Assembly (NCBI GenBank): GCA_025463515.1
Contig: JAODAQ010000037.1
Coordinates: 1-64,000 of the forward strand
DNA: 64,000 bases
Direction of reading: 5' to 3'
Source: Rhodoglobus sp.
GTDB taxonomy: Bacteria > Actinomycetota > Actinomycetes > Actinomycetales > Microbacteriaceae
Translations under genes and position numbers: made by a program
Shown: piece after piece, positions 1-64,000 of the stretch
How positions within the stretch are numbered: the first letter of the stretch is position 1
Layout of the letters: each line of letters opens with the position of its first letter
Notes under the pieces: generated by a model
Told to the model about the DNA's origin: nothing
Database searches by the model: none
Seen by the model: only the letters and a program-made list of their open reading frames with translations

Positions 1-124
1 GCCTGTCGCGACGACGCCGCCGCCCGCGGCGCCCCCGGTCACCCCTCCCGCTCCGCCGGCCCCGAACCAGCCGTCGCCCGGCATCCTGCTCAACGGCAAG
101 CCGATCGACCCCAAGCAGAAGTAG
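1..124 (+). CDS. C-terminal end of a proline-rich protein (5' cut by window)
   Basis: Frame 2 is open from the window edge to TAG at 122-124 and encodes about 40 residues. They consist of a Pro/Ala/Thr-rich stretch followed by a short tail ending PIDPKQK. This looks like the disordered C-terminus of a larger secreted or membrane protein, but no domain is visible and I cannot name it. The gene is partial because its start lies upstream of the window. Confidence 0.6.
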   Translation, partial: PVATTPPPAAPPVTPPAPPAPNQPSPGILLNGKPIDPKQK

Positions 125-132
125 CGCCGCAG

Positions 133-138
133 TATCCT
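133..138 (+). promoter_or_regulatory. -10 hexamer of a leaderless promoter (DUF3052 gene)
   Basis: TATCCT lies exactly 6 nt before the GTG at 145. That places the transcription start at or next to the start codon, and there is no Shine-Dalgarno sequence. This spacing recurs at many genes of the window. Confidence 0.5.
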
Positions 139-144
139 CGTCGC

Positions 145-543
145 GTGGACAGCGGCTACTCCGGCACACCCCAGCTCAAGAAGCTCGGCATCGCGCCGGG
201 GGTGCGCCTCGACGTGGTCGGGGCGCCCGAGGGCTGGCGGTTCGAGAGCGATCCCGTCGGCGTCGAACAGGCGGCGCCGGATGCCCCCGCCGACGTGATC
301 GTCGCGTTCTGCCGTAGCGCCGCCGAGGTGCGGCACGCCGTCGAGGCGCACGAGCCGCGCATCCGGCCCGCTGGCGCACTGTGGATCGTGTGGCCCCGCA
401 AGGCCGCCGGCCACGTGAGCGACGTCACCGAGAACCTGCTCAGGGAGGTCGCGCTGCCCCGCGGGCTCGTCGATGTGAAGGTCGCGGCCGTCGACGCGGA
501 CTGGTCCGGCGTCAAGCTCGTGTGGCGGCGGGAGAACCGCTAG
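145..543 (+). CDS. DUF3052 family protein
   Basis: A 132-residue protein with the N-terminal signature YSGTPQLKKLGIAPG followed by GAPEGW, and the downstream blocks LWIVWPRK and DVKVAAVDADWSGVK. These match my memory of the DUF3052 family, which is common in actinobacteria and has no established function. It has no signal peptide or membrane segment, so it is probably cytoplasmic. The GTG start at 145 is preferred because it sits 6 nt downstream of a -10 hexamer, implying a leaderless transcript. Its stop overlaps the tail of the convergent gene at 540-956. Family assignment is good; function is unknown. Confidence 0.8.
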   Translation: MDSGYSGTPQLKKLGIAPGVRLDVVGAPEGWRFESDPVGVEQAAPDAPADVIVAFCRSAAEVRHAVEAHEPRIRPAGALWIVWPRKAAGHVSDVTENLLREVALPRGLVDVKVAAVDADWSGVKLVWRRENR

Positions 544-956
544 GGGCGATCCCGGCGGACCGCGAGCAGGAAGAGCAGGCCCACACCCGTCGCGAGGCCG
601 AGCACCAGGACGAGCGGCGCCGCGTACATGAGCACCTGGAGCGTGGTGTAGTCGATCGCCGACGTGGACTGCGTGTCGGAGAACAGGTCGCGGAGTCGGG
701 AGACGAGGTACAGGCCGCCGCCGATGAAGACGATCGCGGCGACTCCGATAGCGATCAGGAACGGGTTCGCGCGACGGGGCGACGGGTCGTCCTCGACCTC
801 GGGCTCGGCCTGCCGAGGGGGCTGCACCACGGGGAGTGCCTCGGGCACCGTGGCTGCCGGCCGTGCCTTGGCGGGCAGGGCCTCCGCGATCGGCCCGTCA
901 TAGCCGGGCTGGAATGCGGGGTCGAACCGGGGGTCGAACCGGGCGTCGTCGCTCAT
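540..956 (-). CDS. Hypothetical membrane protein with two TM helices
   Basis: A 138-residue protein. Residues 1-65 are polar and Pro/Ala/Glu-rich (starting MSDDARFDPRFDP). A first hydrophobic helix follows (NPFLIAIGVAAIVFIGGGLY) and a second near the C-terminus (MYAAPLVLVLGLATGVGLL), ending in a basic tail. The topology suggests two membrane passes with a cytoplasmic disordered N-terminus. I recognise no family. It is divergent from the chaA-like gene, and its start lies 7 nt after a GATACC box (964-969 on the plus strand as GGTATC), so its transcript is probably leaderless. Confidence 0.7.
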   Translation of the reverse strand: MSDDARFDPRFDPAFQPGYDGPIAEALPAKARPAATVPEALPVVQPPRQAEPEVEDDPSPRRANPFLIAIGVAAIVFIGGGLYLVSRLRDLFSDTQSTSAIDYTTLQVLMYAAPLVLVLGLATGVGLLFLLAVRRDRP

Positions 957-963
957 GCTTCAC

Positions 964-1009
964 GGTATCACCGCGGCCCGGACCGGTTCCCAGCCCGGTC
1001 TGGGATACT
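964..1009. promoter_or_regulatory. Divergent leaderless promoters
   Basis: Two mirror-image -10 boxes occupy the 60-bp gap. GATACC on the minus strand (plus 964-969) is 7 nt before the ATG of the membrane protein. GATACT on the plus strand (1004-1009) is 7 nt before the ATG at 1017. Both starts appear leaderless. Confidence 0.5.
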
Positions 1010-1016
1010 GGTGGAG

Positions 1017-2114
1017 ATGCGTGCCGTGCGATTCCTCACCAAGAACTCGCCCATCATCGTGCCCGTTCTCGCGATCGTCGTGCTGGCAATCGCCTGGAAC
1101 GTGAAGGAGCTGCCGCTCGTCGCGGTCATCCTCATCGCCCTCGTGCTCGGCGGCACCGTGCTCGCGGCGGTGCACCACGCCGAGGTCATCGCGCACAAGG
1201 TCGGCGAGCCGTTCGGGTCGCTCATCCTCGCGGTGGCGGTCACGGTCATCGAGGTCGCGCTCATCATCACGCTCGTGATCTCGGGCGGGCCGGATGCCGC
1301 TACCCTCGCCCGCGACACCGTCTTCGCCGCCGTGATGATCACGACGAACGGCATCGTCGGCGTCTCGCTCCTGGTCGGCGCGCTCCGGCACCGGATCGTG
1401 AACTTCAACGCCGAGGGCGCCGGCGCCCTGCTCGCGACAGTGACCGCGCTGGCCGTCCTCACCCTGGTGCTGCCCACGTTCACCTCGGCGCCCGGGCAGC
1501 AGTTCTCCCCCAGCCAGCTCGCGTTCGTCGCCGTCGCATCCCTCGCTCTGTACGGCCTGTTCGTGGCCACGCAGACGCGCGTGCACCGCGACTTCTTCCT
1601 CCCGGTCACGAAGGCCGGCAAGCCTGTCGAGCCGGATGAGCACGCCGAGGCGCCCACGAAGCGCGCAGCGCTCATCAGCCTCGGGCTGCTCATCGTCGCC
1701 CTCGTCTCGGTCGTGGGGCTCGCCAAGATCGAGTCGCCGTCGATCGAGGCCGGGGTGGTGGCCGTGGGCTTCCCGCCCTCGTTCGTCGGTGTCGTGATCG
1801 CGCTGCTCGTGCTCCTGCCGGAGAGCATCGCCGCGATCCGCGCTGCTCGCGCCGACCGCATCCAGACCAGCCTCAATCTCGCCCTCGGCTCGGCGATGGC
1901 GAGCATCGGCCTCACGATCCCCGCGATCGCCCTCGCCTCGGTCTTCCTCGCGGGGCCGCTCGTACTCGGCCTGGGCTCCACGCAGATCGTGCTGCTTCTG
2001 CTCACCGTCGTCGTGAGCATCCTGACCCTCGCACCGGGCCGCGCAACGCGCCTGCAGGGCGGGGTTCACCTGGTTCTGTTCGGCGCCTTCATCTTCCTGT
2101 CGATCGCGCCCTAG
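1017..2114 (+). CDS. chaA: ChaA-type calcium/cation:proton antiporter
   Basis: A 365-residue polytopic protein with about eleven hydrophobic segments. Its conserved acidic motifs lie in membrane segments: AVAVTVIEVALI in the first half and ALLVLLPESIAAIRAARADRIQ in the second. These are the paired alpha-repeat signatures of the CaCA superfamily and resemble ChaA. The predicted role is efflux of Ca2+ or Na+/K+ in exchange for protons at the inner membrane. The track ORF begins at 381, but the start at 1017 gives the normal N-terminus and lies 7 nt after a GATACT -10 box. The gene appears monocistronic. Ion specificity cannot be read from the sequence. Confidence 0.85.
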   Translation: MRAVRFLTKNSPIIVPVLAIVVLAIAWNVKELPLVAVILIALVLGGTVLAAVHHAEVIAHKVGEPFGSLILAVAVTVIEVALIITLVISGGPDAATLARDTVFAAVMITTNGIVGVSLLVGALRHRIVNFNAEGAGALLATVTALAVLTLVLPTFTSAPGQQFSPSQLAFVAVASLALYGLFVATQTRVHRDFFLPVTKAGKPVEPDEHAEAPTKRAALISLGLLIVALVSVVGLAKIESPSIEAGVVAVGFPPSFVGVVIALLVLLPESIAAIRAARADRIQTSLNLALGSAMASIGLTIPAIALASVFLAGPLVLGLGSTQIVLLLLTVVVSILTLAPGRATRLQGGVHLVLFGAFIFLSIAP

Positions 2115-2583
2115 GGGCCCACTTCGACGTCGCCGACGCTCGGGCCGAGCGGTGCGGTACCCGGTCGTCCGTGCCTACGCCCAAGTCGAACCAGCCACAC
2201 GGCATACTGTCGACACCGAATTCAGGACAGTTCAGCCCAGCCGCGCGGGCGGTCGCTGAGACAGTCGGACCCAGCCGCGCAACAGACTCGCGACGCTCAC
2301 CGAATTCAGGACAGTTCAGCCCAGCCGCGCGGGCGGGCATTGAGACACGGACCCAGCCGCGCAGCAGACTCGCGACGCTCACCGTTTTCAGGACGTTGGG
2401 GCCCGCCGAGACGCGCAGCACGGGACGTCGCGAACCGCGCCTGAACGTCCTGAACGTCCTGAACGTCCTGAACGTCCTGAATACGGTGAGCGAATTGCAT
2501 CCGGGCCGGCAGGCCCGCGGCGGCGCGACAGGGCTGGCCCCGACAGGGCTGGCTCGACAGGTGCGGCGGGGCCGAGTGCCGCC
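2115..2583. repeat. Gene-free region filled with direct, tandem and inverted repeats
   Basis: This 470-bp gap holds no convincing gene. It carries a roughly 84-bp direct repeat: unit 1 at 2215-2298, unit 2 at 2299-2380 and a partial third from 2381. Each unit begins ACCG(AA/TT)TTCAGGAC. At 2441-2481 a 9-bp unit, CTGAACGTC, is repeated just over four times. Arms at 2376-2397 and 2471-2492 form a 22-bp inverted repeat with one mismatch that encloses the tandem array. ORFs in the track here only reflect the repeats. The function is unknown. Confidence 0.8.
2376..2492. repeat. 22-bp inverted repeat enclosing a 9-bp tandem array
   Basis: The left arm begins CGCTCACCGTTTTCAGGAC and the right arm ends GTCCTGAATACGGTGAGCG. 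The arms pair over 22 bp with a single mismatch, and the right arm merges with the last CTGAACGTC repeat. Transcribed RNA could fold into a long hairpin. The core TTCAGGAC also starts each 84-bp direct repeat. Confidence 0.8.
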
Positions 2584-2949
2584 CTAGACGCGAGGCTCGT
2601 CCACGATGCCGATGAACCGGCTGCCGATGCCGTCGATCTCACCGCGCACGAACCCGTCAGGCAGAGCCGGCAGTTCGGAGGCGGCGTGCTCTTCGCAGCT
2701 GAGCCACGTGAATGCCGGCCACCACTTCTTGGGGCGGGCGGCCTCCGTGAATCCGCAGACGTCGCAGGTGAGCTGCACCCACACGGGCTTCTTCCCGGTG
2801 CGGTTCGCCCACGACTGCGCCAGCCAGGCGGGAGGGTCGGCGCGCATGGCGTCGAGCTCCTGCTCGCTCATGCGCGCGGGAAGGCCGTGGCGGTTGGCCA
2901 TCTCGAGCGGGATGTCGAGGCGAAGTGCGGCCTCCCTGCGCGAGATCAT
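2584..2949 (-). CDS. Conserved hypothetical protein with a CxxC motif
   Basis: A 121-residue soluble protein. The N-terminal part (LDIPLEMANRHGLPARMSEQ) looks like a helical segment. It is followed by WLAQSWANRTGKKPVWVQL, a CDVCGF motif, ARPKKWWP, and a later SCEEHA that could complete a Cys/His metal site. I recall similar proteins in Microbacteriaceae but no function. The ATG is 6 nt downstream of TAGGCT on the minus strand, so a leaderless transcript is likely. It stands between the repeat region and the DUF7882-like operon. Confidence 0.7.
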   Translation of the reverse strand: MISRREAALRLDIPLEMANRHGLPARMSEQELDAMRADPPAWLAQSWANRTGKKPVWVQLTCDVCGFTEAARPKKWWPAFTWLSCEEHAASELPALPDGFVRGEIDGIGSRFIGIVDEPRV

Positions 2950-2965
2950 CCCGCAAGCCTAGGCG

Positions 2966-3319
2966 CTAGCTCCGGTCGTGCCGCTTGACGCTGTTGTCTT
3001 CCGAGACCACGGGCTCCCCGGTATCCGGCTCCTGGGTGAGGACGAGCCCCGCGCTGCTGCCCGCCGCGAGGATCATCGCCTCCACCCACGGGCGGTTCAG
3101 CCGGTGCTGCGCGGTCGTGGTGAAGCGGAAGGCGAGCGGGATCTCGGGGGCGATCCAGGCCGCGCTGCGACCGTCGCCGACGGCCCTGGTGTCGAACCAG
3201 CTCAGGAAGAAGCGCTCGTTGCGGCGCACCTTCACGCCGACCACAGCCTGGATGTGCGCGAGCACCCGGTCGTCGAACTCGACCCGGAGGTTGCCAGACC
3301 CGTACACGAGTGTGCCCAT
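2966..3319 (-). CDS. DUF7882-like small protein (copy B)
   Basis: A 117-residue protein starting MGTLVYGSGNLRVEFDDRVL with the central core KVRRNERFFLSW. It resembles a small Microbacteriaceae family (DUF7882 as I recall) that pipelines sometimes mislabel as an ATP-dependent DNA ligase; no ligase motif is present. It is homologous to the gene just upstream. The start codon overlaps that gene's stop (TGATG), which shows translational coupling. It is the last gene of a three-gene operon running 3967 to 2966. Function is unknown. Confidence 0.75.
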   Translation of the reverse strand: MGTLVYGSGNLRVEFDDRVLAHIQAVVGVKVRRNERFFLSWFDTRAVGDGRSAAWIAPEIPLAFRFTTTAQHRLNRPWVEAMILAAGSSAGLVLTQEPDTGEPVVSEDNSVKRHDRS

Positions 3320-3633
3320 CAGCTCTTCCCGTTCCCGTGGGGCTCATCGCGCAGCACGAGCCCGGCGCTGCTGTTGATCGACCGTGCCATCTCCTCGAGC
3401 CAGGCGGAGTTGAGCGACGGCACGCGGCTGCCCGCGTAGCGGAAGTACAGCGGGATGGCCGGATGCACCCACACGGTGCTCCGGCCCCCGCCCAGCAGGT
3501 CGCTGTCAGCCCAGCTGAAGTGGAACGCCTCGTTGCGCCGCAGCTTGTCCGAGAACACGACCTGCAGGTGCGAGAGCACGCGGTCCTCGAGCTTGATATC
3601 GATCGAGGGATGCCCGTAGATCAGCGAGCCCAC
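3319..3633 (-). CDS. DUF7882-like small protein (copy A)
   Basis: A 104-residue paralogue of its downstream neighbour. It shares the opening MG(S/T)L(I/V)YG, the acidic DRVL(S/A)H block, LRRNEAFHFSW and the C-terminal SSAGLVL segment. It starts at a GTG one nucleotide after the stop of the 3635-3967 gene and ends by overlapping the next start, so the three genes are probably cotranslated. Tandem duplication with divergence is the simplest origin. No catalytic residues are recognised. Confidence 0.75.
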   Translation of the reverse strand: MGSLIYGHPSIDIKLEDRVLSHLQVVFSDKLRRNEAFHFSWADSDLLGGGRSTVWVHPAIPLYFRYAGSRVPSLNSAWLEEMARSINSSAGLVLRDEPHGNGKS

Positions 3634-3634
3634 A

Positions 3635-3967
3635 TCACACCTCGTCCTCGTAGCCCTGCAGGTCGAAGCCGTCGAGCCCGTGCGCGAGGGGCGGCGTCTT
3701 GATCAGGCCGATCTGCTCCTTGAGGTAGGCCTCTGCACTGTCGTTGTCCGGCTCCGGGAACGGCGATCGAGCGGTCTCCGCCACCATGATCGTGGCGGGC
3801 CCGATGAGGAAGGTGGCCGTGACCTGGTCACCATCGGTACCGATTGCCTCGACATCCACGCTGTCCGCCGAGCTCTGCCGCGCCAGGAGCACGGCGTACT
3901 CCATCATCAGGTCGACGACCTCGTCGCCGAGCAGGAGCGACTTCTCGGCGTACATGACGTGCTTCAT
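3635..3967 (-). CDS. Conserved small protein, first gene of the DUF7882-like operon
   Basis: A 110-residue acidic soluble protein beginning MKHVMYAEKSLLLGDEVVD, with the core DVEAIGTDGDQVTATFLIGPATIMVAET and the tail PEPDNDSAEAYLKEQI. The genes that follow, separated by 1 nt and then a 1-nt overlap, are the two DUF7882-like paralogues, so the products may act together. A minus-strand TACCGT lies 6 nt before the ATG and suggests a leaderless mRNA. I know no function for this family. Confidence 0.7.
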   Translation of the reverse strand: MKHVMYAEKSLLLGDEVVDLMMEYAVLLARQSSADSVDVEAIGTDGDQVTATFLIGPATIMVAETARSPFPEPDNDSAEAYLKEQIGLIKTPPLAHGLDGFDLQGYEDEV

Positions 3968-4037
3968 ACCTCGACGGTACGGATGCCCGCGCCCGCCCGT
4001 AACGCCTTGACTGGTCAGACGTTTGGCGGTACGGAGC

Positions 4038-4277
4038 TCAGCAGTCGGGCAGGTCTACGAGGTTGTTGCGCCCCTGGCCGTCCCAGTTGGTGCGGAGGTA
4101 CTTGCCGAGCGGCCCGTTGGACACCTCGACTATCGAACCGGCCCCGCCGTCGAGCGGGACGTAGTACAGGTCGACGCCGCGCTCGATGCTGAGGATGGCA
4201 TCCGGATGACTGATCACGCCGAACTCGCCGCCGAGCGCGACGATGTTTCCCCACGGGTCTTTGCGGGTTCGGTACAC
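4038..4277 (-). CDS. Small DUF3892-like protein
   Basis: A 79-residue protein starting MYRTRKDPWGNIVALGG from a GTG codon, with a DLYYVPLDGG block and the ending PLGKYLRTNWDGQGRNN. The pattern recalls DUF3892-type small proteins; that assignment is from memory and moderate. It has no signal peptide or membrane helix. It stands alone between the DUF7882-like operon and the secreted hydrolase-like gene. Function is unknown. Confidence 0.65.
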   Translation of the reverse strand: MYRTRKDPWGNIVALGGEFGVISHPDAILSIERGVDLYYVPLDGGAGSIVEVSNGPLGKYLRTNWDGQGRNNLVDLPDC

Positions 4278-4341
4278 GGGTAGCTCGGACAGGGCAGGTC
4301 CTCTTGCTCGATGTGTTATCGGTGCGGCAATTCTCGCACGA

Positions 4342-5091
4342 TCACCAGGTGCCGTCGGGCGATTTCACCACGGGAACTTCGACGTACGACCAGTGGCCGC
4401 CGTTGTCGTAGTGCCCGGTCGCCCACGGCGAGGCCCAGATCGCGGCTTCCGTGACGCTCGTCTCCGCCGAGGAGGCGAAGGCGGCGGCGATCTGCGAGTA
4501 CCCGCCGTTCTGCAGCAGGGCCTCCGCGGCATTCTGCGCGGCGATGTCGAGGGAGTCGTACGTGCCGGTTCCGCCGCCGCCGCCCGAGCCCCAGCCGTTG
4601 TTGAGGGGGTTGTTGCGGTTCCACCAGTCGTCGACGCCGTTCTCCTGGCGCATCCAGCGGGTGAAGACCGTGATGTTGTTGTCGCTCTGCGGCCAGCCCG
4701 CGTACAGCATCACGAGCTTCGCGAAGTCGTAGTTGGTGCCGCTGGCCTTGAGGCTGTCGATGCCGGGGGTGGCCGCGTAGGCGTCGCGCGGAACCACGGT
4801 GATCTCGGCCTTCGGCGAGACCGTCAGGGTCTGCGCGTTCGCGTCGATGTACGCGGTGAGCTGCTCGTCGACGCTCGGGCCCTTGGGCACTGAGACGACG
4901 GTGACGGCGATGAGCGCGACGACGACGGCTCCGACGCCGGCACCGATCACGAGCCGGCGCGGCGACCGGCGAGCGGCGTCAGCGAGCTGCCTCGGCGCGC
5001 GCTGGGCGCCGTCGAGAGCTGACGCGAGGACGGTGCGGGCCGAGGGCTTCGCTGTTTCGAGGCGGCGGCGCGGGGAGTGTGTAGGTCTCAT
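4342..5091 (-). CDS. Membrane-anchored protein with a lysozyme-like C-terminal domain
   Basis: The track ORF (706 aa) is far too long. The ATG at 5091 gives 249 residues: a basic cytoplasmic N-terminus, one TM segment near residues 45-70 (VIGAGVGAVVVALIAVTVV), then an extracellular domain. That domain contains FTRWMRQENGVDDWWNRNNPLNN, a Gly-rich loop, and AAQNAAEALLQNGGYSQIAAAFASS. The Glu in the RQEN segment followed by the WWNRNNPLN block resembles actinobacterial lysozyme or transglycosylase-like exoproteins. A cell-wall role is inferred, and the catalytic assignment is unproven. Confidence 0.65.
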   Translation of the reverse strand: MRPTHSPRRRLETAKPSARTVLASALDGAQRAPRQLADAARRSPRRLVIGAGVGAVVVALIAVTVVSVPKGPSVDEQLTAYIDANAQTLTVSPKAEITVVPRDAYAATPGIDSLKASGTNYDFAKLVMLYAGWPQSDNNITVFTRWMRQENGVDDWWNRNNPLNNGWGSGGGGGTGTYDSLDIAAQNAAEALLQNGGYSQIAAAFASSAETSVTEAAIWASPWATGHYDNGGHWSYVEVPVVKSPDGTW

Positions 5092-5163
5092 AGCAGTAGG
5101 GGCGCTGATGGCCGTCGGCCAGCGTAGGCGACGACCTTGGGCGTTCCCTGAGTGACCGGCGGC

Positions 5164-5169
5164 TAGGCT
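5164..5169 (+). promoter_or_regulatory. -10 hexamer of a leaderless LacI promoter
   Basis: TAGGCT is followed by 6 nt and then the GTG at 5176, with no Shine-Dalgarno sequence. The same 12-nt arrangement (TAGGCTCGCAGC plus start codon) precedes the amidase gene at 31664 on the other strand. Confidence 0.5.
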
Positions 5170-5175
5170 CGCAGC

Positions 5176-6171
5176 GTGACGGGAAATGCCACGCTCTACG
5201 ACGTCGCCCGGGCCGCGGGCGTCTCGCTCGCGACCGCGTCCCGATCCCTCAACGGCAGCACGCGCAAGGTCAACGAGGAGTACCGCCAGCGGGTCCTCGC
5301 CGCCGCTGAGCAGCTCGGCTACACCGCCAACGTCTCCGCCCAGGCCGTCGCCCGCGGCACCTCGGCGACCGTCGCCCTTCTCGTGAGCGACATCGCCGAC
5401 CCCTACTTCTCCGCGATCGCGGCCGGGGTCATCCGTGCCTCCGAGGAGCAGGGCCTCAATGTCACGATGGCGGTGACCGAGCGGGACGCGCAGCGCGAGC
5501 TCGAGCTGGTGCGCCTGCTGCGCGGCCAGCGGCCCCGGGTGCTCGTGCTCGCCGGGTCGCGCTTCACGGACGGCGCGGGCGACGAGCCACTCAGCGCCGA
5601 GCTGGAGTCTTTCACGGCGTCGGGCGGCCACGTGGTGCTCATCAGCCGTCACCGGCTCGCGTTCGACACCGTGGCGATCGACAACACGGGCGGGGCCGCT
5701 GCGCTCGCGGCATCCCTGGTCGATCTGGGCTACCGCGGGTTCGCGGTGCTGGCGGGCCCCGCGAACCTGGTGACAGCGCAGGACCGCGCCGCCGCCTTCA
5801 CCGGGGCACTCCCCGCCCCACCGGTGGCCGTCGTGCACGGCGCCTTCTCCCGTGACGCGGGCTACGCGGGGATGCTCGAGCTCATCGACCGGGGACTCGA
5901 CACCGTCGACCTGGTCTTCGCGGTCAACGACGTCATGGCCATCGGCGCCCTCGCCGCCCTCCGCGACCGGGGTATCGACGTCCCGGGGCGCATCGCCGTC
6001 GCCGGTTACGACGACATCTCCACCGCACGGGACGTGACCCCGGCCCTCACCACCGTGCGCGTCGACCTCGAGAGCGCGGGAGCCGCAGCCGTGGCGCTCG
6101 CGCTCGGCGACGGCGGCACCGTGCAGGTCGGCGCCGAGGTGGTCCTCCGCGCAAGCACCCCGCGGCGGTAG
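5176..6171 (+). CDS. LacI-family transcriptional regulator
   Basis: A 331-residue protein. The N-terminal helix-turn-helix is ATLYDVARAAGVSLATASRSL, followed by the hinge helix (NVSAQAVARGTSATVALLV). A periplasmic-binding-protein-like effector domain starts at about residue 60 (SDIADPYFSAIAAGVI) and includes NDVMAIGALAALRDRGIDVPG and AGYDDI near the C-terminus. These are full-length LacI/GalR hallmarks, so it should bind a sugar-like ligand. It probably controls the Gfo/Idh/MocA operon just downstream, where a LacI-type operator overlaps the start of transcription at 6379-6392. A hairpin separates the two units. Confidence 0.9.
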   Translation: MTGNATLYDVARAAGVSLATASRSLNGSTRKVNEEYRQRVLAAAEQLGYTANVSAQAVARGTSATVALLVSDIADPYFSAIAAGVIRASEEQGLNVTMAVTERDAQRELELVRLLRGQRPRVLVLAGSRFTDGAGDEPLSAELESFTASGGHVVLISRHRLAFDTVAIDNTGGAAALAASLVDLGYRGFAVLAGPANLVTAQDRAAAFTGALPAPPVAVVHGAFSRDAGYAGMLELIDRGLDTVDLVFAVNDVMAIGALAALRDRGIDVPGRIAVAGYDDISTARDVTPALTTVRVDLESAGAAAVALALGDGGTVQVGAEVVLRASTPRR

Positions 6172-6217
6172 CGGCCGCGCCACCGCGCCGGCTCGCCCCG
6201 CCACGGACCAACGCCGT

Positions 6218-6275
6218 CGAGAGTGCAGTTTGACGGGGTGGAGTCGAGGGCGCACCCCGTCAAACTGCACTCTCG
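6218..6275. repeat. Perfect 23-bp inverted repeat with 12-nt loop
   Basis: Arms 6218-6240 and 6253-6275 are perfectly complementary (left arm CGAGAGTGCAGTTTGACGGG plus GTG). It lies 47 bp after the LacI gene stop and could act as a terminator stem, but it has no U-tract. Its perfect preservation also suggests a dispersed palindromic element. Confidence 0.85.
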
Positions 6276-6345
6276 GCGACGGGAGGGGGCCGGGCGAGCC
6301 CGGGCGAGGGGGGGCGGAAGAGGGCGGGGCGAAAGGGACAGGCCA

Positions 6346-6392
6346 TTGCGGGCGGGATGCGCTTTCCGTACACTCCTTGGTAAGCGCTTTCC
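6346..6392 (+). promoter_or_regulatory. Promoter with overlapping LacI-type operator
   Basis: TTGCGG (6346-6351) and TACACT (6369-6374) are separated by 17 bp. The near-palindrome GGTAAGCGCTTTCC (6379-6392), with its AAGCGCTT core, falls at the expected transcription start. It matches the general LacI/GalR operator form. Repression by the upstream LacI protein is inferred. Confidence 0.65.
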
Positions 6393-6418
6393 GGCGCGAC
6401 CACGATCGAGGAGCACGC

Positions 6419-7564
6419 GTGACCAGCATCGGCATCATCATGAACGGCGTCTCGGGGCGCATGGGCTACCGGCAGCACCTGCTGCGGTCGATCCTCGCGA
6501 TCCGCGAGCAGGGCGGCGTTCTGCTCTCCGACGGCACGCGCGTGCAGCTCGAGCCGATGCTCGTCGGCCGGAGCATCCCGAAGCTCAAGGAGCTCGCCGA
6601 CAAGCACGGCCTCACCCACTACACGAACGACCTCGACGAGGCGCTGGCCAACCCCGACTTCCCGATCTACTTCGACGCGCTCGTGACCCAGGCGCGCGTG
6701 CCCGCGATCAAGAAGGCGATCGCGGCGGGCAAGCACATCTACACCGAGAAGCCGACAGCCGAGAGCTTCGAGGACGCGCTCGAGCTGGCGCGCCTCGCGA
6801 CCGCGGCGGGCGTAAAGAACGGCGTCGTGCACGACAAGCTCTACCTGCCGGGCTTCCTGAAGCTGCGGCGCCTGATCGACTCCGGATTCTTCGGCGAGAT
6901 CCTCTCCGTGCGCGGCGAGTTCGGCTACTGGGTGTTCGAGGGCGACTGGCAGCCCGCCCAGCGCCCGAGCTGGAACTACCGCAGTGAGGACGGCGGCGGA
7001 ATCGTGAGCGACATGTTCGCCCACTGGAACTACGTGATCGAGAACCTGTTCGGCCGCATCGAGAGCGTCTACGCGCGGGCGGTCACGCACATCCCGACTC
7101 GCGTCGACGAGAACGACAAGCCCTACACGGCTACGGCGGATGACGCGGCCTACGGCATCTTCGAGGTCGAGAACGGCATCGTGGTGCAGCTGAACTCGAG
7201 CTGGGCGGTCCGGGTGAACCGGAAGGAGCTGGTCGAGTTCCAGGTGGACGGCACGCTCGGCTCGGCTGTCGTCGGACTGTTCGGCGCGCGCATCCAGCCC
7301 CGCAATGCCACCCCGAAGCCGGTGTGGAACCCCGACCTGCGCGAGACGCACGACTACTTCGCCGACTGGATCGAGGTTCCCGACAACGACGTCTTCGAGA
7401 ACGGCTTCAAGGTGCAGTGGGAGCAGTTCCTGCGGTACGTGCTCGAGGATGCGCCCTACGAGTTCGACCTGCTGGCCGGCGCCCGCGGGGTACGGCTGAG
7501 CGAGGAGGGGCTGCGCAGCTCCGCCGAGGGCCGCCGTATTGACCTGCCCCCGGTGACGCTGTGA
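6419..7564 (+). CDS. Gfo/Idh/MocA-family oxidoreductase
   Basis: A 381-residue protein. The N-terminal Rossmann region starts SIGIIMNGVSGRMGYRQHL, an unusual glycine-rich loop. A strong GKHIYTEKPTAESFEDAL segment contains the conserved EKP lysine of the family. A C-terminal alpha/beta domain includes SDMFAHWNYVIENLFG. The family oxidises or reduces sugars, inositols or related polyols with NAD(P). The start at 6419 (GTG) is preferred over the longer track ORF because GAGGAG lies 5 nt upstream and the promoter lies before it. It is the first gene of an operon and overlaps the next gene by GTGA. The exact substrate is unknown. Confidence 0.85.
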   Translation: MTSIGIIMNGVSGRMGYRQHLLRSILAIREQGGVLLSDGTRVQLEPMLVGRSIPKLKELADKHGLTHYTNDLDEALANPDFPIYFDALVTQARVPAIKKAIAAGKHIYTEKPTAESFEDALELARLATAAGVKNGVVHDKLYLPGFLKLRRLIDSGFFGEILSVRGEFGYWVFEGDWQPAQRPSWNYRSEDGGGIVSDMFAHWNYVIENLFGRIESVYARAVTHIPTRVDENDKPYTATADDAAYGIFEVENGIVVQLNSSWAVRVNRKELVEFQVDGTLGSAVVGLFGARIQPRNATPKPVWNPDLRETHDYFADWIEVPDNDVFENGFKVQWEQFLRYVLEDAPYEFDLLAGARGVRLSEEGLRSSAEGRRIDLPPVTL

Positions 7565-8664
7565 GGCTCGTTCCGTCTGCGGCGCCGGCGTTCACGAAGC
7601 CCGCCGCTCCCTTCACGGGCCGCGTGGCCTATGCCGCAGCGCACGTCGTCCCGCGCACCCTCGCCGAGAACGTGCCCGGCGCCCCAGCGGACATCGACTG
7701 GGACGCGACTCTGGCGTTCCGGCACCACGTGTGGTCCTGGGGCCTCGGGGTCGCCGACGCCATGGACACGGCCCAGCGCAACATGGGGCTCGACTGGGCG
7801 GCGTGCACCGAGCTGATCCGGCGCAGCGCTGCGGAGGCGGCATCCGTGGGCGGCGCTCTCGTCGTCGGCGTCAACACCGATCACGTCGCCGAGCCCGTCA
7901 TCTCGCTCGATGCCGTGATCGCGGCCTACCTCGAACAGCTGGAAGTCGCCGAGGATGCCGGCGCCGGCGTGGTGCTCATGGCCTCCCGGCACCTGGCTCG
8001 GGCCGCCACCACCGCCGCGGACTACGAGCGCGTGTACGGCGCAGTGCTCGAGCGCGCCGGATCCCCCGTGGTGCTGCACTGGCTCGGCGAGGCGTTCGAC
8101 GCGAACCTGGCGGGGTACTGGGGCTCGGGAGTGGTTTCGACAAGCTCAACCAGCGTGCTCCGCATCATCGAAGACAACGTCACTAAGGTCAGCGGCATCA
8201 AGATGTCGCTGCTCGACGCCGACGCCGAGATCGCGCTGCGATCGCGGCTGCCCGAGGGCGTGCGCATGTTCACCGGCGACGACTTCAACTTCGTGGGCCT
8301 GATCGAGAGCGGGTCGGATGCCCTCCTGGGCGCCTTCGCCGCGGTGGCGCCCAACGCCTCGGCGGCGATCCAGCGGCTCGACGCAGGCGACGTGGACGGC
8401 TACCGCGCCATCCTGGCCCCGACCGAGGCCCTCTCCCGGCAGGTGTTCGCCGCCCCCACGCAGTTCTACAAGACCGGGGTCGCCTTCCTCTCGTGGCTCA
8501 ACGGCCACCAGCCGTCGTTCACGATGGTGGGCGGTCTGCACTCCGCGCGCAGCCTCCCGCACCTCGCCGAGATCGTCCGGCTGGCCGACGCGGCGGGAGC
8601 ACTCGAGCTGCCCGAGCTGGCCGCCCAGCGCTGGAACGACCTGCTGAAGGTGAACTCGCTGTGA
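7561..8664 (+). CDS. DUF993 / dihydrodipicolinate-synthase-like protein
   Basis: A 367-residue protein with RHHVWSWGLGVADAMDTAQRNMGLDW near the N-terminus and VSGIKMSLLDADAEIALRSRLPEGVRMFTGDDFNF in the middle. This matches the DUF993 family, annotated as related to dihydrodipicolinate synthase (a TIM-barrel aldolase fold; the Lys in GIKMS would be the Schiff-base candidate). It overlaps both neighbours by GTGA, so the three genes are translationally coupled. An aldolase-type step on a sugar-derived acid is inferred. A 20-bp palindrome-like repeat sits inside the gene around residues 191-198 (VVSTSSTS), a region that may be an in-frame insertion. Confidence 0.75.
   Translation: MRLVPSAAPAFTKPAAPFTGRVAYAAAHVVPRTLAENVPGAPADIDWDATLAFRHHVWSWGLGVADAMDTAQRNMGLDWAACTELIRRSAAEAASVGGALVVGVNTDHVAEPVISLDAVIAAYLEQLEVAEDAGAGVVLMASRHLARAATTAADYERVYGAVLERAGSPVVLHWLGEAFDANLAGYWGSGVVSTSSTSVLRIIEDNVTKVSGIKMSLLDADAEIALRSRLPEGVRMFTGDDFNFVGLIESGSDALLGAFAAVAPNASAAIQRLDAGDVDGYRAILAPTEALSRQVFAAPTQFYKTGVAFLSWLNGHQPSFTMVGGLHSARSLPHLAEIVRLADAAGALELPELAAQRWNDLLKVNSL
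8133..8152. repeat. GGTTTCGACAAGCTCAACCA element inside the DUF993 gene
   Basis: The string GGTTTCGACAAGCTCAACCA has complementary ends (GGTTT.GA with TC.AACCA, imperfect). I remember closely similar strings as frequent intergenic repeats in Microbacteriaceae genomes. Here it is in frame within a coding region and encodes low-complexity VSTSST. No second copy was found in the window. Confidence 0.5.
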
Positions 8665-9485
8665 GCCGGTTCTCGCTCAACCAGGCGTCGATCAAGTACG
8701 CCACCGTGCCGGAGGCGATCGCGGCGACCGTCGGCTCGGGCATCCCGGCGATCGGGCTGTGGCGCGAGCCGGTCGGGGAGTTCGGGCTCGAGGCGAGCGC
8801 CGCCGCGGTCCGCGACGCCGGGCTCCGGGTGTCGAGCCTGTGCCGCGCAGGGTTCTTCACGGTGCCCGAGGGACCCGCGCGGCGGGCATCTCTCGACGAC
8901 AACCGCCGCGCGATCGAGGAGACGGCGGCGCTCGGCGCGCCCACCCTCGTGCTCGTCGCCGGCGGGCTGCCGGAGGGCTCCCGCGACCTCGTCGGCGCTC
9001 GCGAGCGCGTGCGGGACGCGATCGGCGAGCTCGAGCCGCACGCCCTCGCCGCCGGTGTCAGCCTCGCGATCGAGGCGCTGCACCCGATGTACGTGACCGA
9101 CCGCGCCGTCGTCTCGACGCTCGGGCAGGCGCTCGACCTCGCCGAGCAGTTCGACGCGCGAGCGGTAGGAGTCGTAGTCGATACCTTCCACGTGTTCTGG
9201 GACCCGGCAGTGCTTCCGACCATCGCCCGCGCCGCGGGACGCATCGCGAGCTACCAGGTCTGCGACTGGAACATGCCGATCGCGGCCGACCCGCTGCTCA
9301 GCCGTGGATACCCGGGCGACGGGTTCATCGACTTCGAGTCGATCACCCGCGCGGTCGTCGACGCCGGGTACGAGGGCGACATCGAGTGCGAGATCTTCAA
9401 CCAGGAGATCTGGGACACGGACTACGCCACGGTCGCCGCGACCACCATGGCGCGCTACCGGGAGCGTATCGAGCCGCATCTCTGA
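8661..9485 (+). CDS. Sugar phosphate isomerase/epimerase-like TIM-barrel protein
   Basis: A 274-residue protein with the xylose-isomerase-like AP endonuclease 2 fold. Motifs in order are AIGLWREPV, LAIEALHPMY (a metal-binding Glu), GVVVDTFHVFWDP (Asp and His), YQVCDWN, and IECEIFNQEIW near the C-terminus (a Glu ligand). The start at 8661 (GTG) overlaps the stop of the DUF993 gene by GTGA; the longer track ORF would overlap it by 170 bp. The role is probably isomerisation or epimerisation of a keto-sugar intermediate made by the first enzyme of the operon. Confidence 0.85.
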   Translation: MSRFSLNQASIKYATVPEAIAATVGSGIPAIGLWREPVGEFGLEASAAAVRDAGLRVSSLCRAGFFTVPEGPARRASLDDNRRAIEETAALGAPTLVLVAGGLPEGSRDLVGARERVRDAIGELEPHALAAGVSLAIEALHPMYVTDRAVVSTLGQALDLAEQFDARAVGVVVDTFHVFWDPAVLPTIARAAGRIASYQVCDWNMPIAADPLLSRGYPGDGFIDFESITRAVVDAGYEGDIECEIFNQEIWDTDYATVAATTMARYRERIEPHL

Positions 9486-9525
9486 GTAGTACGCGCGGAC
9501 CGGGCTGCAGTGCCAGCATCGGACC

Positions 9526-9975
9526 ATGGACATCCTCACGATCGCGAGCGTCTTCCTCGCCGGCCTGCTCGCGGGCGAAGAGCTCATCGTGCGCTACGGC
9601 GTGCACCCCGCGCTGGTCGCGCTCGACGACACCACGCAGATCCGGGCGCGCCAGTCGCTGATCTACAAGCTGCGCGTGCTCGTGCCGGTGATCTTCTTCG
9701 CGGCGCTCGGCACGGCGGTGGCGGCCCTCGTCGTGGGCGGAACGGATGCCGGCTTCGCCTTCCGCGTCGCGTCGGTGATCGCCCTCGTGGCCTGGTTGGG
9801 CACGACGTTCGGCGGAACGGTGATCATCAACTCGGCGGTCATCGAATGGGATGCTGCGGCTCCCCCGGCCGACTGGCGCGCCATGATCGTGCGGTGGGGG
9901 CGGGTCGACGTGGTGCGCTCGGCCGCGGCCATCCTCGCGTTCGCGGCGGTGGCAGTCGCCGCGGTCCTCGCCTAG
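9526..9975 (+). CDS. DUF1772-like membrane protein
   Basis: A 149-residue protein with four hydrophobic helices. It starts MDILTIASVFLAGLLAGEELIVRYGVHPAL, where GEELIVRYG resembles the DUF1772 (anthrone-oxygenase-like) family signature, and continues TFGGTVIINSAVIEWD. It may be a small integral membrane oxidoreductase or structural protein; no function is proven. A weak -10-like CAGCAT lies 6 nt before the ATG. Its stop overlaps the end of the convergent TetR gene by 4 bp. Confidence 0.75.
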   Translation: MDILTIASVFLAGLLAGEELIVRYGVHPALVALDDTTQIRARQSLIYKLRVLVPVIFFAALGTAVAALVVGGTDAGFAFRVASVIALVAWLGTTFGGTVIINSAVIEWDAAAPPADWRAMIVRWGRVDVVRSAAAILAFAAVAVAAVLA

Positions 9976-10613
9976 CGGCGCCTCTTCGTCGCCGAGAGGG
10001 CGGCCCCGATGGACTCCACCGGCATCGCCGTGACGGGCAGTGCCGGTTCATCCGTCGCCCGTAGTCCGTCGAGGAGCAGCCACAGGTAGCGGCGCCAGAG
10101 GTCGGGCGAGGTGACCGCGGCCATGTCGAAGACGGGGACGAGCATGCTGAGGATTACGCCCGCATCAGTGGGGTCGGCGTCAGCCCGGATGACCCCCGCG
10201 GCCTTCGCCCGGGCGAACAGGGTGGTCACGGAGTCCACGAGCTGCTGCCGCACGAGCACCTCGTGCGAGGCCCGGGGGATCGCGAGGCTCTCGTGCAGCC
10301 CGCGGTTGACCGCCGCCCGGCCCATGATGGTCTCGAAGAACGTCGTGATGCCGAGCCAGGGATCGTCGATCGCGAGCGCGTCGAGGGCGTCCTGCGTCAT
10401 CGACTCCGACGCCTGGCCCAGCACCTCGGCCGCGATCTCCTGCTTGTTCGCGAAGTGCCGGTACGCCGTGCCGGTGCCGACGCCCGCGTGCTTCGCGATG
10501 TCGTCGAGGGTCGCGTCGAGGCCCTGCTCCGCGAACACCACCTTGGCGGAGGCGAGGAGCAGGGCCCGGTTGCGCGCGACGTCCTTGCGGACGGGCTTGG
10601 CGTCTGGACTCAT
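9972..10613 (-). CDS. TetR-family regulator of the adjacent MFS exporter
   Basis: A 213-residue protein. The N-terminal HTH runs through residues 13-60 (ARNRALLLASAKVVFAEQG, then DIAKHAGVGTGTAYRHFANK). The C-terminal ligand domain contains DPTDAGVILSMLVPVFDM. It starts with an ATGA overlap on the end of the upstream MFS gene, so regulator and exporter are cotranscribed and coupled. It is the obvious candidate to bind the two 17-bp palindromes ahead of the MFS gene and autoregulate the operon. Loss of repression on drug binding is expected from the family, not shown. Confidence 0.9.
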   Translation of the reverse strand: MSPDAKPVRKDVARNRALLLASAKVVFAEQGLDATLDDIAKHAGVGTGTAYRHFANKQEIAAEVLGQASESMTQDALDALAIDDPWLGITTFFETIMGRAAVNRGLHESLAIPRASHEVLVRQQLVDSVTTLFARAKAAGVIRADADPTDAGVILSMLVPVFDMAAVTSPDLWRRYLWLLLDGLRATDEPALPVTAMPVESIGAALSATKRRR

Positions 10614-12088
10614 AGGTCGATTATCGCTGCCTCCGGCTCGGGCTGCGGGTCGCGGAGGCCGGCGGGCACTCCCGAGCGGGAGAGGGCCGCGACCACGATG
10701 GCTCCGGCAAAGAACAGTCCGGCGGCCCACCAGTAGCCGATGACGTAGCTGTGCACGGCGGCATCGGCGACCACGGCCGGGGTGACGGCCTTGCCCACGA
10801 GGAATGCCGTGGCGGCAGTCGTCGCGATGGTGTTGAGCGCCGCGACCGAGATCGACCCGCCCACCTGCTGCGTCGTGTTGACGAGGGCGGATGCCACTCC
10901 CGCATCCTCGGGCTTCACGCCGAGTGTGGAGTTGCTGGTGCTCGGCGGGAACGCGAGCCCGTTGCCGAGGCCGAGGAGCACGAGGGTCGGCAGCAGGTAG
11001 AGCGCGTAGTTGTCGTCGACCCCGATGCGGGTCATGAGCAGCACGGAGATGCCGCTGATGGCGAGCCCCACGGGAACGATCAGCCGCGGGCCGAACCGGC
11101 GGCTCAGGCGCGGGCCGATCACCACCGCGGTCGCGATCAGCGTGAGGGGCAGCGGCAGGAACGCGATGCCGCTCTGGAGGGCCGTGTATCCGAGGACGCC
11201 CTGCACGTAGTACACGGTGAAGAACACGACGGCGAACATGCCCGCGGCCGCGAAGAACATGCCGAGCAGGCCGGCGCCGCGACCGCGGTCGAGCACGACC
11301 CGCAACGGGAGCAGCGGGTTGGCGATCCGGGCCTGCATCACGACGAAGACGGCGAGGAGGACGACGCCACCGGCGAGGAAGCCGAACGTGAGGGGCGAGT
11401 CCCAGCCGTCCTCGGCCGCGTTCGAGATGCCGAACACGATGCCGAACAGCGCCGCCGAGACGAGCACGGCACCGGGGACGTCGATGCGGGATGTCGCGCG
11501 CACCTGGTGAGAGCTGCGCAGGAAGATGAACGCGCCGGCGACCGCCACGAGCGCGAAGATCACGTTGATGTACATGGTCCACCGCCAGGACAGGTACTCG
11601 GTGAGCACTCCGCCGAGCAGCAGGCCGATCGCCGAGCCGCCGATGCCGATCGACGCGTAGATGCCGAACGCGCGGGCGCGCTCGCGGCCGCCGGAGAAGG
11701 TCGTGGTGAGCAGCGACAGGGCCGCCGGGGCCAGGAGGGCCGCGAACGCTCCCTGCACGGCGCGGCTTGCCACGAGCATCCCGAAGCTGTCTGCGGCCCC
11801 GCCCACGCCCGAGGCGATCGCGAACCCGATCAGGCCGATGATGAAGACGTTCTTGCGGCCGAAGCGGTCGGCGAGCCGTCCGCTCAGCAGGAGAAGGCTG
11901 CCGAAGGCGAGCGTGTACGCCGTGATGATCCAGGTGCGGCTGCCGTCGGTGAAGTCGAGCTCGGACTGCACCGACGGCAGCGCGACGTTCATCACGGTGC
12001 TGTCGAGGGCGACCATGAGCTGTGCGATCGCGATCGTGGCGAGGATCCACCAGCGCCGTGGCGGCGCCGCCGTTTCGGTGTTTGCCAT
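10610..12088 (-). CDS. DHA2-type MFS multidrug exporter (EmrB/QacA-like)
   Basis: A 492-residue protein with about 14 predicted TM segments. The N-terminal motif QLMVALDSTVMNVALPSVQ is typical of the DHA2 (14-TMS) drug:proton antiporter group. A motif-A loop, GRLADRFGRKNVF, follows, and the motif-C region GIYASIGIGGSAIGLLLGG is present. The ATG at 12088 has AGGGAG upstream and is preferred over the track start at 12145, which would lie inside the operator region. It is cotranscribed with the TetR gene. The substrate is unknown; efflux of toxic organics is the family role. Confidence 0.9.
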   Translation of the reverse strand: MANTETAAPPRRWWILATIAIAQLMVALDSTVMNVALPSVQSELDFTDGSRTWIITAYTLAFGSLLLLSGRLADRFGRKNVFIIGLIGFAIASGVGGAADSFGMLVASRAVQGAFAALLAPAALSLLTTTFSGGRERARAFGIYASIGIGGSAIGLLLGGVLTEYLSWRWTMYINVIFALVAVAGAFIFLRSSHQVRATSRIDVPGAVLVSAALFGIVFGISNAAEDGWDSPLTFGFLAGGVVLLAVFVVMQARIANPLLPLRVVLDRGRGAGLLGMFFAAAGMFAVVFFTVYYVQGVLGYTALQSGIAFLPLPLTLIATAVVIGPRLSRRFGPRLIVPVGLAISGISVLLMTRIGVDDNYALYLLPTLVLLGLGNGLAFPPSTSNSTLGVKPEDAGVASALVNTTQQVGGSISVAALNTIATTAATAFLVGKAVTPAVVADAAVHSYVIGYWWAAGLFFAGAIVVAALSRSGVPAGLRDPQPEPEAAIIDL

Positions 12089-12112
12089 GCTGTACTCCCT
12101 GTGTGAAGATTG

Positions 12113-12166
12113 CGGAGATACCTTCTCCGTTTCACACGGTAGCACAATATGGAGACGCCGTCTCCG
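12113..12166. promoter_or_regulatory. Paired 17-bp palindromes, likely TetR operators
   Basis: Two copies of the pattern (C/T)GGAGA-N5-TCTCCG occur at 12113-12129 and 12150-12166, with centres 37 bp apart. The second extends to GGAGACG-C-CGTCTCC. They lie just upstream of the MFS-TetR operon. Binding by the TetR at 9972-10613 is inferred from position and symmetry. Confidence 0.7.
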
Positions 12167-12175
12167 TTTCCCTCC

Positions 12176-12952
12176 CTACTCGTACAGGTGCTGGTGCGAG
12201 TCGTCGAACTCGATGCGGTCTGCCGTGCATCCCACGAGGCCGAGGGTCACGCGGAGCAGCTGCGGCGGCAGCTCGGGCCCGGGCGGGGGTGTCGGGGCCA
12301 GCAGGCTGATCCCTCCGCCGCCGAGCAGGCTGCCCGTGACCGAGTCGACGTAGACGACGGCATTGCCCGTGAGCCGCATCTGCGTCGAGGTCGACACGAG
12401 CGACGGGCTCGTCGAGTTGCGCACGTCGAGCACGAAGTCGTCGATCACGAACTGGTCGGCCTCGATCTTGAAGACTGTCGCGCGCGAGCCGTCCGCGAGG
12501 GGAACCGTCACGAGCGAGAGCGACTTCAGCCCGTTGATCGCCAGCGACGAGCCGCCCAACTGCGCGGCAGGCAGGGTCATGACGGGCGCGTTCGGATCCT
12601 CTACCGGCTGGATGAGCGGGGCGCCGAGGCCCGAGTCGGTCTCGTCGCCCTGCCCGAGGAGGTTGCCGAGCGTGTCGCCGAGGTCGGTGAGCGGGTCCGA
12701 CGGGCCGGCCGGGTCGTCCGGGGTGGCGGGCGCGCACGACATCAGCAGCGGGATGCACAGGCTTTCCTCCGCCTGGGCGCTCGTGGCCCCCACCGCGGTG
12801 AGCGCGAGGCTGAGCACCGTCACAGCGGCGACGCTCTTGCGGGTCTTGCGCTTGCCGGTTACGACCGGCTCGGCACTAAAGGGAGTGCCCGCTTCTTCGG
12901 CGCCGCCGGGGGCTCCTCGATCGCGGCGACCTCCGCCTTCTTGGGCATCCAC
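12176..12952 (-). CDS. Secreted protein of the DUF6230/DUF6114 operon (start uncertain)
   Basis: The reading frame encodes a basic stretch (GKRKTRKS), a hydrophobic signal segment (AAVTVLSLALTAVGATSAQA) and a roughly 210-residue exported domain with CIPLLMSC near its start. The usual signal-peptide start should lie just before GKRK, but no ATG, GTG or TTG exists there in frame. The nearest upstream start is GTG at 12952, which overlaps the DUF6114 gene by 94 bp. Either that overlap is real, the start codon was lost, or there is a frameshift. The third-gene position after DUF6230 and DUF6114 suggests a linked envelope function. No domain was recognised in the exported part. Confidence 0.55.
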   Translation of the reverse strand: MDAQEGGGRRDRGAPGGAEEAGTPFSAEPVVTGKRKTRKSVAAVTVLSLALTAVGATSAQAEESLCIPLLMSCAPATPDDPAGPSDPLTDLGDTLGNLLGQGDETDSGLGAPLIQPVEDPNAPVMTLPAAQLGGSSLAINGLKSLSLVTVPLADGSRATVFKIEADQFVIDDFVLDVRNSTSPSLVSTSTQMRLTGNAVVYVDSVTGSLLGGGGISLLAPTPPPGPELPPQLLRVTLGLVGCTADRIEFDDSHQHLYE

Positions 12953-13302
12953 GCGACGACGAGCACTCCGCCGACCGCGCCGAGCAGCATCCCGACGAAG
13001 AATCCGCCCAGGTTCACGCCGATGATCGAGTACACGGCCAGCACGAGCGCCAGCACTCCGTAGAAGATCCGATGGGCGGGCATGAGCACCGCGAGGACGC
13101 CGAGCAGCACCATCCCGACCGGGATGACCGTCGCCTGGAACCCCTCGATACCCAGCTGGACATGGATGTTGCCGATGTCGAGCTGCCCCGAGAAGAACAT
13201 CTCGATGCCGGCGAGGATGACGAGCAGCCCGCCCACGAAGGGGCGCTGCCGGGCCCACGCGCCGAAGGCGGACTGACGGATGCTGGCGATGGCCTTCCTC
13301 AT
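12859..13302 (-). CDS. DUF6114 family membrane protein
   Basis: A 147-residue protein with four to five hydrophobic segments. It opens with ARQRPFVGGLLVILAGIEMFF, includes GMVLLGVLAVLMPAHRIFYGVLALVLA and a Gly-rich LGGFFVGMLLGAVGGVLVV, and ends in a charged Pro/Lys tail. This is the DUF6114 pattern I recall from actinobacteria. The ATG at 13302 overlaps the stop of the DUF6230 gene (TGATG), which favours it over the alternative ATG at 13311. Membrane location is clear; function is unknown. Confidence 0.8.
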   Translation of the reverse strand: MRKAIASIRQSAFGAWARQRPFVGGLLVILAGIEMFFSGQLDIGNIHVQLGIEGFQATVIPVGMVLLGVLAVLMPAHRIFYGVLALVLAVYSIIGVNLGGFFVGMLLGAVGGVLVVAWMPKKAEVAAIEEPPAAPKKRALPLVPSRS

Positions 13303-13901
13303 CAGAAGCACGTCTTCGTGCCGTCGGTCAGCTCGACGTGCATGCCGTTGAGTGTGAAGACCGAGGCCTGAGTGCTCCAGGCCGTCTGCTGCAGGCCCGC
13401 GATGGAGATCGTGTCGGAGTCCTGAGCGAACGTGCCGGCCTCGCCCTTCGCGGCGGTGTTCACCGTCGAGGCATCCACGCCGATGCGGATATTGCCGAAG
13501 GTCGAGTCGCCCTTGAGGTCGGTCATGCCGATCTGCAGGTCGGTCGCGGTCGCGGGGTTGCCGCCGCCGCCCGCCGTGATCATGAGCCCGACGGTGCCCA
13601 TCGGGGTCTCGGTGACGACCGACTGGCAGAGGTCGGAGAGGCTCGCGGAGCCGATGTTCGCGATCGCGACCTGGTGCGGGTTGCCCGCCGTGTCGTTCGC
13701 GACGCCCGCATACTGCGAGAAGCCCGTGCCCTCGAGCTGCGAGGCGCTGATCTGGAACTGGCTGCCGGAGATGGCGAACGAGACCGGCACGGCGCCCTGG
13801 GCGACGCCGCCGAGAAGCACTGTGGAGACGAGCGCGACGGGTACCGCGGCGATGACAATGCGTCCTGCGTGACTGCCTGTGAATTTCTTGAAACTCGGCA
13901 T
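13302..13901 (-). CDS. DUF6230 family secreted protein
   Basis: A 199-residue protein with a signal-like N-terminus (basic MPSFKKFTGSHAGR, then IVIAAVPVALVSTVLLGGVAQGA). Its exported domain is rich in small and polar residues: VPVSFAISGSQFQISASQLEG, and a C-terminal LNGMHVELTDGTKTCF. This fits the DUF6230 family, which is typically followed by DUF6114, as here. A strong AAGGAGG lies upstream of the ATG at 13901, while the track start at 13952 does not have one. The operon order DUF6230-DUF6114-secreted protein suggests a cell-surface assembly of unknown role. Confidence 0.8.
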   Translation of the reverse strand: MPSFKKFTGSHAGRIVIAAVPVALVSTVLLGGVAQGAVPVSFAISGSQFQISASQLEGTGFSQYAGVANDTAGNPHQVAIANIGSASLSDLCQSVVTETPMGTVGLMITAGGGGNPATATDLQIGMTDLKGDSTFGNIRIGVDASTVNTAAKGEAGTFAQDSDTISIAGLQQTAWSTQASVFTLNGMHVELTDGTKTCF

Positions 13902-14024
13902 TCTGATCCTCCTTGATCGGGCGGGTGCGACCGCTATTGACAACGGTCCCAATAGGAGGGACTGGGATACGGGTGAGTTATGACGCCGTTTTGCGAACTT
14001 TTTTTGGCGTGCTTAGGTGGTCGC
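13902..14024. promoter_or_regulatory. Divergent promoter region of DUF6230 and TetR genes
   Basis: This 123-bp gap is the most A+T-rich intergenic stretch nearby. It holds TTGCGA (13991-13996) and TTAGGT (14013-14018) with a 16-bp spacer, and the TetR ATG follows 6 nt later. It also holds GTCCC-N7-GGGAC (13946-13962), a possible regulator site. The assignments are tentative. Confidence 0.4.
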
Positions 14025-14609
14025 ATGGAGGTCGCCCGCAGGACCAGGCTGAGCCCCGATGAGCGCCGTGCACAGCTCATCGCGCTCGGCGTCGGCGCGC
14101 TCGCATCCGGACCGCTCGAATCGCTCACCATCGAGAGCCTCGCGGCGGCGGCGGGCGTCTCGCGCGGGCTCGTGATCCACTACTTCGACACGAAGGACGG
14201 CCTGCACCGCGAGGTCGTCCGCACCGCCTGCGACGCCATGCTGCACGCCACCCAGCCGGACGACGAGCTCGAGCCCCTCGACCGGCTGCACGACACGCTC
14301 ACCCGCCTGGTGCGGTTCGTGCGCGACCACCGGCTCACCTTCCACTCCCTCGTGCGCGGCGCAGCCAGTGGCGACCCCGAGGTGCGCGAGCTCGTAGAGG
14401 AGACGCGGGCAGTGCAGACCGGATGGCTCGTTCGCGCGTTCCTCGAACTCGGCACGCCCGACTCCGAGCGGCTCCGCATCGCGCTGCGCTCGTGGGTGGC
14501 GTTCGCCGAGCAGACGCTCGTCGACGGGGCGCTGCATTCGGAGCTCTCGTCCGACGAGCTCGTGCTGTTCCTCGACCGCACTGCGAAAGCGGTCGTGGCC
14601 GCGGTCTAG
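14025..14609 (+). CDS. TetR-family transcriptional regulator
   Basis: A 194-residue protein. The HTH lies at about residues 10-55 (SPDERRAQLIALGVGAL, then TIESLAAAAGVSRGLVIHYFDTKDGL), a canonical TetR arrangement. The C-terminal domain contains DRLHDTLTRLVRFVRDHR. The ATG at 14025 is favoured over the track start at 13980 because it follows a -10-like TTAGGT by 6 nt and gives the normal N-terminus. It is divergent from the DUF6230 operon and may control it. It ends convergently, overlapping the TIR gene tail by 4 bp. Confidence 0.85.
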   Translation: MEVARRTRLSPDERRAQLIALGVGALASGPLESLTIESLAAAAGVSRGLVIHYFDTKDGLHREVVRTACDAMLHATQPDDELEPLDRLHDTLTRLVRFVRDHRLTFHSLVRGAASGDPEVRELVEETRAVQTGWLVRAFLELGTPDSERLRIALRSWVAFAEQTLVDGALHSELSSDELVLFLDRTAKAVVAAV

Positions 14610-15064
14610 CTGAGGGCCTTCCAGTCGACTTCGACCCCGGCAGCCTCGAGCTCTCGGAGCAACTCCGACTTCCAAGCGCCATTGGCGTCGAACTTCGTGT
14701 ACAGCACGCCGTCGAAGTCAGTGGGCAGGGTGACGCCGTCAACGTACAGCGCACACACCCGGCTCCTGCCGAGCTTGCCGGTGAACCAGCCGAGTTCCAT
14801 GATTACGTTCTGTCTTGCGCGAGCCTCGCTGGCGCCGCCACTGAGCTGTACCTCGTCATCACCCGTGAGCAGGACCACAGCGTAGGAGACGTCGGAATAC
14901 CGCTCCAGTTTCTCGATGATCACCATGCCCTGGTTGGGCTGCTCGTGAAGGATGATCACTCGCTCATGGACAACGCTGCGCTCCAAAAATCGTGCGACAG
15001 TCTCTTTCACGCCCGAATTCCTACCGTGCACGAGAAATATTCCGTTGCTAGCCACCTCAACCAA
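14606..15064 (-). CDS. TIR-domain protein (CAP12/Pycsar-effector-like)
   Basis: A compact soluble protein of about 150 residues consisting of one domain. From a TTG start the motifs are IFLVHGRNSGVKETVARFLE (residues 9-28), LHEQPNQGMVIIEKLE (39-54), YAVVLLTGDD (61-70) and ARQNVIMELGWFTGKLGRSR (83-102), then FDGVLYTKFD. This series is typical of the TIR-like family PF10137, which includes CBASS Cap12 and Pycsar TIR effectors that hydrolyse NAD+. Glu90 in MELG is the likely catalytic acid. The gene is coupled to the upstream uridine-kinase-like gene by an overlap. A GTG at 15055 is an alternative start. There is no sensor domain, so activation must come from a partner. Confidence 0.8.
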   Translation of the reverse strand: MVEVASNGIFLVHGRNSGVKETVARFLERSVVHERVIILHEQPNQGMVIIEKLERYSDVSYAVVLLTGDDEVQLSGGASEARARQNVIMELGWFTGKLGRSRVCALYVDGVTLPTDFDGVLYTKFDANGAWKSELLRELEAAGVEVDWKALS

Positions 15065-15677
15065 CCCTTGCCTCGTCTCCGCCGATCAGCCGCGACCTCA
15101 CCTGCGCCACCAGCTCCTCGAGCGGCGATGTACCGTCCAGTATCAGATCAGCATGGCGCATTGACGGATTCACGTACTGGTGGTGCATCGGCAAGACGGA
15201 CGCCGCCCAATGCCTACGCACCCAGGCCTCGTCGCGGCCTCGCTCACGAATATCTCGATCGAGCCGCCTCTCGAGACGTGTTCGATCATCGACGTCGAGA
15301 AAGACCCGGAGGCGGCTCGCGTCCCGAACGAGGTCGAGATGCAGTGCCAGATTGCCTTCCAGGACGAGAAGTGGTGCGACGGCGACCGCGTAGTAGCCCG
15401 ACCTCACCTGCTGAGTGAAGTCATAGGTCGGCACTCTGATCGACTCCTGGCTCTCTGCCGACACAAGAGCATAATTCAGCTCCGTGACATCGATGGCCTC
15501 GGGCGAGTCGAAGTTGATGTGCCGCCGCGATTCCCGATCCATGTGCTGGTTGTCGTTGAAGAACTGGTCCAAGGACAATACGAACGCTGTCGGAGCGAGC
15601 GTCTCCTCCAGGCGCCTCGCCAAGGAGGATTTTCCCGAGCAGGAACCACCCGCAACTGCGACGATATCGATGGGCAC
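15057..15677 (-). CDS. Uridine-kinase-like P-loop kinase
   Basis: A 206-residue protein. The P-loop GGSCSGKS is at residues 10-17, followed by DQFFNDNQHMDRESRRHINFDSP, which resembles the uridine kinase substrate loop (Y/F followed by NFDxP). Next come YDFTQQVRSGYY and LLVLEGNLAL, then a lid-like RRLDRDIRERGRDEAWV. The fold is the phosphoribulokinase/uridine kinase family, transferring phosphate from ATP to a nucleoside. The GTG at 15677 is 6 nt after TATTGT on the minus strand, indicating a leaderless start; the longer track ORF would run into the divergent gene. It is coupled to the TIR gene by overlap. The true substrate may be a modified nucleoside or small molecule. Confidence 0.8.
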   Translation of the reverse strand: MPIDIVAVAGGSCSGKSSLARRLEETLAPTAFVLSLDQFFNDNQHMDRESRRHINFDSPEAIDVTELNYALVSAESQESIRVPTYDFTQQVRSGYYAVAVAPLLVLEGNLALHLDLVRDASRLRVFLDVDDRTRLERRLDRDIRERGRDEAWVRRHWAASVLPMHHQYVNPSMRHADLILDGTSPLEELVAQVRSRLIGGDEARVG

Positions 15678-15683
15678 GCGTGC

Positions 15684-15728
15684 ACAATAGCAAGGAAGAC
15701 TCGCCAACGATTGCTTGAGGAGAACATC
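15684..15728. promoter_or_regulatory. Divergent promoter and start region of the two immune-like modules
   Basis: Minus-strand TATTGT (15684-15689) lies 6 nt before the kinase GTG. On the plus strand GAGGAG (15718-15723) lies 5 nt before the GTG of the NB-ARC gene. Only 51 bp separate the two start codons, so both modules could be switched by one regulator. Confidence 0.45.
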
Positions 15729-18209
15729 GTGGTTGAACCTCTCGAGGTTGCCGCGATTTTCGCCATGTCCGAGCACCTCGTAGGCGCCTCTTGGTGGTCG
15801 AGCCACGACCTCGGAATGCGGCTCAGTGCAGAGTGGAACCGGGCGATCGGCCGTGCCGTGACGGTTGAGCGGCAGCACGTCGCCGACGAGGAGCGCACGG
15901 AAACTGCCCTGGAGGCTGCCGCCGTCTACCTGCGTGCGCACGGCCTGCGGCCAGAGTTCCTATTGGACATGGACATCGCGAGGGAATGGAAGTACGGGCT
16001 CGTGCGCCATATCGAATCCGAGACCGGGTACAGGCTGGCAGAGGTCCAGTTGGAAGCGGCGCGGCATGAGATGGTCAAGGCGATCCTCGAGCTCTACGTT
16101 CTGGATGCCCGCTTGACCTCGCCGGTCGCGCGGTGGGCGGAACGGCAGACCTCCGATCGTCTGACCACGCTGCTTCAGGGGCTGACGCGTGTGGACCAAC
16201 TCTCGCGGGCGATGCGCGAAGATCTCGCCACGGGTGCGTGGAACGAAGATGACCCACGACTCCGCCATCGCAGCATCCCTCGTCGGGCGGCGAAGACCAT
16301 CGGCCGCATCGACGAGCTTGATGCCTTGAGAACCCTTCTGCGACTCCACCGAACGCAAGGCCTTGTCGCAGCCGTGGCTGGACCATCCGGGGCGGGGAAG
16401 ACCCACATCGTCCGGGATCTGGTTGAGCGGTGCGCCGACGACTATGACGTTGTGTGGTGGTTGCCGCAAAAGACCGCAGACGGGTATTCGTTCGAGCTGC
16501 TGCGACTGGCGGAGAGCCTGGGGATCGAAGAGTCGGCCTCCACCATCCTCATGACCCTGTCCCGAGTGAAGAACCACCTTGATCGCCTGAGGTATCGATA
16601 CCTCATCGTCGTGGACGATGCGTACGACGAGAGCGTCGCCCACCTCCTCGGCGACAACGCGTGGGGGCACGTCCTTGTGACCACCCAGCGGTTGGACTTC
16701 CGCGCGGACGTGAGCTTCCCCCTAAGCGGGATCAGCATCGACGAGCTCGCCGGCCATCCCGAGTTCAATGACACCCAGCGTGAGCGGCTCGCCGTTCGAC
16801 GGCAGCCTGACGACACCATTCTCCCCATCGAGCTCATCCCGCTCATGGCCGCTCGGCCGACTCACCTCGAAGCCTTCGTCGGCCGGGGAGACGTTCTCAG
16901 CGGCCTCCGCCGCGCGGATGCTGATGCGGCTTTTCTCGCCTGCACTCTCTCTTTGCTCGCGACAGAGCAGGTGTCCCTCATGACGTTTCTGAGCACCCGG
17001 GCCTTTCGGAAGAGGTTCGGCCTCGGCTCGTTCGAGGTCCGCCGACGGGCTCGGGAGCTCTCGGCGATCCTCCACGCCTTCGGTCTTTCGAGATCTGTCG
17101 AGTCCGCGACCGTGAGCATGCACGACACCACTCGGTTGCGGATTCAGGAGCGAATGGACGACGCGACGGTCTCAGCCGCGACGGGCCTGCTCCTCGAGAG
17201 CCTCGTTGAGGTGCTGCCGTCCTCGGACTGGTTCGGGACCTCAGACGAGCGAATAGCTGCATTCGCGCTCCACGCCGAGCGAGTATTCGAACTCTCCCGG
17301 GAGTCGGCGCCGTCAAACAACTCGCTTCGAGCGGCCCTCGGATTGCGCCTCGGCGCTCACCTGAACGCGAAGGCAGACAGGACGTCGGCCCTTGTGGTTC
17401 TCGCTGAAACGGGCCGGCTGCTCGATTCGAGTGGCGTGGAGGGAATCCTCTGTCAGTTGGAGATAGCGCGAGCGACCCGGCACGTAGGCCGGCTCAAGGA
17501 CGCCTTCGACCAATACGTCTCACTGAGCACGAGGATCGACTGGGCGCATGACCCCGTGAATACTCTCAAGTTCATCGCCGGATTCGGGAAGGTCCTTCTC
17601 GACAGAGGAGACCACGGCCTCGCTCGCACCCTATGCGGCGCGCTGGTCCGCAGACTGGGCGACGACCACCCGAGTGCGCTGCCGGTGGTGAGCATCCTCG
17701 GGCGCGCTCAAGCACCGCGGCGACCCAGAGAGGCGCACACCACCTTTGCTAACGCCCTGGACGTGGCGGTACGGGAGCTGGGGGCGGACAATCAGGCCAC
17801 CGGATGGGCGCTCGATGATCTGGGCGCAATCACGGTAATGCTTAAGAAGGCACCGCAGGGAGAGAGCCTCCTCACGCAGGCGCTTGCCATCGAGACCGCC
17901 TCCAGTGGAACCCTCCATCCCAGGCGCGCCTGGACTCTGATGAACCTGGCGGTGGCGTCCCGCGGGACGAATCCCAGATTCTCGAGCGAATGCGCCGAGG
18001 AGGCCATCCAGCTGCAGCGGAGCGCCGTCCCCACCTCCAACCCCGATTTCATCAGGTTCGTCGCAGCGAATACTCTCCTCGACGGCTCGTCGCCACTGCC
18101 GCTGCAGGGTCTCAAAGGCTCCATGTCGTCGAGGGCGAATTCGACAGCGACCCGGTTCGCTGCCGCGCGCACGGTACGTCAGGTTTCACGTGAGATCGGA
18201 GTCAGATGA
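15729..18209 (+). CDS. NB-ARC-type STAND NTPase with TPR-like C-terminus
   Basis: An 826-residue protein. Residues 1-190 form an unrecognised helical N-terminal domain. IGRIDELDALRTLLRL leads into Walker A GPSGAGKT (218-225). Walker B is LIVVDDA (about 292-297), then VLVTTQR (sensor position, near 318) and the winged-helix MHD motif SMHDTTRLRIQ (464-466). Residues 520-820 are helical repeats resembling TPRs. This is the NB-ARC/STAND plan used for ligand-triggered oligomeric switches in immunity and regulation. The GTG start has GAGGAG 5 nt upstream; the 183-residue track extension would overlap the kinase gene. Its stop overlaps the PfkB-like gene by ATGA. No catalytic effector domain is evident, so a separate effector is expected. 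Confidence 0.8.
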   Translation: MVEPLEVAAIFAMSEHLVGASWWSSHDLGMRLSAEWNRAIGRAVTVERQHVADEERTETALEAAAVYLRAHGLRPEFLLDMDIAREWKYGLVRHIESETGYRLAEVQLEAARHEMVKAILELYVLDARLTSPVARWAERQTSDRLTTLLQGLTRVDQLSRAMREDLATGAWNEDDPRLRHRSIPRRAAKTIGRIDELDALRTLLRLHRTQGLVAAVAGPSGAGKTHIVRDLVERCADDYDVVWWLPQKTADGYSFELLRLAESLGIEESASTILMTLSRVKNHLDRLRYRYLIVVDDAYDESVAHLLGDNAWGHVLVTTQRLDFRADVSFPLSGISIDELAGHPEFNDTQRERLAVRRQPDDTILPIELIPLMAARPTHLEAFVGRGDVLSGLRRADADAAFLACTLSLLATEQVSLMTFLSTRAFRKRFGLGSFEVRRRARELSAILHAFGLSRSVESATVSMHDTTRLRIQERMDDATVSAATGLLLESLVEVLPSSDWFGTSDERIAAFALHAERVFELSRESAPSNNSLRAALGLRLGAHLNAKADRTSALVVLAETGRLLDSSGVEGILCQLEIARATRHVGRLKDAFDQYVSLSTRIDWAHDPVNTLKFIAGFGKVLLDRGDHGLARTLCGALVRRLGDDHPSALPVVSILGRAQAPRRPREAHTTFANALDVAVRELGADNQATGWALDDLGAITVMLKKAPQGESLLTQALAIETASSGTLHPRRAWTLMNLAVASRGTNPRFSSECAEEAIQLQRSAVPTSNPDFIRFVAANTLLDGSSPLPLQGLKGSMSSRANSTATRFAAARTVRQVSREIGVR

Positions 18210-19084
18210 AGGTCGTGTATCTCGGGAGCGCCAAAATCGACATCGAGACCGCCATCCCCTCCAACTTTCCCACCCTCGGCGATGTCTACGAGCTCGGGCA
18301 CATCAAGGTCGCGGTGGGCGGCACCGCGGGAGGCTTCGCCGAGTCGGCCGGCCACCTGTTCGAGGAGTTCGAAGCGATTGCGGCGATTGGTGACGACCGT
18401 TGGTCCGATGAGATCGAGGCCCACCTCCGCCGTCACAGCGCCCGCGCTCATCTGCACACGATCGAGGGGACGCCGAATGCCACGGTGCTCGTGGTGAGAT
18501 CCCAGGATGGAGGCGGCGCGCCGTCCCGCCGGCTCCTCGTCTCGTCCCTTGTCTCCCCGCACAGGCATCTCACCGCCGACATTGTCCGGGAGTACGCCGA
18601 TGTCATCCATAGCGCCGACGTCTTCATCACCGACACCTATTTCCTTCAATCGCTCACGGCCACCGAGGGGCTTCGGGCGGCGTTGGAGATCGCCCGGCCT
18701 AGCGCCGCAGTGTCCGTGCTAGACCTGTTGCCCCATTCGCTCCCTGATACGCACACCCTCGCGCAGGTCGAGCCGCTCATCGAGCTTGCCGACGTGATCG
18801 TCTCCGAGGCACGCACACTCGTCGGGCTCGGCGCGGGCAGGTGGGATCCCGCCCCGCAAGATCAGGAGGACCTGATCGCTCGCGCTCGCGAGATCGTCCA
18901 CCGATACGGGGACTCGAGCACGTGGATAATCCGTTACGGGGCGAGCCATATTGAGAACACCGCGGTCAAGCAGCCCGGCCGCGACTGGATCGAATACTGC
19001 TCGCTATACCGCCACGCGGACAAGCGCGGCTACGGAGACAAACTTCTTGCCTCAGACCTTCGCGCCTTCATCAAGAGCGACTAA
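18206..19084 (+). CDS. PfkB/ribokinase-like carbohydrate or nucleoside kinase
   Basis: A 292-residue protein. It starts MKVVYLGSAKIDI and has the first PfkB signature VGGTAGGFAES (37-47), DVFITDTYF, SVLDLLPHSLP and ADVIVSEARTLVGLGAG in the order expected for the fold. The second signature is reduced to GYGD (275-278), which keeps the putative catalytic Asp278, but only 14 residues follow, whereas family members normally continue for several tens of residues. The start overlaps the stop of the NB-ARC gene by ATGA, so the two are translationally coupled. A kinase acting on a sugar or nucleoside is likely; activity could be altered by the short C-terminus. Confidence 0.75.
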   Translation: MKVVYLGSAKIDIETAIPSNFPTLGDVYELGHIKVAVGGTAGGFAESAGHLFEEFEAIAAIGDDRWSDEIEAHLRRHSARAHLHTIEGTPNATVLVVRSQDGGGAPSRRLLVSSLVSPHRHLTADIVREYADVIHSADVFITDTYFLQSLTATEGLRAALEIARPSAAVSVLDLLPHSLPDTHTLAQVEPLIELADVIVSEARTLVGLGAGRWDPAPQDQEDLIARAREIVHRYGDSSTWIIRYGASHIENTAVKQPGRDWIEYCSLYRHADKRGYGDKLLASDLRAFIKSD

Positions 19085-19105
19085 CCGAGGCGGCTCGAGA
19101 GATCA

Positions 19106-19111
19106 TAGGAT
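19106..19111 (+). promoter_or_regulatory. -10 hexamer of a leaderless NUDIX promoter
   Basis: TAGGAT lies 6 nt before the GTG at 19118, inside the 33-bp gap after the PfkB-like gene. The NUDIX gene may therefore be expressed from its own leaderless promoter as well as by readthrough. The -35 region is not convincing. Confidence 0.4.
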
Positions 19112-19117
19112 GCACCC

Positions 19118-19582
19118 GTGGACCCAATTCATGTAGCTGTGCTCTGGTTCGTAGCGGAAGACGGAAGCCTGCTCATCGCGCAGCGCGCGTTCGACAAGAA
19201 GCAGGACCCGGGCGTCTGGGGGCCGTCCGTAACCGGCAAGCGCGAGCCCGGCGAGACCATCAATGAAACGCTCGCGCGCGAGGTGAGCGAGGAGCTGGGC
19301 ATCACCGCCGATGCCTATTCTCCTGCGCACCTGTTCGACCTGTCTTTCGATCATCCGGACGGGAGGGGACGCCTCTTCTCCATCTATGCGGCAAGCTTCG
19401 CCAAGTCGCAATCCGGGCTCGTCCGACTCGCCGACGGGGAGGTCGAGTCGTTCGGGTGGAGCTCGCTCGAGACACTCGAACGGTGGGTGGCCGCCCAGCC
19501 CGAGACTCTGGTCCCGTCAGCCGCCAAGATCTGGCCGGCGACATTCCAGTCGCTTCGAACCGGCGCCTGGAGAGCGATCTAG
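19118..19582 (+). CDS. NUDIX hydrolase
   Basis: A 154-residue single-domain protein. It carries a complete Nudix box at residues 40-62 (GKREPGETINETLA followed by REVSEELGI), matching GX5EX7REUXEEXGU. The flanks (ILIAQRAFDKKQDPGVWGPSVTG-type loop and FSIYAASF) resemble isopentenyl-diphosphate-isomerase-like NUDIX proteins. The family cleaves nucleoside diphosphates linked to a second moiety and needs Mg2+. As the third gene after the NB-ARC and PfkB genes, it may degrade or edit a nucleotide signal, which is inference. It ends convergently, overlapping the protease gene by 4 bp. Substrate is not predictable. Confidence 0.85.
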   Translation: MDPIHVAVLWFVAEDGSLLIAQRAFDKKQDPGVWGPSVTGKREPGETINETLAREVSEELGITADAYSPAHLFDLSFDHPDGRGRLFSIYAASFAKSQSGLVRLADGEVESFGWSSLETLERWVAAQPETLVPSAAKIWPATFQSLRTGAWRAI

Positions 19583-20058
19583 GCCTCGCCCTTGTTGCGC
19601 TTGCGCGCCACTCGCGGCGCTCGGGCACCCAGGAACGAGCGGCTCGACGAGACGTCGAAGCCCTGCGCCAGCGCCTCGCGGCCGATGAGCATCCGGAATC
19701 CCATCTGGTCGCGGTTGGTGAGAGTGACCTCGGCGACGACCTCGCGGCCGACGAGCACGAGCCTCATGAGCACGACGAAGCGCTCCTCGACGTGGCCGGA
19801 GGAACTGCGCACCTTGCGGATGTCGTGCACCGGGCTCTCTACGACGATCGCGTCCTCGGTGGAGCGCTGCCAGGGCCGCACCGTGAACCTCGCCCACGCG
19901 GCGCCGTCACGGTCGAACGCCTCGATGTCGTAGGCGTGGATCGAGGAGGTCTGGGCGCCGGTGTCGAGCTTCGCCTTGATCCAGGGCACCCCGATCTCGG
20001 GCAGCTGCACCCACTCGCGCCACCCGGCGAGGGTGCTTGAATGGGAGCGCTCGTTCAC
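19579..20058 (-). CDS. Retropepsin-like protease of the RimK-linked (DUF785/ATP-dependent zinc protease) family
   Basis: A 159-residue protein with the aspartyl-protease-type motif KAKLDTGAQTSSIHA (about residues 28-42), a later EERFVVLMRLVLVG strand and MLIGREALAQGF, which corresponds to the second hydrophobic-Gly motif. This family is usually annotated as ATP-dependent zinc protease but has a retropepsin-like fold and often lies beside rimK, as here (the two genes are divergent, with 26 bp between starts). It starts at GTG 20058. A role in removing or processing glutamate tails added by the neighbouring ligase is plausible by context only. Confidence 0.8.
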   Translation of the reverse strand: MNERSHSSTLAGWREWVQLPEIGVPWIKAKLDTGAQTSSIHAYDIEAFDRDGAAWARFTVRPWQRSTEDAIVVESPVHDIRKVRSSSGHVEERFVVLMRLVLVGREVVAEVTLTNRDQMGFRMLIGREALAQGFDVSSSRSFLGARAPRVARKRNKGEA

Positions 20059-20084
20059 TGCTCCATCTTGTCAGGGCCCACACC

Positions 20085-21284
<1,200 letters not shown>

Positions 21285-21663
21285 CAGCCCTAGCGCTCGC
21301 GACGAGGGCGCCGACCGGTGCCAACCGTCGCCCCGCCAACCGGCGTCGGCCGGCGCCCCGCGATGTCGCTCGCGACCCCCAGCCCGTCGGGCCCAGCCAC
21401 TCCGCCCGCTCCGCCCGCTGCCCGTCGGGCCCAGCCGCCCCGCCAGCTCAGGACACGGGCCCGGCCGCTCCGCCAGTTCAGGACGTTTGTCAGGCGTCCT
21501 CACCAATGTCCTGAGTTGACGGAACAGCGCGCGGACGCGGCGCTCGGCCAGCCGCCGCCGCGAGCGGGGACGAGCCGCGAGGAGCAGTCGGCGGTTCGAC
21601 ATGAGGGATAATCGGCGGGCTGGGCATACGATCGGAGAACCAGCAACGAACAGGGGAGTTCTC
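21285..21663. repeat. Gene-free G+C-rich region with short repeats
   Basis: This 379-bp gap has no convincing gene. Between 21381 and 21520 it contains two copies of CCCGTCGGGCCCAGCC, two CCGCCAG(C/T)TCAGGAC words, and an imperfect pairing of GTTCAGGACGTTTG with AATGTCCTGAGTT. The CAGTTCAGGAC core is shared with the repeat region at 2.2-2.5 kb. The last 60 bp (from about 21605) are less G+C-rich and probably carry the promoter of the next gene, but I cannot fix it. Confidence 0.65.
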
Positions 21664-21933
21664 ATGGCGGACAAGGGTTTTGATCTCGGGGACATCGGCG
21701 ACGTCGTGGGCGGCCTCATCCAGGGCAAGGGCCTGGATGTGAAGCAGCTCGAGCCGATCTGGGAGGGCATCCGCCCCACGCTCGCGGGCCTGCCGACAGA
21801 CGACATCCTCGACAACATCAGCAAGTGGGCAGCCGATCTCGACCTGCCGCTGATCAAGAACATCCCGGATGCGACGCTCAAGCAGCTCGCCGATGGCGCC
21901 AAGGTGCCGCTGAGCAAGCTGCTCAAGGGCTAG
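21664..21933 (+). CDS. Small acidic hypothetical protein
   Basis: An 89-residue soluble protein beginning MADKGFDLGDIGDVVGGLIQGKGLD, with helical, Leu/Asp-rich segments DDILDNISKWAADLDLPLIK and PDATLKQLADGAKVPLSKLL. AGGGGAG lies 5 nt before the ATG at 21664, so that start is preferred over the longer track ORF. I recognise no family. It stands alone between a repeat region and the GntR gene, whose promoter lies within its last codons and the 29-bp gap. Confidence 0.65.
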   Translation: MADKGFDLGDIGDVVGGLIQGKGLDVKQLEPIWEGIRPTLAGLPTDDILDNISKWAADLDLPLIKNIPDATLKQLADGAKVPLSKLLKG

Positions 21934-21950
21934 CGCCGCCCCGGGCTGAC

Positions 21951-21956
21951 TAAGCT
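21951..21956 (+). promoter_or_regulatory. -10 hexamer of a leaderless GntR promoter
   Basis: TAAGCT is followed by 6 nt and the ATG at 21963, with no Shine-Dalgarno sequence. This is the same geometry as the other leaderless starts in the window. Confidence 0.45.
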
Positions 21957-21962
21957 CGGCAC

Positions 21963-22754
21963 ATGACGACCACGGAGGCCACGCGCTACCTGGAGGAGCC
22001 GCTGCTGACCTCTCCGGGACAGCCGCTCCGGGTCGCGGTCTACTCGCGCATCTCGCAGGGGATCCGGTCGGGAACGCTGCTCTCGGGCGCACTTCTGCCG
22101 CGCGAGACGGAGCTGGGCACCGCCCTCGGCGTGAGCCGCACCGTGGTGCGCGAGGCGCTGATGCTCCTCGAGGAGGACGGCCTCATCGTCACCAAGCGCG
22201 GAGTGGGCCGGTTCGTCTCCGACTCGCTGCCGCACGAGGGGCTGGAGGAGTTCCAGTCGCTCGAGAGCCTGCTCGCCGAGCCCGGGTCCACGCTCGAAGT
22301 GCAGCGGCTCGAGTTCACCCTGCAGGCCACGACCGATTTTGTCTCCGACCACCTGGGGGCGGGCGTCGGCGATGAGTTCTGGTTCCGCGAGTGCATCCTG
22401 AGCCGCGACGGCCAGCCGGTCGCGCTCGTGCAGGAGTACATGCCGGACGAGGAGCGCCTGCGCGTCTTGGACGAGCGGATCGGCTCCCAGCTCCGCGCGG
22501 CCGCCGACGAGGCATCCACGCTCCTGGAGGCTCTGAACCGGCGGGCCGGCCAGCCGTTCGCCGCCGGCGTGTGCCGCATCGCAGCGAACGTCGCCGGGCC
22601 GACTCGCGCCGCCCTGCTCGGCATCAAAGCGAGCGACCCCCTGCTCGTGCTCACGCAGACCGCGGAGCTCGGCGGCACCCCCGCCTACGTGTCGAAGTGC
22701 GCTCTGCCGCCGGCCTTCGGGCACCTCGCGGTGACCCAGTGGAAACGGGCCTAG
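21963..22754 (+). CDS. GntR-family regulator, HutC/UTRA type
   Basis: A 263-residue protein. The winged HTH occupies residues about 23-90 (LRVAVYSRISQGIRSGTLLSGALLPRETELGTALGVSRTVVREAL, then DGLIVTKRGVGRFV). A UTRA-type ligand domain follows (LECILSRDG-like FRECILSRDGQPVALVQEYMPDEE and DPLLVLTQTAEL). UTRA regulators sense sugars, amino acids or nucleosides. The gene is convergent with the nucleoside-salvage operon, overlapping the MFS gene end by 4 bp, so control of that operon is likely. A GGTA-N8-TACC palindrome near its promoter is a candidate site. Confidence 0.85.
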   Translation: MTTTEATRYLEEPLLTSPGQPLRVAVYSRISQGIRSGTLLSGALLPRETELGTALGVSRTVVREALMLLEEDGLIVTKRGVGRFVSDSLPHEGLEEFQSLESLLAEPGSTLEVQRLEFTLQATTDFVSDHLGAGVGDEFWFRECILSRDGQPVALVQEYMPDEERLRVLDERIGSQLRAAADEASTLLEALNRRAGQPFAAGVCRIAANVAGPTRAALLGIKASDPLLVLTQTAELGGTPAYVSKCALPPAFGHLAVTQWKRA

Positions 22755-23959
22755 CGGAACCGCTTCCCCGAGACGAGCGCCAGCACCGCGAGGAGTGCGG
22801 CGAGCGCACCGGCCACCAGGTAGCCCGCGGTCGCACCGGCGTGCTGCACGAGCAGCCCGCACGCCGCGGTGGCGAGCGCCTGGCCCACGACTAGCGCACT
22901 CTGCAGCGTCGTGAGCACCGTCGTCGCGCGCCCCTCCGGAGCGGAGCGAGCACCGAGGCTGAAGAGCACGACGAGCACCGCCCCGATGCCCGCGCCGGCG
23001 ACGAAGAGGCCGACGACGGCGAGCGGGACCGAGGATGCCGCGGCCAGCACCCCCGCGCCGCCCAGCCCGAGCACGGCGCAGGCCGCCCACCTCGGGACGA
23101 GGCCGAACCCGCTCGGGAGCAGGGCGACGACGATCGCGGCGAGGATGGCGCCGAGGCTCATCGCGCCGTAGGCGATTCCGGTCTGCTCGCCGGCGCCGCG
23201 GAGGCTCATGAACTCGCTGAGGGCGGTCAGCACGGAGCCGAAGATGCCGCCCACGAGCAGCATCGCGAACGCCAGCACGACGACGCGGGGGGAGACGAGC
23301 GGGGCGCTGGGCAGACCCGAGACCTCGCGCGGGAGCGCCGCGGAGGCCGAGGGATGCAGCGCGAACGCCACTACGACCGTGCAGCTCAGGGCCGCGCCGA
23401 AGAGCAACGGGGCCCACGGCGCGACCAGGGTCGTGAGCAGCCCCACGAGCACCGGACCGAGCACGAAGGACGCCTCGTCCGCCACCGACTCGTAGCTCAT
23501 CACCGCGGTCATGGCTCGGGCGCGAGTGCCCTCGGATCGGGGAGTCGAGGCGACACCCGCCAGGCGGGCGCGGGAGAACGGCGCGACCTGCGGGGTGGTC
23601 CCTCCGACGAGGAACGCGAGCAGGACGACGACGGCGATGGGAGCACCGGCCGCCAGCAGCGCCAGAAGCCCCGCCACCGAGAGCACGCTCAGCCCGCAGC
23701 AGGCCAGGAGAACGGCGCGCTGGCTGAAGCGGTCGGCGAGGGCGCCCGCAGTGGGTCCGCACACGGCGGTCCCGATGCCGGTGCACGCCGCAGCGAGCCC
23801 CGCTTCCGCGATCGAGCCGCGCACGGAGACGACCAGCGTCAGCACCCCCACGATCATCATCGCGAAGGGCAGCCGTCCGACGAACGCGACGGGGAAGTAC
23901 CCCCAGCCGGTGAGGCGGGCGAACGCCGTGAGGTCTGCGCGCAGGGGAGGGCGGGACAT
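22751..23959 (-). CDS. MFS transporter, probable nucleoside-operon permease or exporter
   Basis: A 402-residue protein with about twelve TM segments, reading RLTGWGYFPVAFVGRLPFAMMIVGV at the N-terminus and a motif-A-like GPTAGALADRFSQRAVLL. It contains the Gly/Ala-rich motifs of 12-TMS MFS carriers. The correct start is the ATG at 23959, not the 754-aa track ORF. It is the last gene of the operon phosphorylase-deaminase-BMP lipoprotein-MFS, so the transported compound may be a nucleoside or base. Substrate and direction are inferred only from context. Confidence 0.8.
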   Translation of the reverse strand: MSRPPLRADLTAFARLTGWGYFPVAFVGRLPFAMMIVGVLTLVVSVRGSIAEAGLAAACTGIGTAVCGPTAGALADRFSQRAVLLACCGLSVLSVAGLLALLAAGAPIAVVVLLAFLVGGTTPQVAPFSRARLAGVASTPRSEGTRARAMTAVMSYESVADEASFVLGPVLVGLLTTLVAPWAPLLFGAALSCTVVVAFALHPSASAALPREVSGLPSAPLVSPRVVVLAFAMLLVGGIFGSVLTALSEFMSLRGAGEQTGIAYGAMSLGAILAAIVVALLPSGFGLVPRWAACAVLGLGGAGVLAAASSVPLAVVGLFVAGAGIGAVLVVLFSLGARSAPEGRATTVLTTLQSALVVGQALATAACGLLVQHAGATAGYLVAGALAALLAVLALVSGKRFR

Positions 23960-23982
23960 CCCGCCGCTCCCCCGCGACGCGG

Positions 23983-25083
23983 TCAGAGCTTCGGCGACGA
24001 CGGCGAGCTCACGACGAACGCGCCCGAGATGATGTCGGCCTTGAGGGCCTCCACCTCGTCCAGCAGCGCGGGGTCGAGCTTCGACTCCCACTCGTGCGTC
24101 GGCGCGATGCCCACGCCGTCGTTCTCGAGAGTGCCGATGTAGGCCGTGTTGTCGAAGGAGTCGGCGCCCGCGGCGAGCGTGACCTCCTTGGCGGCGGTCG
24201 TCAGGTTCTTGAGCACCGAGGTGAGGTAGTACTCCTTGTACTCCGGAGCGCTCACGAAGGCGTCGGAGTTCACGCCGATGATGGCGCCCTCGCTGCCGCG
24301 GTCCTTCATCGCCTCGATGGACGCCTTGAACAGGGTGCCCGCGACCGGCATGATCACGTCGACGTTCTGGTCGAGCAATCCGGAGGTCACGGTCTTCGCC
24401 TGGTTCTGGTCGTCGAAGCTGCCGACGAAGAGGCCGTTCTGCGTGGCTTTGTCCCAGCCCACAACGGTCACCGAGGCGCCGTGCACCTCGTTGTAGTGCG
24501 CGACGCCGTCGACGAAGCCGTCCATGAAGACGGTGACCGACGGGAAGGGCATCCCGCCGTACGTGCCGACGACACCGGTCTTGGACGCACCGGCCGCGAG
24601 GTAGCCCGCGAGTACCGCGGCCTGCGCGGTGTCGAAGAGCACCGGCTTGACGTTGTCGAGGACGAGCGGGCTGAAGTCGTCGTTGGCGACTGTGCTGTCG
24701 ATCAGCGCGAAGTCGACGTCGGGGTTGGCCTGCGCGGCATCGCGGGTCGCCGTGGCGAGCGCGAAGCCGACCGTGACGATGAAGTCGCAGCCCTCGCCCA
24801 TGAGCGCCTCGATGTTGCCCGAGTACTGGTCCTCCGAGGCGGACTCGGTGGCCTTCGGCTCGACGCCGAGCGTCTCCGCGGCGGCCTTGACGCCGTCGTA
24901 GGTGAGCTCGTTGAAGTCCTTGTCGTCGAATCCGGTGAGGTCGGAGACCGCGCAGGGGAGGAAGTCGCTCGCGGCGGGGCCGCCCGACTCCGCGGGCTCG
25001 GGTGCTGCGCCACAACCGCTCAGGACGAGCGCGGCGAACGCGCCCATCGCGACGAGCGAGGTGACCTTGGTGCTTCGTTGCAT
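23983..25083 (-). CDS. BMP-family nucleoside-binding lipoprotein
   Basis: A 366-residue lipoprotein. The signal sequence ends in a lipobox LVLSGC (Cys at about residue 27). The mature protein has DLTGFDDKDFNELTYDGVKAAAE, CDFIVTVGFALATATRDAAQANPDVDFALID and a late GAIIGVNSDAF, matching the BMP (PnrA/TmpC-like) purine-nucleoside-binding family. Such proteins normally feed an ABC importer, but no ABC permease or ATPase gene is adjacent; an MFS gene follows instead. It lies 11 nt downstream of the adenosine deaminase gene. Capture of extracellular nucleosides is the expected role. Confidence 0.85.
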   Translation of the reverse strand: MQRSTKVTSLVAMGAFAALVLSGCGAAPEPAESGGPAASDFLPCAVSDLTGFDDKDFNELTYDGVKAAAETLGVEPKATESASEDQYSGNIEALMGEGCDFIVTVGFALATATRDAAQANPDVDFALIDSTVANDDFSPLVLDNVKPVLFDTAQAAVLAGYLAAGASKTGVVGTYGGMPFPSVTVFMDGFVDGVAHYNEVHGASVTVVGWDKATQNGLFVGSFDDQNQAKTVTSGLLDQNVDVIMPVAGTLFKASIEAMKDRGSEGAIIGVNSDAFVSAPEYKEYYLTSVLKNLTTAAKEVTLAAGADSFDNTAYIGTLENDGVGIAPTHEWESKLDPALLDEVEALKADIISGAFVVSSPSSPKL

Positions 25084-25094
25084 TGCTGTCTCCG

Positions 25095-26066
25095 TTATCT
25101 CTGGTGCCGTGATTGCAGGTCCCGGCGGGTACCGGGCTCGAGGAAGGCTGAGTCCAGGCTCACGCGGTCGAGTGCCGCGAGGTCTGCGGGGGTGAAGCCC
25201 AGCACGCCGACCAGCACAGCGCGCTCGTCGCGCAGGTCGGTGCCGGTCTGCATGGGGTTGTCGTCGCCGAGCGCGAGGCGCACGCCGGCGTCGCGGAAGA
25301 CGGGGGCCGGATGCTCGGCCACCGCCGCGATCGCACCGGTGTACCAGTTGGAGGTGGGGCAGACCTCGACCACGATGCCCGAATCGGCGGCCCACGCCAG
25401 CACGTCCGGATCGTCCACGATGTGGGCCCCGTGCCCGATGCGCGTCGCGCCGAGCAGTTCGGCGGCCTCGCGGGCCGCGGCTCCCGGCGCGGCCTCCGCG
25501 GCGTGGCAGGTGATGCCGAGGCCCGCCGCCCGGGCGATGCCGAACGCATCCCGGTGCGGCGCGAGCTCGGGGAACAGCAGTTCGTCCCCGGCCAGGTCGA
25601 ACCCGACGACGCCGCTGCCCGCGAACCGTGCGGCGGCCCGGGCCACGGCGAGGTTCGTGTCGCGGTCGTGGTGGCGCAGCGCGGCCACCACGGCGCCGCT
25701 CGGCATGCCGGTCGCCCGGGACGCCTCGCGCATCCCCTCGGCGACCGCCGCGATGACGGCGTCGATCCCCCGCGGGTCGTCGGCATGGGTCGCCGGCCCG
25801 AAGCGCAGCTCGAGGTAGTCGAGGCCGGCGGCCGCGGCATCCTCGACAGCCTCTCGGGCGATCCGGCGCGCAGACTCGGCCGACCGGAAGAACGGGTAGG
25901 TGGAGGCGACCTTCGCGAGGTACACCGTCAGGTCGGCGGGACCGGTCAGCCGGATCGCCTGCTCCCAGCCGCCCGCGGGCTCGGGAACGCCGCCGGCCGC
26001 CGCGAGCTCCGCGGCAGTGGACGGGCGCACTCGGCCCTCGAGATGGCTGTGCAGGTCGATGAGCAT
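25095..26066 (-). CDS. Adenosine deaminase
   Basis: A 323-residue metal-dependent TIM-barrel hydrolase. Motifs in order are DLHSHLEG at the N-terminus (His-x-His zinc ligands), GFDLAGDE, ITCHAAEA (zinc His and catalytic Glu region), IGHGAHI, VEVCPTSNW and LALGDDNP (Asp zinc ligand). It should convert adenosine, and perhaps deoxyadenosine or related amino-purines, to inosine plus ammonia. The ATG overlaps the stop of the nucleoside phosphorylase gene (TGATG), so both steps of purine salvage are coupled. The track ORF upstream of 26066 is an artefact. Substrate range may be broader than adenosine. Confidence 0.9.
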   Translation of the reverse strand: MLIDLHSHLEGRVRPSTAAELAAAGGVPEPAGGWEQAIRLTGPADLTVYLAKVASTYPFFRSAESARRIAREAVEDAAAAGLDYLELRFGPATHADDPRGIDAVIAAVAEGMREASRATGMPSGAVVAALRHHDRDTNLAVARAAARFAGSGVVGFDLAGDELLFPELAPHRDAFGIARAAGLGITCHAAEAAPGAAAREAAELLGATRIGHGAHIVDDPDVLAWAADSGIVVEVCPTSNWYTGAIAAVAEHPAPVFRDAGVRLALGDDNPMQTGTDLRDERAVLVGVLGFTPADLAALDRVSLDSAFLEPGTRRDLQSRHQR

Positions 26067-26833
26067 CAGAGTTCCAGCCGCACCGCTACCTCGAGCGCGG
26101 CCTCGATGCTGCGCATCCAGCCGTCCTTGAGGGCCTTCTCGACGCCCGAGTAGAGGCTGGTGCCGTCGAAGAGGTTGCTCGAGGTGGAGCAGATCATTCC
26201 CGAGCGCACCCCGCGCAGCCGCGCGACAACGTAGAGGGCGGCGCTCTCCATCTCGACATTGAGCACCCCGAGCCGGTTGAGCTCGGCGATCCACTCCGGC
26301 GTCTCCGCGTAGAAGGCGTCGTCGCTGGCGTTGATACCCGAGTGCACGGATGTCTCGGTGCCGGCGGTCAGCTCGCGCGCGACCTTGGCCAGCTCGAGCG
26401 CGATCTCGAGGTCGGGCACAGCGGGAAATCCGTGGTGCGCGTACGCCGCCGTGGTGCCGTCGTTGCGCAGGGCTCCCTCGCTCACGAGCAGGTCGCCGGG
26501 CTTCACGCCGGGCTGGAGCCCCGCGGATGACCCGACGCGGATGAACGAGGTCACCCCTACCCGGATCAGCTCCTCCACCGCGATCGCGGTCGACGGGCAT
26601 CCCATGCCGGTGGACGTCGCGGTGATGAGGCGGCCCTTGTACAGGCCCGTCATGGTCATGTGCTCGCGCTTGTGGGCGACGGTCTTCACGTCGGTGAGGA
26701 ACTCCGCGACGAGCGGCACGCGGAACGGATCCCCCGGCAGCAGCGCCACGGTCGACACCTCGCCGGGCGCGACGCCGATGTGGTACTGGCGCTCGCCAAC
26801 ACCGGCGGAACTCTTGTCTACAGCCTGGCTCAT
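26066..26833 (-). CDS. Nucleoside phosphorylase (Udp/DeoD family)
   Basis: A 255-residue NP-I family enzyme: HIGVAPGEVSTVALLPGDPFRV at the start (phosphate-binding Gly and Arg), STGMGCPSTAIAVEEL, TSFIRVGSSAGLQPGVKPGDLLVSEGALR and LGVLNVEMESAAL (nucleoside-binding Glu-Met-Glu). The STGxGxPSTAIAVEEL segment is nearer to uridine phosphorylase than to DeoD, so both uridine and purine nucleosides are possible. It cleaves a nucleoside with phosphate to base and ribose-1-phosphate. GGAG precedes the ATG at 26833. It is first in an operon with adenosine deaminase, BMP lipoprotein and MFS. Confidence 0.9.
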   Translation of the reverse strand: MSQAVDKSSAGVGERQYHIGVAPGEVSTVALLPGDPFRVPLVAEFLTDVKTVAHKREHMTMTGLYKGRLITATSTGMGCPSTAIAVEELIRVGVTSFIRVGSSAGLQPGVKPGDLLVSEGALRNDGTTAAYAHHGFPAVPDLEIALELAKVARELTAGTETSVHSGINASDDAFYAETPEWIAELNRLGVLNVEMESAALYVVARLRGVRSGMICSTSSNLFDGTSLYSGVEKALKDGWMRSIEAALEVAVRLEL

Positions 26834-26862
26834 ACCGTCTCCGCAACTCTGGGGATCTACTC

Positions 26863-26878
26863 GGTACGATGTTATACC
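26863..26878. promoter_or_regulatory. GGTA-N8-TACC palindrome upstream of the nucleoside operon
   Basis: On the minus strand it reads GGTATAACATCGTACC and includes a -10-like TATAAC. It lies about 30 bp before the phosphorylase ATG. A GntR/HutC-type regulator could bind it, with the GntR at 21963-22754 the first candidate. Confidence 0.4.
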
Positions 26879-26927
26879 TCTCGGGAGGCGAGCGCGACGG
26901 GCGATCGTGGAAGACGGGCCGTCGGCC

Positions 26928-27608
26928 CTACGCCGCCGCCGACCGCGCCTCGTGCACGAGCAGGCCGCGGGGGGAGGACGGGAACCGGTCGAGCATCGCC
27001 TCGACTTCGGCCGCGTCGACGTTGGCGCCGAACAGTTCCGCGCCGGGCTCGAGTCGCGCGCCCTCGGCGAGGGGCCCGGCGACGACGGGGTCGAAGCCGA
27101 GGGCGTCCACGAGGGCTGCGGTCGCGGCGACGTCGGCCGGGGCATCCCCCGCGATTGCCAGCGCCTTGCGCCCGGGGGCGCCGGCCGGCCGTGCCTCCTG
27201 CTCCAGGTCGTGGTAGCCCATGTGGTTGAAGGCCTTCACGACGCGCGCCTCGGGCAGGGAGGACTGCACGAGCTCGCTCGTCGAGGTGCTCGGGTCGTCG
27301 AGGTCGTCGCGGATGCCGTCGATCTCCCACCAGTAGTTCATGGCGTCGAGGACGAGCTTGCCGCGCAGCGCGTCCGCCGGGATGCTGCGGTACTTGCCGA
27401 GCGGGAGCGCCAGGATCACGATGTCGGCCTGCTCCGCCGCATCGGCCGAGGTCGTCGCGATGGCCCCGGGGCTCAGTACCTCGACGATGAGGGCGATCTT
27501 CGACGGATCGCCCGAGCCCGAGACGAGCACTCGGTAGCCGGCCGCGACGGCGAGCCGTGCGAGCACGGTGCCGACCTTGCCGGCACCGAGGATGCCGATC
27601 GTGGTCAT
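26928..27608 (-). CDS. NADPH-dependent F420 reductase-like NAD(P)-binding protein
   Basis: A 226-residue protein with an N-terminal Rossmann motif, [23 protein letters not shown], and the downstream blocks [40 protein letters not shown] and [14 protein letters not shown]. These are typical of the F420-NADP oxidoreductase/proC-like group. The reaction is probably hydride transfer between NADPH and a flavin or deazaflavin-type cofactor. It starts with an ATGA overlap on the preceding LLM oxidoreductase gene, so the operon is LLM-LLM-reductase. Actual F420 use is unproven. Confidence 0.8.
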
Positions 27609-28648
27609 GCTGCAGCCCTTCCCGCCAGGATGTCGCGGACCATCGGGACCACCTCGGTGCCGTACAGCTCCACGGCCTTCATTCTCGCGCTCGCGGGCAT
27701 GGTGCCGGAGGTGTAGATCAGGTCGAACCGCCCCACGCCCAGCTTCTCGACCGAGGACGCGATCCGCCGGGCGACGGTCTCGGCGGAGCCGACGTACATC
27801 GACCCGTGCGAGACCTCCGCGTCGAACTCCTCCCGGCGCAGCGGCCCCCAGCCGCGCAGTGCGCCGATGCGGTCGCGGATCACCTTGAAGCGCGGGTAGA
27901 ACAGCTCGAGCGCCTCCTCGTCGGTGTCGGCGATGAAGCCGGGAGAGTGCATCCCGACCGGATGCGCGACCGTGCCCGCGGCCTCGGCAGCCTGCTTGTA
28001 GAGGTCGATGTACGGCGCGAACCGCTCGGGGGCGCCGCCGATGATGGCGAGCATGAGCGGCAGACCGTAGTGGGCGGCCCGGATGACCGACTGCGGAGAT
28101 CCGCCGACGCCCACCCACGTGGTGAGGTGGCCCGACTCCGTCTTGGGGAACACGTCCGCGTCCTCGAGCGGGGCGCGCATGGTGCCGCTCCACGTGACGG
28201 GCTTCTCCTCGAGGAGCTTCGCGAACAGCTCGATCTTCTCCTCGAACAGCACGTCGTAGTCGCGGAGGCTGTAGCCGAACAGCGGGAACGACTCCGTGAA
28301 CGAGCCGCGGCCGAGGATGACCTCCGCACGGCCGTTGCTCAGGGCGTCGACGGTCGCGAACCGCTGGAACACCCGCACGGGGTCGTCGGAGCTCAGGACC
28401 GTGACACCCGACCCGAGTCGGATCCGCTCCGTGCGCGCGGCGATCGCGGCGAGCACCGTCTCGGGCGTCGACACGGCGTACTCGGGGCGGTGGTGCTCGC
28501 CGAGGGCGATCGCATCCACGCCGACCTGGTCGGCGAGCACCGCCTCGTCCACGACCTGCCGGATGGCCTGGGCGTAGGAGACCAGCTTGCCCGCGTCATC
28601 CTCGGGGACATCGCCGAAGGTGTCGAGGCCGAAGACGACGTCAGACAT
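27605..28648 (-). CDS. LLM-class flavin-dependent oxidoreductase (copy 2)
   Basis: A 347-residue luciferase-like TIM-barrel protein. It starts [20 protein letters not shown] and contains [53 protein letters not shown], and [28 protein letters not shown], the FMN/F420-binding core of the family. It is clearly paralogous to the gene just upstream, which it overlaps by 8 nt (ATGTCTGA). It may be a monooxygenase or reductase using FMNH2 or F420H2 from the downstream reductase-like protein. Substrate is unknown. Confidence 0.85.
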
Positions 28649-29690
28649 TCGCGGCCTCCTTGGCGAGGAGCTCCTGCACGCGCGGCGCGACCTCGCTGCC
28701 GAGCAGCTCGATCGTGCGCGCCCGCGCCTCGCGGGGCAGGTGCATGATGTCGTACTTGAGGTCGAAGCGGTCGAGCTGGAGGTCGCGCGCGACGAGGGCG
28801 ATCTTGTTCGCGACGGTCTCGGGCGAGCCGACGAACAGCGCGCCGCCCTCGAGCTCCATGTCGAACCGCTCGCGGGAGGGGGCGTAGAACCCGCGCTCCG
28901 CGGAGATCTGGCGCACCACCGGCTCCCAGTAGCGCCACCAGGTCTCGCGGGCCTCCTCGTCGGTGTCGGCGATGAGGCCGAGCGAGTGCTGGCCGACCGG
29001 CTGGGCGGGGTTGCCGAACTGCTCGAGCGCCCGCTTGTACAGCTCGACGTGGCCGGCGAACCGCTGCGGCTGCCCGCCGATGATGGCGAGCATGAGCGGC
29101 AGGCCGTACCGCGCGGCGCGCACGACCGACTCCGGGCTGCCGCCCACGCCGATCCAGGTCGGGATGCCCCCCTCGCGCATGCGCGGGTGCAGTGCCTGCT
29201 CGGTGAGCGGTGCGCGCACCGAGCCCGACCACGTCACCGACTCCTCGCGCTGCAGGCGCATGAACAGGTCGAGCTTCTCCTCGAAGAGCTGCTCGTAGTC
29301 GGCCAGGTTGTACCCGAAGAGCGGGAACGACTCGGTGGCGGATGCCCGACCGAGGATCAGCTGCGCGCGCCCGTTCGACACCGCGTCGAGCGTGGAGAAC
29401 TCGTGGTACAGCCGCACCGGGTCGTTCGTACTGAGGACGGTGACCGAGGTGCCGAGCTTGATGCGCTCCGTCGCGGTGGCGATCGCGGCGAGCAGCACGG
29501 GCGAGGCCGAGTCGTTGTGGCCCTCGCGGTAGTGCTCGCCGACGCTGAACACGTCGAGTCCCACGGATTCGGCGAGCTTCGCCTCCTCCACGAGCAGGCG
29601 GACGGTCTCGGCGTCGCTGAGCACTCGGCCCGTCGCATCCGTCGCCACCTCCCCGAACGAGTTGAGCCCGAGTTCGAACGTGCCGGTCAT
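28641..29690 (-). CDS. LLM-class flavin-dependent oxidoreductase (copy 1)
   Basis: A 349-residue luciferase-like protein: GTFELGLNSFGEVATDATG, VFSVGEHYREGHNDSASPVLLAAIAT, RIKLGTSVTVLSTNDPVRLYHEF and [29 protein letters not shown]. The ATG at 29690 has GGAGG 5 nt upstream and is chosen over the TTG at 29702. It heads the operon and is divergent from a MarR gene. Two MarR-like boxes lie in the shared gap, so repression with derepression by a small molecule is likely. The paralogues may handle related substrates or form a heteromer. Confidence 0.85.
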   Translation of the reverse strand: MTGTFELGLNSFGEVATDATGRVLSDAETVRLLVEEAKLAESVGLDVFSVGEHYREGHNDSASPVLLAAIATATERIKLGTSVTVLSTNDPVRLYHEFSTLDAVSNGRAQLILGRASATESFPLFGYNLADYEQLFEEKLDLFMRLQREESVTWSGSVRAPLTEQALHPRMREGGIPTWIGVGGSPESVVRAARYGLPLMLAIIGGQPQRFAGHVELYKRALEQFGNPAQPVGQHSLGLIADTDEEARETWWRYWEPVVRQISAERGFYAPSRERFDMELEGGALFVGSPETVANKIALVARDLQLDRFDLKYDIMHLPREARARTIELLGSEVAPRVQELLAKEAANV

Positions 29691-29705
29691 AGTGTCCTCC
29701 AAGTG

Positions 29706-29746
29706 ATTGACGTATCAATTATCCACGGTATGATTGACATGTCAAT
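29706..29746. promoter_or_regulatory. Two 14-bp palindromic MarR boxes
   Basis: Box 1, ATTGACGTATCAAT, at 29706-29719 has arms ATTGA/TCAAT. Box 2, ATTGACATGTCAAT, at 29733-29746 is a perfect palindrome. They start 27 bp apart, between the divergent LLM and MarR genes. Binding by the MarR protein is inferred; both genes would be controlled. Confidence 0.75.
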
Positions 29747-29757
29747 TAGGAGGAATG

Positions 29758-30225
29758 ATGCCGCAAGCGAACACAGCACGGCGCTCGCCCACGTCGGACG
29801 AGCTGCGGGCCTGGCGCCTCTTCATCGAGACCGCCAACCAGCTGGGCAGCGTGCTCAACAGCCGCCTGCAGAGCGAGTCGGCCCTCTCCTCCGCTGACTA
29901 CTCGGTGCTCCTCGCACTCACGGAGGCCGACGGCCGGCACTTGCGGTCCTCCGCCCTCGCCACCCACGTCGGCTGGGAGCGCAGCCGCCTCTCGCACCAC
30001 TTGGGCCGCATGGAGGGGCGCGGGCTGATCCGCCGCGACGACTGCGCGACCGACAACCGCGGAGCGGAGATCGTGCTGACGGATGCCGGCGCCGCCGCCT
30101 TCCGCCGCGCCAGCAGCTCCCACCTGCACGCGGTGCGCGAGCTGTTCGTCGATGCGCTCACACCCGAGCAGATCATCGCCGCCGGAGAGATCGCGGCAGC
30201 CCTCAAGGCACGGCTCGAGAGCTGA
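29758..30225 (+). CDS. MarR-family transcriptional regulator
   Basis: A 155-residue protein with the winged HTH at about residues 35-105: LSSADYSVLLALTEADGRHLRSSALATHVGWERSRLSHHLGRMEGRGLIRRDD. It has the family's typical DNRGAEIVLTDAG wing and a helical C-terminus. AGGAGG lies 4 nt before the ATG at 29758, so that start is preferred over the ATG at 29755 and the longer track ORF. It is divergent from the LLM operon with a two-box palindromic operator between them, which suggests autoregulation plus control of the oxidoreductases. Confidence 0.9.
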   Translation: MPQANTARRSPTSDELRAWRLFIETANQLGSVLNSRLQSESALSSADYSVLLALTEADGRHLRSSALATHVGWERSRLSHHLGRMEGRGLIRRDDCATDNRGAEIVLTDAGAAAFRRASSSHLHAVRELFVDALTPEQIIAAGEIAAALKARLES

Positions 30226-30278
30226 GCACGCGAGCCTAGGGACGCGCCGCCCGGGGCGTCGCGATTTCTCCACAGGAG

Positions 30279-31664
30279 CTACCAGACGGGAGGGTGCCGC
30301 AGCTCCCGCGTGCTCTCGAGCTGCGCCGCGATGGCGAGCAGCGCGTGCTCCCCGCCGGGACGGCCGACCAGCTGCACCGCGACCGGGTGGCCAGCGGCAT
30401 CCTGCGACACCGGGAGCACGATGGCCGGCAGGCCCGTCGCGTTGGCGAAGCTGCTGTAGGGCGCGTACCGCACCTGCTGGGCGAAGTTCTCCTGGGCGTC
30501 CTCGGCGTCGAACCAGCCGATCGGCCGAGGCCGCTCGCCGAGCGCCGGGGTGAGTACCGCGTCGTACGGGGCGAACGCCGTGATCGTCTCGCGCTCGAAC
30601 ACGGCGGCGGCGGCGAGCGCGTCGGCGAGGTCGCGCGCACCGAGCGCGCGGCCGCTGCGCACGAGCCAGGCGGTGATCGGCTCGAGCAAGTGCAGCCGGT
30701 CCTCCTCCACGGGGATGCGGGCGGCGCTGGCCCGCCACAGCGTCGTGAAGAGCTCGGCGTACCCGCGCGGCCGCCAGTCGAGGGCGTCGACCTCGTGGCC
30801 GAGCCCGGTGAGGGTGCGGATCGCCTCGTCGACCGCCGCGGCCCCGTCGGGATCGGGGACGATCGCGTCGTCCCAGGGCGAGACCGCCGTGACGCCGAGG
30901 CGGTAGCGGCCCTCGAGCGTGAGCGCGCTGGGCAGGAAGGGCCCGGAGTTCGGTGCGCGAAGGGCGAAGGGGTAGGGCCGGCCGGTGGCGAGCGCGTCCA
31001 GCAGCAGCGCGGCATCCGCCACCGTGCGCGCGATGGGCCCGGCGACGGCGAGCCCCGCGAGCCCGTCGAGCCCGGAGCCGACGGGCAGCCTGCCGCGGGA
31101 GGGCTTGAGGCCCACGACCCCGACGGTGGCGGAGGGGATCCGGATGGACCCGCCGCCGTCCGATCCCGGGGCGAACGGCAGCATCCCGGAGGCGACCGCG
31201 ACCGCGGCACCCCCGCTCGATCCGCCGGCGCCCTTCGAGGAGTCCCAGGGGTCTCGGGCGGGCGGGGCGACGAGCGTCTCGGTGTAGCCGGTCATCCCGA
31301 ACTCCGGCGTGTTCGTCTTGCCGAGGCTGATCGCGCCGGCGTCGTCGAGCAGGAGGGCCAGGTCGTCCGACTGCTCGGCCACGTTGTCGGCGAACGCCCG
31401 CGAGCCGTACCGGGTGGCGACGCCGGCGCGCGCGACCAGGTCCTTGTCGGCGAAGGGCATCCCCCACAGCGGGCCGTCGGCCCTCTCCAGGGAGCCCGCC
31501 CGGGCGAGGGCCGCCCCCGCGGTGACCTCGACGAAGGCGCCGAGCACGGGGTTGAGGCGCTCGATGCGCTCGAGGTAGTGGGCCACCAGATCCCGCGGAG
31601 AGATCTCCCCGGAGCGCAGCGCCTCGACCTGGGCGAGCGCCGTCAGCTCGTGCAACTGCGACAT
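30279..31664 (-). CDS. Amidase signature family hydrolase
   Basis: A 461-residue protein with the Ser-Ser-Lys triad region: PFADKDLVARAG (Lys), the Gly/Ser-rich SKGAGGSSGGAAVAVASGM (cis-Ser and nucleophilic Ser) and GSDGGGSIRIPSATVG. It hydrolyses carboxylic amides to acid plus ammonia. It is a lone gene with no gatB/gatC partner, so it is not the Glu-tRNA amidotransferase subunit. A minus-strand TAGGCT lies 6 nt before the ATG (leaderless). It may act on a specialised amide; substrate is unknown. Confidence 0.85.
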   Translation of the reverse strand: MSQLHELTALAQVEALRSGEISPRDLVAHYLERIERLNPVLGAFVEVTAGAALARAGSLERADGPLWGMPFADKDLVARAGVATRYGSRAFADNVAEQSDDLALLLDDAGAISLGKTNTPEFGMTGYTETLVAPPARDPWDSSKGAGGSSGGAAVAVASGMLPFAPGSDGGGSIRIPSATVGVVGLKPSRGRLPVGSGLDGLAGLAVAGPIARTVADAALLLDALATGRPYPFALRAPNSGPFLPSALTLEGRYRLGVTAVSPWDDAIVPDPDGAAAVDEAIRTLTGLGHEVDALDWRPRGYAELFTTLWRASAARIPVEEDRLHLLEPITAWLVRSGRALGARDLADALAAAAVFERETITAFAPYDAVLTPALGERPRPIGWFDAEDAQENFAQQVRYAPYSSFANATGLPAIVLPVSQDAAGHPVAVQLVGRPGGEHALLAIAAQLESTRELRHPPVW

Positions 31665-31739
31665 GCTGCGAGCCTAGGCGGATGCCGCGCCCTCCGCTCG
31701 CGGCGAGACAGGGCTCTCTGGGAATTCCGTGGGCTGTGA

Positions 31740-33441
<1,702 letters not shown>

Positions 33442-33445
<4 letters not shown>

Positions 33446-33984
33446 CCGCGCTCCCCGACCTCGTAGGCCCTGGAGTCAAGCTGCTCTTCGTCGGCATCAA
33501 CCCCGGCCTGCGCACCGTGGCCGTCGGGGCGCACTTCGCCGGGCGGAGCAACCGGTTCTACCCGGCGCTACTGCGGGCGGGCATCCTCGACCGCCGTGTC
33601 GACAGCACGGACGGACTGCGGCCCGCCGACCTCGAGCACATCCTCGCGCGGGGCGTGGGCATCACGAGCCTCGTCGCCCGCGGCACCGCCAAAGCCTCCG
33701 AGCTCGACGACGGGGAGCTCGTCGCCGCCGTGCCCGACCTGCTCGCGCGGATCGCGGACTACCGGCCGGCGGTCGCGGCCTTCCTCGGGGTCACGGCGTA
33801 CCGCATCGCCTTCCAGCTGCCGAAGGCCGCGGTGGGGGTCCAGGCGCCGATCGGCGGGACAGCGGTCTGGGTGGTACCGAACCCGAGCGGCCTGAACGCG
33901 CACGAGACTGTCGACACCCTCGCCCGGGCGTACCGCGAGGCCGCGATCGCCGCGGGGATCGACGTGTACCCCCAGCCGGACTGA
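33442..33984 (+). CDS. mug: G:T/U mismatch-specific DNA glycosylase (Mug/TDG family)
   Basis: A 180-residue protein with the two signature loops of the family: LLFVGINPGLRTVAVG near the N-terminus and VVPNPSGLNAHE near the C-terminus (DNA insertion loop). It also has a hydrophobic strand at AAFLGVTAYRIAFQLP. It excises uracil or ethenocytosine opposite G, so it protects DNA from cytosine deamination. It is coupled by ATGA to sufU, an unusual pairing with Fe-S assembly; it is not itself an Fe-S enzyme as far as the sequence shows. Confidence 0.85.
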
Positions 33985-34027
33985 CTACGGTTGTAGCGGG
34001 TTCCAACCACCCGGCAGGAAGAGTGGC

Positions 34028-35605
<1,578 letters not shown>

Positions 35606-35638
35606 TGACGGGATGCCCCCAGCGAGTTCTCGGCTCAT

Positions 35639-35650
35639 ATACAGTTGTAT
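35639..35650. promoter_or_regulatory. ATACA-GT-TGTAT palindrome upstream of the GntR gene
   Basis: ATACAGTTGTAT lies 22 bp before the ATG at 35672, with arms ATACA/TGTAT. The word ACAGTTGTA also occurs in the site at 49366-49381. It suggests autoregulation by the FadR-type GntR. Confidence 0.5.
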
Positions 35651-35671
35651 CCAGAAGCCGAGGGGGTCGTC

Positions 35672-36379
35672 ATGGCCGTGTCACGGGACACGCGGAACAG
35701 TAGGAACGGACAGCGCCCGCCGTCCCCCTACGAGCAGCTCAAGCGCGACATCTCGGCCGGCGATCTGGGCCCCGGCTTCCCTCTCGTGGAGGGCACGCTG
35801 GCGGAGACCTTCGGGGTCAGCCGCACGCCGGTACGGGAGGCTCTCACCCGGCTCGAGCAGGACGGGCTGGTCATCCGGACCGATCGCGGGCTCGTCGTCC
35901 GCGAGCGCAGCCCTGAGGAGATCCTCGACATCTACGAGGTGCGCATCCTCCTGGCCGGCCTCGGCGCGCGCCAGGCGGCAGCGCGGCGGAGCATGCTCGA
36001 CCTCATCCGCATGCGCACGCGCCTCGAGGCGCTGGCCCAGGCAGACCCGCAAGACCTGACCGCCATCCTCCAGGCGAACCGCACGTTCCACCGCTCGGTC
36101 TGGAAAGCGAGCCACAACGCCCCGGTCGAAGAGGTCATGGACCGCCTCAACTACCAGATCTCCGCGCGCTACCCCATGACCACGCTGTCGGTGCCGGGCA
36201 GGCTGGAGAAGACCCTCGAGGAGCACGGCCGCCTGGTCGACGCCATCGAGGCCCAGGACACCGATCTCGCGGGCGAACTGGCCACCGCGCACTTCCGTGC
36301 GACACGGGATGCGCGGCTCAAGATGTGGACCGAGAGCCAGGCCTACCTCTCCGAGTACGGCGACGCGTCCGACTACTAG
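35672..36379 (+). CDS. GntR-family regulator, FadR/FCD type
   Basis: A 235-residue protein. The winged HTH lies at about residues 20-85 (YEQLKRDISAGDLGPGFPLVEGTLAETFGVSRTPVREALTRLEQDGLV). An all-helical FCD effector domain follows (DIYEVRILLAGLGARQAAAR, AILQANRTFHRSVW, EEHGRLVDAI) with His residues typical of metal-linked ligand binding. It is the only regulator beside the carboxylate cluster, and palindromes of the TGTATAC type at that cluster's promoters are its likely operators. It is convergent with tctC across a strong bidirectional terminator. Confidence 0.85.
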   Translation: MAVSRDTRNSRNGQRPPSPYEQLKRDISAGDLGPGFPLVEGTLAETFGVSRTPVREALTRLEQDGLVIRTDRGLVVRERSPEEILDIYEVRILLAGLGARQAAARRSMLDLIRMRTRLEALAQADPQDLTAILQANRTFHRSVWKASHNAPVEEVMDRLNYQISARYPMTTLSVPGRLEKTLEEHGRLVDAIEAQDTDLAGELATAHFRATRDARLKMWTESQAYLSEYGDASDY

Positions 36380-36390
36380 CGCGCAGGAGT

Positions 36391-36421
36391 GCGGCCCGCC
36401 TCCCGGTGGGAGACGGGCCGC
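36391..36421. terminator. Bidirectional terminator hairpin
   Basis: GCGGCCCG with CGGGCCGC plus CTCCC with GGGAG form a 31-nt stem-loop (one mismatch) between the convergent GntR and tctC genes. It is followed by a short A/T-rich stretch (36422-36441). Confidence 0.7.
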
Positions 36422-36440
36422 AGCCTGATTCAGCGTGCTA

Positions 36441-37427
36441 CTACTTGAACTCCTTCGCAGCAGCGGCCATGACGCCCTCCTGCTCCTTCCACACCTTCAC
36501 GAAGTCGTCGCTGCCCAGGAACTGGGTCTCGATGGACGCCTTCGCGTTCGTGTCGATGTAGCCCTTGTTGGCGGCGAGCTTGGAGAACACCTTCTCCGCG
36601 GCGGCACGGATGTCGTCAGGGACGCCAGCGGCGAAGCTGACCCCGAGACGGCTGTCGTACGTCACGTCGTAGCCCTCCTCCACGGCGGTGGGCACGTCGG
36701 GCACGAGCGTCGAGCGCTCGGGCCCCCACTGTGCCAGCACGCGGAAGTCGCCGGAGGCGATCTGGCCCGCGACGCCGCCGATCGCTCCGGAGAAGAACTC
36801 CACGTCGCCCGCGAGCAGGCCCTGGATCTTGTCCGGAGTGCCGTCGTAGGTGATGTAGTTGAACTTGACGCCGCCCTCCTTCTCAAGGCCGCCCAGGACG
36901 ATCGCGTCGTCCGCGCCGCCGTTGTAGCCGACGTTCATCTCCTTGGTCTTCGCCGCGGCGATGATGTCGTCGATCGACTTGTATGGCGAGTCCGCCTTCA
37001 CGACGAGGCCGTTCGGCGAGTAGCCGACGCTCGCGATCGGAGCGAAGTCGCTGAGGTCGAACGGCGCGGCATCCCCGGTGTAGATGTAGGTCAGGATCGC
37101 GGGCATGTTGATCATGGAGATCGTGTAGCCGTCCTTGGGGGCGGCGAGCAGGGCCTGCTGCGCCAGCTGGGTGCCGGCGCCCTCCTTGTTGACGACCTGC
37201 ACTCGCGCGCCGGTCTCGGTGGCGAGCTCGTCCGCGAGGGTCCGCGCCCACGTGTCGGAGACGCCGCCGGGGGCGAAGCCGACCACGAGGTCGATCGTCT
37301 TGCCCTTCACGGGCCAGGTGGCCCCGTCAGACGAGGTGCCGCCACCCGGGTTGGCGGGTGCGCTGCAGCCCACGAGCGCAAGAGCGACCGCCGCGGAGAC
37401 CGCGGCCAGGGAAAAGAGCTTTTTCAT
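36441..37427 (-). CDS. tctC: TctC-type tricarboxylate-binding lipoprotein
   Basis: A 328-residue lipoprotein. The signal sequence ends in VALALVGC (lipobox). The mature part begins after a Gly/Ser linker with WPVKGKTIDLVVGFAPGGVSDTWAR, the Bug/TctC family start, and has VQVVNKEGAGTQLAQQALLAA and SDFAPIASVGY. It captures a carboxylate outside the membrane for the TctAB channel encoded just upstream. The ATG at 37427 is chosen; the track ORF is 117 residues too long. It is the last gene of the tctB-tctA-tctC operon. Confidence 0.9.
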   Translation of the reverse strand: MKKLFSLAAVSAAVALALVGCSAPANPGGGTSSDGATWPVKGKTIDLVVGFAPGGVSDTWARTLADELATETGARVQVVNKEGAGTQLAQQALLAAPKDGYTISMINMPAILTYIYTGDAAPFDLSDFAPIASVGYSPNGLVVKADSPYKSIDDIIAAAKTKEMNVGYNGGADDAIVLGGLEKEGGVKFNYITYDGTPDKIQGLLAGDVEFFSGAIGGVAGQIASGDFRVLAQWGPERSTLVPDVPTAVEEGYDVTYDSRLGVSFAAGVPDDIRAAAEKVFSKLAANKGYIDTNAKASIETQFLGSDDFVKVWKEQEGVMAAAAKEFK

Positions 37428-37480
37428 CGTTGAAAATCCTTTCGCAATGCAATGAATGTGACTGGGTTGGGGACCGGTGA

Positions 37481-39019
37481 CTACTTCTGCCCCTCCTTCG
37501 CGCGAACAGGCTCGGCGCTCCCGGTGCGGGCGCCCGCCTTCTTGCTGGAGGCTCGGATGGTCGTGAACACCTTGACGAGAAGGAGCACGACGATGAGTCC
37601 GTAGATGACCTGGCACACGGTGCTGCTGAACAGCAGTCCGCCGTAGTTGCCCTGCTCGATCGAGACGGCCCTGCGGAAGTTCTCCTCGAGCAGCGGCCCG
37701 AGCACGAGTGTGAGCGCGAGCGGCGCGAGCGGGAAGCCCAGCCGCTTCATGAGCAGCCCGGCAAGGCCGCCGATCCACATCACCAGGACGTCGAACATGC
37801 TGTTACGAACGCTGTAGGCGCCGATCGTCATGAAGCCGAGGGTCGCGCTGTAGAGGATGAGCGTCGGGATCTTGAGGAACGAGACCCACACCCGTACGAG
37901 CGGCAGGCTCATGATGAACAGCATGATGTTCGCCACGAACAGGCTGGCGATGAGCGTCCACGCCACCTCGGGGTGCTGCGCGAACAGCTGCGGGCCCGGC
38001 TGCAGGCCGTTGATCGTGAAGGCTCCGAGCAGGATCGCCATCGTGGTCGACGACGGGATGCCGAGGGTGAGCAGCGGGATGTAGTTCGACATTCCGAGTG
38101 CGTTGTTGGTCGTCTCCGGTCCGGCAACGCCCTGGATGGCGCCCTTTCCGAAACGCTCCGGATGCTTCGACAGCCGCTTCTCGATCGCGTACGACGTGAA
38201 GGTCGCCGCGGCCGCGGGCGAGCCCGGCAGCAGGCCGTAGAAGAACCCGAGGCCCGTTCCGCGGAAGATCGCGCCGCTGCTGTCCTTCAGGTCCTTCCAC
38301 GTGATCCGGATGGGCCCGACGTTGCCCGAGAAGTCGATGAGCGTCCTGCGGCCGATGCTCTCGAGGATCTCGGAGAGGCCGATGACGCCGATCGCGACGA
38401 TCACGAAGCTGATCCCGTCCGCGAGGTTGAGGTTGCCGGCGGTGAAGCGCGTGATCCCGGTGAACGGATCGAGGCCGACGAATCCCACGAACAGCCCGAT
38501 GCAGGCTGCGATCAGGCCCTTCACGAGGGAGTCGCCCGCGAGGCCGATCACGAGCACCAGCGCGAAGATCGTGATCGCGAACAGCTCGCGCGGGCCGAGC
38601 CCGACCGCGAAGCTCGACAGGTTCGTGGCGAAGACCAGCCCGACGAACGCGATCGTCCCGCCGATGAACGACCCGATGGCCGAGATCGCGAGAGCCTTGC
38701 CGCCCTGGCCGCGCTTGGTCATCGCGTACCCGTCGAGGGTCGTCGCTACCGACGAGATCTCGCCCGGCACGTTGAGCAGCACCGAGGTGATCGTGCCGCC
38801 GTACATCGATCCGTAGTAGATCGCGGCCATCATGATCGTGGACGGCGCCGGGCCGAGGAACAGGGCGAGCGGCAGCAGCAGCGAGGTGGCCGAGGCCGGA
38901 CCGAATCCGGGGATCACGCCGGTGAGCATGCCCAGGGCGCAGCCGATGAAGGCGAACAGCAGGTTCTCAGGGGTGAGGATGTTGGCGAAGCCCGCCAGGA
39001 GCCCTCCGAAGATGTCCAT
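37481..39019 (-). CDS. tctA: TctA-type large permease of the tricarboxylate transporter
   Basis: A 512-residue polytopic membrane protein. The start is [41 protein letters not shown], and [18 protein letters not shown] contains the family's Gly-Pro motif. A second repeat has [16 protein letters not shown] and [23 protein letters not shown], so the protein carries the internal duplication of TctA. It is the Na+ or proton-coupled carboxylate channel. The ATG at 39019 is preferred over the track start. It lies between tctB and tctC. Confidence 0.9.
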
Positions 39020-39024
39020 GGTTA

Positions 39025-39711
39025 CTACCAGCCGAAGATTCTGGCAACGATGCCGTAGAGGAAGGGACCGATCCCGATCGGGTCGGGCAGGTAGATGCCG
39101 CCGACGTAGGCGCCGTAGGCCGCGAGCAGCAGCGTCAGTGCCGTGAAGATCATGACCTTCCACCACTTGAGCTGGGCGACGACCACGAACAGGCCGGTGA
39201 GGTAGACGAAGAGGAGCGGGATCATTCCGATCACCTCGACGAACGGGAGGGCCACGGCGCTCCAGACCAGCACGAAGATGAGCCGGATCGGGTGCGAGTC
39301 GGACTCGAGGGCGCCGGTCGCATCGGCGTCGTGAGCCGCAGCCTCGGCGAGTTCCTCCTGGGCCGCGCCCTCCTGGTGCGCGTAGTGGTCGAGGACCTCC
39401 TCACCGGGGGTCTCGTCCTCCACGTCCTTCTTGAGCGGCTTGGCCGTGAAGAGCCAGATCACCGAGAGAACGACGAGCGCGGCCGCAGCCAGGGCCGGGA
39501 AGGTCCCCGGCGCGGCCTGCGCTCCGTCGTTCAGCCCGTACGAGACCGCGACCGAGAGGAAGTACAGCGCGAGCAGCAGGATCACGATCGCAGCGATGCG
39601 CTCCGCGATCAGCCACGGGAACCGGGTCGTGACCCGGTTCACGGTCGCGGCTATCCATTCGCCGGCGGCGCGGGTCCGACGTGCGGACGCCACGCGGTCC
39701 AGGAAGCTCAT
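39025..39711 (-). CDS. tctB: TctB-type small permease
   Basis: A 228-residue protein with about four TM segments. It has a cytoplasmic loop rich in Glu/Ala/Asp (DETPGEEVLDHYAHQEGAAQEEL) and the helices IAAIVILLLALYFLSVAVSYGLN, AALVVLSVIWLF, LIFVLVWSAVALPFVEVIG and a C-terminal pair. TctB is the small partner of TctA. The ATG at 39711 has AGAGGAG upstream. The charged loop is longer than I would expect and may be lineage-specific. The promoter upstream (39770-39798) contains a TGTATACA operator. Confidence 0.85.
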   Translation of the reverse strand: MSFLDRVASARRTRAAGEWIAATVNRVTTRFPWLIAERIAAIVILLLALYFLSVAVSYGLNDGAQAAPGTFPALAAAALVVLSVIWLFTAKPLKKDVEDETPGEEVLDHYAHQEGAAQEELAEAAAHDADATGALESDSHPIRLIFVLVWSAVALPFVEVIGMIPLLFVYLTGLFVVVAQLKWWKVMIFTALTLLLAAYGAYVGGIYLPDPIGIGPFLYGIVARIFGW

Positions 39712-39759
39712 GCCTTCTCCTCTTTGAGTTCGGCTCGACACGATCCACTCGTGCACATC

Positions 39760-39798
39760 TGTATACAGGAGTATTGCGTTAGCCGGTTGCAGTGTCAA
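39760..39798 (-). promoter_or_regulatory. tctBAC promoter with TGTATACA operator
   Basis: On the minus strand, TTGACA (plus 39793-39798) and AATACT (plus 39770-39775) are spaced 17 bp. TGTATACA (39760-39767) follows immediately, at the expected start of transcription. The position fits repression by the FadR-type GntR. Confidence 0.7.
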
Positions 39799-39816
39799 AT
39801 AACCGGCTTGGCGAGC

Positions 39817-40569
39817 TCAGTACTGATAGCGGCGCAGGCCGCCGTCGACCGAGATGACCACTCCGGTGATGTACCCATTCTTCGGCGACGCGAGGTAGGT
39901 GACCATGTTCGCCATGTCGGCCGGCGTGCCGTAGCGTCCGACCGGGATGTCCTCCGCGGCCTGGCGCTCACGGAACTCCGGGCTGTAGTTGCGCAGGATC
40001 TGCTCGCTCATGATCTTCCCCGGTGCGACGCAGTTGACCGTGATGCCGTGCCCGCCGACCTTCCGCGACACACCCTTGGACCAGGCGTGCACCGCGGCCT
40101 TGGCGCAGACCGCGCCGTTCAGCGCGAGGGTCTCCGACTTGCCCGTGATGTTGATGATCCGGCCCCAGCCCCGCTCGCGCATCCCCGGGATGGCGAGGGT
40201 GCCGATCTGGCGCGGGCGCGTGAAGTTCAGGGTGAAGGCCTCGTCCCACGCCGAATCGGGCGAGTCGAGCTCGAGCGCGCGGCTCGCTCCCGCGTTGTTG
40301 ACGACGATGTCGATGTGGCCGAGTCCGGCCGCGGCCTCGGCGATGATGCGCTGGGGGGCGTCCTCGTCGTGCAGCTCCGCGACGACGATGACGGGCTTCG
40401 CTCCGCCCGCGGCGGCGATCTCCTCCGCGACCTCCTCGAGCTTGTCCTTGCGGCGCCCCTGAATCGCGACGTGCACGCCCTCTCCTGCGAGTGCGAGTGC
40501 GATTCCGCGACCGATTCCTGCGCTGGCCCCGGTGACGAGAGCGGTCTTTCCAGTGAGTTCGAGATCCAT
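39817..40569 (-). CDS. SDR-family oxidoreductase with an altered active site
   Basis: A 250-residue short-chain dehydrogenase: TALVTGASAGIGRG at the N-terminus, NNAGASRAL, RIINITGKSETL, and a C-terminal VAPGKIMSEQ and ISVDGGLRRYQY. In the usual YxxxK position, the sequence is NGAVCAK, so the catalytic Tyr is replaced by Ala while the Lys is kept. The gene heads the SDR-tctB-tctA-tctC cluster on the minus strand. It may be an atypical reductase or dehydrogenase acting on a hydroxy-acid. The start is divergent from the ComA-like gene. Confidence 0.8.
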   Translation of the reverse strand: MDLELTGKTALVTGASAGIGRGIALALAGEGVHVAIQGRRKDKLEEVAEEIAAAGGAKPVIVVAELHDEDAPQRIIAEAAAGLGHIDIVVNNAGASRALELDSPDSAWDEAFTLNFTRPRQIGTLAIPGMRERGWGRIINITGKSETLALNGAVCAKAAVHAWSKGVSRKVGGHGITVNCVAPGKIMSEQILRNYSPEFRERQAAEDIPVGRYGTPADMANMVTYLASPKNGYITGVVISVDGGLRRYQY

Positions 40570-40602
40570 GTGAGCCTTTCGATTGAGGGACCGTATGGCC
40601 CG

Positions 40603-40648
40603 GTGTGCGTGTGTATACTAACGCACACGATCATGCACACCAGTGCAT
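40603..40648. promoter_or_regulatory. Operator pair in the SDR/ComA-like divergent promoter
   Basis: GTGTGCGT (40603-40610) and ACGCACAC (40621-40628) form a perfect 8-bp inverted repeat centred exactly on GTATAC (40613-40618). A second palindrome, ATGCAC-N4-GTGCAT, follows at 40633-40648. They lie between divergent genes of the carboxylate cluster. Confidence 0.7.
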
Positions 40649-40710
40649 CGTTGCCATGGCGTGATCGGGATTACAAGGCGCCGAGATAACGAAGTCGAGG
40701 AGACGTCACC

Positions 40711-41535
40711 ATGCCCACCAATCCACTGTTCTTCGAGCACCTGCCGCAGCGGCCCGCCAAGCCCCGCACGACGGGGCTCACGATGGTCCGTGATGACGGC
40801 CAGCCGCTGAGCGAGATCCAGGCGATCCTGGACAGCTACGGCCATCTCTTCGACTACATGAAGTTCCGCCAGTTCGTCACCTGGTACATGCGGCCGACCG
40901 AGCTCCAGGAGAAGATCGCGGCCTGCACCCGTGCGGACGTCAAGACCTTCCTCGGCGGCACCGTGCTCGAGGTCGCCCACCTCCACAACAAGACCGAGTA
41001 CGCGCTCGAGGTCATGAAGGAGTACGGGCTCAGCGCCGTCGAGGTGTCCAACTCGATGGTCCCGCTGTCGACTGAGCAGCTCTCGAAAGTAGTAGTCCTC
41101 GCCCGGAACGCGGGCTTCGAGGTGCTCTACGAGTACGGCAAGAAGTTCCAGGAGGAGGCCTTCGACGTGACCGGCGCGATCGCCGACATCCGTGCCCTGC
41201 TCGACGCGGGGGCCAGCCGCATCATCGTGGAGCAGTGGCAGCTGGACGCCACGCTGGGCGTCGACGGCAAGGCGGACACGGCGCACCGGATGACCGAGCT
41301 CGCCGAGGGCGTGGGCCTGGAGTTCCTCGTGTTCGAGGCGGCAACGCTGCCCCACCAGGTCTGGCTGCTGCGCAATCTCGGCCCCGAGGTGAACCTCGGC
41401 CCGAACATGGACCCGTTCCACGTGCCCGCGAAGATCGAGCCCTTCCGCCACGGGATCGGCAGCGAGGTCGGCTACAACATCTTCGAGCAGGTCCTCGGCC
41501 GCACCGGCGCGGACGTCGCGTCCCTGCTCGCCTGA
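40711..41535 (+). CDS. ComA-like (phosphosulfolactate synthase family) protein
   Basis: A 274-residue TIM-barrel protein: LPQRPAKPRTTGLTMVRDDGQPL, DYMKFRQFVTWYM, KTFLGGTVLEVAHL and SAVEVSNSMVPL match the phosphosulfolactate synthase (ComA) family, which normally adds sulfite to phosphoenolpyruvate. No other coenzyme M genes are near. The neighbours (PrpF-like isomerase, CitE-like lyase, malate synthase) suggest a catabolic role, possibly an aldolase-type cleavage or addition on a carboxylate. A GAGGAG-like AGTCGAGGAGAC precedes the ATG. It is divergent from the SDR gene with a strong palindrome between. Confidence 0.8.
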   Translation: MPTNPLFFEHLPQRPAKPRTTGLTMVRDDGQPLSEIQAILDSYGHLFDYMKFRQFVTWYMRPTELQEKIAACTRADVKTFLGGTVLEVAHLHNKTEYALEVMKEYGLSAVEVSNSMVPLSTEQLSKVVVLARNAGFEVLYEYGKKFQEEAFDVTGAIADIRALLDAGASRIIVEQWQLDATLGVDGKADTAHRMTELAEGVGLEFLVFEAATLPHQVWLLRNLGPEVNLGPNMDPFHVPAKIEPFRHGIGSEVGYNIFEQVLGRTGADVASLLA

Positions 41536-41543
41536 GCGCGACC

Positions 41544-42686
41544 ATGCGTATCCCCTCCGTGATGATGCGCGGCGGCACGAGTCGCGGCCTCTTCTTCCAC
41601 GACAGCGACCTCCCGCAGGACCAGGCCGCGCGCGAGCGCGTCGTCCTCGCGGCGCTCGGCAGCCCCGACCCCAACCGGCGCCAGATCAACGGCGCCGGCG
41701 GTGCCACGTCGAACACGAGCAAGGTGGCGATCATCGCGCCGGGCACCGAGCCCGGGATCGACGTGAACTACACCTTCGGCCAGGTCTCGATCGACAGGCC
41801 GCTCATCGACTGGTCGGGCAACTGCGGGAACATCTCCTCCGCGGTCGGGGGCTTCGCCATCGACGAGGGGCTCGTCGAGGCCACGGGCTCGGAGACCGTC
41901 GTACGGTTCCTCAACACGAACACGAACAAGGTCATCGTCGCGCACGTCCCCACGAAGGACGGCGCGTTCGACCCGGTGGGGGAGCTCGAGATCCCGGGGG
42001 TTCCCGGAACGGGCTCGCCCATCCGGCTCGACTACCTCGATCCGGGCGGCGCCCTCACGGGCAGCGTCCTGCCGACGGGGAGTCCCAGCGACGTGCTGCA
42101 CCTGGGCGAGGGCGACATCACCGTGTCCCTCGTCGACGCCGCGAACCCCCTGGTGTTCGTGCGGTTCTCGGATGTCGGGATGACGGGGCTGGAGTCGGCG
42201 TCGGACATCGACGGCGACCCGTCGCTGCTCGCACGGCTGGAGCGCATCCGGGCCGCGGCCGGGGAGCTTGCCGGGATCGCGCCCTCCGCCGCCGAGATCT
42301 CCGCCTCATACCCCTCGGTGCCGAAGATGGCGCTCGTGGGGCCGCCGATGGCGTACACGCGCTCGGACGGCGTGGAGCTCGGGGCCGCCGACACCAGCCT
42401 GCGCATGACGATGCTCTCGATGGGGCGGGCGCATCCTGCGGTGGCCCTCACGGGGGCGATCTGCACCGCGGTGGCGGCGAAGATCCCCGGCACCCTCGCC
42501 TACGAGGCCGCCGGCTCCCCGGCGTCGGACGAGGTCACCCGTATCGGCCACCTCGCGGGGGTCATGAACGTGACCGCCGAGCCGGAGCAGGTCGACGGCG
42601 TCTGGAGCGTGGAGAGCGTGGCCGTGTTCCGCACGGCCAGGCGCATCTTCGACGGCGGCGTGCACGTGCCCGACTCGGTGCTCTGA
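41544..42686 (+). CDS. PrpF/4-oxalomesaconate tautomerase-like isomerase
   Basis: A 380-residue protein of the DUF453/PrpF family (diaminopimelate-epimerase-like fold). It opens RIPSVMMRGGTSRGLFFHDSDLP and has GGATSNTSKVAII, the Cys-bearing WSGNCGNISSAVG and a late TLSM-type Cys site (GAICTAVAAK). Enzymes of this type isomerise double bonds in unsaturated tricarboxylates such as aconitate or 4-oxalomesaconate. The ATG at 41544 is preferred over the longer track ORF. It follows the ComA-like gene by 8 nt and is in the same operon, which indicates a tricarboxylate-type substrate. Confidence 0.85.
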   Translation: MRIPSVMMRGGTSRGLFFHDSDLPQDQAARERVVLAALGSPDPNRRQINGAGGATSNTSKVAIIAPGTEPGIDVNYTFGQVSIDRPLIDWSGNCGNISSAVGGFAIDEGLVEATGSETVVRFLNTNTNKVIVAHVPTKDGAFDPVGELEIPGVPGTGSPIRLDYLDPGGALTGSVLPTGSPSDVLHLGEGDITVSLVDAANPLVFVRFSDVGMTGLESASDIDGDPSLLARLERIRAAAGELAGIAPSAAEISASYPSVPKMALVGPPMAYTRSDGVELGAADTSLRMTMLSMGRAHPAVALTGAICTAVAAKIPGTLAYEAAGSPASDEVTRIGHLAGVMNVTAEPEQVDGVWSVESVAVFRTARRIFDGGVHVPDSVL

Positions 42687-42693
42687 CCACGGG

Positions 42694-43911
42694 GTGAGCG
42701 TCTCGATCTCCTCAGGGGGGACTCCCTGGCGGGCCGCTCTCTCCGTGCAGGCGACGCTCATGCAGGCCGCATGGGTGGGCGTTCGCCTGATGGCCGGGTA
42801 CCGCGCGCTCGGCGAGGGCGCGAGCCCCGCCATGCTCGGCCTGCTCGCCGCGACGCTCGCCCTCCCCGCCCTCCTGGGCGCCCTGCCGATCGGCCGGATC
42901 AGCGACCGCGTCGGCGGCTCGCTCATCTCCTTCCTCGGCATCGTCGTGATCATCGCCGGCACCCTGCTCATGGTCTGCTTCCGAGATCTCTGGGTGCTGT
43001 TCGTCACGGCGGCCGTCGTCGGCCTCGGCCAGGTGTGCGTGATGGTCGGGCAGCAGACGTTCGTCGCGCACCGGATCGCCGCGGACTCCAGCGACCGGGA
43101 CTTCGGGACCCTCACCTCTGCCGCCTCCCTGGGCCAGCTCATCGGCGCGCCCCTCGTCACTACCGTGGTCGCCCTCCTCGGCGCGCGCGGCGGCGCCCAC
43201 CCCGACACCACCGCCGGCCTGCTCGCGACCATCGCCTGCGCGGTGGTCGCAACGCCGATCTTCTTCCTCCTGCGACGGGTCGACGGCCGGTCGCGGACGG
43301 CGCGACTGGACCCGGGCAGGCCCGCGCGCGACGTGCCGCTCCGGGTGCTCGGCGCACCGGGCCTCTGGCGGGCGCTCGTGGTGAGCGCCGCCGTACTTGT
43401 GACGGCAGACCTCATGTACGCGTTCATGCCGGTGTGGGCCATCGAGCACCACGTAGACATCTCGGCGGTGGGGTGGCTCCTCGCCATCCGCGCGGTCGTG
43501 TCCATGTCCAGCCGGATCGGGCTCTCGCGCCTGGTCGCGCGGTTCGGCCGCAAGGTCCTCCTCGCCGCCGCGATGCTCATCGGCGCCGCATCCCTCATCG
43601 CCCTCCCGTTCGTCGGCGAGGCCGGCGCGATCGTGGCGATGGTCGGCCTCGGCATCGCCCTCGGCCTCCCGCAGCCGCTCACCATGTCGTGGGTGGTCGC
43701 CGTCTCCCGCCCCGAGAACCACGGCGCCGCGCTCGGACTGCGCATCACCGCCAACCGCCTCGCGCAGATCACGATCCCGGTCGCGGTGAGCGCCCTGACG
43801 GCGTCCTTCGGCGTGACCGGGATCTTCTGGGCGAACGCGGCCTTCCTCGCCGGCGCCGTGGCGTTCCTCGCCGGCGCGGACCCCGACCACCGAAGAACCA
43901 CCGACGAATGA
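42694..43911 (+). CDS. MFS transporter within the carboxylate operon
   Basis: A 405-residue protein with about twelve TM segments. It has the first-half motif GRISDRVGGSLISFLGI (motif-A like), MPVWAIEHHVDISAVGWLLAIRAV in the middle, and GLGIALGLPQPLTMSWVVAVSRPENHG in the second half. The operon position between PrpF-like and CitE-like genes suggests import or export of a pathway intermediate. It starts at a GTG 7 nt after the isomerase stop; a clear RBS is not visible. Substrate is unknown. Confidence 0.75.
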   Translation: MSVSISSGGTPWRAALSVQATLMQAAWVGVRLMAGYRALGEGASPAMLGLLAATLALPALLGALPIGRISDRVGGSLISFLGIVVIIAGTLLMVCFRDLWVLFVTAAVVGLGQVCVMVGQQTFVAHRIAADSSDRDFGTLTSAASLGQLIGAPLVTTVVALLGARGGAHPDTTAGLLATIACAVVATPIFFLLRRVDGRSRTARLDPGRPARDVPLRVLGAPGLWRALVVSAAVLVTADLMYAFMPVWAIEHHVDISAVGWLLAIRAVVSMSSRIGLSRLVARFGRKVLLAAAMLIGAASLIALPFVGEAGAIVAMVGLGIALGLPQPLTMSWVVAVSRPENHGAALGLRITANRLAQITIPVAVSALTASFGVTGIFWANAAFLAGAVAFLAGADPDHRRTTDE

Positions 43912-43918
43912 GGCAGCT

Positions 43919-44764
43919 ATGACCGCACACCCCCATGACACGCGCAGCATCCCCGCCGAGATCTCGCGGTCCTGGCTGCTCGTCGCAGCCACCAGGCCGG
44001 CCGAGTTCGAGCGCGCACGGGCATCCAGGGCCGATCAGGTCGTCATCGACGTGGAGGACGCGGTCGACCCCGGCCTCAAGGCGGGCGCGCGCGCGGATGT
44101 CGCGGAATGGCTCTCGCACGGCGGTGAGGCATGGGTGCGGATCAACGACCGCGGCTCTGCCTTCTGGTCGGACGACATCGACAGCCTGAAGGACGTTCCG
44201 GGGCTCGCGGGCGTCATGCTCGCCAAGTGCGAGGCCGGCGAGCACGTGACCGAGACCTTCGACCGGCTCGGCGGCAGGACCCCTGTGCTCGCCCTCGTGG
44301 AGTCAGCGCTCGGCATCGAGGAGGCGACGAGCATCGCCCGCGCGCGCGGCGCGTTCCGGCTGGCCTTCGGCAGCGGCGACTACCGACGGGACACCGGCAC
44401 CAGCGCCGACGACACGGCCATGGCGTACCCCCGCTCCCGGCTGGTGGTCTCGAGCCGCATCGGCGGGCTGCCCGGGCCGATCGACGGGCCCACGGTCGGG
44501 ACGAACCACACCATCCTGCGGGAGCAGTCCGCGGTGGCGGTCGCGCTCGGGCTCACGGGCAAGCTGTGCCTCGACACCGACCAGCTCGACGTGATCAATG
44601 AGAGCATCAGCCCCACGGCGTCCGATGTCACGTGGGCGCGCGAGTTCCTCGAGGACTTCGACGCCCGCGGCCGTGTGATCCGCGACGGCAGCGACCTGCC
44701 GCGCCTCGGGCGCGCGGAGAAGATCGACAAGCTCGCCCGGGCGTTCGGGGTGGACAACCACTGA
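43919..44764 (+). CDS. HpcH/HpaI or CitE-like lyase
   Basis: A 281-residue TIM-barrel protein of the CitE-like lyase family: SWLLVAATRPAEFERARASRADQVVIDVEDAV (Mg-binding DVED), VMLAKCEAGEHVTE, VLALVESALGIEEATSIA (a metal Glu) and RLAFGSGDYRRDTG. Members cleave malyl-CoA, citramalyl-CoA or related acids to acetyl-CoA plus glyoxylate or pyruvate. It ends the plus-strand operon and faces malate synthase G on the minus strand 16 nt away, so glyoxylate/acetyl-CoA is a common theme. Confidence 0.85.
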   Translation: MTAHPHDTRSIPAEISRSWLLVAATRPAEFERARASRADQVVIDVEDAVDPGLKAGARADVAEWLSHGGEAWVRINDRGSAFWSDDIDSLKDVPGLAGVMLAKCEAGEHVTETFDRLGGRTPVLALVESALGIEEATSIARARGAFRLAFGSGDYRRDTGTSADDTAMAYPRSRLVVSSRIGGLPGPIDGPTVGTNHTILREQSAVAVALGLTGKLCLDTDQLDVINESISPTASDVTWAREFLEDFDARGRVIRDGSDLPRLGRAEKIDKLARAFGVDNH

Positions 44765-44780
44765 GGCCCGGGCGCGCGGC

Positions 44781-46955
44781 TCAGTCCTGGTACGCGAGCG
44801 CGGCCTTCGCCTCGCGGCGACGGCGGTGCAGGATCGGCTCGGTGTACCCGTTCGGCTGGCTGGTCCCCTCGAACACGAGCTCCACGGCGGACTGGAACGC
44901 GACGCTTCCCTCGAGGTCGACGGCCATCGGGCGGTACGCGGCGTCGCCGGCGTTCTGCGCATCGACGACCGCGGCCATGCGGGCCAGGCTCTCGCGCACG
45001 GCCTTCTCGTCGACCACGCCGTGCCGAAGCCAGTTGGTGAGGATCTGGCTGGAGATGCGCAGCGTCGCGCGGTCCTCCATCAGGCCGACGTCGTGGATGT
45101 CCGGCACCTTCGAGCAGCCGATGCCCTGGTCGATCCACCGCACCACGTAGCCCAGGAGCGACTGTACGTTGTTGTCCACCTCCTGAGCCCGCTCGGCATC
45201 CGTCCACGCCGGGACCTCCACGACGGGGATGGTGAGGATGTCGTCGAGCGACCCTCGGCGACCTCCGGCGAGCTCTCGCTGACGGGCCGAGACATCGAAC
45301 CGGTGGTAGTGGATGGCGTGGATCGTCGCCGCAGTGGGCGACGGCACCCACGCCGTCGAGGCGCCGGCCTGCGGGTGCACGATCTTCTGCGCGAGCATGT
45401 CCGCCATCAGGTCGGGCATCGCCCACATCCCCTTGCCGATCTGCGCCTTCCCCGCCATTCCGACCTCGAGACCGACATCGACATTCTGGTCCTCGTAGGC
45501 GGCGATCCAGCGCTGCTGCTTCATCTCCGCCTTGCGCACGGTGGCGCCGGCCTCCATCGAGGTGTGGATCTCGTCGCCCGACCGGTCCAGGAAGCCCGTG
45601 TTGATGAAGACGATCCGCTCGCGCGCCTCCCGGATGCACGCTTTGAGGTTCACGGAGGTGCGCCGCTCCTCGTCCATGAGCCCCAGCTTGATCGTGTTGC
45701 GCGGCAGGCCGAGCAGCCCCTCCACCCGTGCGAACAGGTCGACGGTGAGTGCCACCTCCGCCGGCCCGTGCTGCTTGGGCTTGACGATGTAGATCGAGCG
45801 CTGCGTCCCATTGGGGCGCGGGCTGCTGCCGGCGAACCCCGGGATCGCCGCGAGGCTCGTGACGATCGCATCGAGCACGCCCTCCCCGATCTCGCGGCCG
45901 TCGCGATCGAGGACCGCGTCCGTGGTCATGAGGTGGCCCACGTTGCGCACGAACATGAGGGCCCGACCGGGCAGCACGGCGGCCGTGCCATCCGGAGCGG
46001 TGAACGCGCGGTCGTCCTCGAGGGTGCGCGTGATCTCGCGCCCCGCCTTCTGGAAGGTCTCGCTGAGGACGCCCTGGTTCAGCTGGAGCCAGTTGCGGTA
46101 CGCGGCGGTCTTGTCGTCCGCGTCGACCGCGGCGATCGAGTCCTCGAAGTCGATGATCGTCGTCACGGCAGACTCCAGCTGGACGTCGGCGATCCCGGCA
46201 GCGTCTCCGGCGCCCACGGTGCTCCCGCGGTCGAATCGGATCTCGAGGTGCAGGCCGTTCTGCACGAGTACCGCCGACTCGAGGTCGTCGGCCGCGCCGG
46301 TGTACCCGCGGAACTGGGCGGGGTCGGCAAGGCCCGTCGTCGCGCCGCCGGACAGCGTGACGGCGAGTGCGCCGTCGACGACGGCGTACGCGTCGGCCTC
46401 CGCATGGCTGCCCTGGGCAAGCGGCACGAACTCGTCGAGGAGTGCGCGCACCGCCGCGACTACCGCCGCGCCACGAGCACGGTCGTAGCCCGCCCCACCA
46501 CGATCGCCGGGGATCACGTCGGTGCCGTAGAAGGCGTCGTAGAGGGAGCCCCATCGCGCGTTCGTGGCGTTGAGGGCGTAGCGCGCATTCGTGACCGGCA
46601 CGACGAGCTGGGGGCCGGCGATCCTCGCGATCTCGTCATCCACCCCGCTCGTGGTGATCTGGAAGTCGGCGGGCTCGGCAACCAGATAGCCGATCTCGGA
46701 GAGGAAGGCGCGGTAGGCCGGCAGGTCGTGGTAGCCGCCGGGGTGGGCACGGTGCCACTCGTCGATCTCGCTCTGCAGCCGGTCGCGCTCCGCGAGGAGG
46801 TCCCGGTTGCGGGGCATCAGCTCGTCGACGACCGCCTCGACGCCGGCCCAGAACTGTCCGGCATCGACACCGGCTGCGGGCAGGGCCTCATCGGCGAGGA
46901 AGTCGTGCAGCACGCGCGCGACCTGGAGGCCGCCGATCGGGACGTAGTCGGTCAT
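44781..46955 (-). CDS. glcB: Malate synthase G
   Basis: A 724-residue protein of the length typical for monomeric malate synthase G (about 720). Motifs include [67 protein letters not shown] and [35 protein letters not shown]. It condenses glyoxylate with acetyl-CoA to malate. It overlaps the start of the GlcD-like gene (ATGA), so the unit runs dehydrogenase-GlcD-glcB. Glyoxylate is probably produced by a neighbouring oxidase or lyase. Confidence 0.93.
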
Positions 46956-48331
46956 GGGGTCTCCTTGATAGGGGCGAAGATGGATCCGGGGTTCAGGATG
47001 TTGTCGGGATCGATGGCCTGCTTGATCCGCCAGGAGAGGTCGAGGGCATCCTCACCGATCTGCTTGACGAGCCAGGGCCGCTTGAGCCTGCCGACGCCGT
47101 GCTCTCCCGTGATGGTGCCCCCGAGCTCCAGCGCGAGGTCCATGATCTCGCCGTACGCCAGGTACGCCCGGGCGGACTCCTCCGGATCGTCCGGGTCGAA
47201 CGCGATAAGGGGGTGCGTGTTGCCGTCGCCCGCGTGGGCGATGAACGCGATGGGCACGCCGCGCGCCGCGGAGATCCGCTCCACGCCCGCGATGAGGTCC
47301 GCGAACTGGCGCGCGCCCACCCCCACGTCTTCGAGGAGGAGGTGCCCCTTCTCCTCCATCGCCGGGATCACCACGCGCCGCGCGTGCACGTACCGCTCGC
47401 CCGTCGCCTCCGGCGCCTCGAAGGCGCTCGTGGCCCCGTTGTCGACGAACGCCTCGAGGATGGTCCTGATCTCGTCGTCCGAGGGATCGAGGCTGTCGGA
47501 GCGGGCGACCAGCAGCGCTGCCGCCTTCCGGTCGAGGCCCAGGTGCAGGCTGTCCTCCACCGCGTTGATGGACGTCCTGTCCATGTACTCCAGCATCGAC
47601 GGGCGGATTGCGGAGACGACCTGCATGATCGCCGCCGCGGCCGCCGCGGTGCTGTCGAACCAGCCCACGACCGTCTTCGCGGGCGGCGGCGCGGGAAGCA
47701 GGCGCAGCGTCACCTCGGTGATGATGCCCAGCGTGCCCTCGCTGCCGATGAAGAGCTTCGAGAGCGAGAGGCCTGCGACATCCTTGAGGCGGGGCCCGCC
47801 GAGCCGGATCGCCCTGCCGTCCGCCAGCACCACCTCCAGGCCCAGCACGTAGTCGGCGGTGACGCCGTACTTCACACAGCAGAGGCCGCCGGCGTTGGTT
47901 GCGACATTGCCTCCGATGGAGCAGATCTCGAAGGAGGCGGGGTCCGGCGGGTACCACAGCCCCAGCTCGGCGACGGCGGCCTTCACCTCCGCGTTCAGCA
48001 GGCCGGGCTGCACCACGGCCATGCGGGTGGGGGCGTCGATGCTGATCCCGCGCATGCGCTCCGTGGTGACGACGATGCCCCCGTCCACGGCGCTCGCCCC
48101 TCCCGAGAGGCCCGTGCCCGCGCCGCGGGGAACCACGGGAACCCGGTGGCGGGTCGCCCAGCGCAGTGCGATCTGCACGTGCTCCGTCGATTCGGCCCGC
48201 ACCACCGCGAGCGGCGCCGGGGCCGACCGGTCGTCAGCCCGGTCGCGGCGGTAGCCCTCCACGTCGGCAGGCTCGGTGAGCACGGCGCCGTCCGGCAGAA
48301 GGGACCGCAGTTCGTCCACGGGCGAGCTCAT
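46952..48331 (-). CDS. FAD-linked oxidase (GlcD-like glycolate/D-lactate oxidase)
   Basis: A 459-residue protein of the PCMH-type FAD-binding class. [29 protein letters not shown] is the FAD-binding start, followed by [36 protein letters not shown] and a C-terminal FAD-oxidase domain with [17 protein letters not shown] (His/Glu/Arg active-site region). It oxidises 2-hydroxy-acids such as glycolate or D-lactate. The ATG at 48331 has AAGGAG upstream and overlaps the dehydrogenase stop; its own stop overlaps the glcB start. Substrate is not certain. Confidence 0.85.
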
Positions 48332-49299
48332 GACTTCTCCTTCGGTTCGAGGACTCGAACTGGCGCGCCGTCCAGCCAGGCGAGGATGTCCTCGACCGCG
48401 TCCGCGTACGCGCCACGATAGGCGCGGTCGGCGACGAAGGCCTTGTGCGGGCTGAGGGTGGTGTTCGGCGTCGACAGCAGGGGATGCCCGGCGGGCAGCG
48501 GCTCCGTGCCGAACACGTCGAGGCCGGCTCCGGCGATGGTGCCGGCGCGGAGGGCGGCCACGAGCGCGTCCTCGTCCACGATGGGGCCGCGCGAGGTGTT
48601 GACCAGGTACCCGTTGGGCCCGAGCAGCTCCAGCTCGCGCTGGCCCACGAGCCCGCGCGTGCGGTCCGAGTAGCGGATGTGGAGTGTGACCACGTCGCTG
48701 CGCTCGAACAGCTCGTCCTTGCCCACGGCCTCGGCGCCGAGCTGTGCCGCGACCTCCGCGTCGAGGTTCGGGCTCCACGCGAGCACGGTCATCCCGAAGG
48801 CCTGGGCCCACGACGCGATGACGCTGCCCAGCGAGCCCAGCCCCACGATGCCGATCGTGCTGCCGACCAGTTCGCGGCCGACCGTCGTCTGCCAGTGGCC
48901 TTCGCGCGTCGCCCTGTCCTCGATGGCGATGGACCGCATGGTCGCCATGACGAGCGCCCACGCGAGCTCGGCAGTCTGCCGGTTCGGGAGGCTGGTGCCG
49001 CTCACCACCACTCCCCGCGCCTGGGCCGCGGCGATGTCGATCGAGGGGTTGCGCATGCCCGTCGTGATCAGGAGCTTGAGGCGGGGCAGACGCGCAAGGA
49101 GCGCGGCGGGGAACGGCGTGCGCTCCCGCATCGCGACGATCACGTCGAATCGGGCGAGGCGGGCGGCGAGGGCATCCGCGTTGCTCGCATGGTCTCGGAA
49201 CACCGTGACGTCGGCGCGGACGTCGACGGCGGACCAGTCGGCGAATGACAGTGCAACGTCCTGGTAGTCGTCGAGCACTGCGACGCTCACGCGCGTCAT
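48328..49299 (-). CDS. D-2-hydroxyacid dehydrogenase
   Basis: A 323-residue NAD-dependent dehydrogenase: TIGIVGLGSLGSVIASWAQAFGM is the Rossmann loop, HIRYSDRTRGL holds the catalytic Arg, LVNTSRGPIVDEDALVAAL and GLDVFGTEPL follow (Glu), and SPHKAF holds the catalytic His. It reduces 2-keto acids or oxidises D-2-hydroxy acids. The ATG at 49299 replaces the track start, which lies over a TGTATACA operator. It is first in the dehydrogenase-GlcD-glcB operon. Two oxidases of hydroxyacids in one operon suggest successive or stereospecific steps. Confidence 0.85.
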   Translation of the reverse strand: MTRVSVAVLDDYQDVALSFADWSAVDVRADVTVFRDHASNADALAARLARFDVIVAMRERTPFPAALLARLPRLKLLITTGMRNPSIDIAAAQARGVVVSGTSLPNRQTAELAWALVMATMRSIAIEDRATREGHWQTTVGRELVGSTIGIVGLGSLGSVIASWAQAFGMTVLAWSPNLDAEVAAQLGAEAVGKDELFERSDVVTLHIRYSDRTRGLVGQRELELLGPNGYLVNTSRGPIVDEDALVAALRAGTIAGAGLDVFGTEPLPAGHPLLSTPNTTLSPHKAFVADRAYRGAYADAVEDILAWLDGAPVRVLEPKEKS

Positions 49300-49365
49300 T
49301 GTTCCGTGAAGCGGTAGGTGTACATCATTGTCCAAACCCGGCAGGCGTATCGATCTGCACACCAC

Positions 49366-49381
49366 TGTATACACAGTTGTA
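49366..49381. promoter_or_regulatory. TGTATACA operator of the dehydrogenase-glcB operon
   Basis: TGTATACA (49366-49373) is followed by CAGTTGTA and preceded by TGCACACCAC. The same TGCACA(N)TGTATACA order occurs upstream of tctB. It lies 67 bp upstream of the dehydrogenase ATG. Confidence 0.6.
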
Positions 49382-49414
49382 CCGAGATGCCAGCCGGGCG
49401 GCCGGCGGGCGCGG

Positions 49415-49762
49415 CTAGCGCCCCTGGCGCGGCCTGCCCGGCTTCTTCTCGCCCTTGACGGCGGGCGCGCGTCCCTTGCCCTTGGAGGCCTTCGCCTTGC
49501 CGCCGGGCTTCGCCACCGACGCGGCCGCCGCCTTCGCCGACGTCGCGAGCTGGCGCTCGGCCTCCACGAGGAACGCCTCGCCCTCAGCGGTCAGCTGCGT
49601 CGAACTCGCCGCGGTGTCGAACAGCGGGTAGCCCAGCTGCGCCTCGATCGACCGGATGCCCGCAATGAGCGTCGACCGCGGGATGCCCAGTGCCCGTGCC
49701 GCGTGCGCGAAGTGCAGGTACCGGGCCGCGGCGACGAACTGCTTGAGCAGGGAGTGGTCCAT
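49415..49762 (-). CDS. Stand-alone LysR-type HTH protein with a basic tail
   Basis: A 115-residue protein. Residues 1-60 form a LysR-type winged HTH (LLKQFVAAARYLHFAHAARALGIPRSTLIAGIRSIEAQLGYPLFD), with no effector domain after it. Residues 75-115 are a disordered tail rich in Lys, Ala, Gly and Pro (GKAKASKGKGRAPAVKGEKK). LysR proteins are normally about 300 residues long, so this is either a truncated relic or a nucleoid-like DNA-binding protein. A minus-strand TAGCCT lies 7 nt before the ATG (leaderless). Confidence 0.7.
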   Translation of the reverse strand: MDHSLLKQFVAAARYLHFAHAARALGIPRSTLIAGIRSIEAQLGYPLFDTAASSTQLTAEGEAFLVEAERQLATSAKAAAASVAKPGGKAKASKGKGRAPAVKGEKKPGRPRQGR

Positions 49763-49772
49763 TCGGCTCAGG

Positions 49773-50579
49773 CTAGTAGGTCACCGTGATGTTCCCCACA
49801 GTGGTCTGGAAGCGCAGCAGGGTGTCAGACGACGACTGGTTGTCGACGTCGACGCGCACGTCTCCCACGTTCGTGTCGGTCTCGACGCGGTACGAGCCGT
49901 GCGGCAGGCGCACGCGCTGGTCGCCCACGTTCGAGGTGATCGAGAGGGAGCGGGGCACGCTGTCCAGCGCGAGCTCGACATCCCCCGTGCTCGATTCGAT
50001 GGCGAGATCGCCCGAAACGCGGTACCCGTCGGAGACCACGTCTCCGACCGTCGACTCGAAGTCGGCGCTCGTGGCCGAGCCGTCGAGCTTCAGGTCGCCG
50101 GCGGTTCCGACGAAGCTGACGGCGGCGAAGTCCCCGCTGAGCGTGACATCCCCCACGTCGCTGTTCATGACGAGGTCGACCGGCACCGACCCCTGGGGCA
50201 GCACGATGCGCAGTCGCGGCGACAGGGTGAAGGTGAGCGGCATCCACCAGCCGCGGCCGTGGTCGATGACGCTCACGTCGAGGGTCGAGCCCACCACTTG
50301 GGCCTCGAAGGTCATGTCGCGCCGGTCTCCGTTCTGCGCGAACGTGAGCGTGGGGGCGTCTACCGCGCCGTACTCGATGACGACGTCGGTGACCTCGGCT
50401 GTGACCTTGAGGGCGTCGAAGGCGTCGTCGATCACGATCTCGCGCGAGGCATCCGTGCGGTTCGCCCCGGCGATCGCCCCGAACACCAGATAGCCCACGA
50501 AGAGCACGATGACTATCGAGCCGCCGATGAGCAGCGCGGTGCGCAGGGTGCGCGGGCGCACGGAAGTGGGAGTTGACAT
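49773..50579 (-). CDS. DUF4097-type beta-repeat membrane protein
   Basis: A 268-residue protein with one N-terminal TM segment (ALLIGGSIVIVLFVGYLVFGAIAG) followed by an exterior domain of repeated short beta-strands such as VVIEYGAVDAPTL, GDVTLSGDFAAVSF, GDVELALDSVPRSL and GDVRVDVDNQSS. This is the DUF4097 beta-helix pattern seen in envelope-stress operons. The gene is 9 nt after the response regulator gene, so it forms one unit with the two-component system. It may sense or scaffold the cell envelope; no activity is proven. Confidence 0.8.
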   Translation of the reverse strand: MSTPTSVRPRTLRTALLIGGSIVIVLFVGYLVFGAIAGANRTDASREIVIDDAFDALKVTAEVTDVVIEYGAVDAPTLTFAQNGDRRDMTFEAQVVGSTLDVSVIDHGRGWWMPLTFTLSPRLRIVLPQGSVPVDLVMNSDVGDVTLSGDFAAVSFVGTAGDLKLDGSATSADFESTVGDVVSDGYRVSGDLAIESSTGDVELALDSVPRSLSITSNVGDQRVRLPHGSYRVETDTNVGDVRVDVDNQSSSDTLLRFQTTVGNITVTY

Positions 50580-50588
50580 GGATGTCTC

Positions 50589-51245
50589 CTAGCGGGGTCT
50601 GAGGTCGCTGCCGAGATAGCGCAGCACAGCAAGGACGCGGCGATTGCCGCTGTCCTCTGGGGAGAGTTCGAGCTTGGTGAAGATGGCGGAGATGTGCTTC
50701 TCGACCGAGCCCTCGCTGATCGAGAGCCCCGCCGCGAGGGTGCTGTTCGACTGCCCCTCGGCGACGAGCGCGAGCACCACGAGCTCGCGCTCGGTGAGCC
50801 GCTCGAGGCCGTCCGTGCGGCGGGACCGCACGACGAGCTGGGCGACGACCTCGGGGTCGAGCACCGTGCCGCCCGAGCCGACCTCGGCCACCGCGGCGAG
50901 GAACGACTCGACATCGGCTACGCGGTCTTTCAGCAGGTAGCCGAGGCCGGCCGTGCGGTCGGCGATCAGTTCGGCGGCGTACCTCTCCTCTACGTACTGC
51001 GAGAGGACGAGCACCCGCACAGCGGGGTGCTGGGCGCGGATGAGCACCGCAGCACGGATTCCCTCATCCGTGAAAGTGGGCGGCATCCGCACGTCGACGA
51101 TGACCAGGTCGGGCTCGTGCTCGGCGACTGCCGAGAGCAGCGCCGTCGCGGTATCGACGGACGCCACGACCTCGTGGTCGTCGGCGAGCAGCAGTTCGAG
51201 GCCCGCCCTCAGTAGCACGGAGTCTTCGGCGATCAGGATGCGCAT
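50589..51245 (-). CDS. NarL/FixJ-type response regulator
   Basis: A 218-residue protein: a receiver domain MRILIAEDSVLLRAGLELLLADDHEVV with the phospho-acceptor Asp in DLVIVDVRMP (about residue 52), then a C-terminal LuxR HTH at about 148-205 (LTERELVVLALVAEGQSNSTLAAGLSISEGSVEKHISAIFTKL). The ATG at 51245 overlaps the histidine kinase gene by 13 nt, giving translational coupling. It should activate genes including the DUF4097 neighbour after phosphorylation. The signal is unknown. Confidence 0.9.
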   Translation of the reverse strand: MRILIAEDSVLLRAGLELLLADDHEVVASVDTATALLSAVAEHEPDLVIVDVRMPPTFTDEGIRAAVLIRAQHPAVRVLVLSQYVEERYAAELIADRTAGLGYLLKDRVADVESFLAAVAEVGSGGTVLDPEVVAQLVVRSRRTDGLERLTERELVVLALVAEGQSNSTLAAGLSISEGSVEKHISAIFTKLELSPEDSGNRRVLAVLRYLGSDLRPR

Positions 51246-52453
51246 GGCAGTTCCATCCCGAGCCGGGTGGGGCCGCCCGCGGGGCTGTCGAGGGTGAAGG
51301 TGCCGCCCGCCGAGCGGATCCGGGCCGCCATCCCGTCCAGACCGCCGCCCTCCTCGATGCGCGCGCCGCCGATGCCGTCGTCGATGACTCCGGCACTCAA
51401 GCGGCCGTCGGCGCAGGTCACGTAGACGCGGCAGGTCGTGGCCCCCGAGTGCTTCGAGACGTTGGTGAGAGCCTCGGCGATCGCGAAGTAGACGACGGCC
51501 TCGACCTCGGCCGAGAGCCTGCCGGGCAGGCTCACCTCGACGCGGGTCGGCACCGTGCATCGCGACGCGAGGGCTGACAGTGCCGCATCCAGCCCCCGGT
51601 CTGTCAGGACTGCCGGGTGGATGCCGCGTGCGAGCTGCCGCAGCTCGGTGATCGCCGCCTTCGCGTCGGTGTGCGCCTGGTCGAGCAGCGCGCGGGCGGC
51701 CGCGGGGTCGGAGTCCAGCTTCGCCTTCGCCATGCCGAGCGTCATCGCGACGGAGACGAGCATCGGCTGCGCGCCGTCGTGCAGGTCGCGCTCGATGCGC
51801 AGGCGCTCGATCGCCGCGGCATCCACTGCCGCCTGCCGCGCTCCGGACAGGGTGTCGATCTCGTGGCGCAGTTCCGCGTTGGCGGGCAGGCCGAGCAGCG
51901 GTGCGAGCACGACCCGGTCGAGCTGCCCCGCGAAGTACACCAGCGGCAGGGCCAGCAGGAAGAGCGCGACCGTGAGAACGGCGCTGGGCCCCACGCCGAG
52001 CACGTCGAGCAGGGGCGACTCGGCGAGGCTGCGCTGGCCGGCCAGCAGTTCGATGCCGGTCTGCAGGGCGGTGTAGACGACTGTGACCACGACGAGGCCG
52101 ATGACCATGCTCAGGAAGTGGTGAAGCAGGATGCGCCACGTCATCACATCCCGGAGGTCGCTGATGCCCTGCGCGAACGGGCGCTTCCAGCCCTCCTGGC
52201 CGGTGTGCGGGCGGATCGGCGCGGCGATCTCGGTTCCGAGGAGGGCGTTCGCCCGCAGGCGCTCGACCTCGCCGGTCAGGCGGGTGAAGGATGCGGCAGC
52301 CCCGAGCACGAGCAGGCCGATGCCCAGTGCCGGCAGGAGCGCGACGCCCGTGACGAGGAGCGCGAGGACGAGGCAGAACCACAGCGTGCCCAGCACGGCG
52401 TCGAGCAGCAGGTCGATCGCCGCCGACCACGTGAACACCAGGACTCTTCGCAT
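51233..52453 (-). CDS. HisKA_3-type sensor histidine kinase
   Basis: A 406-residue membrane kinase with about four TM segments in residues 1-190. The HisKA_3 dimerisation motif ERLRIERDLHDGAQPMLVSVAMTLGMAK holds the phospho-accepting His. The ATPase domain follows: ITELRQLARGIHPAVLTDRGLDAAL, then FAIAEALTNVSKHSGA and VIDDGIGGARIEEGGGLDGMAARI. This is the NarX/DesK-like class that partners NarL-type regulators. A minus-strand TACGGT lies 6 nt before the ATG at 52453, so a leaderless start is likely. It is the first gene of the kinase-regulator-DUF4097 operon. Confidence 0.9.
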   Translation of the reverse strand: MRRVLVFTWSAAIDLLLDAVLGTLWFCLVLALLVTGVALLPALGIGLLVLGAAASFTRLTGEVERLRANALLGTEIAAPIRPHTGQEGWKRPFAQGISDLRDVMTWRILLHHFLSMVIGLVVVTVVYTALQTGIELLAGQRSLAESPLLDVLGVGPSAVLTVALFLLALPLVYFAGQLDRVVLAPLLGLPANAELRHEIDTLSGARQAAVDAAAIERLRIERDLHDGAQPMLVSVAMTLGMAKAKLDSDPAAARALLDQAHTDAKAAITELRQLARGIHPAVLTDRGLDAALSALASRCTVPTRVEVSLPGRLSAEVEAVVYFAIAEALTNVSKHSGATTCRVYVTCADGRLSAGVIDDGIGGARIEEGGGLDGMAARIRSAGGTFTLDSPAGGPTRLGMELPCAS

Positions 52454-52536
52454 GCACTCACCGTAGGGCGTGGGTGCGGCGCGGCTCTGCCCCGCCAGCC
52501 CGAAGATTTCGCGGGGGCTATCCCCCAGTGGCCGGC

Positions 52537-53871
52537 TCAGTGCAGCGGCGTCAGCGCGTCGTCGGCCTGCACCGACTCCTTCTGGCTCAGGTACTGCGCC
52601 GAGATCGTGCGGTACGACTTCGTGAAGAAGGCGGCGACCGCGGCGAGCACCATCACGAGCCCCGCAACGAGGAAGATGAGGGCGATGCCGCGGGCCCTGC
52701 CCTCCCCGAGGAGCCAGCCGAACGCCTCCTGGCCGGGCGTCGAGCTCATGTACGGGATGATGAGGAACTGAGCGATCGGCGCGATGAGGAACGACGTGAT
52801 CGGCGCGGCCGAGGCCTCGAAGGCGCTCGCGAAGCCGAACACCCGGCCCTGCGTCTTGAACGGCACGACCTTCTGGATCACGGTCTGCTCCGAGGCCTCG
52901 ATGGCCGGGATGAGCGTCATGTAGAGCAGGATCCCGAGGGCGTACAGCCACCACGCCTCGCGGATCGTGAACAGGGCGCCGAGCACGCCCATCGCGATCA
53001 CGAGAAGCAGCATCGTGCGGATCGGGTTGCGCCCGAGGCCGAACTTGGCGATCAGCAGGCCGCCGATGATGAACCCGCACGACGTCACGCCGAGCACGAC
53101 GCCCCACAGCTCGACGGGGAACAGCTCGAGCCCGTACGGGTCCATGAGCGCCATGTAGACCCCGCCGATGAGGTTGTTGAACGTCGAGAAGATGATGAGG
53201 GCGAACAGCCCGGTCGCCGCGCGAACGGCGGTGATGCTGCCGCGCAGGTCGACGAGCGGGGCCTTCTCGGCCGACCGCTCGGGCTGCTCCTCCGGGATGC
53301 GCAGGAAGAGGAGGTGCACGAGTGCCGCCGCGGAGAGGAGTATCGCGATGACCAGGGTCCACCCCATTCCGAGCAGGCCGATGGAGAGCCCGCTGAAAAC
53401 GCTGGTGACGAGGAAGGCGAGACCCTGTACGGTGCCGACCAGGCCGTTCGCGTTCGCGTGCCGCTCCTCGGGAACGAGCAGCGTGACCGTGGTCGAGAGC
53501 GCGATGTTGCGCATGTTCTCGATGACCGCGCCGAACAGGATGATCGCCGAGAAGATCCAGAACATCGGTCCGCCGAGGTCGAGCAGCGCCTCCTCCGGGA
53601 AGACCAGGTACAGCCCGCCCGCGAAGCCGAACGCGATGAGGGTGACGACCCCGGCGAAGACCATCACGAGGTGCTTGCGGTGCCTGTCGACGATCGTGCC
53701 GAATATCATCGAGAACAGGGCGACCAGCAGCATGTACGCCCCGCCGACGATCCCGGTCGCCAGCACCGACCGCGTCTCGAGGTAGACCCAGAAGGTCAGT
53801 GCGAACCAGAGGAAGCTCGTTGTCACGTTGGCGACAGCAGTGTTGACGAGGATCTGGCCGAAGGTCCGCAT
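52537..53871 (-). CDS. MFS transporter (macrolide-efflux type)
   Basis: A 444-residue protein with about twelve TM segments. It starts MRTFGQILVNTAVANVTTSFLWFALTFWVYLETRSVLATG, which resembles the MefA/MMR-type exporters, and has FGTIVDRHRKHLVMVFAGVV (motif-A-like loop). It is a single gene with a textbook leaderless promoter (53878-53906). The role is probably small-molecule export; no resistance specificity can be deduced. Confidence 0.85.
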   Translation of the reverse strand: MRTFGQILVNTAVANVTTSFLWFALTFWVYLETRSVLATGIVGGAYMLLVALFSMIFGTIVDRHRKHLVMVFAGVVTLIAFGFAGGLYLVFPEEALLDLGGPMFWIFSAIILFGAVIENMRNIALSTTVTLLVPEERHANANGLVGTVQGLAFLVTSVFSGLSIGLLGMGWTLVIAILLSAAALVHLLFLRIPEEQPERSAEKAPLVDLRGSITAVRAATGLFALIIFSTFNNLIGGVYMALMDPYGLELFPVELWGVVLGVTSCGFIIGGLLIAKFGLGRNPIRTMLLLVIAMGVLGALFTIREAWWLYALGILLYMTLIPAIEASEQTVIQKVVPFKTQGRVFGFASAFEASAAPITSFLIAPIAQFLIIPYMSSTPGQEAFGWLLGEGRARGIALIFLVAGLVMVLAAVAAFFTKSYRTISAQYLSQKESVQADDALTPLH

Positions 53872-53877
53872 GGATCT

Positions 53878-53906
53878 AACCTATGTGTACAACGTCCACA
53901 TGTCGA
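53878..53906 (-). promoter_or_regulatory. Leaderless promoter of the MFS gene
   Basis: On the minus strand TCGACA (plus 53901-53906) and TAGGTT (plus 53878-53883) are separated by 17 bp. The ATG follows 6 nt after TAGGTT, with no Shine-Dalgarno sequence. Confidence 0.65.
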
Positions 53907-53911
53907 GGGGG

Positions 53912-55285
53912 TCAGGCCAGAACTCCGGACAGTACTCGGAGCGCGCCCTCCCAGGCGGTGTCGGAGACCGTGGAGTAGTTCACCACGAGGGCGTCGCGGG
54001 CCTCGGGCTCACCGTGCCGGTACTCGGCCAGCCCGCTCACCATGAGTCCCCGCCGGGCCGCAGCCTCGACGGTCGCGCGCTCGGTGCCCGCGGGAAGTTC
54101 GAGAACTGCCTGCAGCCCGGCGGCCATGCCGGTGACCCGCACCGCGGGCGCCGCGAGCGCAAGCGCCGCGATCAGCTCGTCGCGGCGGCGGCGGTAGGTC
54201 TGGCGGCGGGCGCGCAGGTGGCGGTCGAAGCGTCCGGACGCGATGAAGTCGGCGAGGGTCAGCTGGTCGAGGACGCTCACGAGCTCGACCCGGCCCTTGG
54301 CGGCGAGCACATCGGGCACGAGGTCTTCGGGCAGGACTATCCAGCCGACCCGGAGCGCGGGGGCGAGCGACTTGCTCGCGGTGCCGAAGTACACGACACG
54401 CTCGGGGTCGAGGCCCTGCAGTGCACCGACCGGCCTGCGGTCGTACCGGAACTCGCCGTCGTAGTCGTCCTCGAGGATGTACCCGCCGCTCCCGTGCGCC
54501 CACTCGAGCGCGGCGAGCCGCCGTTCGGGCGAGAGCGCCACCCCGGTCGGGAACTGGTGCGCGGGCGTGAGCAGCGCGGCGCCCACGCCGAGTTCGCGGA
54601 GGTCGCCCGTGCGGGCGCCGCCCTCGTCGACGGCGAGCGCCGGGATGCCCAGGCCGAGGTCCGCGAGCAGCGCCCGGTACAGCCCCAGGCCGTAGGACTC
54701 GACGCCGATCGCGCGCACCCCGCGCGCCTGGAGCGCCCGCGCCACGAGACCGAGGCCGTTGTGGAACCCGGAGCACACCACGATCCGCCCGGGCCCCGTC
54801 CGCACGCCGCGCACCCGCGAGAGGTAGTCCGCGAGCGCCACCCGCAGCTCCGGGCTGCCCGCCGGGTCGCCGTAGCCGAATGCGCTGTACGGGGCCGCCG
54901 CCATCGCGCGCCGGGCGGAGGCGAGCCACTGCGCGCGCGGGAAGTCCGCGAACTCCATCGACCCGGGCGTGAGCCCGTGCACGGGAGGCACCGCCGGCAC
55001 GGGCGGGGCCGGCCGCGGCTCGGTCCGGGGCGCGACGGCGGTCCCCGACCCCTGCCGCGCGATGAGCCACCCCTCGGCGACGAGCTCGGCGTAGCACTCG
55101 GTCACCGTGCTGCGCGCGATCCCGAGGTCGGCGGCGAGCGCTCGGGAGGCGGGAAGCCGGGTGCCAGGAGCAAGTCGCCCCGATCGCACGGCCTCGCGGA
55201 GGGCATCCGTCAGCCCGGCGCGCCTGCGCCCCTTGATCTCCAGCAGGAGGTCGAGGGACGCGGAAGTGGTCTGCGTTTTCGCCAT
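53912..55285 (-). CDS. MocR/PdxR-type PLP-dependent regulator
   Basis: A 457-residue protein. The GntR winged HTH occupies about residues 17-85 (LTDALREAVRSGRLAPGTRLPASRALAADLGIARSTVTECYAELVAEGWL). An aminotransferase class I fold follows with IVVCSGFHNGLGLVARAL, IGVESYGLGLYR, YILEDDYDGEFRYDRRPVGAL and FGTASKSLAPALRVGW, where the Lys in TASKSL is the PLP lysine. The ATG at 55285 is preferred over the track start. It is divergent from an MFS gene, and direct repeats in the gap are likely MocR sites. The effector amino acid or vitamin is not known. Confidence 0.9.
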   Translation of the reverse strand: MAKTQTTSASLDLLLEIKGRRRAGLTDALREAVRSGRLAPGTRLPASRALAADLGIARSTVTECYAELVAEGWLIARQGSGTAVAPRTEPRPAPPVPAVPPVHGLTPGSMEFADFPRAQWLASARRAMAAAPYSAFGYGDPAGSPELRVALADYLSRVRGVRTGPGRIVVCSGFHNGLGLVARALQARGVRAIGVESYGLGLYRALLADLGLGIPALAVDEGGARTGDLRELGVGAALLTPAHQFPTGVALSPERRLAALEWAHGSGGYILEDDYDGEFRYDRRPVGALQGLDPERVVYFGTASKSLAPALRVGWIVLPEDLVPDVLAAKGRVELVSVLDQLTLADFIASGRFDRHLRARRQTYRRRRDELIAALALAAPAVRVTGMAAGLQAVLELPAGTERATVEAAARRGLMVSGLAEYRHGEPEARDALVVNYSTVSDTAWEGALRVLSGVLA

Positions 55286-55290
55286 AGAAC

Positions 55291-55325
55291 TGGACCATAC
55301 TCCCCTGCCGCTTGGAACGTACAGT
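55291..55325. promoter_or_regulatory. Direct-repeat MocR site and leaderless MFS promoter
   Basis: TGGACCATAC (55291-55300) and TGGAACGTAC (55313-55322) match at 8 of 10 positions and start 22 bp apart, about two helical turns, as expected for dimeric MocR binding. The second overlaps TACAGT (55320-55325), a -10 box 6 nt before the MFS ATG at 55332. Confidence 0.6.
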
Positions 55326-55331
55326 CGAACC

Positions 55332-56519
55332 ATGAACGCACACCGCACCCTCCCGGCCGGCGTCGCCCTAGCCGGCAGCGCTGTCGCCTTCACGAGCCTC
55401 TACCTCGCCGCCGGATCCCTCACGCCGCTGCTCGTGCTCTACCGGCAGCAGTGGCAGTTCGCGCCGTCGATGCTCACCCTCGCCTTCGCCGTCTACGCCG
55501 CCGGATTCCTCGTCGCCGCCCTCACCCTCGGCTCGCTGTCCGACCACCTCGGCCGCCGCCCGGTCCTGATCGGCGCTCTCGTGGTGCAGCTCGCCTCGAA
55601 CGTCGTGTTCCTCGTCGCACCGGACGTCGGCTGGGTCATCGCCGGCCGCATCATCCAGGGCGTCGCGAGCGGGGCGGCCACTGCGGCGTTCACCGCGGCA
55701 CTCGTCGAGCTCGCGCCCGCGCACCTCAAGCGCCTCGGGTCGATCCTCGGCAGCGTGTGCCTCACGGGCGGGCTGGCCGCGGGCTCGCTGCTCGCGGGAC
55801 TCGCCGCGCAACTGAGCCCCTCCGCCACCACGATCGTGTTCGGCATCCTGATCGCGCTCACCGTCGTGGGCGGCGTGACCGTGCTGCTCTCCCCCGAGAC
55901 CATGCCGCGCAACCCCGGCGCCGCGCGCTCCCTCCTCCCGCGCGTGACCGTGCCGCAGGCCGCGCGGGCCGAATTCGCCGCCGCGGCACCCGTCGCCGCC
56001 GCGGTGTGGATGCTCGCCGGCCTCTCCGGCGGACTCGCACCCAGCCTCATCCGGAGCGTCTTCGCACTCGACAGCGGCTTCCTCAACGGGCTCACCGGCT
56101 TCATCGCGCCCGCGGTCTCGACGGTGATCGGGCTCTCCTTCGCCAAGGTCGACCCGCGCCGGGCCATGACGATCGGCATCTGGGCCTCGATCGTCGGCGC
56201 CGTGGGGATCATCGCGGGCGTGCTGCTCGGCAGCCTGCCCCTCATGATCGCCGGCCAGGCTGTCGCCGGCGTGGGCTTCGGCGCCGCGTTCACCGCGACG
56301 CTGCGGCTCGTGCTGCCCCTCGCCGAGCCGCAGAAGCGCGCGGGCGTCGTGGCCGCGATCTACGTCGTCTCCTACGTCGCGTTCGGCCTCCCGATCGTCG
56401 TCGAGGGGCAGCTCGTGGGCGTCGTCGGGGAGATCCCGGCGGTCGTCGGCTACACCGTGCTCGCGGTCGCGCTCACGGTCGTGAGCCTCATCGCCCAGGC
56501 GCGCCTGAAGCGCCGCTAG
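55332..56519 (+). CDS. MFS transporter controlled by the divergent MocR gene
   Basis: A 395-residue protein with about twelve TM segments: VAFTSLYLAAGSLTPLLVLYRQQW at the start, FLVAALTLGSLSDHLGRRPVLIGALVV (motif A) and GRIIQGVASGAATAAFTAALVELAP (motif C region). The ATG at 55332 follows the -10 box TACAGT by 6 nt. Divergence from a MocR gene suggests that it moves an amino acid, vitamin or related compound, or a toxic analogue. The longer track ORF is an artefact. Confidence 0.85.
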   Translation: MNAHRTLPAGVALAGSAVAFTSLYLAAGSLTPLLVLYRQQWQFAPSMLTLAFAVYAAGFLVAALTLGSLSDHLGRRPVLIGALVVQLASNVVFLVAPDVGWVIAGRIIQGVASGAATAAFTAALVELAPAHLKRLGSILGSVCLTGGLAAGSLLAGLAAQLSPSATTIVFGILIALTVVGGVTVLLSPETMPRNPGAARSLLPRVTVPQAARAEFAAAAPVAAAVWMLAGLSGGLAPSLIRSVFALDSGFLNGLTGFIAPAVSTVIGLSFAKVDPRRAMTIGIWASIVGAVGIIAGVLLGSLPLMIAGQAVAGVGFGAAFTATLRLVLPLAEPQKRAGVVAAIYVVSYVAFGLPIVVEGQLVGVVGEIPAVVGYTVLAVALTVVSLIAQARLKRR

Positions 56520-56551
56520 TTCCACCCCTCAACAGAAAGCAGGTCCATCCC

Positions 56552-57133
56552 ATGTCCCGAATCTTCCTCGCCGGTGCGTCCGGCGTCATCGGCCAGCGCC
56601 TCATCCCGCTGCTCGTCGAGGCCGGCCACGTCGTCGGCGGAATGACCCGGTCCGCCAGCAAGGCCGACCACTTGGCCGAGCTCGGTGCCGAGCCGATCGT
56701 CGTCGACGTCTTCGACCGCGACGCCCTCATCAAGGCCGTCGTCGACTTCAAGCCCGACGTGATCCTGAACGAGCTCACCGACCTCCCCGACGATGTCACC
56801 AAGATCGGCGACCACTCCGAGCTCAACGCCCGCATCCGCACCGAGGGCAACCAGAACATCATCGACGCCGCCCGCGCGGCCGGCTCCCCGAAGATCCTCG
56901 CGCAGACGGTCGCCTGGCAGCTGCCCGACGGCCCGGATGCCCGCGCCGTCGCCTCGCTCGAGCAGGCCGTGCTGGCAGAGGGCGGTGTCGTGCTCAGCTA
57001 CGGCCAGTTCTACGGACCGGGCACCTACAACGAGCAGGCGCCCGCCGACCCGAGGGTGCAGATCGACCGCGCCGCGCAGCGCACCGTCGAGCTGCTCGAC
57101 GCGCCCTCCGGAGTCGTCGTCATCACCGACTGA
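56552..57133 (+). CDS. NAD(P)-binding epimerase-like short protein
   Basis: A 193-residue protein starting RIFLAGASGVIGQRLIPLLVEAGH, an NAD-dependent epimerase/dehydratase (extended SDR) Rossmann motif. It continues VVDVFDRDALIKAVVDFKPDVILNELTDLP. It ends soon after GQFYGPGTYNEQ, so it is shorter than standard epimerases (about 300 residues); atypical SDR5-like proteins can be this short. It follows the MFS gene by 32 nt and may be cotranscribed. Substrate is unknown. Confidence 0.75.
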   Translation: MSRIFLAGASGVIGQRLIPLLVEAGHVVGGMTRSASKADHLAELGAEPIVVDVFDRDALIKAVVDFKPDVILNELTDLPDDVTKIGDHSELNARIRTEGNQNIIDAARAAGSPKILAQTVAWQLPDGPDARAVASLEQAVLAEGGVVLSYGQFYGPGTYNEQAPADPRVQIDRAAQRTVELLDAPSGVVVITD

Positions 57134-57138
57134 CGGAA

Positions 57139-57429
57139 TCAGCGCTCTGGCTTGGTGGCCTTGCCGTCGAGCCAGAGCGTCTCCGACTCGTCGCGGTGCA
57201 CGCCATCGGTGCCGACGTGCTTCACGCTGATCGCCGGCCCCTTGGTGATCACGTGAACGAGCGCCATGGCGTGCCCGCGGCCGAGGCCGTAGTCGGCGGC
57301 GAGCCACTCCACGATGGGAGTGGCCTTCGTGCTCGAGTCGAACCCCTTCTCGGCGGCGAGCGCGAGGAACTCCCGCGGCGTCACGCCCGTCTTCTCCTCG
57401 ATGTTGTCGAGATAGGCCTGGAATGACAT
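57139..57429 (-). CDS. DUF4287 domain protein
   Basis: A 96-residue protein that is nearly all DUF4287: SFQAYLDNIEEKTGVTPREFLALAAEKGF, IVEWLAADYGLGRGHAMALVHVITKGP and KHVGTDGVHRDESETLWLDG. The family is small, helical and of unknown function. A GGAGGAGG-type RBS precedes the ATG. It is convergent with the epimerase-like gene and 15 nt upstream of the hydrolase gene end; it may be an independent unit. Confidence 0.85.
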   Translation of the reverse strand: MSFQAYLDNIEEKTGVTPREFLALAAEKGFDSSTKATPIVEWLAADYGLGRGHAMALVHVITKGPAISVKHVGTDGVHRDESETLWLDGKATKPER

Positions 57430-57444
57430 GGGGTTCCTCCTCCG

Positions 57445-58983
57445 TCAGCTCGTGACGAGCAGCACCCAGTCTTCCGTGTCGGGCTTGGGCGGGACAAGCC
57501 ACGAGCCGCCCTCGGGAACCGCAGCCCCGATCGGCACGTACTCCTCCGCGCGGGGGTTGAACCACGTCGCCGTATACGCCTTCGCGGGGTCCATGCCCGC
57601 CAGCGCGCCCGTCTCGAGCCCGGCGCCGTAGAAGTACGCAACGTATGTCACGTTGCCATACGTCGCCAGCACCGACTCCTCCGGCGCCGCGAACGAGCCG
57701 TACGCCGGGTCGCCGAACCTCGGCACGAGCCGCTGCCAGTCGCCGAGCCCCTCGAAGAACCGGCGCAGGATGCCCATCTGCACCCCGCCCGGGCGGTCGA
57801 GCCCGTCGAACCAGGGCGTGCCGTTCTGGAAGTCGTCCCACCCGGGCACGTCGTAGTCCCACTTGATCGCCCACACGCCCGTGACACCGTAGGTGTAGCC
57901 GTAGCTGCCGCACAGCAGCGCCTTCCACGCCGACTGCCGCGGGGCATCCGGCGGCACGCTCCAGATGCCCTCGTAGTTGGCCTCGGTCTCGAGGAACGGC
58001 TTGCGCGGCTCGAAGTCCCAGTACGACTTGTAGTGCTGCTGCGAACGGACCTCCTCGTGCCCGCCCTGGGTCGGGAACCAGGTGTGCCACGGCTCCTCGC
58101 CGAACGTCTTCGGCTCGCCCACCGAGTACATGTGGGCGCCGAGCGGGTGGTGGTATCCGTCGTTCTCGGCGATGGTCTGCGCGGCCGCGCGCCAGGTGTC
58201 CATCGACGCGTACTCGTTCTCGATGTCGACCTCCTGCCCCGTGATCCAGACGATGGGGTGCGCGGCGTAGCGCGCGGTCACGTACCGGGCGAAGTGGCTG
58301 AGGGCCTCGGCGCCGATCCGGCCGGTCTCGGTGTGCACGCCGAGCCCCAGTGCGATGACGGTGCCGTGGTCGGCGAGGTAGTCCATCATCACGTCGAACT
58401 GCTCGGTGAAGGCCTGCGGGTTGAGGTGCGTGAAGTCCTCGGTCCACCAGTTCACCCGGGAGACGTTGCCGCCGCCGTCGTTGAGCGCGGCATCCGGATA
58501 GGTCTGGTAGACGGTGAAGCCGAGCTCCCGGTCGTGGTCGGCCGTGATGCGGAACTGGCTGTCGCCCGCGATGCGCGGGTGGTTGCTCGCGTCGAGGCGC
58601 TCGTAGTTCGGCGCCTGCCAGTGGGTGTTGCCGAGCCAGAAGAAGGGGGTGCCGTCGGCGTGCTCGAACGCGCGCTCGCTCACCCGCACGAACCCGTGCC
58701 TGTAGATGTCGAGCTCGCCCGAGTACGGCACCGCGCGGATCTCGCCAGTCTCTGCGATGTCGCTGTTCGACGTGACCGCGTAGCTCCACAGCCCGACCTC
58801 GGTCGGGGCGAACCGCACCTTCCAGACGTCCCCGCCGTCCCAGAACCCCGGCAGGGCGATGGTCGCGCCGCTCGGCCCGGTGAAGACGGCGCTGACCCGG
58901 ACGTCGGTATCCGGATGCTCGTAGCGGGCCGAGCTCCGCAGCACGACCTCCACACGGTTCCACTGCTCGACCTCGTGCGTCAT
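57445..58983 (-). CDS. DUF5060/DUF4038 glycoside hydrolase-like protein (GH140-like)
   Basis: A 512-residue protein. The N-terminal beta domain (residues 1-100, NRVEVVLRSSARYEHPDTDVRVSAVF, VGLWSYAV) matches DUF5060. The TIM-barrel part contains FEHADGTPFFWLGNTHW, WWTEDFTHLNPQAF, IVWITGQEVDIENEY and ETEANYEGIW, the DUF4038 pattern related to GH140-like glycosidases. The ATG overlaps the GH99-like gene end (ATGA). No signal peptide is seen, so it probably acts inside the cell on imported oligosaccharides. The bond specificity is unknown. Confidence 0.8.
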   Translation of the reverse strand: MTHEVEQWNRVEVVLRSSARYEHPDTDVRVSAVFTGPSGATIALPGFWDGGDVWKVRFAPTEVGLWSYAVTSNSDIAETGEIRAVPYSGELDIYRHGFVRVSERAFEHADGTPFFWLGNTHWQAPNYERLDASNHPRIAGDSQFRITADHDRELGFTVYQTYPDAALNDGGGNVSRVNWWTEDFTHLNPQAFTEQFDVMMDYLADHGTVIALGLGVHTETGRIGAEALSHFARYVTARYAAHPIVWITGQEVDIENEYASMDTWRAAAQTIAENDGYHHPLGAHMYSVGEPKTFGEEPWHTWFPTQGGHEEVRSQQHYKSYWDFEPRKPFLETEANYEGIWSVPPDAPRQSAWKALLCGSYGYTYGVTGVWAIKWDYDVPGWDDFQNGTPWFDGLDRPGGVQMGILRRFFEGLGDWQRLVPRFGDPAYGSFAAPEESVLATYGNVTYVAYFYGAGLETGALAGMDPAKAYTATWFNPRAEEYVPIGAAVPEGGSWLVPPKPDTEDWVLLVTS

Positions 58984-60146
58984 CGTGCTGCCTTCCCGGT
59001 CTCGGCGAAGCGCACGCCGAACACGCTCTTGAGGGCCTCGAGGAACGCGAGCCCGTTGGTCTCGTCCGGAAGCAGGGCCGACCCCTCTGTCCACTCGTTC
59101 CAGGCGTTGATCGTGATGACCGGATGCTCGGTCGGGTGCTCCCGGAGGAACCGCTCGGCGCGGTGCAGGGCCGCCTCGAAGTCCGCCGGCGTCTGGTCGA
59201 ACACCGGCAGGAACGGGTACCGGCCCGGAACGAACGGCACGTCCCGCGAGATGCGCGGCGTCGAGTCCCACCCGACGGTCACGTTCGGGTGGAACGGCAC
59301 GGGCAGGGTCGCCGCGAGGCGCTCGTAGTCGGCGAACGCCTCCTCGCGCAGCCGCGCTGGGTCGCCCGCGGGGAAGTCGAAGGCGTCGAGGTCCGCGTGG
59401 TGGATCCACACGTACGAGGTCGCGTTGTCGAAGCCGAGCGTGGTGAGCAGTGTCGCCGGATCCTCGACCGTGATCGCGGTCGGCAGGACGCCGAAGCCCC
59501 AGACCACGGCATCGAGGTGCAGGCCCGGGAAGCCCGCGTCGACCACCCGCTGCCGGAACCAGGCGAGCGCCTCCCTCGCTTCGTCGACCCCGCCCATGCC
59601 GAGGATGAAGTTGCCGATCTCGTAGAGCGAGAACCACGGCTTGCCGTCGACGGTGAGGTAGTTGGGCTCGCGGAAGTACGCCTCGATGATGTGCTCCACC
59701 ATCTGCTCGAACTCCGGCCTGCCGATCGCGCCGTCCTTCAGGCGGCGGGCGTCGGCGGCGTTCGGGTCGGTGTACGGGAAGATGTCGACGAGCTCGTGGT
59801 TGGCCCACATCAGCGCGAAGGAGACCTCCTCGCGGTTGGGCGCCTTGAGCAGGCCCTTGTCGAGCGCGCCCGAGAGGTAGGGACCGTCGTCGTACCAGTA
59901 GTAGTCGACGAGGAAGCCGTCCACCCCGTGGCTCGCGGCGAGGTCGATCTCGGCGGCCGCGACAGCGGGGTCTGACTCGTCGACGTGGCCCGCGAGCGGC
60001 ACGCGCGGCTGCCGGTGCCCGTCGAAACGGGGGCGCGCGGCATCCAGCAGCTTCCACTCGTCCCAGCCGTCGCCGAACCAGGCGGTGTTGCGGGGGTCGC
60101 TGTGCCAGTCAGGAAAGTAGTAGGCAAGGATCGTGGGGCGGGGCAT
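58980..60146 (-). CDS. GH99-like/WbsX-type glycan hydrolase
   Basis: A 388-residue protein: ILAYYFPDWHSDPRNTAWFGDGWDEWK, HGVDGFLVDYYWYDDGPYLSGAL, LMWANHELVDIFPY and a C-terminal INAWNEWTEGSALLPDE. This is the pattern of the GH99-like WbsX (PF14307) family, which acts on mannose-type or O-antigen-like glycans. It lacks a signal peptide. It lies between the ABC permeases and the DUF4038 gene, and overlaps the latter by ATGA. A role in intracellular cleavage of imported glycan is inferred. Confidence 0.8.
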   Translation of the reverse strand: MPRPTILAYYFPDWHSDPRNTAWFGDGWDEWKLLDAARPRFDGHRQPRVPLAGHVDESDPAVAAAEIDLAASHGVDGFLVDYYWYDDGPYLSGALDKGLLKAPNREEVSFALMWANHELVDIFPYTDPNAADARRLKDGAIGRPEFEQMVEHIIEAYFREPNYLTVDGKPWFSLYEIGNFILGMGGVDEAREALAWFRQRVVDAGFPGLHLDAVVWGFGVLPTAITVEDPATLLTTLGFDNATSYVWIHHADLDAFDFPAGDPARLREEAFADYERLAATLPVPFHPNVTVGWDSTPRISRDVPFVPGRYPFLPVFDQTPADFEAALHRAERFLREHPTEHPVITINAWNEWTEGSALLPDETNGLAFLEALKSVFGVRFAETGKAAR

Positions 60147-60165
60147 TTCTCTCCTGGTAGGACGT

Positions 60166-60954
60166 TTACTTGACCGCGCCGGCCGACATGCCCTCGCGGA
60201 ACAGTCGTTGCATGAGTACGTAGGCGAGCACGATCGGAAGGCTGATGAGCACGCCGGCCGCGAAGATCTTCGGGGTGTCGACGAGGCGCTGGCTCTGGAA
60301 GTAGGTGGGCACCTGGGTGAGCACCTGCAGGTCGGTGTTCTGGATGAAGATGAGCGGCAGCGTGTACTCGTTCCACGCCGCGAGGAACGTGAAGATCGTG
60401 ATGACGGCGATGATCGGGCGCGCGACCGGGATGAGGATGCGCACGAAGTACGTCCAGTTGCTCGCGCCGTCGATCCGCGCGGCCTCGTACAGCTCGACCG
60501 GCAGGGCGCGGATGTAGTTGGTGGCCACGAGCGCGCCGAACGGGATCGAGATCGCGGTGAGCGGCACGATCACCGCCCAGTAGGTGTTGAGCAGGCCGAG
60601 CGCCTGGATCACGTAGAACAGCGGCACGATCAGCGCGATGCCGGGCAGCGCCATGCCCGCGAGGATGAGCACCATGAACAGGCGGGAGCCGCGCGGCCGA
60701 AGGGTGGCGATGGCGTACGCCGACGAGATCGAGCAGACGAGCACGAGCAGGACCGTCACGGCGGAGATCACGAGGCTGTTCAGGAAGAACCGCAGGAACG
60801 GCGTCGTGGAGATCACGATGACGTAGTTCTCGGGACCCTGCCCCTGGAAGGAGGTCTGCACGATCATGGCGAGGGGCGCGATCAGCAGCGCGAGCGCGAT
60901 CACGACGAACACCTGGCTGATCGCCCGGCCGAAGAGTCTCTGGTGCTGGAACAT
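60166..60954 (-). CDS. Carbohydrate ABC transporter permease, MalG type
   Basis: A 262-residue protein with six TM segments. It starts RAISQVFVVIALALLIAPLAMIVQTSFQG and carries the EAA loop ELYEAARIDGASNWTYFVRILIPVARP, which contacts the ATPase. It belongs to the CUT1 family. The ATG at 60954 is 3 nt after the first permease's stop. No ABC ATPase gene is nearby, so a shared MsiK-like ATPase encoded elsewhere is expected for actinobacteria. Confidence 0.9.
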   Translation of the reverse strand: MFQHQRLFGRAISQVFVVIALALLIAPLAMIVQTSFQGQGPENYVIVISTTPFLRFFLNSLVISAVTVLLVLVCSISSAYAIATLRPRGSRLFMVLILAGMALPGIALIVPLFYVIQALGLLNTYWAVIVPLTAISIPFGALVATNYIRALPVELYEAARIDGASNWTYFVRILIPVARPIIAVITIFTFLAAWNEYTLPLIFIQNTDLQVLTQVPTYFQSQRLVDTPKIFAAGVLISLPIVLAYVLMQRLFREGMSAGAVK

Positions 60955-60956
60955 TG

Positions 60957-61853
60957 CTACTTCGCCTCCCTGCTCGACAGCCGCACTTGCAGCACGCTGA
61001 AGACCAGCGCGATGGCGACGAGGGCCACCGAGAGCGCCGCGCCGTACCCGGCGTGGAACTGGTCGATCACCTGCTTGTAGATGTAGCCCGTGAGCACTTG
61101 GGTGGTGGTTCCGGGCCCGCCCGCTGTCGTGAGGTAGACGAGGTCGAACGTCTTCAGCGCGCTGATCACACCGAGGACGATCAGCACGAGGTGCGAGCCC
61201 GAGAGCAGCGGCGCGACCACGAGCCGCAGCAGCTGCCCGGTGGAGGCGCCGTCGATGCGCGTCGCCTCGATGACCGAGGTGTCGATCTGGCCCATCGCGG
61301 CGTCGTAGATCAGGAAGCTGTAGCCCGTGTACTGCCAGACGTTGATCAGCACGATCATGAGCAGGGCGGTCGACGGATCCGCCAGCCACGGCTGCTCGAT
61401 GGTCTGCCCGGTCACGGCGGAGAGCAGGCCGTTGATGCTGCCGTCCGGAGTGAGCAGGAACCGGAACGACGTGGCCACGACTGCCGGAGCGAGCACGACC
61501 GGCACGAAGGCGAGCGTGCGAAGCAGCCCGCGGAGGACGGCGCGGGTGCGCACGAGCACCGCGAGCGCGAAGCCGAAGACCATCTGCAGCGCGATGGTGG
61601 CGGCGGCGAAGACGAGGGTGTTGCGCAGCGAGACCCAGAAGGTCGGGTCGTTCAGCAGCTTGAGGTAGTTGTCCCCGCCCACGGGCTTGCCGTTCGGGGA
61701 GATGCCGTTCCAGTCGAGCGTGGAGTACGTGATGTTCGCCACGATCCCGACGTGCACCACGCCCACCACGAGGATGAGGGCCGGTACGAGGTAGAGGTAC
61801 GAGCTCAGCGCGACCCGGCGGCGCGGCCTGCCTGGTATCGACATCGATGACAT
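60957..61853 (-). CDS. Carbohydrate ABC transporter permease, MalF type
   Basis: A 298-residue protein with six TM segments. It has a basic N-terminus (RPRRRVALSSYLYLVPALILVVG) and an EAA-type loop, SVIEATRIDGASTGQLLRLVVAPLLS. It is the first permease of the CUT1 importer. The downstream permease starts 3 nt after its stop. The binding-protein gene ends upstream with a hairpin between, which can adjust the expression ratio. Substrate is probably an oligosaccharide made or released from a glycan cut by the two hydrolases. Confidence 0.9.
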   Translation of the reverse strand: MSSMSIPGRPRRRVALSSYLYLVPALILVVGVVHVGIVANITYSTLDWNGISPNGKPVGGDNYLKLLNDPTFWVSLRNTLVFAAATIALQMVFGFALAVLVRTRAVLRGLLRTLAFVPVVLAPAVVATSFRFLLTPDGSINGLLSAVTGQTIEQPWLADPSTALLMIVLINVWQYTGYSFLIYDAAMGQIDTSVIEATRIDGASTGQLLRLVVAPLLSGSHLVLIVLGVISALKTFDLVYLTTAGGPGTTTQVLTGYIYKQVIDQFHAGYGAALSVALVAIALVFSVLQVRLSSREAK

Positions 61854-61875
61854 GGGAGTGCTTTCGGTGGAGGGG

Positions 61876-61908
61876 CTGGAGGGGCGACCGCCAAGGCCGC
61901 CCCTCCAG
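61876..61908. other. Intercistronic hairpin after the binding-protein gene
   Basis: CTGGAGGGGCG (61876-61886) and CGCCCCTCCAG (61898-61908) form a perfect 11-bp stem with an 11-nt loop, between the binding-protein stop and the first permease ATG. Without a U-tract, it is more likely to stabilise or attenuate RNA than to fully terminate. Confidence 0.65.
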
Positions 61909-61916
61909 ATTGTCGC

Positions 61917-63227
61917 CTAGCGGCTGAGCGAGGCGGAGACCGCCTGCACCTGAGCCATGGCATCGGCCGGTGAGAGCGTTCCGGCCGCGACGGCCGAGAG
62001 TGCCTCGCCGAGCGCGGTGGCCAGGTCGCCGTACGGGATCTGGCGGGCGCCGATGAGCTTGCCGAGGTCGGTCTGCTGGCGCTCGATGTCCGCGACCTGC
62101 CGCGGGTCGACGACGTCGTCAGTCGCGACCGAGACGTCGCTCACCGCGGGGATGTTGCCGCCCGCGGCCTGGATCTCCTGGCCTCCGCCGAGGCTCAGGA
62201 AGTCGAGGAACGTGAGCGCGGCATCCTGCGCATCGGACTTGGCCGACACGGCCCAGCCGTTGTCCGGGCCGCCGAACAGGCCGGTCGGGTCGTCGCCCGC
62301 AACGGGAGCGGGGAACGGCGCCGAGAGGTAGGTGCTGTCGATCGTCGCGGTGACGGTCTCCTGCGAGACGGCGATGCCGACCGAGGTCATCGTGCCCGGG
62401 GTGTTCCACGTGCCGAGGGCGATGAACGCCGCCTTCTTCTCGAGGAACGCGCCGAACGCGTCCGGGTACTCGGCTGCGGCAGTCGCCCCGGCGGGGATGA
62501 TCCCGCTGGTGAACAGGTCGCTCCAGCTCTGCATGGCCTGCACGAACGCGGGGTCGGTCCAGTCGGCCTTGCCCTCGATCGCGTCATAGACCTCGCCGGG
62601 CGCGATGCTGTTGATCAGGGCGAGGTAGACGTCGGTGTTGACCCACGCGTCCTTCGCGCCGTGCGCGAGGCAGTCGTAGCCGGCGGCCTCGATCGTCGCG
62701 CAGGCGGTCTCCCACTCGTCGAAGTCGGTCGGCACGGATACCCCGAGCTCGTCGAGGATCGACGCGTTGTAGTAGATCAGGCCGGCGGCGCTCATGTACG
62801 AGGGCAGCGCGACCTGGGTGCCGTCGAGCTGCAGCTGGCTGAGTCCCTCGGGGTTGATGCGGTCGCCGCCGTTCTCGGCGAGGAAGTCGTCGAGCGGCAC
62901 CGCGAGCGGGCCGAAGTTCGTCACGAGCTCGCCCGGCTGCACCTGGAAGACGTCCGGGCCGTCGTTCGAGGTCAGGCCGGTGCGGATCGCCGTGACGTAG
63001 TCGTTGTAGCTGTAGAGCTTGTAGTCGATGGTGATGTTCGGGTTGGCCGCCACGAAGTCGGCGATGGTCTTGTCGGGGTTGAACGCGTTCCACGTCCACC
63101 AGGTGACTGTCTGGTTCTCGCCCTCGGCCGGGGCGGGCGATCCGCCGGAGCATCCGGCCAGCAGGGCGGCGGAAGCCGCGAGGGCGACGAGAGACACTGC
63201 TGCCCTCGATCGATTGCGAAACGTCAT
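61917..63227 (-). CDS. Extracellular sugar-binding lipoprotein
   Basis: A 436-residue lipoprotein. The signal sequence has a basic start (MTFRNRSRA) and a lipobox ALLAGC. The mature domain has VTWWTWNAFNPDKTIADFVAANPNITIDYKLYSYNDYVTAIRTGL and later ALGTWNTPGTMTSVG, typical of CUT1 solute-binding proteins. AAGGAG lies 7 nt before the ATG at 63227; the longer track ORF has no RBS. A strong promoter with a LacI-type operator lies upstream (63250-63307). The ligand is unknown. Confidence 0.9.
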   Translation of the reverse strand: MTFRNRSRAAVSLVALAASAALLAGCSGGSPAPAEGENQTVTWWTWNAFNPDKTIADFVAANPNITIDYKLYSYNDYVTAIRTGLTSNDGPDVFQVQPGELVTNFGPLAVPLDDFLAENGGDRINPEGLSQLQLDGTQVALPSYMSAAGLIYYNASILDELGVSVPTDFDEWETACATIEAAGYDCLAHGAKDAWVNTDVYLALINSIAPGEVYDAIEGKADWTDPAFVQAMQSWSDLFTSGIIPAGATAAAEYPDAFGAFLEKKAAFIALGTWNTPGTMTSVGIAVSQETVTATIDSTYLSAPFPAPVAGDDPTGLFGGPDNGWAVSAKSDAQDAALTFLDFLSLGGGQEIQAAGGNIPAVSDVSVATDDVVDPRQVADIERQQTDLGKLIGARQIPYGDLATALGEALSAVAAGTLSPADAMAQVQAVSASLSR

Positions 63228-63249
63228 TGTCAAGCTCCTTTGCTGTGAA

Positions 63250-63307
63250 ATGAAATGGTTCACTTCTTGTCGGGGGAAATCTAGACCGGCGATCACAGCC
63301 CTGTCAA
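63250..63307 (-). promoter_or_regulatory. Promoter and operator of the glycan operon
   Basis: On the minus strand TTGACA (plus 63302-63307) and TAGATT (plus 63278-63283) are spaced 18 bp. The half-palindrome ATGAAATGGTTCAC (63250-63263), with arms TGAA/TTCA, lies just downstream and matches the site at 63383-63396. Repression by the divergent LacI protein is inferred. Confidence 0.7.
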
Positions 63308-63382
63308 TAGATCCGAGTTTAGCTGGCTGCGGATCGCCGGAATCATGCGGATGTGTTCCGCCCTTCGCCCTCTCGCAGTAGA

Positions 63383-63396
63383 GTGAACTGCTTCAC
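63383..63396. promoter_or_regulatory. LacI-type operator upstream of the truncated lacI gene
   Basis: GTGAACTGCTTCAC has arms GTGAA/TTCAC and a centre of four bases. It lies 15 bp before the ATG at 63411 and overlaps a TAGAGT -10-like sequence, suggesting autoregulation. Confidence 0.65.
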
Positions 63397-63410
63397 GACG
63401 GAGGGAACCC

Positions 63411-64000
63411 ATGGCGACGCACAGCACGATCCGCGATGTCGCCCGCTCCGCCGACGTCTCCCTCGGCACCGTCTCGAACTACCTGAGCGGCAAGAAGCCG
63501 ATCTCCGACGTGATGCGCGGCCGCATCGAGGCCGCGATCGCCGAGCTGCAGTTCGTGCCCAACGCCGCCGTTCGGGTCATGCAGGGCGGCCGCAGCCACG
63601 TCATCGCCTTCATCGTCCCGGATAGCGGCAACCCGTTCTTCCTCGAAGTCGCGCGCGGCATCGAGGACTTCGCGATCGACAACGGCCACGTCGTCGTCAC
63701 GTGCAACACCGAGGGCGACCTCGAGCGGGAGCGGCACTACGCGAAGGCCCTCTCGGAGATGCGGGTCGGAGCGGTCATCGCCGTCGCGTCGACCTCCAAC
63801 GAGCTCCTGCTGAGCACCCTGCAGAAGTCCGGCGTGCGGGTGGTCACGCTGGGCCGGCAGCTGCCCGGCGGGCTCTTCCCGACCATCGCCGTCGACGACC
63901 TCCGCGGTGGCTTCATCGCCATGAGCCACGTGCTCGAGCGCGGCCACCGGCGCGTGGCGTTCCTGGGCGCGCCGGACGCCGAGTCGCAGATCCGCGAGCG
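63411..64000 (+). CDS. LacI-family transcriptional regulator (3' end cut by window)
   Basis: The first 196 residues are visible. The HTH is TIRDVARSADVSLGTVSNYLSG (residues 6-27), with the hinge VPNAAVRVMQGGRSHVIAFIVPDS. The effector domain starts at NPFFLEVARGIEDFAIDNGHVVVTC and continues to the window end. CGGAGGG precedes the ATG. It is divergent from the sugar-binding protein operon, and two matching TGAA-N4-TTCA operators lie between, so it is probably the operon's repressor. The C-terminal third is missing from the window. Confidence 0.88.
   Translation, partial: MATHSTIRDVARSADVSLGTVSNYLSGKKPISDVMRGRIEAAIAELQFVPNAAVRVMQGGRSHVIAFIVPDSGNPFFLEVARGIEDFAIDNGHVVVTCNTEGDLERERHYAKALSEMRVGAVIAVASTSNELLLSTLQKSGVRVVTLGRQLPGGLFPTIAVDDLRGGFIAMSHVLERGHRRVAFLGAPDAESQIRE

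Follow-up and report, generated by a model that had tools for sequence, protein, structure and literature searches.

A layered intergenic repeat in Rhodoglobus sp. as the probable enlarged copy of a dispersed palindromic family

Layered repeats between two convergent genes

The DNA analysed here, referred to as the window, is a stretch of 64,000 nucleotides from Rhodoglobus sp. Two convergent genes flank a spacer in which three layers of repeats are superimposed at positions 2214-2492: an 84-bp direct repeat, a 9-bp array and a set of inverted arms. The features of this region are listed below, where family A denotes the dispersed family to which the arms belong.

1011..2114, + strand: left flanking gene, sodium/calcium exchanger family (codon-model gene call; Pfam PF01699)
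2214..2297, + strand: direct repeat unit 1, opening with ACCGAATTCAGGAC (2215-2228), the left arm that lies farthest out and is the most degenerate
2298..2380, + strand: direct repeat unit 2 (82-bp spacing), with an inner left arm at 2294-2313
2376..2395, + strand: innermost family A left arm CGCTCACCGTTTTCAGGACG, opening a partial third unit
2440..2481, + strand: 9-bp tandem array of CCTGAACGT (4.7 copies), composed of the right arm's inner portion
2473..2492, - strand: family A right arm CGTCCTGAATACGGTGAGCG
2522..2561, + strand: 15-bp tandem array (TRF, 2.8 copies), located in the spacer of the 84-bp and 9-bp repeats
2584..2949, - strand: right flanking gene, convergent, with a weak DUF5997 match under the Pfam cut-off (codon-model gene call)

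According to TRF, the direct repeat (2214-2394) has a period of 84, 2.2 copies and 91% matches, and its second unit is 82 bp long, with a 2-bp deletion relative to 84. The units start at 2215, 2299 and 2381, each with ACCG(AA/AA/TT)TTCAGGAC, which fits the opening that an earlier note on this DNA had described. The 9-bp array (TRF, 100% matches) consists of the inner portion of the right arm, in agreement with the proposal that the reverse complement of the core makes up a tandem array. Arm complementarity reaches 95% over 19 nt (2294-2312 with 2474-2492) and 93% over 15 nt (2214-2228 with 2474-2488); pairing is poorest for the outermost left arm (2215) and better for the inner ones at 2294 and 2376. 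While all three layers are real, the inverted repeat, previously given as 22 bp, is strictly one of 15-20 bp, because the best pairings span 15 and 19 nt.

The spacer (2115-2583) contains 56 repeated 14-mers, compared with at most two in 1000 dinucleotide shuffles, and the window has eight occurrences of TTCAGGAC where 1.15 are expected, with none of 100 shuffles reaching eight. Seven of these eight occurrences fall within 2214-2492. Exact 12-mer inverted repeats showed no excess by themselves (none in the spacer), and the RNA fold of the locus is more stable than that of shuffled sequences (z -5.2), as expected for inverted repeats.

Several other origins were considered and rejected. The ORFs that overlap the spacer were not called by the codon model, which places the spacer between two called genes. 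No known RNA family, CRISPR repeats included, reached the gathering score of Rfam 15 in the window, the only match being a sub-threshold hit to CRISPR-DR15 with an E of 0.28. The arm patterns are absent from IMG/VR viral contigs and the spacer from phage records. A scan of window positions 2080-2620, which covers the whole repeat locus, revealed no site of the canonical terminator type, i.e., a G+C-rich hairpin followed by a T-run.

The arms belong to a dispersed family

In the 3.32-Mb genome from which the window derives (G000), there are 40 matches to the arm pattern ACCGNNNTCAGGAC and two to its reversed control; these copy numbers refer to exact patterns in a draft of 78 contigs that is 95% complete. 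The inverted arms are therefore non-random, and the repeated 14-mers and the arm counts together bear out the view of the earlier note that the arrangement exceeds chance. The genome search for core-bearing repeats that it had proposed thus recovers arms at many places: they stand as inverted pairs at about 20 loci, which we term family A, with the consensus CGYTCACCGNANTCAGGACR ... YGTCCTGANTNCGGTGARCG and arms of about 20 bp each. Sequence was read in stretches around the matches and in a 400-kb sample of a related genome (G019), and one genome per species was compared.

The smallest family A copies are hairpins of 63-66 bp with about 15-18 nt enclosed beyond the arms, and in the larger ones the arms lie about 55-490 nt apart. 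Long interiors bear no relation to one another, with the exceptions of a nested hairpin in copies L199 and L200 and of one pair with a short low-complexity match. The 19 arm pairs are 91% complementary over 20 positions and show weak covariation. Several family A copies are present in G012, a genome of the same genus, and the paired core TCAGGACRT...AYGTCCTGA was found in this genome only among 300 sampled genomes of the family, six of them from this genus. A scan of other genomes for the paired core returned 58 stretches, close to the chance expectation; three of them are known loci of G014 (two) and G006, and an actinobacterial match that was inspected (L122) looked like chance.

Two solitary family A arms lie inside genes, where both read as SPYSGH: one in a HAD-like hydrolase gene (L186:1510-1547, G000:C14) and one in a gene for an FAD-binding protein (L187:1468-1490, G000:C21). 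The ortholog of the HAD gene in G012 is of equal length, with about 22 bp substituted at the arm site; the arm has therefore replaced sequence rather than being inserted.

A sister family of hairpins at convergent gene ends

Searching for TCAGGAC...GTCCTGA uncovered hairpins of a fixed length of 67 bp, CGTTCCGCCAACTCAGGACATTnGTnnGGnnnCCnnACnAATGTCCTGAGTTGGCGGAACG, which have the core TCAGGAC in common with family A and are referred to as family B. Thirteen copies were read in this genome, one of them in the window, and two further copies were found in G014 and one in G006. The window copy, which is absent from plasmid records and for which a plasmid origin was rejected, is accompanied by tandem arrays:

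21309-21361: further 25-bp tandem array near the family B copy (TRF)
21426..21484, + strand: 30-bp tandem array that overlaps the B copy's left arm (TRF)
21464..21530, no strand given: family B hairpin, 67 bp, with TCAGGAC core, the other element copy in the window

In the stems of 18 family B copies, 91.5% of cells are paired and 13 of 26 pairs have changed on both sides. All pairing and covariation measures lie above 500 of 500 shuffles and above slid controls, with the counts inflated by related copies and the stem chosen from the same sequences. Part of the covariation comes from two G019 copies, whose stems are strongly divergent (CCTTTGCCAACTCCAT, CCTTGGCCAGCGCCAT) and which have kept much of the inner pattern. 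Fixed conserved positions alternate in family B with free, non-complementary ones (ACATTnGTnnGG). Within the 400 kb of G019, only one B-like hairpin passed the filter for core and pairing, and it lies at the site of locus L174. The core search was also met by a palindrome, TCAGGACGATAACCCGAATATCGTCCTGA, which is found once per genome in about ten relatives (G026, G017, G015 and others; e.g., G026:C1:1001689-1001717) and looks like a different conserved site.

Nine of the 11 scorable family B copies are located between convergent genes, compared with 62 of 391 junctions in the G019 sample (p about 4e-6), and none between divergent genes. For family A, 4 of 16 copies are convergent (p 0.13) and 2 of 16 divergent (p 0.05). 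These gene-context figures are approximate because the background comes from another species and the genes from a home-made caller, which is based on codon usage, was trained on window genes with seeds picked by eye from the ORF list, and differs from standard annotation.

Most compared junctions of relatives are without the element

The corresponding junctions of related genomes were located through the flanking genes. At most comparable A or B junctions, about 190-410 bp in this genome correspond to only 0-36 bp in the relatives. Family A loci without the insert in the compared relatives are C10:16346, L192, L193, L188 and L203. For L192, L193 and L203, the last of which was measurable in G012 only, -2 bp (an overlap) to 36 bp separate the aligned segments in the relatives compared with 236-410 bp here. 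At C10:16346, about 320 bp are missing from G014 and G019, with the boundaries read by eye owing to a poor multiple alignment. At L188 a terminator-like hairpin and the downstream promoter region are common to this genome and the relatives, which lack about 200 bp present here. The family B locus L178 measures about 280 bp here, compared with about 20-30 bp between the stops in the relatives. The additional DNA in this genome comprises low-complexity flanks as well, so that the insert exceeds the hairpin in size.

Some family B sites are nonetheless common to other genomes: L179 is shared with G014 and, in variant form, with G019; L173 is shared with G006 (one flank); and L174 has a variant in G019 and is absent in G014 and G012. 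The earlier note had named as the opposite of its reading a sequence that is unique and not conserved or variable between strains; at the species level this does not apply, as most comparable junctions of the relatives are without the core.

Around the window's own junction, the relatives arrange their genes differently. In G014 and G019 the exchanger and the DUF gene are separated by a gene for an amino-acid permease, with 14 bp between permease and exchanger in G014 and two copies of yet another hairpin in G019. The window has no permease gene here; the spacer bearing the family A copy (2114-2584) is found in its stead. Because of this difference the relatives offer no clean empty site. The element could mark a deletion junction.

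Tandem expansion and tests for mobility

Tandem arrays accumulate at the elements. In the stretches read, element-bearing junctions (13.6 kb) had 54 TRF rows, other intergenic DNA (3.4 kb) two and coding DNA (77 kb) 12. As the rows overlap, and thus are not independent, and the amount of other intergenic DNA is small, these numbers indicate a strong tendency rather than a measured rate. Below 42 kb, the window has no intergenic TRF arrays other than those of the A and B copies; its 84-bp and 9-bp arrays, like those beside the B copy, are examples of expansion.

Matches between left and right flanks were no commoner than after permutation (lengths 2-9, several offsets), i.e., target-site duplications were not apparent. 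The RAYT family PF01797 (Y1_Tnp), the only one covered by our transposase search of the genome, is absent from the 95% complete draft and present in 5 of 14 control genomes, and a RAYT-driven REP was therefore rejected. The flanks of the inspected copies share neither a GTAG nor a CGTC tag; the ends are formed by paired CGTTC/GAACG. The earlier note had proposed a mobile or expanding non-coding element, a view that is supported in part: the element is non-coding, dispersed and expanded, whereas mobility would have to be read from its distribution, with neither target-site duplications nor a RAYT gene to accompany it.

Interpretation and alternative explanations

Positions 2210-2492 of the window are probably an enlarged copy of family A, a dispersed non-coding palindromic family of the non-autonomous REP/MITE type, with the enlargement due to local tandem duplication. 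Such an element would enter intergenic gaps that in most cases lie downstream of one or more genes, presumably by transposition or copying. Local tandem duplication, in which the replication machinery probably slips at the hairpin, would then enlarge it. For the copy in the window, this would mean duplication of an 84-bp stretch with a left arm and roughly fivefold amplification of 9 bp from the right arm, and these two events would account for all layers of the earlier note. The family itself, its dispersal, the conservation of its arms, its presence or absence relative to related species and its association with tandem arrays are observed; arrival and growth are inferred from the comparison with relatives, and so are movement, slippage and any effect on the neighbouring genes. 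Several findings argue against this scheme: no transposase or recombinase was linked to the arms (PF01797 searched), target-site duplications were not apparent, the insert is larger than the hairpin, the window's own junction has no clean empty counterpart in relatives, and the solitary arm in the HAD gene, which replaces sequence at unchanged length, is not explained by simple insertion.

REPs favour unidirectional and convergent gaps, several families coexist per genome, occasional copies lie in genes, and tandem reiteration together with flanking DNA occurs (Di Nocera et al. 2013, PMC3733652). The same source describes the GTAG and CGTC super-families as well as REP families without RAYT. 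Families A and B resemble REPs in being palindromic, dispersed and mostly intergenic, in forming several families, in their rare in-gene copies and in tandem reiteration. They differ in unit length (about 65 bp or more compared with 20-40 bp), in lacking a GTAG/CGTC end tag and, in this genome, a RAYT gene, and in the long unrelated DNA that many A copies hold between their arms; they are not members of the GTAG/CGTC families. Like MITEs, they are short and non-coding, have terminal inverted repeats and are missing at matching sites in relatives, but target-site duplications are lacking, the A interiors differ between copies, and no autonomous partner was identified (PF01797 searched). The open-access papers searched contained no description of either family or of REPs in Microbacteriaceae. 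A and B are new families of an already known, REP/MITE-like kind.

Alternatively, the hairpins, above all those of family B, could be functional 3'-end elements, i.e., bidirectional terminators or RNA-stabilising structures selected between convergent genes, with A as a looser version. The convergent placement of B, its two-sided stem changes and the sites it shares with G014, G006 or G019, where the G019 stem has changed and is still complementary, are in line with this, and B hairpins do resemble intrinsic bidirectional terminators in lying between convergent genes. However, the window A copy lacks a terminator-like site with a T-run, and most compared junctions in relatives do without the hairpin. 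At L188 the G+C-rich, terminator-looking hairpin common to all compared relatives is a separate one that is still present (read by eye). Conservation across the whole arm is unneeded for a terminator, covariation in a DNA palindrome can also arise when one arm is copied onto the other, and REPs generally favour such gaps (PMC3733652). We therefore regard this explanation as unlikely; a terminator role is unsupported for the window A copy and possible for B. It is more doubtful still that family B, rather than being debris, is a hairpin preserved where convergent genes end, with a stem sequence that each lineage replaces at fixed positions. This is suggested by G019, in which two sites occupied by B in this genome also carry hairpins; these retain much of the inner pattern, and their stems differ but are still complementary. 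If so, this would imply concerted evolution or coevolution with a recognising protein, and A would be an expandable derivative of B.

The alternation of fixed and free positions in B is reminiscent of a protein site, and family A keeps its arms while the interiors vary, as would be expected if the arms were bound by a host regulator or chromosome-organising protein, with the inverted pairing providing dimer or looping sites. We think this very improbable: the spacing of A arms ranges from about 20 to about 500 bp, few copies lie upstream of genes (two divergent A copies, no B), and most copies are absent at orthologous junctions of related species. A purely local slippage product without relation to a dispersed family, or mere chance, has next to no probability; the tandem arrays themselves are local, but the genome-wide excess of arm matches and their inverted pairing have already refuted this reading.

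As a copy of family A, the striking repeat cluster of the window would be explained by one member of a genus-restricted palindromic repeat and would show how such a repeat gains tandem layers. Family B offers a small, testable case of convergent-end hairpins that keep their place while the stems change between species.

Further hairpin families

Dozens of copies of another hairpin, GGTTGAGTAG...GTATCGAAACC...GGTTTCGATACG...CTACTCAAC (family C), are present in G014 and G006, and we take this family to be common in Microbacteriaceae; no description of it was found in the literature. In this genome it is represented at L206:9471-9564 and L208:3600-3673, and GGTTGAGTAG does not occur in the window. 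Family C is palindromic and intergenic like A and B but unrelated to them in sequence. In G014 it fills some junctions held here by A or B, with family C hairpins at the junctions of the B copies L180 and L182, and family C remnants adjoin family B in this genome. A third hairpin in G019 (CGTGTCTCGC) was rejected as a further family, being rare there.

Hairpins of about 80 bp, CCGTGAAACGGTCCAA...TTGGACCGTTTCACGG, make up a further family with two copies in G019 at the junction orthologous to that of the window (L099:5150-5582), and similar hairpins are nested between the arms of the A copies L199 and L200 of G000. Nesting was also observed in G014, where a hairpin AGAGTGCAGAAAGTG...CACTTTCTGCACTCT lies within the loop of a family C hairpin (L244, G014:C58:12100-12700).
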